From NCBI RefSeq assembly GCF_004959925.1, contig NZ_SPUW01000003.1:186001-250000 (forward strand): a stretch of 64,000 bases of DNA. The letters run 5' to 3'. Source of the stretch: Pseudooceanicola onchidii (GTDB taxonomy: Bacteria > Pseudomonadota > Alphaproteobacteria > Rhodobacterales > Rhodobacteraceae). Of this stretch, positions 1 through 64,000 are shown piece by piece. The translations under genes and the position numbers were made by a program. The notes under the pieces were generated by a model. That model was given only the letters and a program-made list of their open reading frames with translations. It did not search any database and was not told the origin of the DNA. The stretch's first letter is position 1. Each line of letters begins with the position of its first letter.

Positions 1-1384
1 CGTCGGTGCCCTGGGTGACGGCGTGGACCTGGTAAAGCTCAAGCTTGGCGTTATGCGGGAAAAGCTCTTTCACCGCGTTGAAGCAGGCGTCGACGGGGCC
101 ATCACCGGTGGTTTCGGCCCGCTTTTCGGTGCCGTCGACCATCAGGGTCATGTCGGCGGACTGGCCGCCGGTGCCGCAGACGACCTTGAGATCCTTGAGG
201 TCGAGCCGGTCCGGCGTTTCATCCTCGGCATCGCGGACCAGCGCCCAGAGGTCGTCTTCGTAGACCTCTTTCTTGCGGTCGGCGAGGTCCTTGAACCGCA
301 CGAAAAGATCGTTGAGCTGGTTCTGGCCCAGTTCGATGCCGAGCCCTTCGAGTTTCGAGCGCAGCGCCGCACGACCCGAATGCTTGCCGAGAACGATGTT
401 GTCTTCGTTCAGCCCGATGTCGGCGGGCTTCATGATCTCGAACGTCTCGACGTTCTTGAGCACGCCGTCCTGGTGAATGCCCGATTCATGCAGGAAGGCG
501 TTCTTGCCGACGATGGCCTTGTTGTACTGCACCGGGAAGCCTGAAACGGTGGCGACGCGGCGCGACAGCTTCATGATCTTCGTCGTGTCGATGCCGGTGC
601 TGAACGGCATGATGTCGTTGCGCACCTTGAGGGCCATGACGACTTCTTCCAGCGCGGTGTTGCCCGCGCGTTCGCCCAGACCGTTGATCGTGCATTCGAT
701 CTGGCGGGCGCCGGCCTCGACCGCGGCAAGGCTGTTGGCCGTCGCCATGCCGAGGTCGTTGTGGCAGTGGGTCGCAAAGACGATCTCGTCCGCGCCGGGG
801 ACCTTTTCGATCAGCATCCGGATCAGGTCGGCGGATTCACGGGGCGCGGTATAGCCGACCGTGTCGGGGATGTTGATCGTGGTGGCGCCGGCCTTGATCG
901 CGATTTCCACGACACGGCACAGGTAGTCATGTTCGGTCCGCGTCGCATCCATCGGCGACCACTGCACGTTGTCGCAGAGGTTGCGGGCATGGGTGACCGT
1001 CTCGTGGATGCGGTCGGCCATTTCGTCCATCGTCAGGTTCGGAATGGCGCGGTGCAGCGGCGAGGTGCCGATGAAGGTGTGGATACGCGGCTGGGCGGCG
1101 TGCTTGATCGCTTCCCAGTTGCGGTCGATGTCCTTGAAATTCGCGCGGCTGAGGCCGCAGATCACCGAATTCTTCGAATTCTTCGCGATTTCCGAGACGG
1201 CGTTGAAGTCGCCTTCCGAGGCGATCGGAAAGCCGGCCTCGATCACATCCACGCCCATCTCGTCGAGCATGGCTGCAATTTCCAGCTTCTCCTCGTGGGT
1301 CATGGTGGCACCGGGGGATTGTTCCCCGTCGCGAAGGGTCGTGTCGAAAATCAGGACGTGGTCCTGTTTGGATGTCGTGTTCAT
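1..1384 (-). CDS. leuA: 2-isopropylmalate synthase (3'-truncated by window edge)
   Basis: Catalyses the first committed step of leucine synthesis, condensing acetyl-CoA with 2-oxoisovalerate. The minus-strand reading begins MNTTSKQDHVLIFDTTLRDG. The DTTLRDGEQSPG substrate and metal loop, the THCHNDLGMATANS metal-binding histidines and the HESGIHQDG motif are all visible. About 461 residues lie inside the window; the C-terminal part of the LeuA allosteric domain runs off the left edge. An SD-like TAGGAG lies about 12 nt upstream of the ATG. A Leu-codon-rich leader ORF and competing hairpins lie just upstream (1411-1538), so leucine-dependent attenuation is likely. Confidence 0.96.
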   Translation of the reverse strand, partial: MNTTSKQDHVLIFDTTLRDGEQSPGATMTHEEKLEIAAMLDEMGVDVIEAGFPIASEGDFNAVSEIAKNSKNSVICGLSRANFKDIDRNWEAIKHAAQPRIHTFIGTSPLHRAIPNLTMDEMADRIHETVTHARNLCDNVQWSPMDATRTEHDYLCRVVEIAIKAGATTINIPDTVGYTAPRESADLIRMLIEKVPGADEIVFATHCHNDLGMATANSLAAVEAGARQIECTINGLGERAGNTALEEVVMALKVRNDIMPFSTGIDTTKIMKLSRRVATVSGFPVQYNKAIVGKNAFLHESGIHQDGVLKNVETFEIMKPADIGLNEDNIVLGKHSGRAALRSKLEGLGIELGQNQLNDLFVRFKDLADRKKEVYEDDLWALVRDAEDETPDRLDLKDLKVVCGTGGQSADMTLMVDGTEKRAETTGDGPVDACFNAVKELFPHNAKLELYQVHAVTQGTD

Positions 1385-1410
1385 GGGATCTCTCGTTTCT
1401 CCTAAAGCCA

Positions 1411-1464
1411 TGGCGCGTGACGGCATACCTCTGAGCGGACGCGCCGGGAGGGCACGCTCAGAGG
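1411..1464 (-). promoter_or_regulatory. Putative leuA attenuator: alternative hairpins
   Basis: On the minus strand a perfect 10-bp stem (arms 1455-1464 and 1428-1437, CCTCTGAGCG/CGCTCAGAGG) overlaps the last Leu codon and stop of the leader ORF. Its loop contains ACGCGCC complement (1439-1445), which can instead pair with 1412-1418 to form a 7-bp hairpin just before the leuA SD. The two foldings compete. Neither is followed by a clear U-tract, so the output (termination, Rho, or SD occlusion) is not settled by the sequence. Confidence 0.55.
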
Positions 1465-1538
1465 CGGATTAGGAGTAGGCACAGGGCGACGCCGCGCGGG
1501 GCGCGTGCGGTCGTGATGATATGCCCTTTGGTTTCCAT
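1458..1538 (-). CDS. Leucine leader peptide (leuL-like), 26 aa
   Basis: Short ORF beginning METKGHIITTAR and ending GVALCLLLIRL, directly upstream of leuA on the same strand. Five of its last nine residues are leucine, and two use CTA, a rare codon in this high-GC genome. This is the hallmark of an attenuation leader sensing charged tRNA-Leu. No Shine-Dalgarno precedes the ATG, and a good -10 element ends about 9 nt upstream. It is therefore probably translated from a leaderless or near-leaderless transcript, as is known for Sinorhizobium trpL. The stop codon lies inside the first attenuator stem. Confidence 0.75.
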   Translation of the reverse strand: METKGHIITTARAPRGVALCLLLIRL

Positions 1539-1546
1539 GGGTGGGG

Positions 1547-1552
1547 ATATAA
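1547..1552 (-). promoter_or_regulatory. Putative -10 box of the leu leader promoter
   Basis: TTATAT on the minus strand. Initiation 6-7 nt downstream would fall at about 1540, only 2-3 nt before the leader ATG at 1538. The -35 region is not well conserved. Confidence 0.4.
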
Positions 1553-1583
1553 CGCGGGTTCCGCGCGATGAAAACCCGGGAAA

Positions 1584-1602
1584 CATGCTGCAGGGCAGCA
1601 TG
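1584..1602. promoter_or_regulatory. 19-bp palindrome with TGCTGC-N3-GCAGCA core (PhaR-type site)
   Basis: CATGCTGC-AGG-GCAGCATG is a perfect inverted repeat. The core CTGC-N3-GCAG matches the TGC-rich operator described for the PHB regulator PhaR of Paracoccus denitrificans. Two more copies of the same core lie in the urease cluster (47198-47212 and 49446-49460). Here it sits between the leuA leader promoter and the SDR gene. It could also be part of an intergenic repeat, because it is followed by a CTCCGGCGGGAGTATTT-type stretch (1607-1623) that I recall as common between genes in this family. Confidence 0.45.
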
Positions 1603-1681
1603 TTGCCTCCGGCGGGAGTATTTCCGGCAAGATGAAGGCCCGGGTTTGATCCGGGGCGGGGGCGCGCCACGTATTGCCATC

Positions 1682-2347
1682 ATGAAGAGAGCTTTGATCA
1701 TAGGCGACAGCGGGGCCATCGGCGGGGCCGTGGCGGCGCGGTTGCGGGCGGATGGTGTCGAGGTCGTAGGCCTGTCGCGGTCGCGCGACGGGCTGGACGT
1801 GACGGATGGCGCGTCGGTGGCGCGGGTGCTGGGGGCCCTCGAGGGGCCGTTCGATTTTCTGTTGGTGGCGACGGGTGCGTTGGAGATCGGCGGGGCGGGA
1901 CCGGAGAAGGCCTTGCGGGATATCGAGGCCGAGGCGATGGCGGCGCAGTTCGCGCTGAACGCCATCGGGCCTGCGCTGGTGTTGCGCGAGGCAGGGCGGC
2001 TCATGCCGCGTGACGGTCGGTCGGTCTGTGCGGTGCTGACGGCGCGGGTCGGGTCGATCGGCGACAACCGGCTGGGCGGCTGGCATTCCTATCGCGCGGC
2101 CAAGGCGGCGGCGAACCAGATCGTGCGGGGTGCTTCGATTGAATTGGGGCGGACGCATAAGGAGGCGGTCGTGGTGGCGCTGCATCCGGGCACGGTGCAG
2201 TCGGATCTGACCAAGAAATATCTGGGGCGGCATCCGGCGGTGACACCGGAGGCGGCGGCGGAGCATCTGCTGTCGGTCGTCGGGGGGCTGACAGCGGAGG
2301 ACATTGGCGGGTTCTTCGACTGGAAGGGGGAGCGCGTGGAATGGTGA
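1682..2347 (+). CDS. Short-chain dehydrogenase/reductase (SDR) family protein
   Basis: A 221-aa NAD(P)-dependent oxidoreductase of the C-factor-like SDR group. The N-terminus MKRALIIGDSGAIGGAVA carries the Rossmann glycine motif, written GDSGAIG. The active-site Tyr/Lys occur as YRAAKAA, and a catalytic Ser is plausible in the preceding VLTARVGSIGD strand. No strong SD precedes the ATG. The ORF overlaps the photolyase start by 7 nt, so the two are translationally coupled. In marine alphaproteobacteria this SDR often accompanies CryB-type photolyases; the substrate is unknown. Confidence 0.85.
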   Translation: MKRALIIGDSGAIGGAVAARLRADGVEVVGLSRSRDGLDVTDGASVARVLGALEGPFDFLLVATGALEIGGAGPEKALRDIEAEAMAAQFALNAIGPALVLREAGRLMPRDGRSVCAVLTARVGSIGDNRLGGWHSYRAAKAAANQIVRGASIELGRTHKEAVVVALHPGTVQSDLTKKYLGRHPAVTPEAAAEHLLSVVGGLTAEDIGGFFDWKGERVEW

Positions 2348-3864
2348 GGCGCTTGATCCTTGTGCTGGGGGACCAGCTGTCGCCCGATCTGGCGGTGCTG
2401 CGCGACGGTGATCCGGAGCGGGACATTGTGGTGATGGCCGAGGTTGCGGACGAGACCGGCTATGTGCCGCATCACCCCAAGAAGATCGCGCTGATCCTGT
2501 CGGCGATGCGGCACTTTGCCGAGGATCTGCGCGCAGATGGTTGGGACGTGCGTTATTTCCGGCTGGACGAGGACGGGCCGAAGTCGATCTGCGGTGCGCT
2601 CATGCAGGTGCATCAGGACGTGCAGCCCGAGGAGGTCGTGGCCGTCCGTCCCGGCGAATTCCGCCTGATCGACGCGCTCGAGGCCTGCCCCGTCGGGGTG
2701 CGGCTGGTGGAGGACGACCGGTTCCTGTGCCCGATCGACCGCTTCCGCGACTGGGCCGAAGGCCGCAGGGAGCTGCGGATGGAATGGTTCTATCGCGAGA
2801 TGCGGCGCAACACCGGGGTCCTGATGGACGCGGACGATCCGGCCGGGGGCGAGTGGAATTACGACAAACAGAACCGCAAGCCCGCGCAACGCTCCATGCT
2901 GCAGGCGAAACCGATGGAATTCACTCCGGACGAGATCACCGAGGGCGTGCTGGCCATGGTGGGCGACCGGTTCGGCGGGAATTTCGGGTCTCTGGCTGGG
3001 TTTACCTTCGGCGTCACCCAGGGGCAGGCGCGGCGCGCGCTGAGCCATTTCGTCAAGACCCAGCTGGCGGAGTTCGGCGATTACCAGGACGCGATGCTGC
3101 TGGATGAGCCGTATCTGAATCACGCGCTGATCTCGATCTACATGAACATCGGGTTGCTGTCCCCGCGCGAGGTCTGCGAGGCCGCCGAGGCCGCCTATCG
3201 CGACGGGGATGTGCCGATCAATTCGGCCGAGGGGTTCATCCGGCAGATCCTTGGCTGGCGGGAATACATCCGGGGGATCTATTTCCTGAAGGGGCCCGAC
3301 TATACCGCGCAGAACGAGCTGGGGCATGACCGCGATCTTCCGGCGTCCTACTGGGGCGGCGAGACGGAGATGGCCTGCATCCGGGCCGCCGTGGGCCAGA
3401 CCCATGATCTGGCCTATGCGCACCATATCCAGCGGCTGATGGTGACCGGGAACTTTGCGCTGCTTTTCGGGGCGGACCCGGCGCAGGTGCACGAATGGTA
3501 TCTGTCGGTCTATGCGGATGCGTTTGAATGGGTCGAGGCGCCGAACACGATCGGCATGTCGCAATGGGCCGACGGGGGCGTGGTGGCGTCAAAACCCTAT
3601 GTGTCCTCGGCCAATTACATCAAGAAGATGTCGGACTATTGCGAGGGCTGCGCCTACAAGCCGGACGTGAAGGTGGGCGAGGGGGCGTGCCCGTTCAACC
3701 TGCTCTACTGGCACTTCCTCGACCGGCATCGCGAGAGGTTCGAGGGCAACCGGCGGATGGGGGTCGTGTATTCATCCTGGGACAAGATGGACAAGGCCAA
3801 GCGTGACCAGATCCTGGAGGAGGCGGAGGCCTTCATCGCGGCCGAACCGACGGGCTATCCATAA
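2341..3864 (+). CDS. FeS-type (6-4) photolyase / CryB-like cryptochrome
   Basis: A 507-aa member of the iron-sulfur bacterial cryptochrome/photolyase (FeS-BCP) family, including Agrobacterium PhrB and Rhodobacter CryB. These bind FAD, a lumazine antenna and a [4Fe-4S] cluster and repair (6-4) photoproducts. Four cysteines at 346, 434, 437 and 450 keep exactly the spacing of PhrB's cluster ligands (88, 3, 13), all shifted by four. The N-terminus ([20 protein letters not shown]) is the DUF523-like antenna domain. The C-terminal FAD domain includes [15 protein letters not shown]. The start overlaps the SDR gene. Probable role is light-driven DNA repair or light signalling. Confidence 0.93.
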
Positions 3865-3922
3865 GGAACATTCCGGGCCGGGCCGGGTTGGTCGTGAGAC
3901 CACCCCACAGAGAGGCCATGCC

Positions 3923-5452
3923 ATGACACGCGACACCCGCGTTCCCCCGACCACGACCGATGCCGGTATCCCTGTTCAGAGCGACGAACATTCGCTGACC
4001 GTCGGCCCCGACGGCCCGATTGTCCTGAACGATCACTACCTGCTTGAGCAGATGGCGAATTTCAACCGCGAGCGGATCCCCGAACGCCAGCCTCATGCCA
4101 AGGGCGGCGGAGCGTTTGGCTATTTCGAGGTCACGAACGACGTGTCGAAATACACCAAGGCCTCGGTCTTTCAGCCCGGCGCCAAGGTCGACTTGGTTGC
4201 TCGGTTCTCGACCGTGGCGGGCGAACGCGGCAGCCCCGACACCTGGCGCGATCCGCGCGGTTTCTCGGTCAAGATGTACACCGACGAGGGCAACTTCGAC
4301 ATGGTGGGCAACAACACGCCCGTCTTCTTCATCCGCGATCCGATGAAGTTTCAGCACTTCATCCGGTCCCAAAAACGCCGTGCCGACAATGATATGCGCG
4401 ATCATGACATGCAGTGGGATTTCTGGACGCTGTCGCCCGAGAGCGCGCACCAGGTGGCCTATCTGATGGGCGACCGGGGCATTCCGAAGACCTGGCGCGA
4501 GATGAACGGCTATTCCTCGCACACCTATTCGCTGGTCAATGCCAAGGGCGAGAAGTTCTGGGTCAAGTTCCACTTCATGACCGATCAGGGCGACGGCAAC
4601 GCCTATCTGAGCCAGGAGGAGGCCGACAAGCTGGCAGGCACGGACGGCGATTATCACCGCCGGGATCTCTTCGACGCGATCCGGGACGGCAACCACCCCA
4701 GCTGGACGCTGAAATGGCAGGTCATGCCCTTTGAGGACGCCAAGACTTACCGGATCAATCCTTTCGATTTGACCAAGGTCTGGCCGCACGCCGATTACCC
4801 GCTGATCGAGGTCGGCCGGATGGTGCTGGACCGCAACCCGACCGATTTCCACACCCAGATCGAACAGGCCGCGTTCGAGCCCAACAACATGGTGCCGGGC
4901 GTCGGCCTGTCGCCGGACAAGATGCTGCTGGCGCGGGGTTTTTCCTACGCCGACGCACATCGCGCGCGGCTGGGCGTGAACTACAAGCAGATCCCGGTGA
5001 ACAGCGCCCAGGCGCCGGTGCATTCCTATTCCAAGGACGGGGCGGGGCGCACGATGCCCGTGTCGGACCCGGTCTATGCGCCGAACTCCTACGGCGGCCC
5101 CGCCGCGCAACCATCGCCGCACGAGGCGGGCGTTTGGTACACCGACGGAGAGATGCAGCGGTCGGCCTACACCCTGCGCGAGGATGACGACGACTGGAGC
5201 CAGGCCCACGCGCTGGTGCGCGAGGTCATGGACGACGCGATGCGCGAGCGACTGGTCGGCAACGTGGTCGGGCACCTGTGCGATGGCGTCAGTGAAAAGG
5301 TTCTGGTCCGAGCGTTTGAGTACTGGAAAAACATCGACGCCGAGGTCGGCCAGCAGATCGAGGCCGGCGTCCGCGAGAAGCTGGGCGGAGAGTCCAAGGC
5401 CGAGGGGCTGGCGTCGGCCGAGAGCGTGGAACGGAAGCTGGCGGCGGAGTGA
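3923..5452 (+). CDS. katA: Monofunctional heme catalase
   Basis: A 509-aa small-subunit catalase that disproportionates H2O2. The distal His lies in [15 protein letters not shown]. The distal Asn region reads [15 protein letters not shown], and the proximal heme Tyr lies in [14 protein letters not shown]. Length and motifs are those of clade 3 enzymes. The chosen ATG follows AGAGG; the ATG five bases upstream is out of frame and stops at once. It lies 58 bp after the photolyase on the same strand, so it may share oxidative or light-stress control. A strong terminator follows. Confidence 0.97.
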
Positions 5453-5479
5453 GGCTGTCAGGATGATGAGAGAGGGGAG

Positions 5480-5503
5480 GGCCGACCGGGAGGTCGGCCT
5501 TTT
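5480..5503 (+). terminator. Rho-independent terminator after katA
   Basis: The 8-bp stem GGCCGACC/GGTCGGCC has a 4-nt loop and is followed by TTTT. Confidence 0.85.
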
Positions 5504-5622
5504 CTCGAAGATCCCGATTTTTTTGTGCTTCGATCAGTCCGCCTCCGTGGGCAATTACGGTGGAACTCAGAAGAAATGTGGGTCCGAGCCAGCAACAAGC
5601 TGGGGAAGGTGCGAGCTGCCAA

Positions 5623-6435
5623 TCACAGTTCAACTCCGTTGTTCTCAAAGTACTGTTTGAGTGCGTAAATTCTTTCTGCGTAGGTTATGAACTGCCCTAG
5701 GTTAGCTAGAATCACACCCTTGTCTAAGTCCGGAATAATCTGTGGGTGTCCAACCTTATTTCGTGAAAACCTGTAATAGTTGAACGCGTTGTCCAAAAGG
5801 TGGGTTAGGTCTTGGGTTATCACTTGATCTGTTGGCTTGTTCTTGCAGCCTGCGTACGAAGACTTGAATTCCTCGTATTTTTTCGAAATCATTTTGCCGT
5901 TAGTCCGTTGCGAAAATCGTTCCCGGTTCGCGTCCAATTTGATGCTGTTGGTATAGGCCTCAATAAGTATAAGGATCGCTTTTTCACTTGCTGCTCCGAG
6001 CATGAAAGCGGCTCCGGCAGGGCTGTTTGACTTGAAGCACTTCATAGATTCTTGAAAAAACCATATCACCACGTCATCACATTCCGGGACCCTTTCTTTG
6101 AGTGTCTCAGGAAACTTCTCAATGTCGGCGGGGAGTATGGCGCCGGGTGCTGCGGTTCCTCTTTCGATAGAACGTTTCAGCTCCTCCAACCAAGTCTTTA
6201 ACTCGGAAGCTCTACCCTCTACATGGAGTTTTCCAGTGTTGTAGACATTAATTGATGCTGTGTTCGCGCCAGATTTGCATCTGTACCGCGTGGCGTTTTG
6301 TATTTCTTCCTCAATGAAGGATAGCCCGTTCGCTTTTAGGTGGTTGCTTACGACCTCGCACTGCTTCTCGTCGCCATTGCTCATGCTGAAAAACCGTTTT
6401 ATTGCTCGCGCAATGCAATTTGTTACTTCTGGCAC
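5623..6435 (-). CDS. Orphan HEPN-like protein, low GC (possible RNase/defence factor)
   Basis: A 270-aa protein I cannot assign to a named family. Residues 45-75 (RYRCKSGANTAS.., VYNTGKLHVEGRA) look like the small TBP-like domain seen at the N-terminus of several nuclease and toxin proteins. Residues about 110-265 are all-helical and end in FSRNKVGHP, an R-x4-H motif (R225-H230) typical of HEPN/DUF4145-like domains, many of which are RNases. Base composition is near 43-45% GC, against about 65% for its neighbours, which indicates horizontal acquisition. The start is GTG, with an alternative ATG at residue 18; neither has a clear SD. It sits 59 bp downstream of purK with no antitoxin-like partner. 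Confidence 0.6.
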   Translation of the reverse strand: MPEVTNCIARAIKRFFSMSNGDEKQCEVVSNHLKANGLSFIEEEIQNATRYRCKSGANTASINVYNTGKLHVEGRASELKTWLEELKRSIERGTAAPGAILPADIEKFPETLKERVPECDDVVIWFFQESMKCFKSNSPAGAAFMLGAASEKAILILIEAYTNSIKLDANRERFSQRTNGKMISKKYEEFKSSYAGCKNKPTDQVITQDLTHLLDNAFNYYRFSRNKVGHPQIIPDLDKGVILANLGQFITYAERIYALKQYFENNGVEL

Positions 6436-6494
6436 ACGGAGGCAAGTCTAATCGCCGAGGCTTTGGCCGAAATTAAAAGCACTGACCAAAGGTT

Positions 6495-7559
6495 TCACCC
6501 AACCCTATTCACATGCCCCATCTTCCGCCCGGCTTTGACCTCGGCTTTGCCGTACAGATGCACGGCGACGCTGGCCTCTTTGACCAGCTCGGGCACGCGG
6601 TCCATGTCGTCGCCGATCAGGTTCTCCATCATCACGTCGGCGTGGCGTGATCCGTCGCCCAGGGGCCAGCCGACCACGGCGCGGATGTGTTGTTCGAACT
6701 GGTCTACCACGCAGCCGTTCTGGGTCCAGTGGCCCGAATTGTGCACGCGCGGGGCGATCTCGTTCACGATCAGGCCCTTGGGGGTGACGAAAAGCTCAAC
6801 GCCCATGACGCCGACATAATCTAGCGCGTTCAGGATTTTGGCGGCCAGCAGCACAGCGTCCGTGCGGGCCGAGGCGGGGAGGGTGGCGGGGACGGTCGTG
6901 GTGCGCAGGATGCCGCCCTCGTGCACGTTTTCGCCCGGGTCATAGCAGGCGACCGACCCGTCGAGGCCACGCGCGGCGATGATCGACACTTCGGTGGTGA
7001 AGTCGACGAAGCCTTCGAGCACGGCCGGGGCGCCGTTCATTTCGGCCAGCGCCCGTGCCGCGTCCTCGGGCGATCGCAGGCGGGCCTGGCCCTTGCCGTC
7101 ATAGCCGAAGCGGCGGGTCTTCAGGATCGAGGGCGCGCCGATCGTGTCCATCGCGCGGTCCATCGCGTCGGCGTCGGGGATGTCGGCATAGGGCGCGACC
7201 TGCAGGCCGAGGTCGGTCAGGAAATCCTTTTCGGTCAGGCGGTCCTGCGAGATGCGCAGCGCTTCGCGACCCGGGCGGATGGGTTTGATCTTTTCAAGAA
7301 TATCCAGAGCAGAGGTGGGGATGTTTTCGAATTCGTAAGTAATCACGTCCACACTGTCGGCGAAGCGGCGCAGGGCGGCGTCGTCGGTGTACTCGGCCTG
7401 GAGGTGATAGTTGGCAACATGGGATGCGGGACAGTCGCCGCCGGGTTCGAAAATGACGGTCTTGAAGCCAAGGCGCGATGCCGCGACGGACAGCATCCGG
7501 CCCAGCTGGCCGCCACCAAGGATGCCGATGGTGGACCCGGTCGGAAGCATGTCAGTCAT
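6495..7559 (-). CDS. purK: N5-carboxyaminoimidazole ribonucleotide synthase
   Basis: ATP-grasp enzyme of purine synthesis that carboxylates AIR with bicarbonate. Signature regions are GGGQLGRML near the N-terminus, the ATP-grasp segment [12 protein letters not shown] and [14 protein letters not shown] near the C-terminus. About 354 aa. I prefer the ATG at 7559, which overlaps the purE stop (ATGACTGA). An upstream in-frame ATG at 7571 would extend it by four residues. It forms an operon with purE and is followed on the same strand by the HEPN-like gene. Confidence 0.96.
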
Positions 7560-8040
7560 CGGAAGGCTCATCAGGAATGGAGTTCGACAGGGCCTCGCGC
7601 CAGATGTCGAGGCGTTCGGCCAGCGCCGGATCGCTGATCGCGAGGATCCCGGCGGCCATCAGGCCCGCGTTGGCTGCCCCGGCAGATCCGATGGCCATGG
7701 TCGCGACCGGGAAGCCCTTGGGCATCTGGACGATGGAGTAGAGACTGTCGACACCCGACAGCGCGCGGGTCTGAACTGGCACGCCGATCACCGGCACGCG
7801 GGTCTTCGACGCCATCATGCCGGGCAGGTGCGCGGCCCCGCCGGCGCCCGCGATGATGACATGCAGACCCCGGTCCGCCGCGGTCTTGCCGTAGGTCCAG
7901 AGCCGGTCTGGCGTGCGATGCGCCGAGACGATCCTGGTCTCATAGGCCACGCCAAGTTCCTCGAGGATGGTCGCCGCCTCTTTCATCGTGGGCCAGTCGG
8001 ACTGGCTGCCCATGATGATGCCTACCTTGATATCCGCCAT
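7552..8040 (-). CDS. purE: 5-(carboxyamino)imidazole ribonucleotide mutase
   Basis: A 162-aa class I PurE that converts the PurK product N5-CAIR to CAIR. Motifs seen are [10 protein letters not shown] (substrate loop), SAHRTPDR and [11 protein letters not shown]. It overlaps purK by 8 nt. The start is ATG at 8040. The upstream region contains a 12-bp tandem duplication (8109-8132) shared with the divergent helicase gene. Confidence 0.97.
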
Positions 8041-8108
8041 GTCGGTCCCTCTTGCGCTAGAGACTTGGGGTTATACGGGGTTACGCGATCTGTGCAATTG
8101 TCCTTGGG

Positions 8109-8132
8109 GCATATGGGGGGGCATATGGGGGG
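8109..8132. repeat. Perfect 12-bp tandem duplication
   Basis: GCATATGGGGGG occurs twice head to tail in the divergent purE/helicase intergenic region. Function unknown. It may move promoter spacing by slippage. Confidence 0.7.
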
Positions 8133-8247
8133 TGTCCCGGGGGCCACAGGGGCAAATCTTTCATATACAGGCGGGCTGGAGTAGGCTAGAGGGGCGCTTT
8201 CCCGGCGCGCCACGATGCTGTGCCGGCCTCTTACAGACGGTTTCCAG

Positions 8248-10536
8248 ATGATCCAGACCCTTGCCGATGCGCTGTCCGAGCGCGGATATGACACGCTTAC
8301 CCCGGTCCAGGACGCCGTGACCAACCCCGAATATGCGGATGCCGACCTGTTGGTGTCCGCGCAGACCGGGTCCGGCAAGACCGTGGGCTTCGGTCTGGCG
8401 ATCGCAGGCACGCTGCTGGGCGGGGCGGACGTGATGGGCCCTGTTGCCGCGCCGCTGGCGCTGATCGTGGCGCCGACGCGGGAACTGGCCTTCCAGGTCT
8501 GCCGTGAGCTTGGCTGGCTCTACGCCAAGACCGGGGCGCGCGTGACGTCCTGCGTGGGCGGCATGGACATGCGCGATGAACGCCGTGCGCTGGAACGCGG
8601 CGCGCATATCGTCGTGGGCACGCCCGGACGTCTGGTCGATCACATCAAGCGCGGATCGCTCGACATGACGGGGCTGAAGGCCATCGTCCTGGACGAGGCG
8701 GACGAGATGCTGGATTTGGGCTTCCGCGAGGATCTGGAATTCATGCTGGGCGAGGCGCCCGAAGATCGCCGCACGCTCATGTTCTCGGCCACGGTGCCGC
8801 CGATGATCGCCAAGCTGGCCGAACAGTTCCAGCGTGACGCCGTGCGCGTGACCACCCTGTCCGACAAGGGCCAGCATGCGGACATCGCCTACCAGGCGCT
8901 GCAGGTGGCGCAGCAGGACGTGGAAAACGCGGTGATCAACGTGCTGCGCTTCCACGAAGCGGAAAACGCCATCGTCTTTGCCAACACCCGGGCGACCGTG
9001 AACCGGCTGACCGCGCGTTTCTCCAACCGGGGCTTTTCGGTGGTGTCGCTGTCGGGAGAGCTGAGCCAGGCCGAACGCAGCCATGCGTTGCAGGCGATGC
9101 GCGACGGGCGCGCTCGGGTCTGCGTGGCGACCGACGTGGCCGCGCGCGGGATCGACCTGCCGGGGCTTGAGCTGGTGGTGCACGCCGAACTTCCGTCGAA
9201 TTCCGAAACCCTGCTGCACCGCTCGGGCCGGACGGGCCGTGCCGGGCGCAAGGGCGTGTCAGCTCTGATCGTGCCGCCGCGGTCGGTCAAGAAGGCCGAG
9301 CGTCTGTTGAAATTCGCCAAGGTGCAGGCCGAGTGGGTGGAAGCCCCCAGTGCAGACGCCATCCTGGCGCGGGACGAGGAACGGCTGCTGGCCGATCCCG
9401 CCTGGCAGGATACGCCGAGTGAGGGTGACGCCGCCTTTGCCGCCCGCCTGCTTGAGGCGCAATCGGCCGAGGCCATCGCGGTGGCCTTCCTGCGCCTTTA
9501 CCGCGACCGTCACTGCGCGCCCGAGGATCTGTCGGCGCCCGATGCGCGGCCTGCCCGGAAGGAACGTGAACCCTTCGGTCCGAGCGTCTGGTATTCGCTT
9601 TCGGTCGGTCAGGAAGACCGGGCCGAAGCGCGCTGGCTGTTGCCGCTGATCCTGCGGTCCGGGCGGCTGGAAAAGTCCGCCATCGGTGCGATCCGCGTGC
9701 AGGGGGGTGAAACCTTTGTCGAGATCGCCGAAGCGGCGGCCGACAATTTCGAAGGGGCGCTTGGCCCGGGCGGCATCCTTGAAGAAGGCGTTGCCGCAAC
9801 CCGTCTGGCCGAGGCGCCCGTACTGGCCCCGCTGCCGCCGCGTGGCAAACCGTCGGGGCCGCGTGGCCCCCGCCGCGATCGCGAGGATCGCCCCGAGGGC
9901 GAGCGCCGCCCGCGTCGGGAGTTCGATGGCGATCGGCCGAAGCCCCGCGACTTTGATGGGGACCGCCCGAAGAAGCGTTTTGACGACGACCGTCCCAAGA
10001 AGCGGTTTGATGATGATCGTCCCAAGAAGCGGTTTGATGATGATCGCCCGAAGAAGCGCTTTGACGAGGACCGTCCGAAGAAACGGTTCGATGAGGACCG
10101 CCCGAAGAAACGCTTTGACGACGACCGTCCCAAGCGGTTCGACGATGGCGCCCGGCCTGACCGCAAGCCCTTCGCTCCGAAAGGGGAGGGCAAGCCTTAT
10201 GGCCAGAAGCGGGACGACCGTGGGGATGCGCCGCGCAAGCCGCGGGCCGCAGCCGAGGCCGCGCCGGGCAACCCCAAGAAGGTCTGGGGCAAACCTGCCG
10301 GTAAACCTGCGCGGGACGATCGGCCCGGCGGCTTTGGCAAGCCGCGCGGTGACGGGGAACGCGGGCCCAGGCCGGGCGGCAAGCCTTTTGGCAAACCCGG
10401 CGGCAAACCCGGTGGAAAGCCTGCGGGCAAGAGCTTTGGCAAGCCCGGGGGCAAGCCTGCCGGCAAGCCAGGCGCCAAACCGGGCGGCAAGCCCAAACCG
10501 GGCGGGTTCCAGACCCCGCGCCGACCCAAGTCATAA
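8248..10536 (+). CDS. DEAD-box RNA helicase with DbpA-like domain and repeat tail
   Basis: A 762-aa ATP-dependent RNA helicase of the DeaD/CsdA type, acting in ribosome assembly or cold-stress RNA remodelling. Motifs in order: Q motif TLTPVQ (17-21), AQTGSGKT (38-45), PTRELA, DEAD (149-152), SAT, and HRSGRTGRAGRKG. A DbpA-type RNA-binding domain follows around residues 450-515. The last 250 residues are basic and repetitive: seven near-identical 9-aa DRPKKRFDD units, then GKPGGKP-type repeats. The ATG at 8248 fits the family N-terminus (MIQTLADALSERGYDTLTPV) better than the in-frame ATG at 8215. Confidence 0.93.
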   Translation: MIQTLADALSERGYDTLTPVQDAVTNPEYADADLLVSAQTGSGKTVGFGLAIAGTLLGGADVMGPVAAPLALIVAPTRELAFQVCRELGWLYAKTGARVTSCVGGMDMRDERRALERGAHIVVGTPGRLVDHIKRGSLDMTGLKAIVLDEADEMLDLGFREDLEFMLGEAPEDRRTLMFSATVPPMIAKLAEQFQRDAVRVTTLSDKGQHADIAYQALQVAQQDVENAVINVLRFHEAENAIVFANTRATVNRLTARFSNRGFSVVSLSGELSQAERSHALQAMRDGRARVCVATDVAARGIDLPGLELVVHAELPSNSETLLHRSGRTGRAGRKGVSALIVPPRSVKKAERLLKFAKVQAEWVEAPSADAILARDEERLLADPAWQDTPSEGDAAFAARLLEAQSAEAIAVAFLRLYRDRHCAPEDLSAPDARPARKEREPFGPSVWYSLSVGQEDRAEARWLLPLILRSGRLEKSAIGAIRVQGGETFVEIAEAAADNFEGALGPGGILEEGVAATRLAEAPVLAPLPPRGKPSGPRGPRRDREDRPEGERRPRREFDGDRPKPRDFDGDRPKKRFDDDRPKKRFDDDRPKKRFDDDRPKKRFDEDRPKKRFDEDRPKKRFDDDRPKRFDDGARPDRKPFAPKGEGKPYGQKRDDRGDAPRKPRAAAEAAPGNPKKVWGKPAGKPARDDRPGGFGKPRGDGERGPRPGGKPFGKPGGKPGGKPAGKSFGKPGGKPAGKPGAKPGGKPKPGGFQTPRRPKS
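9961..10146 (+). repeat. 27-bp coding minisatellite, 7 units
   Basis: Units begin at 9961, 9988, 10015, 10042, 10069, 10096 and 10123. Each encodes DRPKKRF plus two acidic residues; the last lacks one Lys codon. Codon choice drifts between units (GAC/GAT, CGT/CGC), so the array is not brand new. Confidence 0.9.
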
Positions 10537-10545
10537 GACCAACGC

Positions 10546-10574
10546 AGGCCCGTGCATCGCGCGGGCCTTTCCTT
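10546..10574 (+). terminator. Terminator after helicase gene
   Basis: The stem AGGCCCG/CGGGCCT has a 9-nt loop and is followed by TTCCTTT. It lies between convergent genes. Confidence 0.75.
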
Positions 10575-10589
10575 TGGGCGGTCAGCGTT

Positions 10590-10814
10590 TCAGGCGATGA
10601 TGTCGGGCAGCAGTCGGTCTTCGATCTGTGCGATCTTGTCCTTCAGCCGCAGCTTCTGCTTTTTCAAACGCTGCAAAGTCAGCTGATCGGCGGTAGAGCG
10701 TTCCTGCAAGGCGGCGATGGCCTGATCGAGGTCGGCATGTTCGCGGCGGAAGACCTCGAGCTCAACCCGGAGCACCTCGTCGGTCTTCATCGAAATGTCG
10801 CTGCGCGCGTTCAT
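10590..10814 (-). CDS. YdcH/DUF465 family small protein
   Basis: A 74-aa charged, coiled-coil helical-hairpin protein (LQRLKKQKLRLKDKIAQIED). The family is widespread in proteobacteria and its function is not established. The ATG at 10814 follows GAGGGG at good spacing. An in-frame upstream ATG at 10874 would add an unlikely N-terminus. It is convergent with the helicase gene. Confidence 0.85.
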   Translation of the reverse strand: MNARSDISMKTDEVLRVELEVFRREHADLDQAIAALQERSTADQLTLQRLKKQKLRLKDKIAQIEDRLLPDIIA

Positions 10815-10893
10815 GACGCGATTCCCCTCGTGGTTGCAGAACCTTGAATATACCCCGCTTGCCCCAAACGGCAAAGCCCCCGCGCGAGAAGGC

Positions 10894-10923
10894 CTTGCGC
10901 GGTGCGCGTCGACTGCCCATATT
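10894..10923 (+). promoter_or_regulatory. Putative heat-shock sigma factor (RpoH) promoter
   Basis: CTTGCGC, a 15-bp spacer, then CCCATATT. This agrees well with the sigma-32 consensus (CTTG... and CCCATnT). Initiation would be about 60 bp before the Hsp20 start. Confidence 0.6.
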
Positions 10924-10986
10924 CAATGAACCGGGGCCGCCACAACGGGACCCCGGCGACTGTCGCTTAAAGATCAAGGACGTGTC

Positions 10987-11400
10987 ATGACGAAGATGAC
11001 CCTGGGGGCGCATCCCTACATGCTGGGGTTCGAACAGCTGGAGAGGCTGCTGGAACGCTCGGCCAAGGCCGGTAACGACGGCTATCCGCCCTTCAATATC
11101 GAACAGACCTCCGACTATTCCTATCGCATCACCCTGGCCGTGGCCGGGTTTCGCGAAGAGGATCTGGCGATCACCCTGGAAGACAGCCAGCTGGTGATCC
11201 GTGGTCGGCAAGGCGACGATGGCGAGGGACGCCATTTCCTGCATCGCGGCATCGCGGCACGCCAGTTCCAGCGCAGTTTCGTGCTGGCCGACGGTGTCGA
11301 GGTTGGGGACGCGGTGATGGAAAACGGATTGCTGCATGTCGATCTGACCCGGGTTCAGCCCGAAAAGGTCGTGCAGACGATCCGCATCAAGAAAGGATAG
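10987..11400 (+). CDS. Small heat-shock protein (Hsp20/alpha-crystallin)
   Basis: A 137-aa ATP-independent holdase of the IbpA type. The alpha-crystallin domain spans about residues 35-130 with the core YSYRITLAVAGFREEDLAITLED and the conserved ENGLLHVDL (family A-x-x-x-n-G-v-L). It is followed 3 nt later by a DUF1150 gene, a common alphaproteobacterial pairing. A heat-shock promoter-like sequence lies upstream. Confidence 0.95.
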   Translation: MTKMTLGAHPYMLGFEQLERLLERSAKAGNDGYPPFNIEQTSDYSYRITLAVAGFREEDLAITLEDSQLVIRGRQGDDGEGRHFLHRGIAARQFQRSFVLADGVEVGDAVMENGLLHVDLTRVQPEKVVQTIRIKKG

Positions 11401-11403
11401 GGT

Positions 11404-11628
11404 ATGGATACGAACTTCGAACACCCCGATGAGGCCGCGCGGATCGTCTATGTCCGCGCCGTGCGGGTCGAGGACCTGCCGGAAGAGGTCCAGGAACAGG
11501 CCGAGGGTCTGGAAGAGCTTTACGCCGTCTGCGACACGCAGGGCGAACGGCTGGCGCTGGTCAAGGACCGCGCTATGGCCTTCGTGCTGGCACGCCAGAA
11601 CGACATGGCACCGGTGACGGTGCACTGA
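11404..11628 (+). CDS. DUF1150 family protein
   Basis: A 74-aa acidic protein matching DUF1150 (VYVRAVRVEDLPEEV... LYAVCDTQGERLALV). It starts 3 nt after the Hsp20 stop and is surely co-transcribed. Biochemical function is unknown. Context suggests a role with the small heat-shock protein. Confidence 0.88.
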   Translation: MDTNFEHPDEAARIVYVRAVRVEDLPEEVQEQAEGLEELYAVCDTQGERLALVKDRAMAFVLARQNDMAPVTVH

Positions 11629-11708
11629 CCGGTCGCTGACCGGATCGGCCATTGCCCACGGGTGGTGGCCGGATTACTCAGGGCTGACCAAGTAGAACCG
11701 GACAGCCC

Positions 11709-12572
11709 ATGACCCATGATCCTGCCATTGCCATCATGCCTTACGGGCTGCGCTTCGGGGCAGGGTATCTCGATCTGAGTTGCGACAAGCTGGACTGGCC
11801 TTTGGGCCAGCCCGACCGGTTGCGCGGGCGGCCGTTGCGCGCGATGGAAAAGACCGATCACCTGATCGTCTATCCGCGTCCCGCGTTGCACGTCCGGCCG
11901 CTGTTTGGGCTCAAGGCGCGGCTGTCGATGATGGTGCAGGAACCGCGTGTCATCCACAATGACCACCGAAAGCTGCTGCGCGTCACCTGGCGGCGGTTCT
12001 TCCGCGTGTTCAGCCACGACCGCGACCTGGTCGATCACATTCCGAACGGGGTCTTCGTGCCCTTCGGCACGACCTGGGTGCCGGACTGGCGCGATCTTGA
12101 CCTGCGCAAGTCCAAGGCCTGTTCGCTGATTGCCTCGGCCAAACGGTCGCAGGCAGGCCACGAGGTGCGTCATTCGATTGCCGACCATGTGAAGGCACGC
12201 GGGCTGGATGTGGACGTGATGGGAGGTGGTTATGCCCCCTTCGACCGCAAATCCGACGGCCTGGCGCCCTACCGCTATTCGGTGGTGATCGAAAACTCGC
12301 GCGAGCCTGACTATTTCACCGAAAAACTGGTCGACGCGATCCTCTGCCTGACGGTGCCGATCTACTGGGGCTGTCCGAACATCGGCGACTATTTCGACAC
12401 CTCTTCTTTCGTGATCTGCGACAGCGAAGGCGAGATCCGCGATGCGCTTGAGAGGCTGTCCGCAAGCGACTACGAGGCGCGGCGGCCGGGGCTCGAGGCG
12501 CTGCGGGACAGTGCGGCGCGGTTTGCCAACCTGCACCTGCGCACGGCAGAGGCGCTGCGGGATAGCCTTTGA
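11709..12572 (+). CDS. GT10-family (fucosyltransferase-like) glycosyltransferase
   Basis: A 287-aa protein with a C-terminal GT10 signature (about residues 185-235): YRYSVVIENS, then YFTEKLVDAILCLTVPIYWG and CPNIGDYFD. GT10 enzymes are alpha-1,3/1,4-fucosyltransferases using GDP-fucose. The ENS and TEKL residues are the nucleotide-sugar-binding core. The N-terminal acceptor domain is unlike well-known members. There are no polysaccharide genes next to it, so acceptor and sugar are unknown. A bidirectional terminator follows. Confidence 0.82.
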   Translation: MTHDPAIAIMPYGLRFGAGYLDLSCDKLDWPLGQPDRLRGRPLRAMEKTDHLIVYPRPALHVRPLFGLKARLSMMVQEPRVIHNDHRKLLRVTWRRFFRVFSHDRDLVDHIPNGVFVPFGTTWVPDWRDLDLRKSKACSLIASAKRSQAGHEVRHSIADHVKARGLDVDVMGGGYAPFDRKSDGLAPYRYSVVIENSREPDYFTEKLVDAILCLTVPIYWGCPNIGDYFDTSSFVICDSEGEIRDALERLSASDYEARRPGLEALRDSAARFANLHLRTAEALRDSL

Positions 12573-12599
12573 GACGCGTCGCGTCCTGACGGCCCAATG

Positions 12600-12632
12600 A
12601 AAAAGGCCCCGGAGGATCTCCGGGGCCTTTTT
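12600..12632. terminator. Bidirectional terminator between convergent genes
   Basis: AAAAAGGCCCCGGAG-GAT-CTCCGGGGCCTTTTT. A perfect stem flanked by A- and T-runs can serve both the GT10 and the sat/cysC transcripts. Confidence 0.93.
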
Positions 12633-12648
12633 GCATTGATTTAATCGG

Positions 12649-14361
12649 TCAGTGCGCGGCGATCAGTCCGAGGCTTTCCAGCTTCAGGATCACCTGGTGT
12701 GCGCAATTGTCCACGTCGTGGCCTTCGGTCTCGACCCGCAGTTCCGGGTTTTCCGGCACGTCGTAGGGGTCGGAAATCCCGGTGAACTCCTTGATCTTGC
12801 CTTCACGCGCCAGCTTGTAGAGGCCCTTGCGGTCGCGGCGTTCGCATTCCTCGATCGTGGTCGCGACATGGACCTCGATGAAGGCACCGAACTGTTCGAC
12901 ATCCTCGCGCACGGCGCGTCTTGTCGTGGCGTAGGGCGCGATCGGGGCACAGATGGCGATGCCGCCGTTCTTGGTGATTTCCGACGCGACATAGCCGATG
13001 CGGCGGATGTTCAGATCGCGATGTTCCTTGGAAAAGCCCAGTTCCGAGCTGAGGTTCTTCCGCACGATGTCACCATCCAGAAGGGTGACGGGGCGGCCGC
13101 CCATCTCCATCAGCTTGACCATCAGGGCGTTGGCGATGGTCGACTTGCCGGATCCTGAGAAGCCGGTGAAGAAGACGGTAAAGCCCTGCTTGGCCCGCGG
13201 CGGACGCGTCTTGCGCAGTTCCGACACGACCTCGGGGAAAGAGAACCACTCGGGGATCTCAAGGCCCTCGGCCAGGCGGCGGCGCAGTTCCGTGCCCGAG
13301 ATGTTCAGGATCGTCACGTCGTCCTTGTCGAGGATTTCGTCGTTCGGTTCGTACTGGGCGCGTTCCTGCACATAGACCATGTGTTTGAACGGGACCATTT
13401 CGATGCCCATTTCCGCTTCGTGTTCCTTGAACAGGTCCTGCGCGTCATAGGGGCCGTAGAAATCCTCGCCCTGCGAATTCGAGCCGGGGCCCGCGTGGTC
13501 GCGGCCGACGATGAAGTGCGTGCAGCCGTAGTTCTTGCGGATCAGCCCGTGCCAGACGGCCTCGCGCGGGCCGGCCATGCGCATGGCAAGCGGCAGAAGC
13601 GACATCGCGGTGGTCGAACCCGGGTATTTGTCCAGCACGGCCTCGTAGCAGCGCACGCGGGTGAAGTGGTCGACGTCGCCCGGCTTGGTCATGCCGACCA
13701 CGGGGTGGATCAGCAGGTTGGCCTGCGCTTCCTTGGCGGCACGGAAGGTCAGTTCCTGGTGCGCGCGGTGCAGCGGATTGCGGGTCTGGAAGGCCACGAC
13801 CTTGCGCCAGCCGAGCTTGCGGAAATAGGCGCGCAGTTCATTGGGCGTGTCGCGACGGGCACGGAAATCATAGTGTACCGGCTGCTGGATGCCGGTGACC
13901 GGGCCGCCGAGGTAGATCTTTCCGGCCGTGTTGTGCAGGTAGTTGACGGCCGGGTGGGCCTGGTCGTCGGCGCCGAAGACCTTTTCGGCTTCCTTCGCCT
14001 TGTTCGGCTCCCAACGGTCGGTGACGGTCATGGTGCCGAGGATCACACCTTCCTGATCACGCAGGGCGATGTCCTGACCGATTTCGATGCTGTCCGCGAA
14101 TTTCTCGGACACGTCCAGCGTGATGGGCATCGGCCAGAGCGTGCCGTCCGCCAGCCGCATGGTGTCGACGACGCTGTTGTAGTCCTCTTCCGTCAGGAAG
14201 CCCTTGAGCGGGTTGAAGCCGCCGTTCATCAGCAGTTCCAGATCGCAGATCTGGCGCGGGGAAAGATCCCAGCTGGTCAGATCGGCGGCCTCGACCTTCA
14301 GCTTCTGGGCGCTGTCGTAGGAGACAAAGAGTTCGGGGATAGGGGCAAGGTTGTTCTGCAT
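12649..14361 (-). CDS. Bifunctional sulfate adenylyltransferase / APS kinase
   Basis: About 570 aa joining an ATP sulfurylase (residues 1-385) to an APS kinase (390-570). It activates sulfate to APS and then PAPS. The sulfurylase part shows QTRNPLHRAHQ (HxxH) and GRDHAGPG. The kinase part shows the P-loop GFSGSGKST, DGDIVRKN and the lid region ICAPIAPYATTR. The usual Roseobacter reading starts at the ATG at 14361, with an upstream in-frame TTG at 14370. No cysD/cysN lies nearby. It shares a terminator with the convergent GT10 gene. Confidence 0.95.
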   Translation of the reverse strand: MQNNLAPIPELFVSYDSAQKLKVEAADLTSWDLSPRQICDLELLMNGGFNPLKGFLTEEDYNSVVDTMRLADGTLWPMPITLDVSEKFADSIEIGQDIALRDQEGVILGTMTVTDRWEPNKAKEAEKVFGADDQAHPAVNYLHNTAGKIYLGGPVTGIQQPVHYDFRARRDTPNELRAYFRKLGWRKVVAFQTRNPLHRAHQELTFRAAKEAQANLLIHPVVGMTKPGDVDHFTRVRCYEAVLDKYPGSTTAMSLLPLAMRMAGPREAVWHGLIRKNYGCTHFIVGRDHAGPGSNSQGEDFYGPYDAQDLFKEHEAEMGIEMVPFKHMVYVQERAQYEPNDEILDKDDVTILNISGTELRRRLAEGLEIPEWFSFPEVVSELRKTRPPRAKQGFTVFFTGFSGSGKSTIANALMVKLMEMGGRPVTLLDGDIVRKNLSSELGFSKEHRDLNIRRIGYVASEITKNGGIAICAPIAPYATTRRAVREDVEQFGAFIEVHVATTIEECERRDRKGLYKLAREGKIKEFTGISDPYDVPENPELRVETEGHDVDNCAHQVILKLESLGLIAAH

Positions 14362-14527
14362 CGGGGTCAATTCTCGCAGCGGGTTGTCTGCGGGCCTTCA
14401 TGCCAGCGGTTACACTATTGTGCGCGACCTAGGCCGGATCACTGCCACCACGCAAGGCGGGCGTTCAAGAAAAGGACTGTTGCTTCGATTTGGCGGCAAA
14501 GCGATCACGTTATTCACCTTTAGCGAA

Positions 14528-14554
14528 GGCCGCGCGAATTCTGTTCGCGCGGCC
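14528..14554 (-). terminator. Terminator of the tail-collar/VPLPA gene
   Basis: An 11-bp perfect stem GGCCGCGCGAA/TTCGCGCGGCC with a 5-nt loop, 28 bp past the minus-strand stop. It is followed by TTCGCTAAA, a weak T-tract. Confidence 0.7.
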
Positions 14555-14581
14555 CCGTGGTCTACCGTGAGTGGGCTAGGG

Positions 14582-16042
14582 TCAATTCGCGGTCCGGCGC
14601 CGCCGCAGCGTGGCAAAGCTTGCCAGGGATGCGCCCAGCAACAGTGCCGGGGCGGGCAGGGGGACTGCCGGGGGCGTGTTTGCAGGCGCAGCGTCAAAGC
14701 TGTGATCGTGCGACGCGAGGTTCAGCGCAGTCAGCGTCGTTGTTTCGCTGCCGAACTGCTGGCCGAGTGTAAACTCCTGGCCCCATTCACTGTTGCCCGC
14801 GCCAATGGCCGTGCGGCCACGCAGGTCCGGTAGGGCAAAGGTCGAACGCCCGTCGCCGCCAAAGCGGTCGCCGATGACGTTGAACAGGGACAGATGGGTC
14901 TGGACGTCCAACATCTGGCCTTCGGCCTTGAACCAGCCGGTCGGCGCGTAATCCCCGGCAAAGAGCGCGATTTCACCCAAGACAGACACGTTGCCCGGGT
15001 CGCCTTGCGCGCGATCGCGCTCCGGAATTCCACCGGCCACGTTGATCAGATAGGTCAGGCCAAAGCTGGCCTGGGTGTTTTCGAAGGCGGTGGCGGATCC
15101 GGTATTGCCGGTGTCGACGTCATCTGCCGGGTCCGTTCCCGCGACGGTGTGATTGTGTGCAGGCAGATTGCCTTCGCTCAGCGTGACCGCACCGTCATCG
15201 TCCCCGAACGTCTGGCCCAGCTCTACCTCGCCCAGCTCCGGTCCCGTGCCCGTACCGACGGCGACACGACCGGTGAGGTCAGGCAGATAGAACGCGGTTC
15301 TCGCATCGCCGCCGTAGGTGGTGCCGATGGTACTGAACAGCTCCGTCGCGCTGCTGACGGTCAGGGCAGATCCGTTGGCCTCGACGTCGCCTCCGTATTG
15401 ACCGTATTCATTGGGCGCGGCAGAAAAGCTGACCTTTCCGATCGTGTCGTTTCCGGTCGGCGATCCTCCTCCGCCGCGGTTCGGATAGTCACCCGTCAAA
15501 TGGATCTCGGCGGCCATGGAGACGCTTGGCATGGCGATGTCGACGGGTGCTCCGCCGCCCGTTTCACCGGTCGCGGCGTCGAACGTCAGGGAGGTGGCTG
15601 GGATTGTGTGATCATGGCTTGGCAGGTTGGCCACGGTCAGTGATGCGGTCGGGTTGCCCTGCAGGACACCGACATTGCGCGCCTCGGCCCCGACGACTGC
15701 GCGGCCGGCCAGGTCTGGCAGGCGGAAGGTATGGCGTCCGTCGCCGCCGAAGGTGGATCCGATAGCTGTAAAAAGCGCCGTGTGATTGCTGATCTGCAAC
15801 AACTGGCCATCGGCGATCATATGCCCCTCGGGGGCAAAGTTGCCCGCCGTCCAAGAGACGTCGCCGAGATTGTGGGACGCGCCGCCCGTGCGGATCAGCG
15901 GCGTCAGGGCGAGAGAGGGTTGGTAGGTGCTGAAGGCCGCGCTATCGCCGGTAACGGAGGTCGTATCGGCCCATGCGTGGGTGGCTAGTAGAGGCAGCGC
16001 AAACGTGCAGGCAGCCGCCCGGAAGGCGTTGGTGAGAATCAT
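14582..16042 (-). CDS. Secreted triple tail-collar protein with VPLPA-CTERM sorting signal
   Basis: A 486-aa exported protein. Signal peptide residues 1-25 (cleavage after THAWA). Three repeats resemble phage tail-collar (microcystin-dependent-protein type) domains at about 50-150, 185-300 and 345-450. Each ends in a FGGDGRxTFxLPDLxGR motif followed by a HDH or HNH cluster. The C-terminus is VPLPAPALLLGASLASF then RRRR, a VPLPA-CTERM exosortase-type signal. The protein is probably cut and anchored or exported at the surface. The ATG at 16042 follows AGGAT. No phage genes accompany it. Confidence 0.8.
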   Translation of the reverse strand: MILTNAFRAAACTFALPLLATHAWADTTSVTGDSAAFSTYQPSLALTPLIRTGGASHNLGDVSWTAGNFAPEGHMIADGQLLQISNHTALFTAIGSTFGGDGRHTFRLPDLAGRAVVGAEARNVGVLQGNPTASLTVANLPSHDHTIPATSLTFDAATGETGGGAPVDIAMPSVSMAAEIHLTGDYPNRGGGGSPTGNDTIGKVSFSAAPNEYGQYGGDVEANGSALTVSSATELFSTIGTTYGGDARTAFYLPDLTGRVAVGTGTGPELGEVELGQTFGDDDGAVTLSEGNLPAHNHTVAGTDPADDVDTGNTGSATAFENTQASFGLTYLINVAGGIPERDRAQGDPGNVSVLGEIALFAGDYAPTGWFKAEGQMLDVQTHLSLFNVIGDRFGGDGRSTFALPDLRGRTAIGAGNSEWGQEFTLGQQFGSETTTLTALNLASHDHSFDAAPANTPPAVPLPAPALLLGASLASFATLRRRRTAN

Positions 16043-16221
16043 CTGAAATCCTATGGACTTTGGGTCAAAACGTGCGCGACCGTAGACGCAGTTCTGCGTC
16101 AGGGTCAATCCTTTCGGACCGAAAAATTTCCTTTTGGAAATAGCGGGTGGACCGGCAGGGTATTGTTTTGGATGGCAATTTATTTTGGTTCGACAATTAC
16201 CGGCCGTGCCACGACGGACTG

Positions 16222-17931
16222 TCAGGGGCTGGTCGGAGTATCGGCAAATTGTCCGGCCGACAGGACGATCAGACGTCCCGCGGGAACCTCGATCGGGGCC
16301 ACGGCACGCACCATGTAGCGCGGGGCAGCGCCGTCAGGATCAAGCACGTTAACCGTTGCGCCGTCGGTTTCGTCCAGCAACGTTGCGCGCCCGTCCGCGG
16401 CAATGCGATAGACGCGGTAGGTGGCGCCGGGCTGGGGGCTGGGCGTCCACGAAATCCGCGTGCCGCCGTCGGTGCGGGCGACCGTCACCCCTGTGACCGG
16501 CTGGATGGGATAGGCGGTCAGGGTCGGGTCGCCCAGCAGGTTGCCCCAGATCGGGTGCACGAAGGGGTAGGACCCTGTCGGCAGATAGTCGGTGCTGGCC
16601 AGCACGCGTGGCTCGGAGGGGCCGTTGTTGATGGTCCGCACCTGCGCGGCACCGATGGTTTCGCCCATGGCCATCCCGTGCAACCGCCACGCCGGGCGGG
16701 CGCCCCAGGCGACGGCCAGGGCTTGGTTCGGCGGGGTCATCAGCCCGTTCATCGGATTGCGATAACGGCCGATCTTCTGCTTGTGGCTGCCGAAGTTGAT
16801 GGCAAAGACCGGCCCGGCCTGGAACGCTTCGAAATAGTCATCGCCGCGCCAGGGGCCGAAATCGACGCCGAAGAGCCAGCGCCCCTCCTGTCCCTTGTCA
16901 GCATGGCCGCCTTCGGTGATCGCGGCGGGGCCGGTGATATTGGCGACGCCGCGTCGTTCGATGAACAGGTGGCCGACTGACCCCGCATAGGCGCGAAGTG
17001 GGACGTCCGTCTTGCCCTTACGCCAGTCGTGATTGCGCTGCAGGTAGGCGCCAAGCCAGCCGACCTCGGTCGCGCGATCGGGCGCGCCCATGTTCGAGAA
17101 ATCGATCCGGCCAATGGCGCCGTCGATCCTGCCATCGGGGATTTCGCCGGGGATCAGAAGGCCTTCGCCGGTCGAGGGCCAGCGACCATCGAGATCGACA
17201 TAGAACAGGTCGGTCGCATGGGGTTCATGGTCATGACCGTCCGGCGCGACCTTGCCGCTGAAGACAAGAGGCACGTTGCCCAGAAGGATCACCGAGAGAT
17301 CGCCGTCGGGGTGGGCGCGGCGGGCTTCGCGGATGTCGTTGCGGATTTCCAGCGCGTCGATCAGTCGGATGGCCGCAGGCGGGTTGCGGTCGGCGGTGGA
17401 GCTGACGCGCACCACGCGCCAGCCATCGCCGGTCAGATCATCGACAAAGCGGGCGATGTCGGCGGCGAGCGGCTCTTGCACGTCAGCTTCGACCACCAGC
17501 ACCGCCAACCCGCGATGATCGGGCTGGGCGACATCGCGTCCCCCGGTCCAGTAGCCCTGGTCGATCACGTCGCGGCCCATGCGCCTGACCCGGTATTCCC
17601 AGGCGGTGCCGGGGGTTGCGGCGCGGTCGAGATAGGCCTGCACCGGCCCGAGGTTGGGGGCAATGACCTGCCAGGTGGCGGTGCCTGAGGTGCCCAGCAC
17701 CCGGCGGCTGACCTCGACACTGCCGGCGAACTTCGGCTCGGCCTCCGTCCAGTGCAGCTTGATGCCGTCCGGGGTCAGGGTGCCGTCAACGGGCAGGGCA
17801 CCGGGCATGCCGGCGGTCACGGTCGGCTTTGCGGTCGCGACGGATGCCGACAGCATCAGCGCCAGCCCGCAAAGGACAAGCCCCCGCAGCACGGGGGCAA
17901 GCACGCCGAAGCGTTTGAACTGTCGTGTCAT
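16222..17931 (-). CDS. Secreted FN3-containing protein with C25-like core, function unknown
   Basis: A 569-aa exported protein with a signal peptide at 1-35. An FN3-like stretch runs about 45-130 (IKLHWTEAEPKFAGSVEVSR). A central domain (135-440) is reminiscent of gingipain/C25 caspase-like folds, through LSVILLGNVPLVFSG, ATDLFYVDLDGRWP and a following IGRIDF strand. A second FN3-like module follows (480-545, ISWTPSPQPGATYRVYRI). The mature chain has no cysteine, so it cannot be a working cysteine peptidase. It could be a surface-binding or carbohydrate-associated protein. Confidence 0.6.
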   Translation of the reverse strand: MTRQFKRFGVLAPVLRGLVLCGLALMLSASVATAKPTVTAGMPGALPVDGTLTPDGIKLHWTEAEPKFAGSVEVSRRVLGTSGTATWQVIAPNLGPVQAYLDRAATPGTAWEYRVRRMGRDVIDQGYWTGGRDVAQPDHRGLAVLVVEADVQEPLAADIARFVDDLTGDGWRVVRVSSTADRNPPAAIRLIDALEIRNDIREARRAHPDGDLSVILLGNVPLVFSGKVAPDGHDHEPHATDLFYVDLDGRWPSTGEGLLIPGEIPDGRIDGAIGRIDFSNMGAPDRATEVGWLGAYLQRNHDWRKGKTDVPLRAYAGSVGHLFIERRGVANITGPAAITEGGHADKGQEGRWLFGVDFGPWRGDDYFEAFQAGPVFAINFGSHKQKIGRYRNPMNGLMTPPNQALAVAWGARPAWRLHGMAMGETIGAAQVRTINNGPSEPRVLASTDYLPTGSYPFVHPIWGNLLGDPTLTAYPIQPVTGVTVARTDGGTRISWTPSPQPGATYRVYRIAADGRATLLDETDGATVNVLDPDGAAPRYMVRAVAPIEVPAGRLIVLSAGQFADTPTSP

Positions 17932-18046
17932 TTTTCCGCGCCCCCGTCGCCTGCATCGCGCGTGCAGCCTGCGTCATGGGGCGGGGAATGTCACGGGGGC
18001 AGGGCAGGCCTGCCGCCGTGGTTTGATTTCAGCCGACCCGGCGGGA

Positions 18047-19138
<1,092 letters not shown>

Positions 19139-19140
19139 TC

Positions 19141-19182
19141 AACGCGAAACATTATTGCGCGTTCTGTAGGTGCTGCTATAAC
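19141..19182 (+). promoter_or_regulatory. Promoter of the Lrp-type gene with overlapping inverted repeat
   Basis: TTGCGC (19155-19160), a 16-bp spacer and TATAAC (19177-19182) form a good sigma-70 promoter. An inverted repeat AACGCG/CGCGTT (19141-19146, 19158-19163) overlaps the -35 and could be an autoregulatory site. Confidence 0.5.
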
Positions 19183-19205
19183 AAACGCAAAATCAGGAGG
19201 CGAAT

Positions 19206-19706
19206 ATGGCGGGCACCCGTCTGGACGCGATTGATCGCAAGATTCTGGCTGAACTGCAGGCCGACGGGCGCATGACCAATGTCGAATTGGCAAAGCGTGT
19301 CGGCATCTCGGCTCCGCCGTGCCTGCGCCGCGTGCGCACGCTGGAAGAGGCCGGCTATATCAAGGGATATCACGCGCAGGTCGACAGTCGCGAGCTGGGC
19401 TTCGAGGTGCAGGTCTTTGCCATGGTCGGGCTGGTCAGCCAGGCCGAGGCGGATCTTTCGGCCTTCGAGGCCCGCTGCAAGGACTGGCCGCTGGTCCGCG
19501 AATGCCACATGCTGAACGGCGAGGTGGACTTTATCCTGAAGTGCGTGGCGCCCGACCTGTCGACCTTTCAAAGCTTTCTGACCGGCCAGCTGACCTCGGC
19601 CGAAAACGTGGCGAGCGTGAAGACCTCTCTCGTCATCCGTTGCGCCAAGGACGATCCCGGCGTTCCCTTTGATATTCTTGAAGAACGGCTAAGCCGGACG
19701 GCCTGA
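19206..19706 (+). CDS. Lrp/AsnC family transcriptional regulator
   Basis: A 166-aa feast/famine regulator. The N-terminal winged HTH is LDAIDRKILAELQADGRMTN, then ELAKRVGISAPPCLRRVRTLE (residues 6-55). The C-terminal RAM (amino-acid-sensing) domain spans about 70-150. A strong SD (AGGAGG) lies 5 nt upstream. The divergent neighbour is trxB, a likely target. The effector amino acid cannot be told from sequence. Confidence 0.93.
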   Translation: MAGTRLDAIDRKILAELQADGRMTNVELAKRVGISAPPCLRRVRTLEEAGYIKGYHAQVDSRELGFEVQVFAMVGLVSQAEADLSAFEARCKDWPLVRECHMLNGEVDFILKCVAPDLSTFQSFLTGQLTSAENVASVKTSLVIRCAKDDPGVPFDILEERLSRTA

Positions 19707-19728
19707 GCCGATCCCTGTGGCCGTCGGG

Positions 19729-19764
19729 AAAAGGCGCCTGTCCCTTGCGGGGCGGGCGCCTTTT
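19729..19764 (+). terminator. Terminator after the Lrp-type gene
   Basis: AAAAGGCGCC ... GGCGCCTTTT, a 10-bp stem with A- and T-runs and a 16-nt loop. It lies between convergent genes and is probably bidirectional. Confidence 0.85.
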
Positions 19765-19781
19765 CGTTGGTGCAAGATGGC

Positions 19782-20522
19782 TCAGGCGGCGGCGTCTTCG
19801 ATCGACCGAAGCGTGACGCGCGGATGGGCGAGGGGGCCGAAATCCGTGGCCCGGCGGATGTGCGGGAACATCGAGATGAACAGGTCGCGCGTGTTCACGC
19901 CCATCTGGTCCAGCACCGTCATGCCGGGATGGAAGGTTTCCAGATCCAGCCCGCCGACCCGGATCGTCGCGTGCCGCTTCAGCGCGATGTGGTAGGTCTC
20001 AACAGCCATGCGCGGCGCGATGGCGATCACGCTGTCCCCGTCCACGAAATCGCGCAGAGGGGTGAAGACCGGCTTGGCCTCGGCGGCGCTGCGCAGACCG
20101 GCGGGGCGGTGCAACAGGCGGGCCCCGGGGCCGCAAAGCAGGTCCATCGGCGGGGCGCCGGCGGCAAATCGGTCGGCGGTGACACGGGTCAGGAACCGCG
20201 CGCCGTTCGGGTCCGGGTTATGGGCCATCGACCCGATCCAGAGCACTGGCTGCGGCCCGTGTTCTGCCGTGATGACCTGCATCCCCGGACGCAGGTCTTC
20301 GATCGCGACTTCGCCTTCGGTGGTGGCGATCAGGGATCCGTGGGCCAAGGCGTTGAAGGCGCATTGGAATTCCGGCGTGTTGGGCGCGCGGACGTCGTCA
20401 TAGCAGACGTGCCCCTCGGGCGAGAGGTAGCTTGTCAGATAGCGCCGCATCGTCGGCAGCGACTGGCTGGAAGGGGAAAAGGACGAATAATCGCCCCGGG
20501 CGGGCGAGAAAGGACCGGACAT
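19782..20522 (-). CDS. Hint (hedgehog/intein)-domain protein lacking the catalytic Cys
   Basis: A 246-aa member of the Hint_2 group abundant in Rhodobacteraceae. The core is ALAHGSLIATTEGEVAIEDL, then RPGMQVITAEHGPQPVLWIGS (about residues 58-98). In active Hint domains this block opens with Cys four residues before the Gly (ACFxxGTxIxT); here the position is Ala58. The nearest cysteine is C54. Autoprocessing is therefore unlikely by the usual route. No large extracellular N-terminal partner is fused to it. The family's role is unclear. Confidence 0.78.
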   Translation of the reverse strand: MSGPFSPARGDYSSFSPSSQSLPTMRRYLTSYLSPEGHVCYDDVRAPNTPEFQCAFNALAHGSLIATTEGEVAIEDLRPGMQVITAEHGPQPVLWIGSMAHNPDPNGARFLTRVTADRFAAGAPPMDLLCGPGARLLHRPAGLRSAAEAKPVFTPLRDFVDGDSVIAIAPRMAVETYHIALKRHATIRVGGLDLETFHPGMTVLDQMGVNTRDLFISMFPHIRRATDFGPLAHPRVTLRSIEDAAA

Positions 20523-20890
20523 CGTAACACCTCTTGCGGCGTCACATCTGCGTCGGCCCCCACCGACAACACGAGACGAGACTCTGTGGATCAGATGAGG
20601 AAAATCTGCCGTCTTGCCGGGTCACTTGTCAAAGATCGTCACCGATTGGCGCACAGGGGCGGGCAATGGCGGGGCCGGGCGGGCGATTGTTCGCGATGTC
20701 GGGGAAAATCCGGCCACATTTGCCGGTGTCCGGGTCCGAATCGATGGTTGATGTCACCAGTCAATTCGGGCCCGGTAAGAGGGAGGGAGAGGCTGCGCGA
20801 GCAGGTGCAACCTCTCCCCTTGCGGTGGCCACGGGGATGAAAGCCACCGCCAACGGCGCCACAGGCACGAAGGCGCCGTATTCTGTCTGG
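20523..20890. other. Intergenic region without a recognisable gene
   Basis: 368 bp between two minus-strand genes. The only structure I see is a stem GGGAGAGG (20785-20792)/CCTCTCCC (20811-20818) with no T-tract, which may close the 46-aa gene's transcript. A small GGCGCC/GGCGCC hairpin lies near 20855-20878. No convincing ORF. Confidence 0.5.
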
Positions 20891-21031
20891 TCAGGCCGCG
20901 CGTCGTTTTGCAGCCGCCCGCAGCCGTGCGGCCACGTCGGCGCGTTGACCGCGCTGGTAGGGAAGCTTGACCTCGGTGGTGCGGGCGGTCTGAACCACGG
21001 ATTTGATCCAGCGCTTCTGCTTGGCATTCAT
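20891..21031 (-). CDS. 46-aa basic conserved-looking small protein
   Basis: The ORF begins MNAKQKRWIKSVVQTAR and ends ARLRAAAKRRAA. It has a good SD (AAAGGACG, 7 nt before ATG) and strong third-position GC bias. Charge is strongly positive, suggesting nucleic-acid or ribosome binding. Similar short ORFs occur in related genomes as hypothetical proteins, from memory. No function is known. Confidence 0.65.
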   Translation of the reverse strand: MNAKQKRWIKSVVQTARTTEVKLPYQRGQRADVAARLRAAAKRRAA

Positions 21032-21220
21032 CGTTTCGTCCTTTCCGGTCTGCACATACCGCAACGTGTTGGTATGCTGACTATCCCCTGCCTTTGCGGC
21101 GGGGTCGCGGCGAATAAGGGCGATTTGAAGAAAGTTTAAGTGTCTTTTCTGGCGCTCAAATCGGCGCCGGTAACAGTTTTTACAATGTTTCCGGAAACAA
21201 TCGCGGCGAAAACCGGGCGC

Positions 21221-21976
21221 TCAGACGCGGATCACCGAAATAAGGCGGCCATAGTCGGCTTCGCCCGCATGTGTGGTGCGACGGAAGGAATAGAAGCGGT
21301 CCGGGTCCGAATAGGTGCAGTGGCGCGTCCATACGGCGTCGCCCACCCCGGCCTCGCGCAGCCGGTACAGCCCGTAAGACGGCAGATCGAAGTGCACGCG
21401 GTCACTGTCGCCTCCGGCAAAGAAGCGGGCGTTGTCCGGATCTTCCGCCAGGAACCGGTCCAGGAATTCGGGACCGACCTCGTAGGCGCGCTGGCTGATG
21501 GAGGGGCCGACCACCGCGCGGATGTTGGCCCGGGTGGCGCCCAGGGCCTCCATCCCTTCGATGGTGGCCTCAAGCACGCCATCCAGCGCCCCACGCCAGC
21601 CGGCATGCGCGGCGCCGACAACGCGCGCCTCGGCGTCCGCGAAAAGGACAGGCTGGCAATCGGCGGTCAGGATCGCAAGGGCCAGGCCGGGGGTCGCGGT
21701 GACGATGGCGTCAGCGGCCGGGCGATCGGCCAACGGGGCCGTCAGGGGCACGGCGGTTGCCGAATGGACCTGGTTCACCGTGATCAGGTGCGACTCCTCG
21801 ACCCCCATGGCCATGGCGACCCGGGCGCGGTTGATTTCGACGATCTCGGTCTGGTCCGACGACCCGGGGCCGCAGTTCAGCCCCGCGAAGATGCCCGAGG
21901 ACGCCCCCCCGCGCCGGGTGAAGAACCCATGGCGGAAAGGCTCCAGAAGGGGAGAGGTGATGATTTCCAGTGTCAT
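21221..21976 (-). CDS. pgeF: Purine nucleoside phosphorylase / laccase-domain protein (YfiH/PgeF)
   Basis: A 251-aa LACC1/YfiH-fold enzyme. Characteristic features are HGFFTRRGGASSGIFAGLNCG, the copper/zinc-type ligands VNQVHS, LTADCQPVLFAD (Cys) and AAHAGWRGALDGV (His). Family members phosphorolyse purine nucleosides and edit peptidoglycan precursors (PgeF). It lies 22 nt downstream of the MidA-type gene on the same strand, in an lgt-midA-pgeF operon. Confidence 0.93.
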   Translation of the reverse strand: MTLEIITSPLLEPFRHGFFTRRGGASSGIFAGLNCGPGSSDQTEIVEINRARVAMAMGVEESHLITVNQVHSATAVPLTAPLADRPAADAIVTATPGLALAILTADCQPVLFADAEARVVGAAHAGWRGALDGVLEATIEGMEALGATRANIRAVVGPSISQRAYEVGPEFLDRFLAEDPDNARFFAGGDSDRVHFDLPSYGLYRLREAGVGDAVWTRHCTYSDPDRFYSFRRTTHAGEADYGRLISVIRV

Positions 21977-21998
21977 TCAGCTGTGCGCCCGTCAGTCT

Positions 21999-23057
21999 TC
22001 ATGTTCCCGGCACCCGCGGCATGCCGGGTGGCGTGAGGGCTAGAATCTTGAAGAGCGTCCCCATTTCCTCGGGGTGGGTCAAGCGGCGATGTGCGGCGAC
22101 GTGCCGGTCAAGCGCATCTTCACTCAGTCGGGCAGCCAGCGCCTGGGCCCGGTCGGTGATGCCCAGGCGTTCCAGGAATTCGCCCTGCGTGGTCAGCGGC
22201 GCCGCCACGGCCGGAAGCGCCGCGCGGGCGAGCTTTTCAAAATCGACATGCGCGGTCAGGTCGGCCTGACCGGGGGTTTCCAGCGGATTGACATAGCCGT
22301 GGTTCTGCACGGCCTGAAACGTGTCGCCCAGGGACCGTGCGTCGCCATAGTCGATGATCAGCGCGGCGCCGCCGTGTGCTGCGATCCGCTGGCCGACGGT
22401 GGCCGCGATCGGCTGCGCGGCGGTGCAAAGTTCAACGATGTCGCCTTCGGTCGTGTCTGCCAGCCGGTGTTCCAGCGCGCGCACCGGAGTCGGCGCCGCG
22501 CGGGCAAACCCCAGACCGTCGTCGTATCGGGTCACGACGGTTTCGGCCCAGCCGTCGCCCGCCCGCTGGAACTGGCGGATCGGCAGGGCATCGAAAAATT
22601 CATTGGCCACGAACCAGAGCGGCCGCTTCGGCAGATCCTCGACCGTGGCGATCCAGGCGGGGTGGTGATCAGGCAGCGCATCGGCCTGCAGCGCGCGCAG
22701 GGTCGGCGCGGCTTCGATCAGCACCAGCCGCATGGCGTCGTGAAATCCGTGGATGCCACGGGTCACGCGCAGGATGTCTGCCATCATCGTGCCGCGCCCC
22801 GGACCGGCCTCGGCCAGGGTGAAGGGGGTGGGCGAGCCCTGGTCAAGCCAGCTTTGCGCCAGCGCCAGGCCGATCATCTCTCCGAACATCTGGGAAATTT
22901 CGGGCGCGGTGACGAAGTCGCCCTTCACACCGAACGGGGTTCGGGTCGTGTAATAGCCGTGCTCCGGGTCCAGCAGGCAGGTCTGCATGAAGTCGGCCAG
23001 GGTCATCGGCCCCGTGGTGGCGATCTGCGCCAGCAGTCTGTCTGCCAGCGGGGTCAT
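21999..23057 (-). CDS. MidA/NDUFAF7-type SAM-dependent methyltransferase
   Basis: A 352-aa DUF185 protein. The typical N-terminus is [18 protein letters not shown] then [15 protein letters not shown]. The SAM site is [16 protein letters not shown], with [15 protein letters not shown] further on. The mitochondrial homologue methylates an arginine of complex I subunit NDUFS2. The ATG overlaps the lgt stop by four bases (ATGA), so it is coupled to lgt. Confidence 0.92.
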
Positions 23058-23938
23058 CGCCAGCTCCGGCGCCCCGCCGCGATGAGGATTAGGCCGATCA
23101 GGATCATCGGCAGCGAAAGCACCTGTCCCATGGTGATCCCGAGCGTATCGGTCACACGCATAACGTGTCCATAGGGATTGTCGGCGGTGATGAACTGCGC
23201 ATCGGCCAGACGGAAGAATTCGACGATGAACCGCGCCACGCCGTAGCCCGCGAAGAAGAGCCCCGAGATCAGGCCGGGTTTCCTCAGCGCGCCCTTGGCA
23301 AAGGCCAGCCAGAGAAGAAGCAGCCCCAGCACCAGCCCCTCAAGCCCCGCCTCGTAAAGCTGGGACGGATGGCGGGCGCAGGGCAGGCCGTCGCAAAGCG
23401 CGGACTGACCGGGGAAGACCACCGCCCAGGGCGCCTCCGAGGGGCGGCCCCAAAGCTCGGCATTGATGAAATTGGCGATGCGGCCCAGCATGATGCCCGC
23501 GGGCGTGGCCAGCGCCAGCAAATCGGCGGTCGGCAGTTTGGGCACGGCGTTGCGATGGCACCAGACCCATGTCGCCGCGATCACGCCAAGGAACCCGCCG
23601 TGGAACGACATGCCGCCCTGCCAGATCATCGGGATCTCGAGAGGATTGGCGAGGTAATAGTCCGGCTGGTAGAACAGCACGAACCCCAGCCGTCCGCCCA
23701 GCACCACGCCCAGGATGATCCAGGTCAGCAGATCCTCTAGCTGGGATTGCTGCATGGGGGGCTGATCGTCCTGCCACAGCCGCACCCGCTTGAGCGCGGT
23801 GCGCGCCACCAGCCAGCCCAGAAGGATGCCGACGATATAGGCCAGTGCGTACCAACGCAGCGCGAACTCCATCCCGAAGAGGGACACAGAGAAGATCTCG
23901 GGCGAGATTTCGGGGAAGGGAAGGACAGCTGCAACCAT
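23054..23938 (-). CDS. lgt: Prolipoprotein diacylglyceryl transferase
   Basis: A 294-aa inner-membrane enzyme that transfers diacylglycerol to the lipobox Cys. About seven TM helices. The Lgt signature [19 protein letters not shown] is present, with the catalytic region [11 protein letters not shown] and [12 protein letters not shown]. The start at 23938 ([18 protein letters not shown]) is preferred; the longer reading to 24031 would add a non-conserved leader and overlap the ubiK promoter region. First gene of lgt-midA-pgeF. Confidence 0.95.
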
Positions 23939-24030
23939 GGCGTGACTTGGCCGCGCGGATGGGGGGAAGTCAACCTTGTGACTGACGTCCCGACGGCCCA
24001 TATAGGGGGAAACCCAGAAGGGAGATCGCA

Positions 24031-24270
24031 ATGCAGACCCGTTCCAAGTTCTTCGACGACATGTCGCAACTGATGACCAATGCCATGGGCGTCGCCCAGG
24101 GTGCCAAGGACGAAGCCGAGACCGCCTTCAAGGGCATGGTCGACCGCTGGCTCGCCGACCGCGATTTCGTCACGCGCGAGGAATTCGATGCCGTGCGCGC
24201 CATGGCCCAGAAGGCGCGCGAGGAAAACGAGGCGCTGAAGGCCCGGATCGAGGCGCTCGAAGCCAAGTAA
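24031..24270 (+). CDS. ubiK: Ubiquinone biosynthesis accessory factor UbiK (BMFP)
   Basis: A 79-aa protein with an amphipathic N-terminal helix and a C-terminal coiled coil ([17 protein letters not shown]). UbiK/BMFP trimers fuse membranes in vitro and support aerobic ubiquinone assembly. AGGGAG precedes the ATG. It is divergent from lgt. Confidence 0.9.
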
Positions 24271-24330
24271 GGCGGCACCCAAGTAAGGCGTTGGGCGGTC
24301 CGTCTGGGCTGCCTTCGGTTTTCGTATGTC

Positions 24331-24363
24331 AGCAAGCCCGTGCCGGTCCGGCGCGGGCTTGCT
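24331..24363 (+). terminator. Terminator after ubiK
   Basis: A perfect 10-bp stem AGCAAGCCCG/CGGGCTTGCT with a 13-nt loop. The T-tract is missing. Confidence 0.65.
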
Positions 24364-24591
24364 GCTGTCCGATGGTACGAATCGAAAAGACCCGCTATGG
24401 GCGCAATCCTTGGCGGGTCATTGTCATGCCCCTGTCACCTTTTCCGATACTTGCGGCTATTCTTGGGTTGTTCTTGGGCTAATCCACAACTACTTGCAGA
24501 TATCCCCAACAAAGTGCTTGCGTCATGGTGCCCCGCCCCTCACCATATTTCGTAGGGGTACCGGGAAGTCGCCCAGCCCCTAGAGCAGGCA

Positions 24592-24603
24592 CCTAGCGCT
24601 AGG
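24592..24603. promoter_or_regulatory. Perfect 12-bp palindrome upstream of the YbjN gene
   Basis: CCTAGCGCTAGG, 44 bp before the ATG. Together with the CCTAGA just upstream (24579-24584) it puts three CTAG tetranucleotides, normally rare, within 25 bp. Possible operator; regulator unknown. Confidence 0.35.
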
Positions 24604-24647
24604 GCGCATTCGCGGCCCTGACGCTACAACCAAAAAGAGGTGGCGCA

Positions 24648-25148
24648 ATGGCATTGAGCGAGCAGTTTCTGACCGAAGAGCTTCATCCGATCGACATCGT
24701 CGAACATCTGGCCGAACACCACGAATGGGATTTCGACCGGATCGGCGACGACCAGATCGCAATGGCTGTCGAAGGTCAGTGGCGCACCTATTCCGTGACC
24801 CTGGCATGGTCGCACTACGATCAGACCCTGCGTCTGGTCTGCACCTTCGAAATGGAACCGCCCGCAGACAAGCTGCCGGGATTGTACGAGCTTCTGAACC
24901 TCGTCAACGATCAGTGCTGGGCCGGGTCCTTCACCTACTGGACCGATCACAAGCTGTGCGTCTATCGGTACGGCCTGATCCTCGGGGGCGAACAGATCGC
25001 CAGCCCGGAACAGATCGACACGATGATCAACGCGGCGGTCGGGTCGGCCGAACGCTATTACCCGGCGATGCAGCTGCACCTGTGGGGCGGGCAGACCCCT
25101 GCCGACGCAATGCAGGTCGCCATTGCAGAGGCCTACGGGCGCGCCTAG
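24648..25148 (+). CDS. YbjN domain-containing protein
   Basis: A 166-aa YbjN/type III-chaperone-fold protein (family sensory domain, function unsettled). Recognisable stretches are HEWDFDRIGDDQIAMAVEGQ, YDQTLRLVCTFEM and LYELLNLVNDQCWAGSFTYW. AAAGAGG precedes the ATG. It is followed by proC 55 nt later, with SD GGAGGCAAGG. A palindromic element lies upstream. Confidence 0.88.
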   Translation: MALSEQFLTEELHPIDIVEHLAEHHEWDFDRIGDDQIAMAVEGQWRTYSVTLAWSHYDQTLRLVCTFEMEPPADKLPGLYELLNLVNDQCWAGSFTYWTDHKLCVYRYGLILGGEQIASPEQIDTMINAAVGSAERYYPAMQLHLWGGQTPADAMQVAIAEAYGRA

Positions 25149-25203
25149 TCTTGGCCTGAAACGGGGGCGGGACGTCAAGCGCCCCCGAGACAGGAGGCAA
25201 GGC

Positions 25204-26016
25204 ATGTTGGACACTGTGGCCCGTCAGGGCATGGTCCTGATGGGATGTGGAAAGATGGGGGGCGCGATGCTCTCCGGTTGGCTGAAGGGCGGATTGCCGC
25301 CCGCCAGTGTCTGGGTCAGCGACCCTTATCCCGCGGACTGGCTGACCGGTGCGGGGGTTCATATCAACGCCGAATTTCCCGATGCGCCTGCCGTGGCGCT
25401 GATCGCGGTCAAGCCGCAGATGATGGGCGATGCGCTGCCCGCGGTCGCGGCGCTTGGCGGTGGTCCGACGCTGGTGATTTCCGTCGCCGCCGGCACGCCG
25501 ATCGCCAAGTTCGAAGAGGTCTTCGGCCCCGGCACCCCGGTCATCCGCGCCATGCCCAACACTCCCGCCGCCATCGGGCGCGGGATCACGGCAATCATTG
25601 GCAACGACGCGGTGACCGAAGATCACATGGCCATGGCCGAAGACCTGCTGTCGGCGGTCGGTCAGGTCGTGCGGCTGGAAAACGAGGGCCAGATGGATGC
25701 GGTCACGGCCGTGTCGGGCTCTGGCCCCGCCTATGTGTTCCACCTGATCGAAACGCTGGCCCGCGCGGGCGAGGCCGAGGGGCTGCCGGCGGATCTCGCC
25801 ATGGCGCTGGCCAAGGCGACAGTCGGCGGGGCGGGTGATCTGGCGGAACAGGCCGACGAGGACCCGGGCCAGCTGCGCGTCAATGTCACCAGCCCAAATG
25901 GCACCACGCAGGCCGCTTTGGAGGTTCTGATGGATGAGACGGACGGCTTCCCCGCGCTGCTGAAACGCGCCGTGAAGGCGGCCGCGGACCGGTCGAAGGA
26001 GCTGAGCCGTGGCTGA
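25204..26016 (+). CDS. proC: Pyrroline-5-carboxylate reductase
   Basis: A 270-aa enzyme performing the last step of proline synthesis (P5C + NAD(P)H). The Rossmann motif is MGCGKMGGAML. The family signature AVSGSGPAYVFHLIETLA lies around residues 172-189, and VTSPNGTTQAALEVL at about 226-240. A strong SD precedes the ATG. It overlaps csaA by 8 nt (GTGGCTGA). Confidence 0.96.
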   Translation: MLDTVARQGMVLMGCGKMGGAMLSGWLKGGLPPASVWVSDPYPADWLTGAGVHINAEFPDAPAVALIAVKPQMMGDALPAVAALGGGPTLVISVAAGTPIAKFEEVFGPGTPVIRAMPNTPAAIGRGITAIIGNDAVTEDHMAMAEDLLSAVGQVVRLENEGQMDAVTAVSGSGPAYVFHLIETLARAGEAEGLPADLAMALAKATVGGAGDLAEQADEDPGQLRVNVTSPNGTTQAALEVLMDETDGFPALLKRAVKAAADRSKELSRG

Positions 26017-26347
26017 GATCACCTTTGACGATTTCCTCAAGGTCGATATCCGCGCGGGCAAGGTCGTCCGCGCCGAACCCTTTCCCGAAGCGCGCAAGCC
26101 CGCGATCAAGCTCTGGATCGATTTCGGACCCGAGATCGGGGAAAAGAAGACCTCGGCCCAGATCACCGATCATTATGATCCTGAAGGGCTGATCGGACGC
26201 ATGGTCATGGCCGTGGTGAACTTTCCGCCGCGCCAGATCGGCCCGTTCATGTCCGAAGTCCTGACGCTTGGCGTGTCGGATGACGCTGGCGGGATCGTCC
26301 TGATCGCACCGGATCAGGACGTGGCCCCGGGGGGGCGGATGCATTGA
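26009..26347 (+). CDS. csaA: CsaA-type tRNA-binding domain protein
   Basis: A 112-aa single OB-fold tRNA-binding protein (EMAPII/MetG C-terminal type), considered a secretion-related chaperone in Bacillus. Motifs are FLKVDIRAGKVVRAEPFPEA and VVNFPPRQIGPFMSEVL. It uses GTG as start, overlapping proC. Its stop overlaps the next gene's TTG start (TTGA). Confidence 0.9.
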   Translation: MAEITFDDFLKVDIRAGKVVRAEPFPEARKPAIKLWIDFGPEIGEKKTSAQITDHYDPEGLIGRMVMAVVNFPPRQIGPFMSEVLTLGVSDDAGGIVLIAPDQDVAPGGRMH

Positions 26348-27297
26348 AACGTGTCCTGATCAGCCGACCGATGCCGCCCCGCACCCTGGCCGCTGCGGAA
26401 GAGCTTTTCGATATCGAGGTGCGCAGTTCCAACAAGCCTATGTCTGCGGGCGAACTGCGCGCGGGCTTTGCCGTCTATGACGGGATGATGGTGACGCTTG
26501 GCGATGCCATCACCGCCGATCTGCTGGCCGATTTCGGGCGTCCGCGCTGCAAGATGGTCGCGAATTTCGGGGTGGGCTACAATCATATCGACGTGGCCGC
26601 CTGTGCCGCGCATGGGGTGACGGTGTCGAACACGCCGGGCGCCGTGACCGATGCCACCGCCGATATCGCCATGACCCTGATGCTGATGACCGCGCGCCGC
26701 GCGGGTGAAGGCGAACGCATGGTCCGCGCCGGGCAATGGGAGGGCTGGCATCCCACCCAGCTTCTGGGGCTGCACCTGACCGGCAAGACCGTCGGCATCG
26801 TCGGCATGGGCCGGATCGGCCAGGCGATCGCGCGGCGCTGCCACTTCGGTTTCGGGATGGACGTGCTTTATGCCAACCGGTCGCAGAAGTCGGTGGATTT
26901 CCCGGCAACCCAGCTGCCGCTTGCGGAGGTCGCCGCCAAGGCCGACGTGGTGATCGTCGCCGCCCCCGGCGGGGCCGAGACCGAGCACCTGATCGACGCG
27001 AAGGTGCTGGGGGCAATGCAGTCGCATGCCATCCTGGTCAACATCGCGCGCGGCAATATCGTCGACGAGGCCGCGCTGGTCACGGCGCTTCAGAAGGGCC
27101 AGATCGGTGGTGCGGGGCTGGATGTCTACGAATATGAGCCCAAGGTCAGCCCGGCGCTTCTGACGATGGAGAACGTCAGCCTTCTGCCGCATCTCGGCAC
27201 GTCGTCGCTTGAGGTGCGCGAAGAGATGGGGCTGATGGCGGTCGACAACCTGAAGGCCTATTTCGCCGGGGACGAGGTGCCCAACAAGGTGGCCTAA
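26344..27297 (+). CDS. D-2-hydroxyacid dehydrogenase (glyoxylate/hydroxypyruvate reductase type)
   Basis: A 317-aa NAD(P)-dependent dehydrogenase. The nucleotide motif is VGIVGMGRIGQAIARR. The catalytic Arg lies in VNIARGNIVDE, the Glu in YEYEPKV and the His in LLPHLGTSS. It most resembles glycerate/glyoxylate dehydrogenases of the GyaR/GhrB group. TTG start, coupled to csaA by a 4-nt overlap. Confidence 0.92.
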   Translation: MKRVLISRPMPPRTLAAAEELFDIEVRSSNKPMSAGELRAGFAVYDGMMVTLGDAITADLLADFGRPRCKMVANFGVGYNHIDVAACAAHGVTVSNTPGAVTDATADIAMTLMLMTARRAGEGERMVRAGQWEGWHPTQLLGLHLTGKTVGIVGMGRIGQAIARRCHFGFGMDVLYANRSQKSVDFPATQLPLAEVAAKADVVIVAAPGGAETEHLIDAKVLGAMQSHAILVNIARGNIVDEAALVTALQKGQIGGAGLDVYEYEPKVSPALLTMENVSLLPHLGTSSLEVREEMGLMAVDNLKAYFAGDEVPNKVA

Positions 27298-27319
27298 ACC
27301 ATTGGTCAGGATGGGGACG

Positions 27320-27339
27320 GGCCCGGGGACGCCCGGGCC
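27320..27339. terminator. GC-rich hairpin between convergent genes
   Basis: 8-bp stem GGCCCGGG/CCCGGGCC with a GACG loop, no T-tract. Possible Rho-assisted terminator. Confidence 0.45.
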
Positions 27340-27348
27340 GTTCCCGGT

Positions 27349-28227
27349 CTAGGCCACCACCGCGACGTCGACGCTTTGATCGCTGTCCTGATCCCCCGCG
27401 CCGCGCATCGATCCGCGGACCGGGGCCACGTCGTCGTAATCACGGCCGTAGCCGATGACGATATAGTCGCTGCCGGCGAACTGGTCGTTGGTCGGATCGA
27501 ATTCGACCCAGCCGGTTTCCGGCCCCGCCCAGGCGCGTACCCAGGCGTGCATTGCGTCCACGCCGACCAGCTTTTCCTTGCCGGGGGGCGGATAGGTCCG
27601 CAGGAAGCCCGAGACATAGGCCGCCGGTATGCCGACCCCGCGCAGGGCCGAGATCATGATATGCGAGAAATCCTGGCAGACGCCGGCGCGTGTATCGAAG
27701 GCCTCTTCCACGGTCGTGTCGACATCCGTGGCATCGGCTGAATAGGTCATCTCTTCGTGGATGGCATGGCCGATGGCGCGAACGGCGTCCCGGGCCGACA
27801 TGCCGGGCGTCAGCTGGTCGCGAGCGAAGGCGTTGATCTTGGTCAGGATCGGCACCCGGCGCGACGAGGCGGTGAAATGCAGAGGCGACTCGGGCCCGGC
27901 ATCGCGACAGGCGGCCAGATCGGCCGGCAGCTGCGACAGCGGAGAGGCCAGAGCGAGGCGCGGCGCCTCTCCGTGGCGTTCGGCGCGGAAGGCGAGCGTG
28001 ATCTTCACCTCTTCGATCGGGTCGTGCCAGACGGCCGAGGCCACGGGGTTGCGGAAGAAATCGGTGAACCAGACCTGTTCGGAGGGGCGCGGGGTCAGCG
28101 CGAGGGTCCAGTCGTGGATGTTTTGCAGGCCGGGGATGTCGCGCGGCAGCAGGCGCAGCAGGTTGCGCGTGTGCATCGTCGGCTGGCTGTAGGCATAGTT
28201 GATGCGCAGGGTGACGTCGTATTGCAT
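27349..28227 (-). CDS. Transglutaminase-like protein (peptide-ligase cluster)
   Basis: A 292-aa cysteine-protease-fold protein. The N-terminal beta-sandwich typical of bacterial transglutaminase-like proteins (MQYDVTLRINYAYSQP) spans 1-85. The catalytic core holds Cys in DTRAGVCQDFSHIM, His in DAMHAWVRAW and Asp in EFDPTNDQ. Members may hydrolyse or form amide bonds. It starts 3 nt after the ATP-grasp/alpha-E gene and is the last of four collinear genes of a predicted peptide synthesis or tagging system. Confidence 0.9.
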   Translation of the reverse strand: MQYDVTLRINYAYSQPTMHTRNLLRLLPRDIPGLQNIHDWTLALTPRPSEQVWFTDFFRNPVASAVWHDPIEEVKITLAFRAERHGEAPRLALASPLSQLPADLAACRDAGPESPLHFTASSRRVPILTKINAFARDQLTPGMSARDAVRAIGHAIHEEMTYSADATDVDTTVEEAFDTRAGVCQDFSHIMISALRGVGIPAAYVSGFLRTYPPPGKEKLVGVDAMHAWVRAWAGPETGWVEFDPTNDQFAGSDYIVIGYGRDYDDVAPVRGSMRGAGDQDSDQSVDVAVVA

Positions 28228-28230
28228 GGC

Positions 28231-30642
28231 TTATCGCAGATGCGCCTCCGACAGGCGGTCGGACATGCGCGCCAGCGCCTCGCGCACCTCGGCCAGTCCG
28301 GCGGGGGTCAGATCCGAGGGAAGTTCAACCTCGAGCCGCGTGCGCAGGGGCAGCAGTTCGCGCACCAGCGGTGTCGGGCGGGCGGTGCGATTGGCGCCGG
28401 GCATGCCTTCGGCGAATTCCTGCATCTCGCGCAGCTGGAACAGAAGCGAGCGGGGATTGCCGGCGTCATGGGCCAGCAGGTCGACTACGGTATCGCGCGT
28501 CGGCTCCAGCGCATAGCGGCGGCGGTGCGCCATGGTGCTGTCTCCGACTTCAAGCGCGATGTCGAGCGCGCCTTCGGGCGCCGCCGGATCGGCAAAGTGT
28601 TCCAGGATCGCGGCCAGCGTGTCGCAGCGTTCCATCGATCGCCCGATATTGAGGAACCGCCAGCCGTAGAAGCGGTACATGTTCTCGACCACCACGCCCG
28701 AAAAACCGGCGGTCTTGCGCAGCAGCACGCTCATCGCGCGGGCGGCATCATCGCCGGGCGTTGCGGTTTCGGACATCTGCCGTGTGGTGCGGATCAGGTC
28801 GTTGAGCGCGAACCACGCGTCGGTCGAGAAACGGTCGCGGATCCGGCCGGCGCAGTTGTGCGCGGCCTGAAGCCGGTCGATCAGCCCGTCGGGGATCGCC
28901 TGCGTGGCATCGACGCCCATAGGCTCAAGGTAGTCCGCGATGCTGGCCAAAATCGGGTCGTCGTCGCTGTCGGTCGTGGCCAGCCGCAGGTTGTAGGCCC
29001 GCAGCAGGCGGGCGACGTCTTCGAACCGGACCATGTAGCGGCCCAGCCAGAACAGGTTGTCGGCGGCGCGGGCGGGCAGGGCCACGGCTTCGGTCCGGAC
29101 CGACCGGTGGCCCGAAGGGTCCGGGCTTGCCTTGGTGCTGGCCGTGTCCGGCACCCGGTCGTCCGAGATGATCAGCACATCCGACACGCTGCCGCCGCGT
29201 TGCATGGCAAGGGCGGTCGCATCACCCGGCGGGCCGATGCGGGCATAGCCGCCCTGCATGAAGGTCCAGCCGCGTTCGGTGCGCGCGGCGAAGACCCGGA
29301 TGGTGGTCGGACAGGGGGTCAGGCGGGGGCCATCTTCGCCGTCGATCCAGGCGGGGGTGGTCGACAGCGATATCGCCTCCTGCCCGACAAGGTCGGGGGC
29401 CGGATCATCCAGCAACTGCCGGATCTCGGGTTCGGCCCCGCGCACGGTTTCCGAATTGCTGTCGAAGGGCAGGTCGCCCGACAGGGCCGGGGCGATCAGC
29501 ATCCGGTCCATGTTGTCGCGCACATAGGCGCGGGCGCTGTCGTCGCCGCACCACCACGTCGCGATGTTGGGCAGGGCCAGGGTCTGGCCGGTCAGCACCT
29601 CGCTGATGCGCGGCAGGAAGGCCATCAGCGCCCGTGTTTCCAGCACGCCCGAGCCGAGCGCATTGACCATCGCCAGATTGCCTGACCGCACCGCGTCCAT
29701 CAGGCCCGGCACGCCGATCCAGCTTTCGGGATTGTATTCCAGCGGGTCGGCAAAGCTTGCGTCGATGCGACGCCACAGCAGGCCAAGCGGCACCGGCCCT
29801 TCGATCGTGCGCACCATGGCCTGACCGTTCTGGACAAGGATGTCTTCCCCTTCCAGAAGCAGCAAGCCGAGGTACCGCGCAATATAAAGGTGTTCGAAGA
29901 AGGCGTCGTTGGCGCGGCCGGGGGTCAGCAGGCCGAACTGGTGCGGTTCGCTGCGTCCGTCGCCGGCCAGCTTTTGCAAGGCATTGCGGAAGCCTTCGAA
30001 GAACCCGGCGATCCGGTGCGTGTAGGCGCGCGGGTAATCTTCGGGAAAGATCCGCCGCATCGCCATGCGGTTTTCCAGCGCGAAACCCGCGCCCGAAGGC
30101 GCCTGTGTCCGGTCGCCCAGAACCAGCCAGCTGCCGTCGGGGGACCGGCCGATTTCAAAGGCGAGGAAATGCAGGTAGTGCCCGCCGCGCGGTTCGACCC
30201 CGACCATCGGGCGTTTCCAATGGCTGTTCTCGGTGATCAGCCGGGGCGGCAGGTGTCCGTCGCGCAACAGGGTGGCCGGGCCGTAAAGGTCGGCCATCAC
30301 CCGTTCCAGAAGCTCGGCTCGCTGGCTTAGGCCCGCGCAGATTTCATCCCATTCGCTGTCGTGCAGCAACACGGGGATATTGGCCAGCGGCCATTCGCGT
30401 TCGTTCAGGGGATCCTGCGAATACTGGCGGAAATAGACCCCGGCATCGCGCAGGTACTGGCGGCCGCGTTCGAACTTGGCGCGCAGTTCTTCCTCGGACA
30501 GGTTGGACAGCGTGGCGACGAACTTCTTCCAGACCGGGCGCATGTTGCCGTCGCGGTCGAACAACTCGTCCGCCACGCCCTGCACGGGCGCATATCCCCT
30601 GAGCAGGGGGCTGTCCGCGCCGGTCTTCGTCGGCTTATCCAT
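28231..30642 (-). CDS. Circularly permuted ATP-grasp / alpha-E fusion protein
   Basis: An 803-aa fusion of a COG2308-type circularly permuted ATP-grasp ligase (about 1-480) and a helical alpha-E domain (COG2307, about 500-803, opening DNLFWLGRYMVRFEDVARLLRAYNLRL). The two are separate genes in many genomes. ATP-grasp landmarks include LLTPGRANDAFFEHLYIAR, GNLAMVNALGSGVLETRALM and TWWCGDD. Predicted to form amide bonds on short peptides. ATG at 30642 follows GGAGGG. The upstream in-frame start at 30693 would overlap the DUF2126 gene, so it is less likely. Confidence 0.9.
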   Translation of the reverse strand: MDKPTKTGADSPLLRGYAPVQGVADELFDRDGNMRPVWKKFVATLSNLSEEELRAKFERGRQYLRDAGVYFRQYSQDPLNEREWPLANIPVLLHDSEWDEICAGLSQRAELLERVMADLYGPATLLRDGHLPPRLITENSHWKRPMVGVEPRGGHYLHFLAFEIGRSPDGSWLVLGDRTQAPSGAGFALENRMAMRRIFPEDYPRAYTHRIAGFFEGFRNALQKLAGDGRSEPHQFGLLTPGRANDAFFEHLYIARYLGLLLLEGEDILVQNGQAMVRTIEGPVPLGLLWRRIDASFADPLEYNPESWIGVPGLMDAVRSGNLAMVNALGSGVLETRALMAFLPRISEVLTGQTLALPNIATWWCGDDSARAYVRDNMDRMLIAPALSGDLPFDSNSETVRGAEPEIRQLLDDPAPDLVGQEAISLSTTPAWIDGEDGPRLTPCPTTIRVFAARTERGWTFMQGGYARIGPPGDATALAMQRGGSVSDVLIISDDRVPDTASTKASPDPSGHRSVRTEAVALPARAADNLFWLGRYMVRFEDVARLLRAYNLRLATTDSDDDPILASIADYLEPMGVDATQAIPDGLIDRLQAAHNCAGRIRDRFSTDAWFALNDLIRTTRQMSETATPGDDAARAMSVLLRKTAGFSGVVVENMYRFYGWRFLNIGRSMERCDTLAAILEHFADPAAPEGALDIALEVGDSTMAHRRRYALEPTRDTVVDLLAHDAGNPRSLLFQLREMQEFAEGMPGANRTARPTPLVRELLPLRTRLEVELPSDLTPAGLAEVREALARMSDRLSEAHLR

Positions 30643-30661
30643 GGACCCTCCGGTAAAGAAG

Positions 30662-33600
30662 TTATCCCAATCCTGTTGGACGCCGGAGGTCAAGGGTCAT
30701 CGGGAACTCCGGATGGGGGATTTCCGGGGCGGGGCGATAGGGCGCGGGCGTGTGACCATGGGGTTCGAACCGCGCAAGTCGGCGCGCCTCGGCCTCGTAT
30801 CCGTTGACCGGGAAGGTGTCGTAGTTGCGCCCGCCCGGGTGGGCGACGTGATAGGTGCAGCCCGTCAGCGCGCGGCCCGTCCAGTCGTCGTAGATGTCGA
30901 TGGTCAGCGGCGCGTTGACCGGCAGGGTCGGGTGCAGCGCCTCGGCCGGTTGCCAGGCCTTGAAGCGGATGCCACCCACGGAAGTCGCCGAAGTCTGGGT
31001 CTTGGCCATCGGCACGGGGCGCTGGTTGCACATGACGCGATACCGGTCCTGGTGCAGCGTGGTCAGCTTGACCTGCAGCCGTTCGACGGAACTGTCGGTG
31101 TAGCGCACCGTACCGCCGATCGCGCCCATTTCACCCAGCACGTGCCAGGGCTCCAACGCCTGCCGGACCTCGAGGTGCACGCCCTCGGCCTCGATCTGGC
31201 CGCAGAAGGGGAAACGGAATTCCGACTGCGCCTCGAACCACACGGGGTCGAGGTCATAGCCATGATCCCGCAGGTCCCGCAGCAGGTCGAGCAGGTCTTC
31301 CCACAGGTAGTGCGGCAGCATGAAGCGGTCGTGCAGGACGGTGCCCCATCTGACGGGCTTGCCCTTGACCGGGTTTTCCCAGCAACGCGCGATGATGGCG
31401 CGCAGCAGGACCTGCTGGGCCAGCGACATGCGCGGATCGGGCGGCATCTCGAACCCGCGGAATTCGACTAGGCCAAGGCGGCCCGTGGGGCCGTCGGGTG
31501 AATAAAGTTTGTCGATGCAGATCTCGGCCCGGTGCGTGTTGCCGGTGACGTCGGTCAGCATGTTGCGCAGCAGGCGGTCGACCAGCCAGGGCGGCGGCGG
31601 GGTGCCGTCGCCGGGGGCGTGGATCTGGGATAGCGCGATTTCCAGTTCGTAGAGCGTGTCGTGCCGCGCCTCGTCGATCCGGGGGGCCTGCGAGGTCGGG
31701 CCGATGAAGAGACCCGAGAAAAGATAGCTGAGGCAGGGATGCCGCTGCCACGTCAGAATCAGCGATTTCAGCAGGTCCGGGCGACGCAGGAAGGGGCTGT
31801 CGTTGGTGGTCGAGCCGCCGAAGACGATGTGGTTGCCGCCCCCCGTTCCAGTATGTCGTCCGTCGATCATGAACTTGTCGGCGCCAAGGCGGGACTGGCG
31901 GGCCTCTTCATAGATCGCCTCGGTGGTGGCGACACAGTCGTCCCAGTTGTGGGCGGGGTGAATGTTCACCTCGATCACGCCGGGGTCGGGGGCGACGCGG
32001 ATGTTGTTCAGGCGCGGATCGGACGGGGGCGAATAGCCCTCGATATGGATCGGCATGTTCAGATCGGCGGCGGTTTCCTCGGCCGCGGCGATCAGTTCAA
32101 GGTAATCCTCCAGCCGGTCGCAGGGCGGCATGAAAAGACACAGCCGTCCGTCACGCGGTTCGATGGCGATGGCGGTGCGGACGGCGCCAAAGGCGGGGTC
32201 GTTGCCTTCGCCTTGGGGGACGATCTTTTGTTCGCTGACTTCGGGCGCCGGGGTGGTTTCGCCGGTCTGGGTGCGGTCCTTGGTTTCCTCGGGCAGAAGG
32301 CGCGCGCGTTCCTCGGCCTCTTCGGCTTCGATCCGGGCGATCTCCTCGGCCAGGGCCTGGCGGCGTGCGGCAACATCGGCGTGGAAATCGGGCAGGGGGC
32401 CGCGATCCTCGGTCGTGTCGGCGGGATAGGAATAGGGATAATGGGCCGGGGCGATATAGGGCAGGGAGCCGAGCGGCAGGCGGAAGCCGACGGGGCTGTC
32501 GCCGGGGACCAGGAACAGCTTGCCGCGCCGGGGTTTCCAGCGCTCGGACTGCCATTTCGACGCCTTGCCCTGCCACCGCTGGATTGGCAGGACATAACCC
32601 GCCGCCTCGGTCAGGGTGCGGTTGAAGACGCGGGCATAACGGGCGCGGTCCTCGGGGTTCTTGAGCTTGGAGTTTTCGGGCGTGACGTTGGCGGGCAGGT
32701 TGGCTTCCTTGAGGATCCATTCGGCGGGATCCTCATAGGCGGGCTGCGCGTAATCGGCCTCCAGCCCGAGCGCTTCGGCAAAGCGGCCCATGAAACGGCC
32801 CGCGTCCTCGGCCGTCGGCTGGGTGCCTCCGGTTTCGCGGGCGATCAGGTCGGTGTTCTTCCAGACCGGCTGGCCATCGGTGCGCCAGTAAAGCGAAAAG
32901 GTCCAGCGCGGCAGGCTTTCGCCGGGATACCACTTGCCCTGTCCGTAATGCAGGAACCCGCCCGGCGCGAACCGGTCCTTGAGGCGGCGGATCAGCGTGT
33001 CGGCCAGCCCGCGTTTCTGGGGCCCGACAGCATCAGTGTTCCATTCGCCCGACTCGAAGTCGTCGATCGACACAAAGGTCGGCTCGCCCCCCATGGTCAG
33101 GCGCACGTCGCCTTTTTCCAGCCGGTCGTCGACGTGGCGGCCAAGGGCGTTCAGCCGGTCCCAGGCCTCGTCCGAGAAGGGCTTGGTGATCCGGGGATGT
33201 TCGGCCACCCTTTTGATCTGCATATCGAAGTTGAAGTCGACCTCGGGCGCGCCGGCCGAGGAAAAGCCGCCCGCGATCGGGGCTGCGTTCTGGTAGTGCG
33301 GCGTGGCGGCCAGCGGGATGTGGCTCTCTCCGGTCATCAGGCCCGAGGTCGGGTCAAAGCCGATCCAGCCCGCGCCGGGCAGATAGACCTCGGTCCAGGC
33401 GTGCAGGTCGGTGAAATCATGGTCGGTGCCCGAGGGACCATCCAGCGCCTCTAGATCCGGCTTCAGCTGGATCAGGTAGCCCGACACGAACCGCGCCGCG
33501 AAACCAAGGTTGCGCAGCACCTGCACCAGCAACCAGGACGAGTCGCGGCAGGACCCGGAGCCGATCGTCAGTGTTTCCTCGGGGGAATAGACCCCGGGTT

Positions 33601-34087
33601 CCATCCGGATGGTATATTCGACGGCCTCGGACACGCGGCGGTTCAGCTCCACCAGGAAATCGACGGTGCGCGCCTCGGTCCGGTCGATGGTGTCGAGGAA
33701 GGCCTGAAGGGCCGGGGAGACGGGTTCGGGCCTGCGGTAGATCGACAGGTCCTCGGCCAGTTCCGCAGGATAGTCGAAAGGCCAGGTTTCGGCCGTTTCA
33801 TCGACGAAGAAGTCGAAGGGGTTGTAGACCGTCATGTCGGCGACCAGGTCGACCTCGATCTTGAATTCGCGCACGGGTTCGGGGAAGACGAAGCGCGCCA
33901 TCCAGTTGCCATAGGGATCCTGCTGGTGGTTCACGAAATGCCCGCCGGGGCTGACGCGCAGCGCATGGGAGATCACCCGTGTCCGGCTATGCGGTGCGGG
34001 CCGCAGCCGGATGATCTGCGGCGACAGCGTGACCGGGCGGTCGTACTTGTAATGGGTCAGGTGATAGATGCTTGCGTGGATCGCCAT
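30662..34087 (-). CDS. Transglutaminase-DUF2126 fusion protein
   Basis: A 1141-aa protein. N-terminal transglutaminase-like domain (1-270): beta-sandwich, then [14 protein letters not shown] (Cys), DLHAWTEVY (His), FDPTSG (Asp). The rest is DUF2126 (about 320-1141), with conserved [19 protein letters not shown], then [20 protein letters not shown] and [18 protein letters not shown]. The GGGNH block resembles the glutamine-synthetase/GCS active-site style, consistent with an amide ligase, but that is inference. Core of the cluster with the ATP-grasp/alpha-E protein 19 nt downstream. Confidence 0.9.
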
Positions 34088-34225
34088 GGGCCTGTCTTTC
34101 GCTTGGTCGCGCTGCCGGTCAGCCTATCCCGGGAACACCATCGTGCCACCGGTACAGGCCCCTTCGACGATAAAGCGGGCGGGCGTCAATGCAAGCGTGC
34201 CGCAAATTTCGGCAGATCGGCGCCC

Positions 34226-35185
34226 CTAGCCGTTCAGCCGCAGGTGTTTGTGGGCAAAGGCGAATTTGCGGCGCACCCCGTCGGGCAGGACGAAGGGATA
34301 GACATCCGCCAGATCCAGCGCCCGGTTGACGTGATTGACGGCGATCGACAGGTCCACCGCGCGCGAGATCACGGTGTCGGTGTCCGGATCGGCATAGGCG
34401 TCATAGCCCGGCATCAACCCGTCAGGCAGCGACAGCTGCGCCGCCGCCCCGCTGTCGATCAGGTCGACGAGGTGCAGCAGATGCGCGATGGTTTCGGCCC
34501 AGTCCTCGTGCGGGTGGGCGGTGGCGTAGCTGGTGATGTGGTCGTCATCGGCGGGCCGGGGGTTTTCATAATGCGCCTCGAGCGCGGCGCCGTAATCCGC
34601 CGTCTCGTCGCCGAAGAGCGCGCGGAACCCGTCAAGGAAGCCGGGATCTTCGGCCAGCCGCAGGAACAGGAAATGCGCGACCTCGTGCCGGATGTGGCCG
34701 GTCATGGTCCGGTACAGCTCTCCCAGATCTTCCTGGCGTTTGGCCAGCACGGCTTCGGAGGCCTCGGTGACGTTGATCGTGATCAGCCCGTCAGCATGGC
34801 CCATGGTCACGTTTTCCGCACCGGCGAGGGTCTTTTCCGACAGCATCTTGAAGGTCGGGCGCGCGCCGTGGTCGGCGGCGGTGAACCAGCCCCAACGGCC
34901 CAGGTTGGCGGTGACCCATCTTTTCGACAACTCGCTGTAATTCCACATGGGCAGGTTGTCGGGTTCGCGCAGGTCCGGCACGGTTTCGGTCATGGCGCAG
35001 GACCGGCAAAGCCCGTCCATTTCGGCAAGCCAGTTGCAGCCGATGTCGTCACGGTTGACGCAGGGCTGGCCCTCGGACTGCATCACCTGCCGTTCGGGGT
35101 CGAACAGCACCGGCTGACCGCAGGTGCAGGCGAGGTTATGAAAATAGACCGGCGCGGCGCAGGCAGGGCAGCGGAAGATTTGCAT
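34226..35185 (-). CDS. Zinc-ribbon metallopeptidase (COG4307-type)
   Basis: A 319-aa protein with an N-terminal Cys-rich ribbon (CPACAAPV, CTCG, CNW, CRSC within the first 70 residues). A metallopeptidase domain follows with HIRHEVAHFLFLR (HExxH) and a downstream E/H helix (HPHEDWAETIAHLLHLVD). Predicted zinc peptidase, commonly adjacent to DUF2126/ATP-grasp/alpha-E genes, possibly removing or processing the peptide product. First gene of the four-gene minus-strand run, with a 138-bp gap before DUF2126. Confidence 0.88.
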   Translation of the reverse strand: MQIFRCPACAAPVYFHNLACTCGQPVLFDPERQVMQSEGQPCVNRDDIGCNWLAEMDGLCRSCAMTETVPDLREPDNLPMWNYSELSKRWVTANLGRWGWFTAADHGARPTFKMLSEKTLAGAENVTMGHADGLITINVTEASEAVLAKRQEDLGELYRTMTGHIRHEVAHFLFLRLAEDPGFLDGFRALFGDETADYGAALEAHYENPRPADDDHITSYATAHPHEDWAETIAHLLHLVDLIDSGAAAQLSLPDGLMPGYDAYADPDTDTVISRAVDLSIAVNHVNRALDLADVYPFVLPDGVRRKFAFAHKHLRLNG

Positions 35186-35245
35186 GTGGCAGTGCCTTTC
35201 CTAGATTGCCCTCTCAAACGGCCCAGACCGGGCTTGGTTCCCGGT

Positions 35246-35833
35246 TCAGGACACCGGGTCGCCCATTTCCTCGCGCCAGTGGCGCCGGCAGAGCGAGACA
35301 TAGGTCTCGTTGCCGCCGACCTGGACCTGCGCCCCTTCGCGCAGGGCGCGACCGTCGGGCCCGCGGCGCACGACCATGGTGGCCTTCTTGCCGCAATGAC
35401 AGATTGTGCGAACTTCGCGCATTTCATCTGCCAGAGCCAGCAGCGCGGCGGATCCCTCGAACAGGTGGCCCAGGAAATCGACCCGCAGACCATAGCACAT
35501 CACCGGCACGCGCAGGTCATCGACGGCGCGGGCAAGCTGCCAGACCTGATCGCGGGTCAGGAACTGCGCCTCGTCCAGGAAGATGCAGGCGCAGGGGCCG
35601 TCGCCCAGCCGCCGTTTGATCTTGGCAAATAGGTCCGTGTCGGGGGCGAAGGTATCCGCCTTGGCACCAATGCCGATGCGGCTGGCGATGCGGCCCTGTC
35701 CGGCACGGGTGTCCAGCTTGGCCGTCAGCAGATAGGTCTGCATGCCCCGTTCGATATAGTTGTGCGATGCCTGAAGCAGGACGGTCGATTTGCCCGCGTT
35801 CATGGTGGAGTAATGGAAGTAGAGCTTGGCCAT
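35246..35833 (-). CDS. tdk: Thymidine kinase (TK1-like)
   Basis: A 195-aa salvage enzyme phosphorylating thymidine. The P-loop STMNAGKSTVLLQ is at 9-21, the Walker B stretch CIFLDEAQFL, and the lasso/zinc region includes TICHCGKKATMV and a final LCRRHW. Full length for type II TK. Start ATG at 35833. Divergent from arsH. Confidence 0.96.
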   Translation of the reverse strand: MAKLYFHYSTMNAGKSTVLLQASHNYIERGMQTYLLTAKLDTRAGQGRIASRIGIGAKADTFAPDTDLFAKIKRRLGDGPCACIFLDEAQFLTRDQVWQLARAVDDLRVPVMCYGLRVDFLGHLFEGSAALLALADEMREVRTICHCGKKATMVVRRGPDGRALREGAQVQVGGNETYVSLCRRHWREEMGDPVS

Positions 35834-35958
35834 GGGGGAATTAGGCCGGGTTCGGCAGGGCTGTCCAGTAGGCAATCGGCGCCATGGGGCGTTCCGGGGG
35901 TGCACATGCGGCGACATCACCCTAGATGGGGGACACGACCCTGCGAACGGAGCCCCCC

Positions 35959-36669
35959 TTGACCCAAGACGACCTGCCCGCGCTGGACCCGCACAGCCTG
36001 CCCGCGATCGACATCGACATGCTGGCCGCGCCCGGCGATCCGCGCCACGCCCCGCGCATCCTGCTGCTGTACGGCGCGCTGCGGCCGCAGAGCTATTCGA
36101 AGAAGACGGTGCATGAGGCCGCGCGGATCCTGCGCGCCCTGGGCTGCGAGACACGGATCTTCGACCCCTCGGGGCTGCCGCTGTACGATCCGGCAGAGGA
36201 CGAGCATCCCAAGGTCGTCGAGCTGCGCGAGCTGGCGGTCTGGTGCGAGGGCATGGTCTGGTCGACGCCGGAACAGCATGGCGCGATGTCGGCGGTGATG
36301 AAGCTGCAGGTGGACTGGCTGCCGCTGAGCATGGGCGGCATCCGTCCGACGCAGGGCAAGACGCTGGCGCTGATGCAGGTGTCGGGCGGATCGCAGTCGT
36401 TCAACGCGGTGAACCAGATGCGGATCATGGGGCGCTGGATGCGGATGGTGACGATCCCCAACCAGTCCTCGATCCCGCGCGCCTTCCTGGAATACGACGA
36501 AGGCGACCGGCTGCCCGAGGGACCGTTCTATCGCAGGGTGGTCGACGTTATGGAGGAGCTGGTCAAGTTCACCTGGCTGGTGCGGGGTCGGGCCGATTAC
36601 CTGGTCGACCGCTATTCCGAACGGGTCGAGTCGGCCGACGACCTGTCGTCGCGCGTGAACAAGATGTGA
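35959..36669 (+). CDS. arsH: ArsH NADPH-dependent FMN reductase (orphan)
   Basis: About 236 aa. Flavodoxin-like FMN site [16 protein letters not shown] and the ArsH-specific [20 protein letters not shown], with [20 protein letters not shown]. ArsH oxidises trivalent methylarsenicals and reduces quinones. I choose the TTG at 35959, which has GGAG six bases upstream. A frame-consistent ATG at 35926 has no SD. No arsR/arsB/arsC is in the window. Confidence 0.92.
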
Positions 36670-36673
36670 GATC

Positions 36674-36732
36674 AGAGGGCGCTGCCCTCTCTTGGCCCCT
36701 GCGGGTCCAATTCACACCCGGGATATGGACCC
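36674..36732. repeat. Intergenic hairpin element after arsH
   Basis: AGAGGGC-GCT-GCCCTCT (36674-36690), then a longer inverted repeat GGGTCC (36703-36708)/GGACCC (36727-36732) around CACCCGGGATAT. It resembles short palindromic intergenic repeats I recall from Rhodobacteraceae and may terminate arsH. Confidence 0.45.
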
Positions 36733-36785
36733 AGGGGAAGCAGGGGACGGCGCGGTGGCCCGGCGGGGTCGCCGGGCCGAAGCGG

Positions 36786-37520
36786 TCAGGCCTTGCGCTT
36801 GCGCAGGGCGAGTGCGGCCAGGCCGGTGATCAGGAGAACGCCGCCGGCGGGCAGCGGGACGGCGGGCGTTTGTCCTTGATTCTCGGAGAGCAGGACACCT
36901 GAGACTGCAGCGCCGGACGTGCTGTCCCAGTTGGCGAAATTGCTTTGCGAGTAACTGTTGCAGGCGCCACCGTGGAAATAGTCTGGTTTGCAGGTCATTT
37001 GCAGACGCGTCACGTTGTAGCTGCCGTCGGTTTGGCGCACGAGATTCAGCAGCATTTCGAACGGATAGAGCGTGTCATCATTCGGGTCATAGTTTGTGAT
37101 GAGCGAGGACGGGCCGAAGCGCGTGTCGAAGCTGAAAATCTTGGTCAGTGTGATCGTCGCGCCGCTCACAGTTGCAATGCTGCCGTCACCGAAAGACAGG
37201 TTCAGGTTTGCATTAACCACAAAGTTCCCGCTCGTCGGAGAGATCGATCCTTCGGGATAGCCGTGTGGCAGGCGCGTGTTCAGGTTGTAGCCCAAGATGG
37301 CGTCGGCTGAACCGCTGGTGTCGATGTCCAGAGTACCGCTTACATAGCCCGTCGTTCCGTAATAGGAGTTTCCGGTGTTTGGCCCGGAGGTGATGTCGAC
37401 TGGGTAGAATGCAGTACGTGTCTGGTCTGCTTCGGTATCGTAGGTGTATCGGATGGTATTCGCCTGGGCGGCGACGGTGCCTGCGACCAGCGCGGCGAAG
37501 GCAAGAGAAATCAGTTTCAT
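36786..37520 (-). CDS. Secreted VPLPA-CTERM protein
   Basis: A 244-aa exported protein. Signal peptide 1-20 (AAQAN). The beta-rich central region contains one Cys pair (C191, C200 area: TCKPDYFHGGACN). The C-terminal sorting tail is PAVPLPAGGVLLITGLAAL ending RKRKA, the canonical VPLPA-CTERM pattern (motif, hydrophobic helix, basic end). An exosortase elsewhere in the genome would cut it. The body is unrecognised. The second VPLPA substrate of this window is at 14582-16042. Confidence 0.82.
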   Translation of the reverse strand: MKLISLAFAALVAGTVAAQANTIRYTYDTEADQTRTAFYPVDITSGPNTGNSYYGTTGYVSGTLDIDTSGSADAILGYNLNTRLPHGYPEGSISPTSGNFVVNANLNLSFGDGSIATVSGATITLTKIFSFDTRFGPSSLITNYDPNDDTLYPFEMLLNLVRQTDGSYNVTRLQMTCKPDYFHGGACNSYSQSNFANWDSTSGAAVSGVLLSENQGQTPAVPLPAGGVLLITGLAALALRKRKA

Positions 37521-37573
37521 TCAAATCTCCAGAAATGCAGAGTGTCGGCTGCTTATGGAGATTTTTACATTCG

Positions 37574-37607
37574 AAAGGAACCCCCCTGTTCAGAGGGGGA
37601 ACCTTTT
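37574..37607 (-). terminator. Probable terminator of the carB transcript
   Basis: AAAGG-AA-CCCCC ... GGGGG-AA-CCTTTT forms a two-part stem with an AA/AA internal loop, downstream of carB and the micro-lipoprotein on the minus strand. Confidence 0.6.
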
Positions 37608-37630
37608 GATTTCACACTGCCTTGCGGTGC

Positions 37631-37710
37631 TCAGAGCGGTCCCGGGATCAGTGAAGATCCGGCGCAGCTGGCCAGCGCGGCAAGGGCGATGAAGGCGAGC
37701 GTCACGCGGA

Positions 37711-37714
<4 letters not shown>
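37631..37714 (-). CDS. 27-aa putative micro-lipoprotein overlapping carB end
   Basis: The ORF begins [20 protein letters not shown]. It has a short basic start, a hydrophobic helix and a lipobox ALASC, so Cys17 would be the lipidation site, leaving an 11-residue mature peptide. Its ATG overlaps the carB stop (ATGA), which gives translational coupling. Too small for most gene finders. Such tiny entericidin-like lipoproteins are common but mostly unstudied. Confidence 0.55.
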
Positions 37715-40986
<3,272 letters not shown>

Positions 40987-41243
40987 GGTCATCCCCGGTC
41001 AGCGCAAATTGAGCGCGTTATAGTCATGGTGAGGGCCGGCGCAAGGGCCTGCACCCCCCTTTGTCGGCAGAATCACGACGCAAAGGAAGAGGTGCACGAA
41101 TCGGTCCCTTGTATCTCCGGGGTGGGTGACTAGAATAGGGACGACTTGGGGGCGGTACGGGATACGTGCCGCCTTTGACTTGATAGCCCGGGCCGGTCGT
41201 GGGGACCGCCTGCGCGAAACGATACGAAAAGAGGATGCCGTCC

Positions 41244-41831
41244 ATGTCCTGGACCGATGAACGCGTCGAGCTGCTGAAGAAGATGTGGACCGAAGGCCAG
41301 TCCGCCAGCCAGATTGCCAAGGAGCTGGGCGGCGTGACCCGCAATGCGGTGATCGGCAAGGTGCATCGCCTTGGCCTGTCCAACCGGACCGGCGGGGCGG
41401 CCTCCTCGGCGCCCGCCGCGGCGCCCAAGCCCGAACCCAAGGCAAAGGCCGCGCCCAAGGTCGCGCCCGCGCCCGCCCCGGAACCCGAGGTGGAAGAGGA
41501 CGACGACGAGCCCCGCACCATGTCGGCCGCGCCCGCGGGCGTGCCGTCGCGCAAGGCCATCGTGCCCGCAGGCCAGCCCCTGCCGCCGCAGCCTTCGGCC
41601 AACGAGATCAGCCCCGAGGCGCTGGCCAAGGTCAACGAGATCGAAAAGAAGGCCAAGAAGCTGTCGCTGATGGAGTTGACCGAGCGGACCTGCAAATGGC
41701 CCGTCGGTGACCCGGCGACGGAAAAGTTCTGGTTCTGCGGCCTGCCGGTGCAGGCGGGCAAACCCTATTGCGAGGCGCATGTGGGCGTGGCGTTCCAGCC
41801 CATGTCCTCGCGGCGCGACCGCCGCCGCTGA
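41244..41831 (+). CDS. gcrA: Cell cycle regulator GcrA
   Basis: A 195-aa alphaproteobacterial sigma-70 cofactor that reads GANTC (CcrM) methylation. The N-terminal HTH is MSWTDERVELLKKMWTEGQS, then ASQIAKELGGVTRNAVIGKVHRLGL. An Ala/Pro/Glu linker (50-130) joins the C-terminal Cys/Trp domain CKWPVGDP... FWFCGLPVQAGKPYCEAH, which binds RpoD. The ATG at 41244 has AGAGG 10 nt upstream; ATG 41235 would touch the SD. Confidence 0.95.
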   Translation: MSWTDERVELLKKMWTEGQSASQIAKELGGVTRNAVIGKVHRLGLSNRTGGAASSAPAAAPKPEPKAKAAPKVAPAPAPEPEVEEDDDEPRTMSAAPAGVPSRKAIVPAGQPLPPQPSANEISPEALAKVNEIEKKAKKLSLMELTERTCKWPVGDPATEKFWFCGLPVQAGKPYCEAHVGVAFQPMSSRRDRRR

Positions 41832-41890
41832 CATCTGTTTGATCGAATGCAAAATGGCCGGTGCGATGCATCGGCCCTTTTGCCTGGGCG

Positions 41891-42820
41891 TCATCCGGCG
41901 GCGCGACCAGCGCCGGGCAGGGGCAGCGGGATCTGCGACCAATCGGGCCGCCAGCGGGCGGACTGTGGGGCCGGGCGCTCGATCAGCCGCCGCAGCCGGG
42001 TGATCGGCAACGGGCTTGGGTCGGCCAGCAGCGCGGCATAAAGCGAAAACACACCGGGTCGCAGGTAGCTGGACCAGTGACAGACCCAATGCTGCGGCGG
42101 GGCGATCGGGTGGCCAAGCGCCCGCAGCGCCGCAAGCACATGGTCGGCATCCAGTGGCAGGGTCAGCCAGTTGGGCGTTCCGGGGGCGTCGCGGCCGATG
42201 CACCGTCCGCGCGCGGGACCGCCCAGAAGGCGTTCCATCAGCCGTTCATAGGGGCGGTTTTCCCGGCTCGTGATGCTGATGATCTGCGCCCTGCGCCCGG
42301 CCGGCGTGTCCGTCAGATCCTGGGCGGTGGCGCGAAATTCGGCCCCGGCCAAAAGAACCACGCGGTCCAGATCGCCCGCGCGTAGATAGGGCAGGGCAGA
42401 CAGGGCAACCCGTGCCCCAAGCGAATGGGCCAGGATATGGACGGGCCGGTCGGGGGCCTTGTCGCGCAGCAGCCGGATCATCCGGGCCAGGGCCCGTCCG
42501 GCCTCGGCCGCGCGGTCATAGGCCTGCCAGATCGACCCGCGCGCGGCCCAGCCAAAGGCAATTCCAAGCGTGTCGGAGGTGTCCAGTCCCAGCCCGGCGG
42601 GCCAGCTCCGGGCCTTCCAGCAGGGATTGTCGCCGCGCAGCGACAGGATATGGTCATGCGGACAGTTGCGCCCGCCACCGGGGGTGAACTTGAAGCCGTG
42701 GATCATCACGATCACCGGGGCGGTCCCTGGCAGGTGCGGCGCCAGTGCGATCTCGACGGGGCGTCCCGTCCGATGCTCGGCCAGCCGACCGTTGGTGACA
42801 TTGATCCTGGCCAAGGCCAT
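41891..42820 (-). CDS. Alpha/beta-hydrolase fold protein (DUF900-like)
   Basis: A 309-aa hydrolase with VIVMIHGFKFTPGG (oxyanion region) and the nucleophile elbow LAHSLGARVAL. A late Asp/His pair is plausible (LPLDADHVL). Substrate unknown, probably a lipase or esterase-like enzyme. Start MALARINVTNGRL at 42820; the longer in-frame reading to 42982 runs into the metZ promoter. Confidence 0.8.
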   Translation of the reverse strand: MALARINVTNGRLAEHRTGRPVEIALAPHLPGTAPVIVMIHGFKFTPGGGRNCPHDHILSLRGDNPCWKARSWPAGLGLDTSDTLGIAFGWAARGSIWQAYDRAAEAGRALARMIRLLRDKAPDRPVHILAHSLGARVALSALPYLRAGDLDRVVLLAGAEFRATAQDLTDTPAGRRAQIISITSRENRPYERLMERLLGGPARGRCIGRDAPGTPNWLTLPLDADHVLAALRALGHPIAPPQHWVCHWSSYLRPGVFSLYAALLADPSPLPITRLRRLIERPAPQSARWRPDWSQIPLPLPGAGRAAG

Positions 42821-42907
42821 CGGCGCATCCCCGATCAGATCCTTCGCGGCTTTTCTAGGGCGGCGATGCAAAAGGGCGATGATGCTTTGGTGACAGGACG
42901 GTAACGC

Positions 42908-42936
42908 TTGACCCTGCCTCGGGCGCGGCGTTACAG
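42908..42936 (+). promoter_or_regulatory. Sigma-70 promoter of the metZ riboswitch transcript
   Basis: TTGACC (42908-42913), 17 bp, TTACAG (42931-42936). Predicted start is about 42943, exactly at the base of the riboswitch P1 stem. Confidence 0.7.
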
Positions 42937-42940
42937 AACG

Positions 42941-42997
42941 CGCGTGGTGATTTGTTGCCGGATTGCGGGCCACGTAAAACATTCCGCTAAAAGGCCA
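42941..42997 (+). ncRNA. SAM-II riboswitch
   Basis: Matches the SAM-II (metA motif) pattern. P1 is CGTGG (42943-42947)/CCACG (42970-42974). TGATTTG follows the 5' arm, then GGATTGCGGG, then ACATTCCGCTAAAAGG forming the pseudoknot with the P1 loop. SAM-II binds S-adenosylmethionine and precedes metA/metZ/metC genes in alphaproteobacteria. A terminator hairpin follows at 43008. Confidence 0.88.
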
Positions 42998-43007
42998 GCC
43001 GTCGGGG

Positions 43008-43045
43008 ACCCCCTACGCTTGGCCGCGTCTGGGGGTTTTATTTTT
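43008..43045 (+). terminator. Riboswitch-associated intrinsic terminator
   Basis: ACCCCC ... GGGGGT stem closed by a 16-nt loop, then TTTATTTTT. It is placed between SAM-II and the metZ SD, so SAM binding may cause termination. Confidence 0.72.
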
Positions 43046-43076
43046 GCCGACCCGCCCCCGAGAGGTCGGCCCGGAG
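43046..43076 (+). promoter_or_regulatory. Hairpin next to the metZ ribosome-binding site
   Basis: GCCGACC (43046-43052)/GGTCGGC (43064-43070) ends three bases before the SD GGAG (43073-43076). It could modulate translation in read-through transcripts. Confidence 0.45.
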
Positions 43077-43083
43077 AATGACG

Positions 43084-44262
43084 ATGAGCAAGTGGAACAA
43101 GCGCACGACCCTGGTTCACGGTGGCACCCGCCGGTCGCAGTACGGCGAGGTGAGCGAGGCGATCTTCCTGACGCAGGGCTTCGTGTACGACAGTGCCGAA
43201 GCCGCCGAGGCCCGGTTCAAGGACCTGGGCGATGACGAATTCATCTATGCCCGCTATGGCAACCCGACCGTCCGGATGTTCGAAAACCGCCTGAGCGAGA
43301 TCGTCGGCTACGAGGATGGCTTTGCCTGCACATCCGGAATGGCGGCGGTCACCGGGGCGCTGACCGCGCTGCTGAAGGCCGGCGATCAGGTCGTGGCCTC
43401 GCGGGCGCTGTTCGGGTCCTGCCTTTACGTGCTGGAAGATGTGCTGGCGCGGTTCGGCGTGCAGGTCACGCTGGTTGATGGCACCGACAACGCGGCCTGG
43501 GACGCGGCGATCACCGATGACACGGCGCTGGTGTTCCTGGAAGGGATCTCGAACCCGACGCTCGAGGTCGTGGACCTGGAGCATGTCGTGAAGGTGGCGC
43601 ATGCCCATGACGCGCTGGTCGTGGTCGACGATGCGATGGCGACACCGATCTTTTCGTGCTCGGCCCGTCTGGGCGCCGATCTGTGCGTGATCTCGACCAC
43701 CAAGCACGTCGACGGGCAGGGGCGGATGCTGGGCGGCATGATCTGCGGCAGCAAGGATCTGATCCGCGGCCCGATCGAGGCCTACATGAAGCACACCGGC
43801 GGCGCGATGAACCCCTTCACCGCATGGATGCAGCTGAAGGCGCTGGATACGCTGGACCTGCGGGTCCGCGCACAGGCCGAAAGCGCGCTGAAAATTGCCG
43901 AGACGCTGGAAGGTCATTCCAAGCTGGCGGGCGTGCGCTATCCGCAGCTGCCCAGCCATCCGCAGCACGCCGTCGCCATGCGGCAGGCCGAAGCGGGCGG
44001 CACGGTCATCGCCTTCGATGTGAAGGGCGGCAAGGAGGCGTGCTTCAAGCTGTTGAACGCGCTAGAGCTTTTCACGATCTCGAACAACTTCGCGGATTCA
44101 AAGTCGATCGTGACGCATCCGGCGACGACCACGCACCAGCGTCTGCCGCAGGACCAGAAGGACCTGATCGGTATCGGCGACGGCACGGTGCGCCTGTCGG
44201 TCGGGCTGGAACACGCCGACGATCTGATCGCGGACCTGACGCAGGCGCTTGATCAGATCTGA
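43084..44262 (+). CDS. metZ: O-succinylhomoserine sulfhydrylase
   Basis: About 392-aa PLP enzyme of the Cys/Met-metabolism family making homocysteine from O-succinylhomoserine and sulfide. The YARYGNPTVRMFE block, CTSGMAAV and the PLP lysine STTKHVDGQGR are present. The ATG at 43084 is 7 nt from GGAG; the ATG at 43078 would be only 1 nt away. Preceded by a SAM-II riboswitch, which supports the methionine role. Confidence 0.95.
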   Translation: MSKWNKRTTLVHGGTRRSQYGEVSEAIFLTQGFVYDSAEAAEARFKDLGDDEFIYARYGNPTVRMFENRLSEIVGYEDGFACTSGMAAVTGALTALLKAGDQVVASRALFGSCLYVLEDVLARFGVQVTLVDGTDNAAWDAAITDDTALVFLEGISNPTLEVVDLEHVVKVAHAHDALVVVDDAMATPIFSCSARLGADLCVISTTKHVDGQGRMLGGMICGSKDLIRGPIEAYMKHTGGAMNPFTAWMQLKALDTLDLRVRAQAESALKIAETLEGHSKLAGVRYPQLPSHPQHAVAMRQAEAGGTVIAFDVKGGKEACFKLLNALELFTISNNFADSKSIVTHPATTTHQRLPQDQKDLIGIGDGTVRLSVGLEHADDLIADLTQALDQI

Positions 44263-44308
44263 CCCCAAGTGATCCGCTGTGCCGGTTTCGCCGTAGTAAT
44301 AGACGAAA

Positions 44309-44349
44309 TTGGCAATGTGCCGGGGACCGACCTATATAAGGTTGGTCCC
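44309..44349 (+). promoter_or_regulatory. folE2 promoter with 27-bp palindrome over the -10
   Basis: TTGGCA (44309-44314), 18 bp, TATATA (44333-44338). The -10 is the centre of an inverted repeat GGGACC-g-ACCT-ATATA-AGGT-t-GGTCCC (44323-44349). In RNA it would be an 11-bp stem with one G-U pair. It is either an operator or a 5'-UTR hairpin. It does not match the Zur-type TGTTATA pattern. Confidence 0.55.
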
Positions 44350-44369
44350 GAGGCCGAAAGGGGGGCCAG

Positions 44370-45461
44370 ATGAACCTTCACCCGAAAGACATGCAGCCTT
44401 CGCCCGACCGCAACGCGGCGGAAGAGGCGCTGGCGACCCTGCGCAAATGGGCCGCGACGGCCACGGATGCCGAGGTCAACGGGCTTGACCCGGTGATCGC
44501 GCGTATGCTGGATGGGGCGGATTATCCCCTTCTTTCAAATGAATACCCGACAGAGTTCAAGCCGGACGCCGCCTACAAGGCGACGATGCCGGATCTTCAG
44601 AACGGCCCGGCCAGCCTGATCCGCGGCTCGCGCCGGATGATCCAGCATGTCGGCATTTCGAACTTCCGCCTGCCGATCCGCTATCGCACCCGCGACGGCG
44701 AAGCCATGGCGCTGGAAAGTTCGGTCACCGGCACGGTGAGCCTTGAGGCCGAGAAGAAGGGCATCAATATGAGCCGCATCATGCGGTCCTTCTATGCCCA
44801 TGCCGAAAAGACCTTCTCCTTCGAGGTGATCGAGGCCGCGCTGGACGACTACAAGGCGGATCTGGACAGCTTGGACGCGCGGATCCAGATGCGGTTCTCC
44901 TATCCTCTCAAGGTCGAAAGCCTGCGGTCCGGCCTGTCCGGGTACCAGTACTACGACATCTCGCTGGAACTGGTTGAAACCGCTGGCGAACGTCTGCGCG
45001 TTGTGCACCTGGATTACGTCTATTCCTCGACCTGCCCGTGCTCGCTTGAACTGTCGGAACATGCTCGCCGTGATCGGGGCCAGCTGGCGACGCCGCATTC
45101 GCAGCGGTCTGTGGCGCGGATCTCGGTCGTGCTGAACCGGGGCAATCGGCTGTGGTTCGAAGACCTGATCGAAATGTGCCGCGAAGCCGTGCCGACGGAG
45201 ACGCAGGTGATGGTGAAGCGCGAGGACGAACAGGCCTTTGCCGAGCTGAACGCCGCCAACCCGATCTTTGTCGAAGACGCGGCGCGCCTGTTCGCGCAAC
45301 AGCTGGAAAGCGACGACCGGATCGGCGATTTCCGCATCGTGGCAAGCCATCAGGAAAGCCTGCACAGCCATGACGCCGTGTCGATCCTGACCGAAGGCCC
45401 GACCTTCGAACAGGCGAGCCTTGACCCGCGCCTGTTCGGGACGCTGCATCACATCCGCTGA
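44370..45461 (+). CDS. folE2: GTP cyclohydrolase FolE2 (type IB)
   Basis: A 363-aa enzyme making dihydroneopterin triphosphate from GTP for folate. Unlike FolE it accepts metals other than zinc and is often induced under zinc limitation. The signature STCPCSLELSEHARRDRGQLATPHSQRS contains the active-site Cys and His; VGISNFRLPIRYR is the N-terminal landmark. Preceded by a GGGGG SD and a palindromic promoter region. A strong terminator follows. Confidence 0.95.
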   Translation: MNLHPKDMQPSPDRNAAEEALATLRKWAATATDAEVNGLDPVIARMLDGADYPLLSNEYPTEFKPDAAYKATMPDLQNGPASLIRGSRRMIQHVGISNFRLPIRYRTRDGEAMALESSVTGTVSLEAEKKGINMSRIMRSFYAHAEKTFSFEVIEAALDDYKADLDSLDARIQMRFSYPLKVESLRSGLSGYQYYDISLELVETAGERLRVVHLDYVYSSTCPCSLELSEHARRDRGQLATPHSQRSVARISVVLNRGNRLWFEDLIEMCREAVPTETQVMVKREDEQAFAELNAANPIFVEDAARLFAQQLESDDRIGDFRIVASHQESLHSHDAVSILTEGPTFEQASLDPRLFGTLHHIR

Positions 45462-45489
45462 GGCTGCGCTAGTTTTGTGCAATCGCCCG

Positions 45490-45525
45490 GCGCCACGGCG
45501 GATTTCCCCCGCCGTGGCGCTTTTT
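45490..45525 (+). terminator. Terminator after folE2
   Basis: GCGCCACGGCGG/CCGCCGTGGCGC, a 12-bp stem with a short loop, followed by TTTTT. Confidence 0.95.
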
Positions 45526-45572
45526 CGTCGCGCGCACCGGCAAAGCCGCTAATCTTGGCGGGTCTGGGAGGG

Positions 45573-46424
45573 ATGGATATCAAGGATCTGGCCACATTGC
45601 CCCGCGGCGAGATGACCGCGCGACCCGCACAGCCCCGTGCGCGCGGGCGGATGCTGGTGTCGGCCAAGTTGCGGGCCGGGCGGTCGCGGATATCTGATCT
45701 GCACCAGTCCGGATCGCTCAAGGCATTGTTCCCCCACGGATCGTCCACCGCGCTGCAGGCGGTGATGCTGAACACGGCCGGCGGTGTCACGGGGGGCGAC
45801 CAGTTTGCCCTGACCGCCGAGGCCCAGGCGGGTGCGCATCTGGTCCTGACCACGCAGGCCGCCGAACGGATCTATCGCGCCCAGCCGGGCGAGGTCGGGC
45901 AGGTGCGCACGATGCTGCGCGTTGCGGCAGGGGCGCGGGTCGACTGGCTGCCACAGGAAACCATCCTTTTCGATCATTGCGCGCTGGACCGGCGGCTGGA
46001 GGCCGAGGTTGCACCGGACGCCCGTCTGCTGGTGGTCGAGCCACTGATCTTCGGTCGTGGCGCCATGGGGGAAGTTGTGCATTCCGGACATTTTCTGGAC
46101 CGTTGGCGGATCAATTTCGGCGGCGAGTTGATCTTTGCCGACAACCTGATGCTTTCGGGCGACCTGCAGGCCACGCTGGATCGTGCCGCCGTCGCGCAGG
46201 GTGCCCGGGCCATGGCAAGCCTGTTGCTGGTCGCCCCGGATGCGGATCGATACCTTGATCGGCTGCGCGCGGCGCTTGGTCCTTCGGGCGGGGCCAGCGT
46301 GATCCGGCCCGGTGTGCTGTTCGCGCGTGCGGTGGCGGTGGACGGATTTGCTTTGCGCCGCCATATTATCCCTGCGATTCAGGCGCTTTCGGGCGCCGAC
46401 ATTCCCAAGACCTGGACTTTGTGA
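45573..46424 (+). CDS. ureD: Urease accessory protein UreD
   Basis: About 283 aa. The nickel-insertion scaffold, with FPHGSSTALQAVMLNTAGGVTGGDQ, then TTQAAERIYRA, QETILFDHCALDRRLEAEV and GEVVHSGHFLDRWRI. The start is uncertain: ATG 45573 has GGAGGG immediately upstream (tight spacing), and ATG 45612 is the next candidate. It is the first gene of the urease cluster and ends 3 nt before ureA. Confidence 0.92.
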   Translation: MDIKDLATLPRGEMTARPAQPRARGRMLVSAKLRAGRSRISDLHQSGSLKALFPHGSSTALQAVMLNTAGGVTGGDQFALTAEAQAGAHLVLTTQAAERIYRAQPGEVGQVRTMLRVAAGARVDWLPQETILFDHCALDRRLEAEVAPDARLLVVEPLIFGRGAMGEVVHSGHFLDRWRINFGGELIFADNLMLSGDLQATLDRAAVAQGARAMASLLLVAPDADRYLDRLRAALGPSGGASVIRPGVLFARAVAVDGFALRRHIIPAIQALSGADIPKTWTL

Positions 46425-46427
46425 CCC

Positions 46428-46730
46428 ATGCAACTGACCCCTCGTGAAAAGGACAAGCTTCTGATCTCCATGGCGGCGGAGGTCGCGCGCAAGCGGCTGT
46501 CGCGCGGGGTCAAGCTGAACCATCCCGAAGCCATCGCCCTGATCACCGACGCGGTGGTCGAAGGCGCGCGCGACGGCAAGTCCGTCGCCACCCTGATGCA
46601 GGAAGGCGCGCAGGTGATCACGGTCGATCAATGCATGGAGGGCATCGCCGAGATGATCCACGAAGTGCAGGTCGAAGCGACGTTTCCGGACGGCACCAAG
46701 CTGGTGACCGTCCACAACCCGATCCGCTGA
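46428..46730 (+). CDS. ureA: Urease gamma subunit
   Basis: A 100-aa structural subunit with the textbook start [20 protein letters not shown] and the conserved [12 protein letters not shown] and [29 protein letters not shown]. It assembles with UreB and UreC. Confidence 0.98.
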
Positions 46731-46761
46731 CGGATTCGCACGAAGAACGGGAGGCAAGATT

Positions 46762-46854
46762 ATGACACTGATCGAAAAAATCGCAGCGGCCCTGGGGCTG
46801 GCTCCGGCACCTCAGCCGGTTCCGGTGCGCGTGGAACAGGGACGCCGCAAATGA
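46762..46854 (+). CDS. 30-aa ORF between ureA and ureB
   Basis: The ORF begins [19 protein letters not shown] and ends in a basic QGRRK. It has a strong SD (GGGAGG, 7 nt upstream) and its stop overlaps the ureB start (ATGA). An amphipathic helix is followed by a proline tail. It may simply deliver ribosomes to ureB, which has no own SD, or be a real micropeptide. Confidence 0.6.
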
Positions 46855-47156
46855 TCCCCGGAGAGGTGATGACCGCCGCCGGCACGATCACGCTGAACGA
46901 AGGCCGCGACCAGATCACGGTGATGGTTGCCAACACCGGCGACCGGCCGGTCCAGGTCGGGTCGCATTACCACTTCGCTGAAGCGAACGAGGCGCTGGAT
47001 TTCGATCGCGCCGCGGCGCGCGGGATGCGGCTGGACATCGCTGCGGGCACGGCCGTGCGGTTCGAGCCCGGCCAGTCGCGCGAGGTCAAGCTGATCCCGG
47101 TCGGCGGGGCGCGGGTGATCTATGGTTTCAACCAGCAGGTGATGGGCGCGCTCTGA
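46851..47156 (+). CDS. ureB: Urease beta subunit
   Basis: A 101-aa subunit starting [19 protein letters not shown] with the family blocks [25 protein letters not shown] and [19 protein letters not shown]. No independent SD: translation seems coupled to the 30-aa ORF. Confidence 0.98.
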
Positions 47157-47184
47157 CGCAAGGCTGCCATTCCATTTCTCCCGC

Positions 47185-47213
47185 TTGACGACTCGGATGC
47201 TGCGGCGCAGCAT
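47185..47213 (+). promoter_or_regulatory. Internal promoter with PhaR-type palindrome
   Basis: TTGACG (47185-47190) is a good -35. ATGCTGC-GGC-GCAGCAT (47197-47213) fills the spacer and the expected -10 position, so a bound repressor would block initiation. Confidence 0.5.
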
Positions 47214-47238
47214 GAGGGAAGCCCGAGGGGAGAACTCC

Positions 47239-47553
47239 ATGATCGGCCCCACTACCTTCCTTTACGACACGATGAAACTCGGCTGGGCGATGGCCCGGCT
47301 TGGCGCCGAGGCGCAGGTGGTCCTGGCGCTGCGCCTGTCAGGCATGGCGGGCCTCTGGTCGCTGCCGCGCGGAGAGACCGAGCGCATGGTCACCGAAAAA
47401 ACCAGCGCCTTCACCGATGCCTGGATGCGTGGCGCGACGGCGTTGGCGCATGGGGCAAGTTCGCCCGGGGCCATAGATGCGTCGCTGCGTCCGCTTCAGC
47501 GCAAGGCCAGTGCCAACCGAAAACGGCTGTCGCGGCGGGTTCGCAAGGGCTAA
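47239..47553 (+). CDS. Phasin-like protein in the urease cluster
   Basis: A 104-aa amphipathic helical protein. The blocks MKLGWAMARLGAEAQVVLALRLSGMAGLW, GETERMVTEKTSAFTDAW and the final ASANRKRLSRRVRKG recall small phasin/PHB-granule-associated proteins of alphaproteobacteria. Homologues are sometimes labelled 'antifreeze'. GAGGGGAG precedes the ATG. A CTGC-N3-GCAG palindrome lies 26-42 bp upstream, which would fit PhaR control. Confidence 0.6.
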   Translation: MIGPTTFLYDTMKLGWAMARLGAEAQVVLALRLSGMAGLWSLPRGETERMVTEKTSAFTDAWMRGATALAHGASSPGAIDASLRPLQRKASANRKRLSRRVRKG

Positions 47554-47684
47554 CTTCCGCCTGTTTTTTGGTCACATGATAGCTGTGATGCCTGCCAAAG
47601 TGGCGCGGGGGTTTTCAGCGATCTGGACAGGGGATTACAGTCACGCGGACGGGGCGCGCGCAGCGCCCGAACAGGAGGACCGCC

Positions 47685-49394
<1,710 letters not shown>

Positions 49395-49445
49395 TCGGGG
49401 ACCGTCATGACAGGGGATCATAACCAGCCACGACAGCCGCAATTT

Positions 49446-49460
49446 TGCTGCATTGCAGCA
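49446..49460. promoter_or_regulatory. PhaR-type palindrome upstream of the DUF1127 gene
   Basis: TGCTGC-ATT-GCAGCA within AATTTTGCTGCATTGCAGCA. Same core as at 1586-1600 and 47198-47212. Confidence 0.5.
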
Positions 49461-49563
49461 GGCGCATGGCGGGCCTTCGTTATTGATCATGGTAAGGTCG
49501 CGCCTGCTGACCTAATTTGGAAGCCAAGGGAGACAACTGAAGACAACCCGACCGAGGTTCCCA

Positions 49564-49785
49564 ATGGCAAACACGACCACGCATATCGCAGACACCGGCT
49601 TCCGTTCCGGCATCGCACACTTCTTCCAGGCCTTTGGCGCCGGCATGACCGCCTACATGGAGCGCCGTTCGCGGGCCGACCAGATCGCCAAGCTGAACGC
49701 ACTGTCGGACGCAGAGCTGAAGAAGATCGGCATCAGCCGCGAAGGCATCCCGGCCTACGTCTTCCGCGATATGTTCTACGTCTGA
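49564..49785 (+). CDS. DUF1127 family small protein
   Basis: A 73-aa protein with the DUF1127 core RADQIAKLNALSDAELKKIGISREGIPAYVF. Alphaproteobacterial DUF1127 proteins affect RNA turnover, phosphate and carbon metabolism. It stands between ureC and ureE with its own 170-bp upstream region containing a PhaR-type palindrome, so it is probably an independent transcription unit. Confidence 0.88.
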   Translation: MANTTTHIADTGFRSGIAHFFQAFGAGMTAYMERRSRADQIAKLNALSDAELKKIGISREGIPAYVFRDMFYV

Positions 49786-49840
49786 TCCGGACGTTACCGG
49801 ACCTGTCGCCTTTGCAGGCGACCCGGCGAGGGGCGGGATC

Positions 49841-50371
49841 ATGACGACCCCGCCCGCCGCCCGATCCATCCGACGCGTCGCAGACCGCGGCGTCGACCGG
49901 CCCGCCGACCTCGTGACCCTCGACTACGAGGCGCGGTTTCTCCGACGCAAAGTCCTGCACACCGTGCAGAACCTGCCTTTCCTCGTTGATCTTGCGGAAA
50001 CTGTTTCGCTTGATCACGGGGATTGTTTCGTTCTGGAAGACGGAACCCTGATCGAGGTCATCGCGGCCAGGGAAGACCTGATCGAGATCCGGGGCACCGA
50101 CCTGATCCGGCTGGCCTGGCACATCGGCAACCGTCACACCCCCTGTCAGATCGAACCCGACCGCCTGCTGATCCGGCAGGACAAGGTCATGGCCGACATG
50201 CTGCAGCGCCTTGGCGCGCAGGTTGCCGCGATATCGGAACCCTTCATTCCCGAAGGCGGCGCCTATGGCATGGGTCGGACCCACGGGCATGACCACAGCC
50301 ACGTGCATGTGCACGGCGGTCATGGACATGACCATTCGGATCCGCGCGACGAGGCGGCGGATGACGTCTGA
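49841..50371 (+). CDS. ureE: Urease accessory metallochaperone UreE
   Basis: A 176-aa nickel chaperone. The peptide-binding N-domain includes LDYEARFLRRKVL. The metal-binding domain has HIGNRHTPCQIE. The C-terminal His-rich tail (residues 150-170, GHDHSHVHVHGGHGHDHS) stores nickel. Overlaps ureF by 11 nt. Confidence 0.95.
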   Translation: MTTPPAARSIRRVADRGVDRPADLVTLDYEARFLRRKVLHTVQNLPFLVDLAETVSLDHGDCFVLEDGTLIEVIAAREDLIEIRGTDLIRLAWHIGNRHTPCQIEPDRLLIRQDKVMADMLQRLGAQVAAISEPFIPEGGAYGMGRTHGHDHSHVHVHGGHGHDHSDPRDEAADDV

Positions 50372-51002
50372 CCCGGCGCTTCTGCTGCACCAATGGCTGT
50401 CCCCGTCCTTTCCCGTCGGGGCGTTTTCCTATTCGCACGGGCTGGAAACGGCGGTGGCCGAGGGGCAGATCACGGATGCCGCATCGGCGCAGGCCTGGAT
50501 TGCCACTGCGCTTGAACATGGCGCCGGTCTGTCCGACGCGATCCTGCTGGCGGCCGCCTGGCGGGCCGAGGCCGGGGATCCGGGCGCGTTGATCGACCTG
50601 GCCCGCGCGCTGGCGCCCTCGGCCGAGCGGCTGGTCGAGGCAGACCGGATGGGGGCCGCGCTGGCCCGCGCCCTGACCGCACTGCACGGCCATGATCTGC
50701 CCGACGCGCCCTATCCGGTGGTCCTGGGTCGCGCGGCGCGGCTGTCGGACATCCCGCTGCCGCTGACCCTGCGGCTGTCGTTGCAGGCCTTCGCCGCGAA
50801 CCTCGTGTCGGCCTGCGTCCGCCTTGTGCCGCTTGGCCAGACCGAGGGGCAGGGGATCACCCTGGCGCTGATGCCGCTGATCGAACGGCTGGCGCTGCAG
50901 GCCGAACCGGGGGATACCGACCTGATCGGCACCTCTGCCGTCCTGCTCGACATCGCGTCGATGCGGCACGAAACCCTGAACACCCGCCTGTTTCAAAGTT
51001 AA
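50361..51002 (+). CDS. ureF: Urease accessory protein UreF
   Basis: A 213-aa helical protein of the UreDFG nickel-loading complex. Signature [22 protein letters not shown] at the N-terminus. The ATG lies inside the ureE 3' end, which indicates coupled translation. Confidence 0.95.
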
Positions 51003-51012
51003 GGAGACCGCC

Positions 51013-51648
51013 ATGCCATCCCCTCATGGTCCTTTGCGCGTTGGCCTTGGTGGCCCGGTCGGGGCCGGCAAGACGACCCTGACCGCGGCGCTCTGCCGGG
51101 CGCTGCGCGATCACGTCTCGCTCGCCGTGGTGACGAACGACATCTACACGCGCGAGGACGCGGATGCGCTGGTTCGGATGCAGGCTCTGCCCTCGGACCG
51201 CATCAAGGGCGTTGAAACCGGGGGCTGTCCGCATACCGCGATCCGCGAAGATGCCTCGATCAACCTGGCGGCCATTGCCGAGTTGAACCGCGATTTCCCC
51301 GACCTGGACCTGATCCTGGTGGAATCGGGCGGCGACAACCTGTCGGCAACCTTTTCGCCCGAGCTTGTCGACATGACGATCTACGTGATCGACGTCGCCG
51401 CCGGAGAGGAGATCCCCCGCAAGGGCGGCCCCGCGATCACCAAGTCCGACATCCTGGTCATCAACAAGATGGACCTGGCGCCTTATGTCGGGTCCGACCT
51501 GTCGGTGATGGAGCGCGATGCGAAACAGCAGCGCGGTGCGCGGCCCTTCGTGTTCACCAACCTCAAGACGGGCGAGGGGCTGCCGCGGATCCTGACGCTT
51601 CTGTCCCAGATCGGGGGCCTTGCCGTGCCGCAGGTCGAAACCACCTGA
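51013..51648 (+). CDS. ureG: Urease accessory GTPase UreG
   Basis: A 211-aa SIMIBI GTPase. The P-loop [11 protein letters not shown] is at about 14-24. [10 protein letters not shown], the nickel-binding [13 protein letters not shown] (CPH) and [12 protein letters not shown] are typical. Preceded by AAGGAG. Last gene of the urease run. Confidence 0.98.
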
Positions 51649-51787
51649 CTCTTCGGGCGGACTGACATAGTGTCCGCGTCGGGCCGTGCGATATCGGCCC
51701 GCGCTACCCGCCCCCGTCCGGGCTCCACATGGACCGATCTTCGTGACGCCAACACTTCCCCGCGCCCGCCACCAGACTTTCATCGAC

Positions 51788-53227
51788 ATGCGCCCCGTGG
51801 GCTATGTCATCGGCCTTCTCGTGGCCTGTCTGGGCCTGACGATGCTGATCCCGCTGGCGGTCGACCTGGCCGAGGGGCGGGGGCACTGGCCGGTCTTCAT
51901 GGAAAGCGCGGTTCTGACCTTTGCCGTCGGCGGGCTGACCGCACTGGCCTGCCAGAACGGCAACAACGAGGCGCTGTCGCTGCAGCAGACCTTCCTGCTG
52001 ACCACGGGCGTCTGGGCGCTGCTTCCGGTGTTCGGCGCGCTGCCCTTCATGCTGGGCGAGACGAACGCGACCTTCACGGACGCCTTCTTCGAGGCGATGT
52101 CGGGGATGACCACCACCGGATCGACGGTGTTTTCCGGGCTCGACAGCCTGCCGCGCGGGCTGTTGCTGTGGCGGGGTATGCTGCAGTGGCTGGGCGGCGT
52201 CGGCATCATTGTCGTGGCGATGGTCTTCCTGCCTGAACTGCGCGTGGGCGGGATGCAGATCTTCCGGTCCGAAGCCTTCGACACCATGGGCAAGATCCTG
52301 CCCCGCGCGGCCTCGATCGCATCGCAGATCTCGGTCGTCTATGTCGGGCTGACGGTGCTGTGTGCGCTGACCTACCTGTTCCTCGGGATGGATGCCTTCG
52401 ACGCAACGGTGCATGCGTTGACGACGATTTCGACGGGCGGCTTTTCGACCAAGGATGCGTCCTTCGGGGCCTTCTCGGGGCCGATGGAATATGCCGCGTC
52501 CTTTTACATGATCCTCGCCGCGCTGCCCTTCGTGCGGTATGTGCAGCTGCTGAACGGCAACCAGCGGGCCATCTTCCAGGACAGCCAGGTACGGGCGTTC
52601 ATGTACACGATCGGGGCCTTCGTCGGGGTCAGCTTCTTCGCGCTGCTCTACATCTTCCCGCACCACTGGGAAACATCGCTGCGCGAGGCGCTGTTCAACA
52701 TCACCTCGATCATGTCGGGGACGGGCTATGCCTCGGTCGACTACATGGGGTGGGGGCCGTTCCTGATCACCATCTTCTTCTTCGTCGGGCTGGTCGGGGG
52801 CTGCGCGGGGTCGACCGCCTGTTCGGTCAAGATCTTCCGCTACCAGATCCTGATCGCGGCCATCCGCAGCCAGATCAAGCGCATCCACATGCCGCATGGC
52901 CGGTTCCAGCCCAAGTTCGACGGGCGGGCGATTCCGGCGGATGTCATGGGATCGGTGATGAGCTTCTTCGTCTTTTTCGTCGTCTCGCTCGGCCTGCTTG
53001 CGGTTGCGCTGGCGCTGACGGGGCTGGATTTCGTCACCTCGATCTCGGGCGCGGCGACGGCGATCGCCAATATCGGCCCGGGGCTGGGCGACACCATCGG
53101 CCCGGCGGGCAACTTCGGTCCGCTGAACCCGACCGCGAAGTGGCTGCTGAGCTTCGGGATGCTGTGTGGCCGGCTTGAGCTGATGGCCGTCTACGCGATC
53201 CTGACGGTGCAGTTCTGGCGGGCATGA
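51788..53227 (+). CDS. trkH: Trk/Ktr-type potassium uptake channel subunit
   Basis: A 479-aa membrane protein with four M1-P-M2 repeats. The pore loops read SGMTTTGSTV, TTISTGGFST, TSIMSGTGYAS and IANIGPGLGDTIGP. It works with TrkA, not in the window. The start could be extended upstream to GTG 51743; the ATG 51788 reading has typical length. Overlaps the methyltransferase by four bases. Confidence 0.93.
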   Translation: MRPVGYVIGLLVACLGLTMLIPLAVDLAEGRGHWPVFMESAVLTFAVGGLTALACQNGNNEALSLQQTFLLTTGVWALLPVFGALPFMLGETNATFTDAFFEAMSGMTTTGSTVFSGLDSLPRGLLLWRGMLQWLGGVGIIVVAMVFLPELRVGGMQIFRSEAFDTMGKILPRAASIASQISVVYVGLTVLCALTYLFLGMDAFDATVHALTTISTGGFSTKDASFGAFSGPMEYAASFYMILAALPFVRYVQLLNGNQRAIFQDSQVRAFMYTIGAFVGVSFFALLYIFPHHWETSLREALFNITSIMSGTGYASVDYMGWGPFLITIFFFVGLVGGCAGSTACSVKIFRYQILIAAIRSQIKRIHMPHGRFQPKFDGRAIPADVMGSVMSFFVFFVVSLGLLAVALALTGLDFVTSISGAATAIANIGPGLGDTIGPAGNFGPLNPTAKWLLSFGMLCGRLELMAVYAILTVQFWRA

Positions 53228-53841
53228 GCCCCGATCCCAAACCTGATCCCGAGGACGTGCAGGCGGTCTATGACCGTGTGGCCGTCGCCTTTGACCACCA
53301 GCGACGCGACAGCGGGATGGAGTCAGGCTGGGTCGCCCGGTTTGCCGACGCCTTGCCCGCCAGGGCAGAGGTGCTGGACCTGGGCTGCGGATCTGGCCAG
53401 CCGGTTGCGCGGCTGCTGCTGGAACACGGCTGCCGGGTCACGGGGGCAGATTTTGCGCCGGGGATGCTGGCATTGGCGCGGGCGTCCCTGCCGCAGGCCG
53501 ACTGGGTGCAGGCCGACATGCGGCATCTTGATCTGGGGCGGACCTTCGACGGGATCATCGCCTGGCACAGCTTCTTTCACCTGACCGTGGCGGCGCAGCG
53601 CGTCGCCTTGCCGAAGGTTCTGGCGTATCTGAGGCCCGGTGGGGTGCTGATGATGACGCTTGGCCTCGAAGAGGGCGAGGGGCACGGCCACGTCGACGGA
53701 CAGGTTGTCTATCACGCCAGCCTGTCCGACGCAGAATATCGCGCGATCCTGTCCCGTCACGGGGTCGAGGTCGACGCCTTCGTTCACGGCGATGACAGGT
53801 GCGGCGGGGCCAATGTGCTGTTCGCACGCAGGCCCCTGTAG
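53224..53841 (+). CDS. Class I SAM-dependent methyltransferase
   Basis: A 205-aa Rossmann methyltransferase. SAM motif VLDLGCGSGQPVARLL (about 50-65), motif II VTGADFAPGMLALAR. Substrate unknown. ATGA overlap with trkH implies co-translation. A clear terminator follows. Confidence 0.88.
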   Translation: MSPDPKPDPEDVQAVYDRVAVAFDHQRRDSGMESGWVARFADALPARAEVLDLGCGSGQPVARLLLEHGCRVTGADFAPGMLALARASLPQADWVQADMRHLDLGRTFDGIIAWHSFFHLTVAAQRVALPKVLAYLRPGGVLMMTLGLEEGEGHGHVDGQVVYHASLSDAEYRAILSRHGVEVDAFVHGDDRCGGANVLFARRPL

Positions 53842-53846
53842 ATCAG

Positions 53847-53873
53847 GAAAGCCCGGCGCGAGGCCGGGCTTTC
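53847..53873 (+). terminator. Terminator after the methyltransferase gene
   Basis: GAAAGCCCGGC/GCCGGGCTTTC, an 11-bp perfect stem with a 5-nt loop, symmetrical. It sits between convergent genes. Confidence 0.85.
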
Positions 53874-53949
53874 GGGTTCCGTCAGGACGTTTGGGGCCTG
53901 GCCCGGTCGCAATCCTGCAAGGGCTTGGACCCCTGTCCGGGGCGCTGGA

Positions 53950-55776
53950 TCATTCCCAGCACGACACCAGCACGGTCATCGCCATGCCGATGCGCGTGAT
54001 ATCCTCGGGGTCGAGCGCCGGACCGGGGTCGGCGGCGACGGCCGACAGGCCTGCCTGGCTCAGCATGTCGACCAGGACCGGGCCGTCGACGGCAAAGGAC
54101 ACTCCGGCGGGCAGCTTGCGGCCGCCCATGTCGGTGGCCGCGATCATGCCGATCACCGCGCCGCTTTCATCCATCACCGGGCCACCGGCGTCACCGGCGA
54201 CCGAAGCCAGCGACAGCCGCGCCATCCCGGTTTCGCCGGACAGGTCCTGCAGTTCTTCAAGCCGGCCAAAGTTCAGCGACGGGTCGGGCAGGCGGCCTTC
54301 GTAGGGGTACCCGGCCGAGGCGACTTCGGATTGCAGGCGCGGCGTGCTGGTCGAGAAGCGGGCAAAGCCGATCGGGGCGATCTGTTCTTCCGGCTTCAGC
54401 ACGGCGATCCCGTTGGCCGACACGACGACCTCGGCCGAGGTTTCGCGATCCAGGGTGATGCGGCCACATTGCCCGACGACCTCGGCGCTGGTCACCGCAA
54501 AGCCACGGTCGTTCACATAGAACCCCGAGCGCGAGAAGACCGGCTTGCGGATCTCGAGGCCGGACAGCAGGTCGATGCTCTGGCCGCTGTCGGCGCCCAT
54601 GGCAGCGGGCAGGACCACGCCGTCGACCCGTTCAAAGCTTTTCTGCATCTCGCCCAGCAGGCGCGAGCGGCGTTCTTCATCGCCCGAGGGCCAGACCAGC
54701 GTGAAGCCCTTGATGCGGCCGTTGGCCAACGTGACCTCGGTGTGCGACACGAACCGGCCGTTTTCACCGACAATGACAAACCCGTCGCGGCGCCGTTCGC
54801 GGGGGCCGTCCTCGGGGACGATCGCAAGGGTCTGCATGATGTCATAGAGGCCGTTCATCTTGGTCTGGTCGCCCTCTTGGGAGATCAGGATGAGCCGCGC
54901 ATCAATGTCGCCGGTCGGAAGGTAGTGGGCGAAGGGCGCCTCGTAACGGTCGAACGCGACAACGCCCGTGGGGACCAGCATCGAGATCCCGGCGGTGTCG
55001 TCCGCCACGCGCTTCAGATCCAGACCTTCCAGCACGGCGTTGTACTGACGTTGCAGGGCGGCGCGCTGGCGGGTGGTCAGGATGCCTGTCGCCTCGAAGC
55101 CGTTCTTGTCCTGCCAGGCGGCCATGGACCCACGGGTGCCGGGGCCAAAGGCGCCGTCGATGGCGGCATCGTAGAAGCCGGCCCACTTCAGCCAGACCTG
55201 CAGCTCCATCCGTTCGTCGCGGGTCAGCAGGCTTTCGCTGCGGCGCGCCTCGGCCCGGGTTTCATCGGGCTCGGGGGCAGGTTCGGGTTCGGCCGCGGGT
55301 TGCGGGGCGGGGGTGGGTGCCGGGTCGGCCGCGGCGGTCTGATCGGCCTGATCTGCGGGGGCAGCCTGGGGTTCGGGCGTCTCCTGGGGTGTCGGGGCGG
55401 GCAGGGCGGCGGTTTCGGTGCCGTCCAGCTGGTTCACGCCGCGCGGCCAGAACTGGTCGCGGAAGGTGGTGTCGAAGGCGATATAGCTGTCACGCGGAAT
55501 CGTGCCTTCGGACCGCAGGACCTGCAGCACACGGTTGGCGTCTTCAGGCGAATAGGGGCCAAGCGCGATGCCGTACCACCCGCCGCCAAGCGAAAAGCCG
55601 TTCACATCCTGAAGCCGGTCGGAATAGCCACGGATCGACTCTTCGGCCAGCGACAGGGAGGGCTGTGCTTCGATCTGGACCCAGACGCGGCCGGCGTCCT
55701 GGGCCATGGGGGCCCGCACGGTCACGCTGGCCGCAAGGATCAGGGCGAAGACAGCCCGGGAAATCTGGAAATACAT
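53950..55776 (-). CDS. Exported SPOR/peptidoglycan-binding protein with inactive trypsin-like domain
   Basis: A 608-aa protein. Signal peptide 1-25, SPOR-like region about 30-105, Pro/Glu/Ala linker 125-180, PG_binding_1 domain 185-250 (GAFGPGTRGSMAAWQ), then a trypsin-like fold (400-600). The fold shows GFAVTSAEVVGQC, where the TxAHVV His is replaced by Glu432, and GDAGGPVMD, where the GDSGGP serine is Ala530. The protease domain thus looks dead and may be a binding module for envelope or septal peptidoglycan. GlyQ is divergent. Confidence 0.85.
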   Translation of the reverse strand: MYFQISRAVFALILAASVTVRAPMAQDAGRVWVQIEAQPSLSLAEESIRGYSDRLQDVNGFSLGGGWYGIALGPYSPEDANRVLQVLRSEGTIPRDSYIAFDTTFRDQFWPRGVNQLDGTETAALPAPTPQETPEPQAAPADQADQTAAADPAPTPAPQPAAEPEPAPEPDETRAEARRSESLLTRDERMELQVWLKWAGFYDAAIDGAFGPGTRGSMAAWQDKNGFEATGILTTRQRAALQRQYNAVLEGLDLKRVADDTAGISMLVPTGVVAFDRYEAPFAHYLPTGDIDARLILISQEGDQTKMNGLYDIMQTLAIVPEDGPRERRRDGFVIVGENGRFVSHTEVTLANGRIKGFTLVWPSGDEERRSRLLGEMQKSFERVDGVVLPAAMGADSGQSIDLLSGLEIRKPVFSRSGFYVNDRGFAVTSAEVVGQCGRITLDRETSAEVVVSANGIAVLKPEEQIAPIGFARFSTSTPRLQSEVASAGYPYEGRLPDPSLNFGRLEELQDLSGETGMARLSLASVAGDAGGPVMDESGAVIGMIAATDMGGRKLPAGVSFAVDGPVLVDMLSQAGLSAVAADPGPALDPEDITRIGMAMTVLVSCWE

Positions 55777-55931
55777 GTAAAAAGCCTCTGCCCGGTCTTA
55801 TTCTGGTTTGATGCGGGGAAGTTTTACCAAAACCTGCCGCCACTGCACCCCAATAATGCGTTATCCGCCGCATTGACCCCGCCCGGTGTGGCCCGTAGGT
55901 AATCATCGCCGACCCGACGACAGGACGCACC

Positions 55932-56876
55932 ATGGCGACAAGCATCGACAAGCCCCGTTCCTTCCAGGAAATCATCCTGAGGCTCCAGTCCTACTGGGCT
56001 GCCAAAGGCTGCGCGATCATGCAGCCCTACGATATGGAAGTCGGGGCGGGGACGTTCCATCCGGCGACCACGCTGCGTTCGCTCGGCTCGAAGCCCTGGG
56101 CGGCGGCCTACGTGCAGCCATCGCGCCGCCCGACCGATGGCCGCTATGGCGAGAACCCGAACCGGCTGCAGCACTATTACCAGTACCAGGTTCTGATCAA
56201 ACCCTCGCCGCCGGACCTGCAGGACCTCTACCTCGGGTCGCTCGAGGCGATCGGCATCGACATGGAGATGCACGACATCCGCTTTGTCGAGGACGACTGG
56301 GAAAGCCCGACGCTTGGCGCCTGGGGGCTGGGCTGGGAAGTTTGGTGCGACGGCATGGAAGTGTCGCAGTTCACCTATTTCCAGCAGGTCGGCGGCCATG
56401 ACTGCCATCCCGTGTCGGGCGAGCTGACCTACGGTCTGGAACGTCTGGCGATGTACGTGCTGGGCATCGATCACGTGATGGACATGCCCTACAACGACCC
56501 GCAGGCGCCCATTGCGCTGAAATACGGGGATGTCTTCCGCCAGACGGAAGAGGAATATTCGCGCCACAACTTCGATCTGGCGAACACCGACATGCTGCTC
56601 AAGCATTTCGAAGAGGCCGAGGCCGAATGCGCCGCGCTGCTGTCCGCGTCCTTTGACGATCCGAAGACCGGCAAGCGGATCATCCCGGCGCATCCCGCCT
56701 ATGACCAGTGCATCAAGGCCTCGCACCTGTTCAACCTGCTTGACGCGCGCGGCGTGATCTCGGTCACCGAACGGCAGGCCTATATCGGTCGCGTCCGGGC
56801 TTTGGCGAAGATGTGCGCCGATGCCTTCGTGCAGACCGAAGCGGGCGGCTGGACCCCGGCAGAGGCCACCGCCTGA
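55932..56876 (+). CDS. glyQ: Glycyl-tRNA synthetase alpha subunit
   Basis: A 314-aa catalytic subunit of the heterotetrameric bacterial GlyRS. Starts in family style ([35 protein letters not shown]), with [28 protein letters not shown]. Its stop overlaps the next ATG (TGATG). glyS lies 1.6 kb downstream, separated by two small membrane-protein genes. Confidence 0.98.
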
Positions 56877-57388
56877 TGGGCAAGTTCCTGGCCGCGATGA
56901 TCGTCGTCTGCGCCCTGGCAGCGGGCGGCGGCATCTATTACCTGCAGGTCTACGGCTATTACGACACGGTCGCGCCGACCGGCAGCGATGTCGTGCTGAC
57001 CACCATCGACGGCCACGAGGAAGTCATCCCCTACGAGGGGTTCGAGGCGATCGATGCCGACAGCTCTCCGATCCGCTATCGGGCGTGTTTCCGCACCGAC
57101 CTGACGCTCGAGGCGCTCGAGGCCGTCTATCTGCCCTACGAGGACGCCGTGCCGCTTGAGGCGCCGGGCTGGTTCGGCTGCTATTCGGCCGACGGCATCG
57201 GCGAGGCGCTTGAGGCCGGGAAAGCCCGGGCCTTTCTGTCGGTGGAAAATGTGCATTACGGCGTCGACCGGATCGTGGCCATCTTTCCGGACGGGCACGG
57301 ATATGTCTGGCACCAGATAAACCCTTGCGGAGAGGTTGTTTTCGACGGTCGCCCCGCACCGGAAGGCTGCCCGCCACCGCCGCAGTAA
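56876..57388 (+). CDS. DUF6446-like membrane-anchored protein
   Basis: A 170-aa protein with one N-terminal TM/signal anchor (LAAMIVVCALAAGGGIYYLQ). The periplasmic domain has four cysteines (YRACFRTD, WFGCYSADG, NPCGEV, EGCPPP). Commonly inserted between glyQ and glyS in Rhodobacteraceae. Function unknown. Translationally coupled to glyQ. Confidence 0.8.
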   Translation: MGKFLAAMIVVCALAAGGGIYYLQVYGYYDTVAPTGSDVVLTTIDGHEEVIPYEGFEAIDADSSPIRYRACFRTDLTLEALEAVYLPYEDAVPLEAPGWFGCYSADGIGEALEAGKARAFLSVENVHYGVDRIVAIFPDGHGYVWHQINPCGEVVFDGRPAPEGCPPPPQ

Positions 57389-57471
57389 CGCAAGCGCCGA
57401 CACGGGCGCTCACGTTTTCGGGGGAACCCGTGACCCGGACCGTCGTTGGTTTGCCAACGGAGGGTCCGATA

Positions 57472-58338
57472 ATGTCAGACAATACAGCACCAACCTGGGT
57501 CAAGCCGGTCATGCAGGCGGGCTACGGCGCGCGCGGCGTGACCTATATCATCGTGGGCGGCCTGGCCGTTCTGGCCGCCTGGCAAGGCGGAGAGGCCGAG
57601 GGGACCAAGGGGGCACTCGCCCAGCTGCGCGGCGAACCCTTCGGCGTGGTTGCCCTGGTCGCGATCGGCATCGGGTTTCTCGCCTATGCGATCTGGCGCC
57701 TGGTCTGCGCAGGCTATGATCTTGAGAACAAGGGACATGACGCCAAGGGGGTCATCGGCCGGACGGGCCAGACGGTGACCGGGCTGATCCACGCCGGTCT
57801 TGGCGTTTCCGTCCTGCGCATGGCGCTTGGGTCGGGCAGTGGTGGCGACGGGTCGGCGCCGCAAAGCATGACCTCGAAGGTGCTGGCCATGCCGAACGGC
57901 AAGATGATCGTGATGGCGATCGGCCTGATCGTCATCGGGGCCGGGATCTACTATGGCTACAAGGGCATGTCCGAGAAATACAAGGAACACATCCGTTCGA
58001 CCCGGGTGACGCGCAAGCTTGACCCGGCGGTGAAGGCCGGGCTGGTCGCCCACGGCGTGGTCATCGCGCTGATCGGCGTCTTCCTGTTCTACGCCGGGCA
58101 GACATCGGATCCCGGCCAGGCAGGCGGCATCGGAAAGGCGTTCGAGGTCGTGCGGGCACAGCCCTTCGGGCGTATCCTGCTGGGGCTTCTGGGGATCGGG
58201 ACGATCGGCTTTGCGGTCTACTGCTTTGTCGAGGCCTGCTACCGCGTGATCCCGCGCCTCGCGGGGGACGACATCACGACACTGGCCAGCCGCGCCAAGG
58301 CCAAGGCCGAAGGCGAACTGCGCCGCGCCACCGCCTGA
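57472..58338 (+). CDS. DUF1206 family integral membrane protein
   Basis: A 288-aa protein with three repeats of a two-helix unit (GYGARGVTYIIVGGLAVLAA; GRTGQTVTGLIHAGLGVSVL; VAHGVVIALIGVFLFYAG). Together they give about six TM segments. Function unknown. It lies inside the glyQ-glyS interval. Confidence 0.85.
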   Translation: MSDNTAPTWVKPVMQAGYGARGVTYIIVGGLAVLAAWQGGEAEGTKGALAQLRGEPFGVVALVAIGIGFLAYAIWRLVCAGYDLENKGHDAKGVIGRTGQTVTGLIHAGLGVSVLRMALGSGSGGDGSAPQSMTSKVLAMPNGKMIVMAIGLIVIGAGIYYGYKGMSEKYKEHIRSTRVTRKLDPAVKAGLVAHGVVIALIGVFLFYAGQTSDPGQAGGIGKAFEVVRAQPFGRILLGLLGIGTIGFAVYCFVEACYRVIPRLAGDDITTLASRAKAKAEGELRRATA

Positions 58339-58489
58339 AGGCGCCACAGCGGGGGCGTTCCGGGACCCCGGGGCGCTTATCCGCTGGACCCTGTGGCCAA
58401 GGACCGCTATCCACCCTGCGACGACGGGGTGGGGCGGTCTTTGGGTCTCTCGCTCCGGACATTGACGCAAGCCCGGTTAGAGAACACCC

Positions 58490-60754
58490 ATGCCCGACCT
58501 TCTGATCGAACTCTTTTCCGAAGAAATCCCCGCGCGCATGCAGGCGCGCGCCGCCGCCGACCTGAAGGCGCGGATGACGGATGGTCTGGTCGAGGCCGGT
58601 CTGACCTATGCGGGGGCTGCCGCTTTCCACACACCGCGCCGCCTGACGCTGGCGATCGAGGGTCTGCTTGAGCGGTCTCCGACGCTGCGCGAAGAACGCA
58701 AAGGCCCGCGCGTCGACGCGCCGGAAAAGGCGATCGAAGGGTTCCTGCGCGGTGCCGGTGTCGCCAAGGAGGACCTGAAGGTCCAGGACGACAAGAAGGG
58801 CCAGGTCTATGTCGCGGTGATCGAAAAGCCGGGGCGCGAGGCCGCGGAAATCGTGGCCGAGGTGCTTGGGTCGGTTATCAACAATTTTCCCTGGCCCAAA
58901 TCCATGCGTTGGGGCTCTTCTGGTTTGAAATGGGTAAGGCCGCTGCATTCCATCCTCTGCGTCCTGTCGTCCGAGGCAGGCACCGAGGTCGTGCCGTTCG
59001 AGATCGAGGGCATCGTGGCGGGCGACACCACGGCGGGCCATCGGTTCATGGCGCCCAGGCGGTTTTCCGTCACGAATTTCGAGGATTACGCCGCGAAGCT
59101 CAAGCGGGCGTACGTGGTGCTGGACGCGCAGGAGCGGGCCGATCACATCTGGCAGGACGCAACCAACATGGCCTTCGCCGCCGGGCTTGAGGTGGTCGAG
59201 GACAAGGGGCTGTTGTCCGAAGTCGCCGGGCTGGTTGAATGGCCGGTGGTGCTGATGGGGGAAATCGGCAGCGATTTCCTTGGCTTGCCGCCCGAGGTTC
59301 TGCAGACCTCGATGAAGGAACACCAGAAATTCTTCTCGGTCCGCAATGCCAAGACGGGCCGGATCGAACGGTTCATCACGGTGGCCAACCGCGAAACCGC
59401 CGACAATGGCGCGACCATCCTTGCGGGCAACCAGAAGGTTCTGGCGGCGCGTCTGTCGGATGCCAAGTTCTTCTGGGAAAACGATCTTCGCATCGCCGCG
59501 AAGGGGATGGAGACCTGGACAGAGCAGCTCTCCAACGTGACCTTCCACAACAAGCTCGGCTCTCAGGCGGCGCGGATCGACCGGATCGCGGCGCTTGCGC
59601 GCGAGATCGCGCCGCAGATCGGTGCGGACGCGGATCTGGCCGAAAAGGCCGCGCGGGTGGCCAAGGCCGACCTGTCGTCGGAAATGGTCTATGAATTCCC
59701 CGAACTTCAGGGGCTTATGGGCCGCTACTACGCCGAGGCCGCGGGCCTTCCGACCGAGGTCGCCGCCGCCTGCCAGGACCATTATTCGCCGCTCGGCCCG
59801 TCGGACACCGTGCCGACCGCGCCCGTGTCGGTCGCCGTGGCGCTGGCCGACAAGCTGGACACGCTGACCGGGTTCTGGGCGATCGACGAAAAGCCGACCG
59901 GATCGAAAGACCCGTTTGCCCTGCGCCGCGCGGCGCTTGGGGTGATCCGGCTGCTGCTGGTGAACGGGCTCCGGCTGGAGCTGAAATCAACGGTTCAGAC
60001 GGCAATCGTCGAACACTACAACGCTTTGCAATTTCAAATTTTGGAAGAAATTCGCAAGGACGAATACACGGCGATGCATCAGTTCGGCATCAAGAGCTAC
60101 AATCAGTTCAAAGAGGTCCAATCGCTTGTCAGTGAACAGCTTTCTTTGGCTTCGGACAAACAAAATCAACAAGATACGTTCATCGAAAAACTGGGCCAAA
60201 TCGATCTTTCGAATTTCGTTTCGGATGAAGATGACCTCCTCTCCTTCTTCCACGACCGGCTCAAGGTGCACCTGCGCGATGAAGGCATCCGGCACGACGT
60301 GATCGACGCCTGCCTTGCCATGCCCGGCAACGACGACATCACCTTGCTGACCCGTCGGGCGCAGGCGCTTGGCGATTTCCTCAAGACCGAGGAAGGGGAG
60401 AACCTGGTGCAGGGGTTCAAGCGCGCCAACAACATCCTGTCCCAGGCCGAGGAGAAGGACGGCGTGTCCTATGAATTCGGCGCGGACAAGAAGTTTGCCG
60501 AAGACCCGACCGAAGAGGCGCTGTTCGACGCCCTGCAGGCCGCGCGCCCGCAGATCGACGCGGCGATGAAGGCCGAGGATTTCGCCGCCTCCATGGGGGC
60601 CATGGCCGCCCTGCGCGCGCCGATCGATGCCTTCTTCGAGGCGGTGCAGGTGAACTCTGACAAGGAAATCGTCCGGCGCAACCGGTTGAATCTGTTGTCG
60701 ACCATCCGCTCGACCTGTCTTGCCGTCGCGGACCTGACCAAACTGGAAGGCTGA
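58490..60754 (+). CDS. glyS: Glycyl-tRNA synthetase beta subunit with low-GC internal segment
   Basis: A 754-aa tRNA-binding subunit. Family start MPDLLIELFSEEIPARMQ, then TPRRLTLAIEGL and the HD-like DHYSPLGPSDTVPTAPVSVAVALADKLDTL. Residues about 504-583 (60000-60240) are Gln/Lys/Glu-rich and encoded by DNA of about 43% GC by my count (103 of 240 bases), against 65% around it. After it the conserved FFHDRLKVHLRDEGIRHDVIDA resumes in frame. The anticodon-binding C-terminus is complete. Confidence 0.96.
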   Translation: MPDLLIELFSEEIPARMQARAAADLKARMTDGLVEAGLTYAGAAAFHTPRRLTLAIEGLLERSPTLREERKGPRVDAPEKAIEGFLRGAGVAKEDLKVQDDKKGQVYVAVIEKPGREAAEIVAEVLGSVINNFPWPKSMRWGSSGLKWVRPLHSILCVLSSEAGTEVVPFEIEGIVAGDTTAGHRFMAPRRFSVTNFEDYAAKLKRAYVVLDAQERADHIWQDATNMAFAAGLEVVEDKGLLSEVAGLVEWPVVLMGEIGSDFLGLPPEVLQTSMKEHQKFFSVRNAKTGRIERFITVANRETADNGATILAGNQKVLAARLSDAKFFWENDLRIAAKGMETWTEQLSNVTFHNKLGSQAARIDRIAALAREIAPQIGADADLAEKAARVAKADLSSEMVYEFPELQGLMGRYYAEAAGLPTEVAAACQDHYSPLGPSDTVPTAPVSVAVALADKLDTLTGFWAIDEKPTGSKDPFALRRAALGVIRLLLVNGLRLELKSTVQTAIVEHYNALQFQILEEIRKDEYTAMHQFGIKSYNQFKEVQSLVSEQLSLASDKQNQQDTFIEKLGQIDLSNFVSDEDDLLSFFHDRLKVHLRDEGIRHDVIDACLAMPGNDDITLLTRRAQALGDFLKTEEGENLVQGFKRANNILSQAEEKDGVSYEFGADKKFAEDPTEEALFDALQAARPQIDAAMKAEDFAASMGAMAALRAPIDAFFEAVQVNSDKEIVRRNRLNLLSTIRSTCLAVADLTKLEG

Positions 60755-60819
60755 CCCAAGCTTTTCCTTGCCCGAAGCGGCGACAGGATTATGCTGCGCG
60801 GATCAGAAGGATCGCCGCA

Positions 60820-63369
60820 GTGCAGCAGAAACCCACCACGCCCGAACTCATCACCGCGACCGCCCGGATCGACGTTGCGACCCATGGCGGCCGGGCGAAA
60901 TGTCTGCAGCGGCTGGTGCGGATGGACCTGCCGGTGCCGCGCACCGTCGCGCTGTCGTTCAATACAGTGCATGAGATCGCCTCGGGCCAGATGCCCGACA
61001 TCAAGTCCTTGCTGCAACCCTTTGGGGATCAACCGCTTGTCTGCGTCCGCCCGTCGTCGGAAGACCCCGATTGGGGCGGTCCGGGCGCGGTGATGAACGT
61101 CGGCATGAACGATGCGCTCTACGTCGATCTCTGCGACCGGATCGGGGTCGAGGCCGCGACGGCCGTCTATATGCGCTTCGTGCAGGGCTATGCGATCCAC
61201 GTCGCGCGTCTGGATCCCGACATGTTCGACGGGCTGATCCTGGAGGGTCGCGAAGGGCTGCGCCAGGTGCTGGCCGCCTACGAGGAAGAGACGGAAGAGC
61301 CGTTCCCGCAGGATCCCGAAGTGCAGCTGTCGGGTGTGTTGCGGTCGATGGCCCGCGCCTGGGAAGGCACGACCGCGCGGCTGCTGCGGCAGGCCAAGGG
61401 GGCGCCGGCCGATGCGGGGCTGGGCCTTGTCGTGCAGGAAATGTCCCTTGGGCTGGGGCTTGGTGAATGCGGTTCGGGCGTGATCCAGCTGGTCAGTTCG
61501 ACCACCGGCCTGCCGAAGATCACGGGGCGTTACCGCAGTCAGAGCCAGGGCCGCGATGCCCTGAGCAAGGAAGGCGCGTCGATCTACCTGGCCCGCGATG
61601 ACCGCGGCCCGTCGCTGGAAGAACTCGCGCCCGAGGCCTTCGCCCAGCTGATCGATTATACCCGGCAGATGCGGATCCGCCTGCGCGAGGAAATGCAGAC
61701 CGAATTCACCATCGAGAACGGCGAAGTGCATGTTCTGGACGGTGTCCGGATCCGGCGCAGTTCGCGTGCGGCCGTGCGCATCGCCGTGGCGCTGGCCAAG
61801 GATGGCATCATCCCGAAGGAAGAGGCGATCCTGCGGGTCGAACCGCGCGCCGCCACCGAAATGCTGCACCGCCAGATCGACCCGGATTGTCCGCGCGAAG
61901 TCATCGCCTCGGGCATCGCGGCCAGCCCCGGCGCGGCCTCGGGCAAGATCGTCTTTTCCTCGACGGCAGCGCAGGCGGCGGCCTCGCGCGGGGAAAGCTG
62001 CGTTCTGATCCGCCGGGAAACCACGCCCGAGGATATCCGGGGCATGCATGCCTCGGTCGCGGTGCTGACGGAACGTGGCGGGATCACCAGCCATGCGGCG
62101 GTGATCGCGCGGGGGCTGGGGCTGCCTTGCGTCGTGGGCGCGTCCGAGATGAAGGTGAACCTGCGGCGCAACACGGTCGCCATGGCCGATGGCCGGACCC
62201 TGCGTGAAGGTGATGCGGTCACCGTCGACGGGACCAACGGCGTGGTTATCGCGGGCGAGGCGGCGCTTCTGGAAGCCGCGCAGGATGACGAGTTTCGCGA
62301 CCTGATGAGCTGGGCCGACGAATTCCGCGACATCGGGGTGCGGGCCAATGCCGACACCCCGGCGGACGCGCAGATTGCCCGTGATTTCAACGCGGAAGGC
62401 ATTGGGCTTTGCCGGACCGAGCATATGTTCTTCGATCCCGGCCGCCTGACCGTGATGCGCGAGATGATCTTTGCCGAACATGGCGTGGATCGTCGGGCCG
62501 CGCTGGATCAGCTGCTGCCGATGCAACGGGCGGATTTTGTCGAACTGTTCCGCATCATGAAGGGGCATCCGGTCTGCATCCGCCTGCTGGATCCGCCGCT
62601 GCACGAATTCCTGCCCTCGCACCGCGATGGCATCCGGTCGCTGGCCGAGGCTCTGGATCGGCCGTTGTCGGACGTGACCCGGCGGATCGAGGAACTGGCG
62701 GAATACAACCCGATGCTGGGTCTGCGCGGGGTGCGTCTGGGCATCACCATGCCCGAGATCTACGATATGCAGGCGCGCGCGATCTTTGAGGCGGTGCTGG
62801 AAGCCAGCAAGGAAGGCGCGCAGGTCGTGCCCGAGATCATGATCCCGCTGGTGTCGGCCAAGCGCGAGGTCGAACTGGTAAAGGCGCGGGTCGAGGCCAT
62901 CGCCTCGGCCGTGCGGACGGTGACGGGGCGGGACTTCGACTATCGCCTGGGGGTCATGGTGGAAACGCCGCGCGCCGCGCTGCGCGCCGGGGAAATCGCG
63001 CCCCACGCGGCCTTTCTGTCCTTCGGGACGAACGACCTGACGCAGATGACCTATGGCCTGTCGCGTGACGACGCGGGGCGGTTCATGCAGACCTACGTGC
63101 AGCAGGGGGTGTTCCCCGAAGATCCCTTCCACATGCTCGATGCTGAAGGTGTGGGAGAGTTGCTGCAGATCGGGGCGGATCGCGGTCGGGGCGCACGAAA
63201 GGACCTTGTACTTTCGATCTGCGGCGAACACGGTGGTAATCCCGAATCAATCGCCTTTTGCCGGGCTGCAGGGTTCGATTACGTCAGCTGTTCGCCCTTC
63301 CGTGTGCCCGTCGCCCGGTTGGCCGCGGCCCAGCTGGCCGTGCGGGACCGGCTGATTCTCGCCGATTAA
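60820..63369 (+). CDS. PPDK-like PEP-utilising protein with degenerate ATP-grasp domain
   Basis: An 849-aa protein with the layout of pyruvate phosphate dikinase. N-terminal ATP-grasp-like (1-330), phosphohistidine domain GGITSHAAVIARGLGLPCVVG (about 415-435), and a PEP/pyruvate barrel with GIGLCRTEHMFFDPGR and CGEHGGNPESIAFCRAAGFDYVSCSP. The His and C-terminal Cys are kept. In the ATP-grasp part the usual MPGMMDT reads GPGAVMN and the NAQGEDVV block reads SQSQGRDAL. ATP-dependent dikinase activity is therefore doubtful. GTG start with AGAAGG. Confidence 0.85.
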   Translation: MQQKPTTPELITATARIDVATHGGRAKCLQRLVRMDLPVPRTVALSFNTVHEIASGQMPDIKSLLQPFGDQPLVCVRPSSEDPDWGGPGAVMNVGMNDALYVDLCDRIGVEAATAVYMRFVQGYAIHVARLDPDMFDGLILEGREGLRQVLAAYEEETEEPFPQDPEVQLSGVLRSMARAWEGTTARLLRQAKGAPADAGLGLVVQEMSLGLGLGECGSGVIQLVSSTTGLPKITGRYRSQSQGRDALSKEGASIYLARDDRGPSLEELAPEAFAQLIDYTRQMRIRLREEMQTEFTIENGEVHVLDGVRIRRSSRAAVRIAVALAKDGIIPKEEAILRVEPRAATEMLHRQIDPDCPREVIASGIAASPGAASGKIVFSSTAAQAAASRGESCVLIRRETTPEDIRGMHASVAVLTERGGITSHAAVIARGLGLPCVVGASEMKVNLRRNTVAMADGRTLREGDAVTVDGTNGVVIAGEAALLEAAQDDEFRDLMSWADEFRDIGVRANADTPADAQIARDFNAEGIGLCRTEHMFFDPGRLTVMREMIFAEHGVDRRAALDQLLPMQRADFVELFRIMKGHPVCIRLLDPPLHEFLPSHRDGIRSLAEALDRPLSDVTRRIEELAEYNPMLGLRGVRLGITMPEIYDMQARAIFEAVLEASKEGAQVVPEIMIPLVSAKREVELVKARVEAIASAVRTVTGRDFDYRLGVMVETPRAALRAGEIAPHAAFLSFGTNDLTQMTYGLSRDDAGRFMQTYVQQGVFPEDPFHMLDAEGVGELLQIGADRGRGARKDLVLSICGEHGGNPESIAFCRAAGFDYVSCSPFRVPVARLAAAQLAVRDRLILAD

Positions 63370-63529
63370 TAGCAATTTTTATCAATAGCTTGCACTTCGA
63401 CCTATCCTGATGCCCCCCGGCATTGCCCGGCCTGCAACCCTTGTCAGGCTGGACCTGCGGATTATTTTTCGTTAGGCGGTGCCGAGTTGAAAAGATGAAA
63501 CTGTCAGGCAATTCGGCCCGGGGGATACG

Positions 63530-64000
63530 ATGCGCGGATTGATTTGTGCTATTTTGCTGCTGGCTGCAGGCGGCGCTTTTGCCGAGGGCAGCGTCGAAGA
63601 TATTGCGACAGCCGAGAAGACGGGTCTTGATGCCGTCGGGTCGATCAAACTGGCCGCCCTTCTTGATACCGAAGCGATCCGCGATGTCCGGCCGCAGGCG
63701 CGCAAGGGCCTTAAGATCGAGTATTCGAAGAAATTCCTGGCCTCTCTGCCCAAGCCCAAGCTGTCCGATCAGGCCGCCTGCCTGGCCGAAGCGCTTTATT
63801 TCGAAGCGCGCGGCGAAAGCGTGAAGGGCCAGTTCGCGGTGGCCGAGGTCATCATGAACCGTGTCGACAGCGCGATCTTTCCCAATTCGATCTGCGGCGT
63901 GATCCATCAGGGCACGGGTCGCAAGTATGCCTGCCAGTTCACCTACACCTGTGATGGCAACCCCGAAGTGATCCGCGAAAAGGCCGCCTATTCGCGGGTG
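63530..64000 (+). CDS. SleB-type cell wall hydrolase (3'-truncated by window edge)
   Basis: 157 residues are visible. Signal peptide [18 protein letters not shown]. The hydrolase-2 (SleB/CwlJ) domain starts near residue 80 with [33 protein letters not shown]; the catalytic Glu is in YFEARGE. Predicted lytic transglycosylase or amidase-like peptidoglycan hydrolase. The C-terminus lies beyond 64000. Confidence 0.92.

Follow-up and report, generated by a model that had tools for sequence, protein, structure and literature searches.

Why does a single gene of low GC content lie between katA and purK in Pseudooceanicola onchidii, and what might its product do there? The gene stands out in the window, by which we mean the whole 64,000-nucleotide stretch of DNA analyzed, and an initial annotation described it as a low-GC orphan with a HEPN signature. 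On the analysis presented here, it is reasonably probable that this is an anti-phage gene that stands alone and was gained by horizontal transfer, and that its product would be a HEPN endoribonuclease resembling RNase LS but working without RnlB.

The gene and its product

The open reading frame and both of its flanks were confirmed. The gene runs on the minus strand, with katA (3923–5452, plus strand) on one side and purK (6495–7571, minus strand) on the other. The initial annotation placed it at 5623–6435, with the start at a GTG. Since the full-length relatives start at the codon matching ATG 6384 (MSNGDEK...) and also share the end of the gene, the start was moved to this ATG. The coding sequence is therefore 5623–6384 and specifies a solo TBP-like/HEPN protein of 253 residues; the additional 17 residues obtained by starting at GTG 6435 probably do not belong to it. 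The GC content measures 46.6% instead of the 43–45% first given, and the low GC itself holds: 762-base stretches of the window average 64.9 ± 3.1%, so that the gene lies 5.9 standard deviations below the mean and is the sole such stretch under 52%. A scan for a promoter and a terminator gave nothing convincing.

The catalytic-type motif R-N-K-V-G-H, noticed at the outset, is present at nt 5746–5763 of the minus strand. Its arginine and histidine are real, yet their numbering as R225 and H230 does not survive the start correction and becomes R208 and H213. R208-N209-x-x-G212-H213 is invariant in 13 of 13 aligned relatives, the most distant of which is 17% identical. The HEPN superfamily motif is defined as Rx4-6H with a polar residue after the arginine (PMC3710099), and the window protein, with its Rx4H and asparagine, carries this arrangement.

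An AlphaFold2 model from a 13-row alignment (pLDDT 84.5) consists of a helix, four strands and a helix (residues 1–76), a loose linker, and a helical bundle (residues 88–249). The bundle, encoded at 5638–6123 of the minus strand, is the HEPN domain. Structure prediction followed by a fold search had been set beforehand as the test that could refute the HEPN assignment, and HEPN similarity was found. In the Foldseek comparison with the PDB, E. coli RnlA (6y2s, 6y2q) ranks first (6y2s, E 0.047) and third (E 0.089), and the HEPN protein 2hsb (target TM 0.58) and the HEPN-like protein 2q00 (target TM 0.59–0.61) are also matched; these E-values are weak, with none in the PDB below 0.001. Among viral models the top match is an RNaseLS-like protein (E 1.5e-3, prob 0.99). 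Some homologs touch Pfam HEPN_Apea and DUF4145 weakly, below the curated cut-offs. Models of Pfam, NCBIfam and PHROG do not recognize the protein above threshold, and those of PADLOC do so weakly. Given the invariant motif and the predicted bundle, we regard the HEPN assignment as firm.

The N-terminal domain (residues 1–76; 6157–6384, minus strand) has the secondary structure a-b-b-b-b-a in AlphaFold2 models (pLDDT 85) and is probably TBP/RNase HIII-N-like. The TBP-like motif initially proposed for it is weakly borne out. In single homologs there are faint matches to Pfam TBP (E 0.021) and to DUF3378 (E 0.041), the latter being the N-terminal domain of RNase HIII, and PADLOC PDC-S35 weakly matches 60 residues of the domain in three members (E about 1e-3). 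The model and the fold search agree on the order of an alpha/beta domain followed by HEPN; the N-terminal domain alone finds weak matches only, RnlA among them (E 0.36). Sub-threshold matches to DUF7888, DUF4443 and PDB sequences have no plausible link to the protein and were discarded.

Comparison with known systems

RnlA, the RNase LS of E. coli, is the best solved fold match, and its HEPN domain with Rx4H likewise comes after alpha/beta domain(s). Within the RNase LS group, members that join a TBP-like domain to HEPN have been described; this TBP-like domain is of the RNase HIII type and is thought to bind RNA-DNA hybrids, and the gene stands in an operon with RnlB (PMC3710099). However, RnlA has 357 residues and two N-terminal domains (RnlA_toxin_N and RnlA_toxin), whereas the window protein has 253 residues and one such domain, and it is without RnlB. 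No companion reading frame lies beside it in the window or is conserved in the homolog loci, and a search of the own genome gave no RnlB match, the latter a weak result since the search control gave no signal either. K-12 RnlA matches all four RnlA/RNase LS Pfam models, while none of the four matches the window protein (E ≤ 1) or any of 9 members (E ≤ 0.5), and a profile comparison with K-12 RnlA by hhalign gave Prob 0.1. Membership of RnlA by sequence is thereby rejected. Because the RnlA sequence models fail and RnlB is missing, the protein is classed as one working like RNase LS without being a member of it.

Other systems share single features with the protein. The DUF4145/ApeA-type defense proteins (e.g. 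BxaP, PMC10799925) are anti-phage proteins that contain a HEPN-type domain, and it is to these families that the weak Pfam matches of the relatives point, but their N-terminal domain is another one. The PADLOC candidate PDC-S35 is similar in the 60 N-terminal residues only, with the HEPN part outside the match. DS-11 (CBS-HEPN, PMC13092281) is a one-protein HEPN defense system with a regulating domain that has been shown to work; the likeness is one of architecture, with a CBS domain taking the place of the alpha/beta domain. The adjacent minimal nucleotidyltransferase that marks HEPN/MNT toxin-antitoxin systems is absent: the window neighbors are katA and purK, and none was recognized by eye among the neighbors in the homolog loci.

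Distribution and surroundings of the relatives

The gene is present in one copy in its own genome. The suggested check of presence and absence across relatives found no homolog in the 21 other genomes of the genus (profile search), in 396 other genomes of the family or in 384 other genomes of the class, and besides the own copy a phylum sample of 398 genomes yielded three matches that are distant or broken; the distribution scans use short peptide patterns, with which members can be missed. Single-sequence scans of genome contigs and viral contigs found nothing, nor did a close homolog used as the query against plasmid and phage records. An alignment of two distant plasmid homologs was needed to reach the close family: one from Mycobacterium marseillense (22.6% identity over 64%), and one from an Agrobacterium vitis plasmid that was found starting from the former. 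Directly after the M. marseillense relative lies a gene for 295 residues (L002:1381–2268) with no match in Pfam (E ≤ 1) or PADLOC.

The alignment-based search yielded seven viral contigs with full-length copies of 62–69% identity. Alignment of these copies as the query then yielded five bacterial genomes with copies of 58–68% identity, from Natronohydrobacter thiooxidans, Ramlibacter montanisoli, Comamonas suwonensis, Halomonas faecis and a Novosphingobium sp. Few close relatives (58–69% identity) exist, and they occur sporadically in alpha-, beta- and gammaproteobacteria and in prophages; their DNA similarity to the window gene is limited to the coding sequence. Because L063 and L071 are apparently one prophage, L061 and L062 one sequence, and L057, L058 and L060 near-copies, the loci represent about seven independent contexts. 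Low GC, absence from the other genomes searched in genus, family and class, and copies in such distant taxa bear out the original view of a transferred gene, and judged from these sequences, its horizontal transfer appears very firm.

The surroundings of the relatives are mobile and rich in defense genes. For instance, in L077/L078 a HEC-04 gene (E 1e-224) starts 38 bases downstream of the HEPN gene, and HEC-04 is reported to defend against T4 and T5 (PMC12111858). Both genes have about 50% GC in a contig of 69% GC that also carries a tail-fiber gene. In L075 the HEPN gene lies downstream of type III Mod (E 1e-191) and Res (E 5e-236), and a serine recombinase adjoins it (by eye). The Ramlibacter copy (L072) is directly behind a row of attC-like repeats; no attC was found after the gene, and no integrase was recognized nearby by eye. 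Another copy (L074) is behind a transposase fragment (by eye). Among distant relatives, which carry another N-terminal domain, one on the Agrobacterium plasmid is beside AbiE and CBASS genes, and one is adjoined by a HipA-like gene (by eye).

Phages are also among the carriers. In L063/L071 and metagenomic kin, the gene is antisense within a late operon; it is flanked by the tail terminator (phrog_4204) on one side and phrog_6367 on the other, and the surrounding genes include those for head, portal, terminase and tape measure. Between the phages L057–L060 and L063 the gene and its flanks share about 71–77% DNA identity at one fixed late-operon place, so it has been retained within this group of phages. 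The Comamonas copy (L073) is near an integrase, a Rha-type regulator and an endolysin. An 88-residue gene, 21 bases behind this copy (L073:10784–11050), shows a weak match to the final part of PADLOC CARF3 models (E 6.5e-5), and its product resembles a winged-helix protein. No partner gene recurs across the roughly seven independent loci, in agreement with the initial description of a single-gene system with no antitoxin beside it.

Proposed function and alternatives

From the company that the gene keeps, an anti-phage role is quite likely. Company alone is no proof of function, since the closest defense neighbors vary from locus to locus and defense genes are common on mobile DNA in general. 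The product would probably be a dimeric HEPN endoribonuclease in which the R208/H213 pair cuts RNA. Its N-terminal alpha/beta domain would probably bind nucleic acid, either as a substrate or as a signal, much as RNase HIII binds RNA-DNA hybrids through its TBP-like domain; nucleic-acid sensing by this domain is speculative, and we hold it to be possible at best. In the uninfected cell the protein would be inactive. Upon infection it would cut phage RNA, host RNA or both, and the infection would be aborted. What the analysis shows is the predicted fold, the invariant motif, the sporadic distribution, the mobile and defense-rich surroundings and the lack of a conserved antitoxin; RNase activity, dimerization, the anti-phage role, the trigger and the safety of a cell without antitoxin are what we infer.

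Alternatively, the gene may be a moron that serves phages. Its home would then be the prophage late operon, where it would aid the lysogen or the lytic cycle through lysogeny control or host RNA turnover, and the window copy would be a left-over. The fixed late-operon place kept in one phage group would also fit such a function, and the integrase, regulator and endolysin around the Comamonas copy point the same way. However, copies also lie outside recognizable phages, namely beside the type III restriction genes, after the attC array and in the window, and superinfection exclusion would count as phage defense too. We consider a phage-serving gene of this kind fairly unlikely. The gene could also encode a toxin, belonging to a toxin-antitoxin or addiction module in which the antitoxin is lost, unlinked or an RNA. 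The architecture is like that of the RnlAB toxin RnlA, HEPN proteins are frequently toxins (PMC3710099), and the HipA-like gene beside one distant relative speaks for it too; yet no companion recurs among the independent loci and no RnlB was found in the own genome, where the control was likewise silent, which leaves such a module unlikely. The sporadic distribution argues against a HEPN protein for host RNA processing or other housekeeping, and the invariance of Rx4H against a catalytically dead one; either would be very surprising.

If the gene is indeed a stand-alone anti-phage gene, it would provide a compact one-gene HEPN immune effector that requires no antitoxin, and the question would arise of what keeps a solo RNase quiet before infection. 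Its relatives across alpha-, beta- and gammaproteobacteria and prophages are missed by current defense catalogs, and a new model could be made for them.

The site behind purK

The segment between the photolyase-related gene and the convergent purK (3865–6494) is variable, with katA and the HEPN gene in the window and other genes in sister genomes. The sisters G789, G794 and G783 align with the window as far as the photolyase-related gene (about 3771–3834) and then again from precisely the purK stop (6495) onward. G789 has an alcohol phosphatidyltransferase-like gene of normal GC (by eye). The insert of G794 (L051:5459–6420, 50% GC) encodes a small membrane protein together with an M78/IrrE peptidase (PF06114, E 2.5e-20; PADLOC capP, 4e-30), and that of G783 (L052:11827–12597, 48% GC) contains a gene with a match to PADLOC PDC-S31 (E 5.7e-26). 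Low GC behind purK occurs in these two and the window genome, 3 of 22 genomes of the genus, which is a small number of cases. The cargo of the sisters is defense-like and not proven defense, because PDC-S31 has the status of a candidate and ordinary regulators, too, are found among M78 peptidases. The site lies between convergent genes, where an insertion should do least harm. The sisters likewise lack katA at the purK-side place; the gene most similar to it in the genus (G193:C13, 85% identity) is in other surroundings.

In all three cargo carriers the last bases of purK are GTTGGGT, in keeping with the attC core GTTRRRY. The purK 3′ end (window 6495–6515) reads GTTGGGTGA in the three and differs in the cargo-free sisters; this sequence may be inherited or may be a mark of recombination. 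The exact attC-core pattern from the purK end was not found in viral contigs, and 248 other family genomes gave only three matches, each with one mismatch. At the insert borders in the window, direct repeats are 9-base chance matches only and no attC was found. An integron cassette was rejected for the window copy, as no attC is beside the gene and the one pair of sites that could qualify overlaps the coding sequence. The search for an integron integrase in the own genome gave only general tyrosine recombinase matches below cut-off.

A broader reading joins these observations: a class of infection-triggered, antitoxin-free RNases whose N-terminal domain would sense phage-made nucleic acid such as RNA-DNA hybrids, together with a purK-side exchange site that would swap single defense genes of about 1 kb without a visible integrase. 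We regard this combination as doubtful. The swap of defense-like genes behind purK would offer a small and clean place for finding more unknown defense genes. Elsewhere the window contains a gene for a 773-residue DEAD-box helicase with C-terminal DDRPKKRF-type repeats (8215–10536); at this place four sisters have only about 65–220 bases between purE and the next gene.
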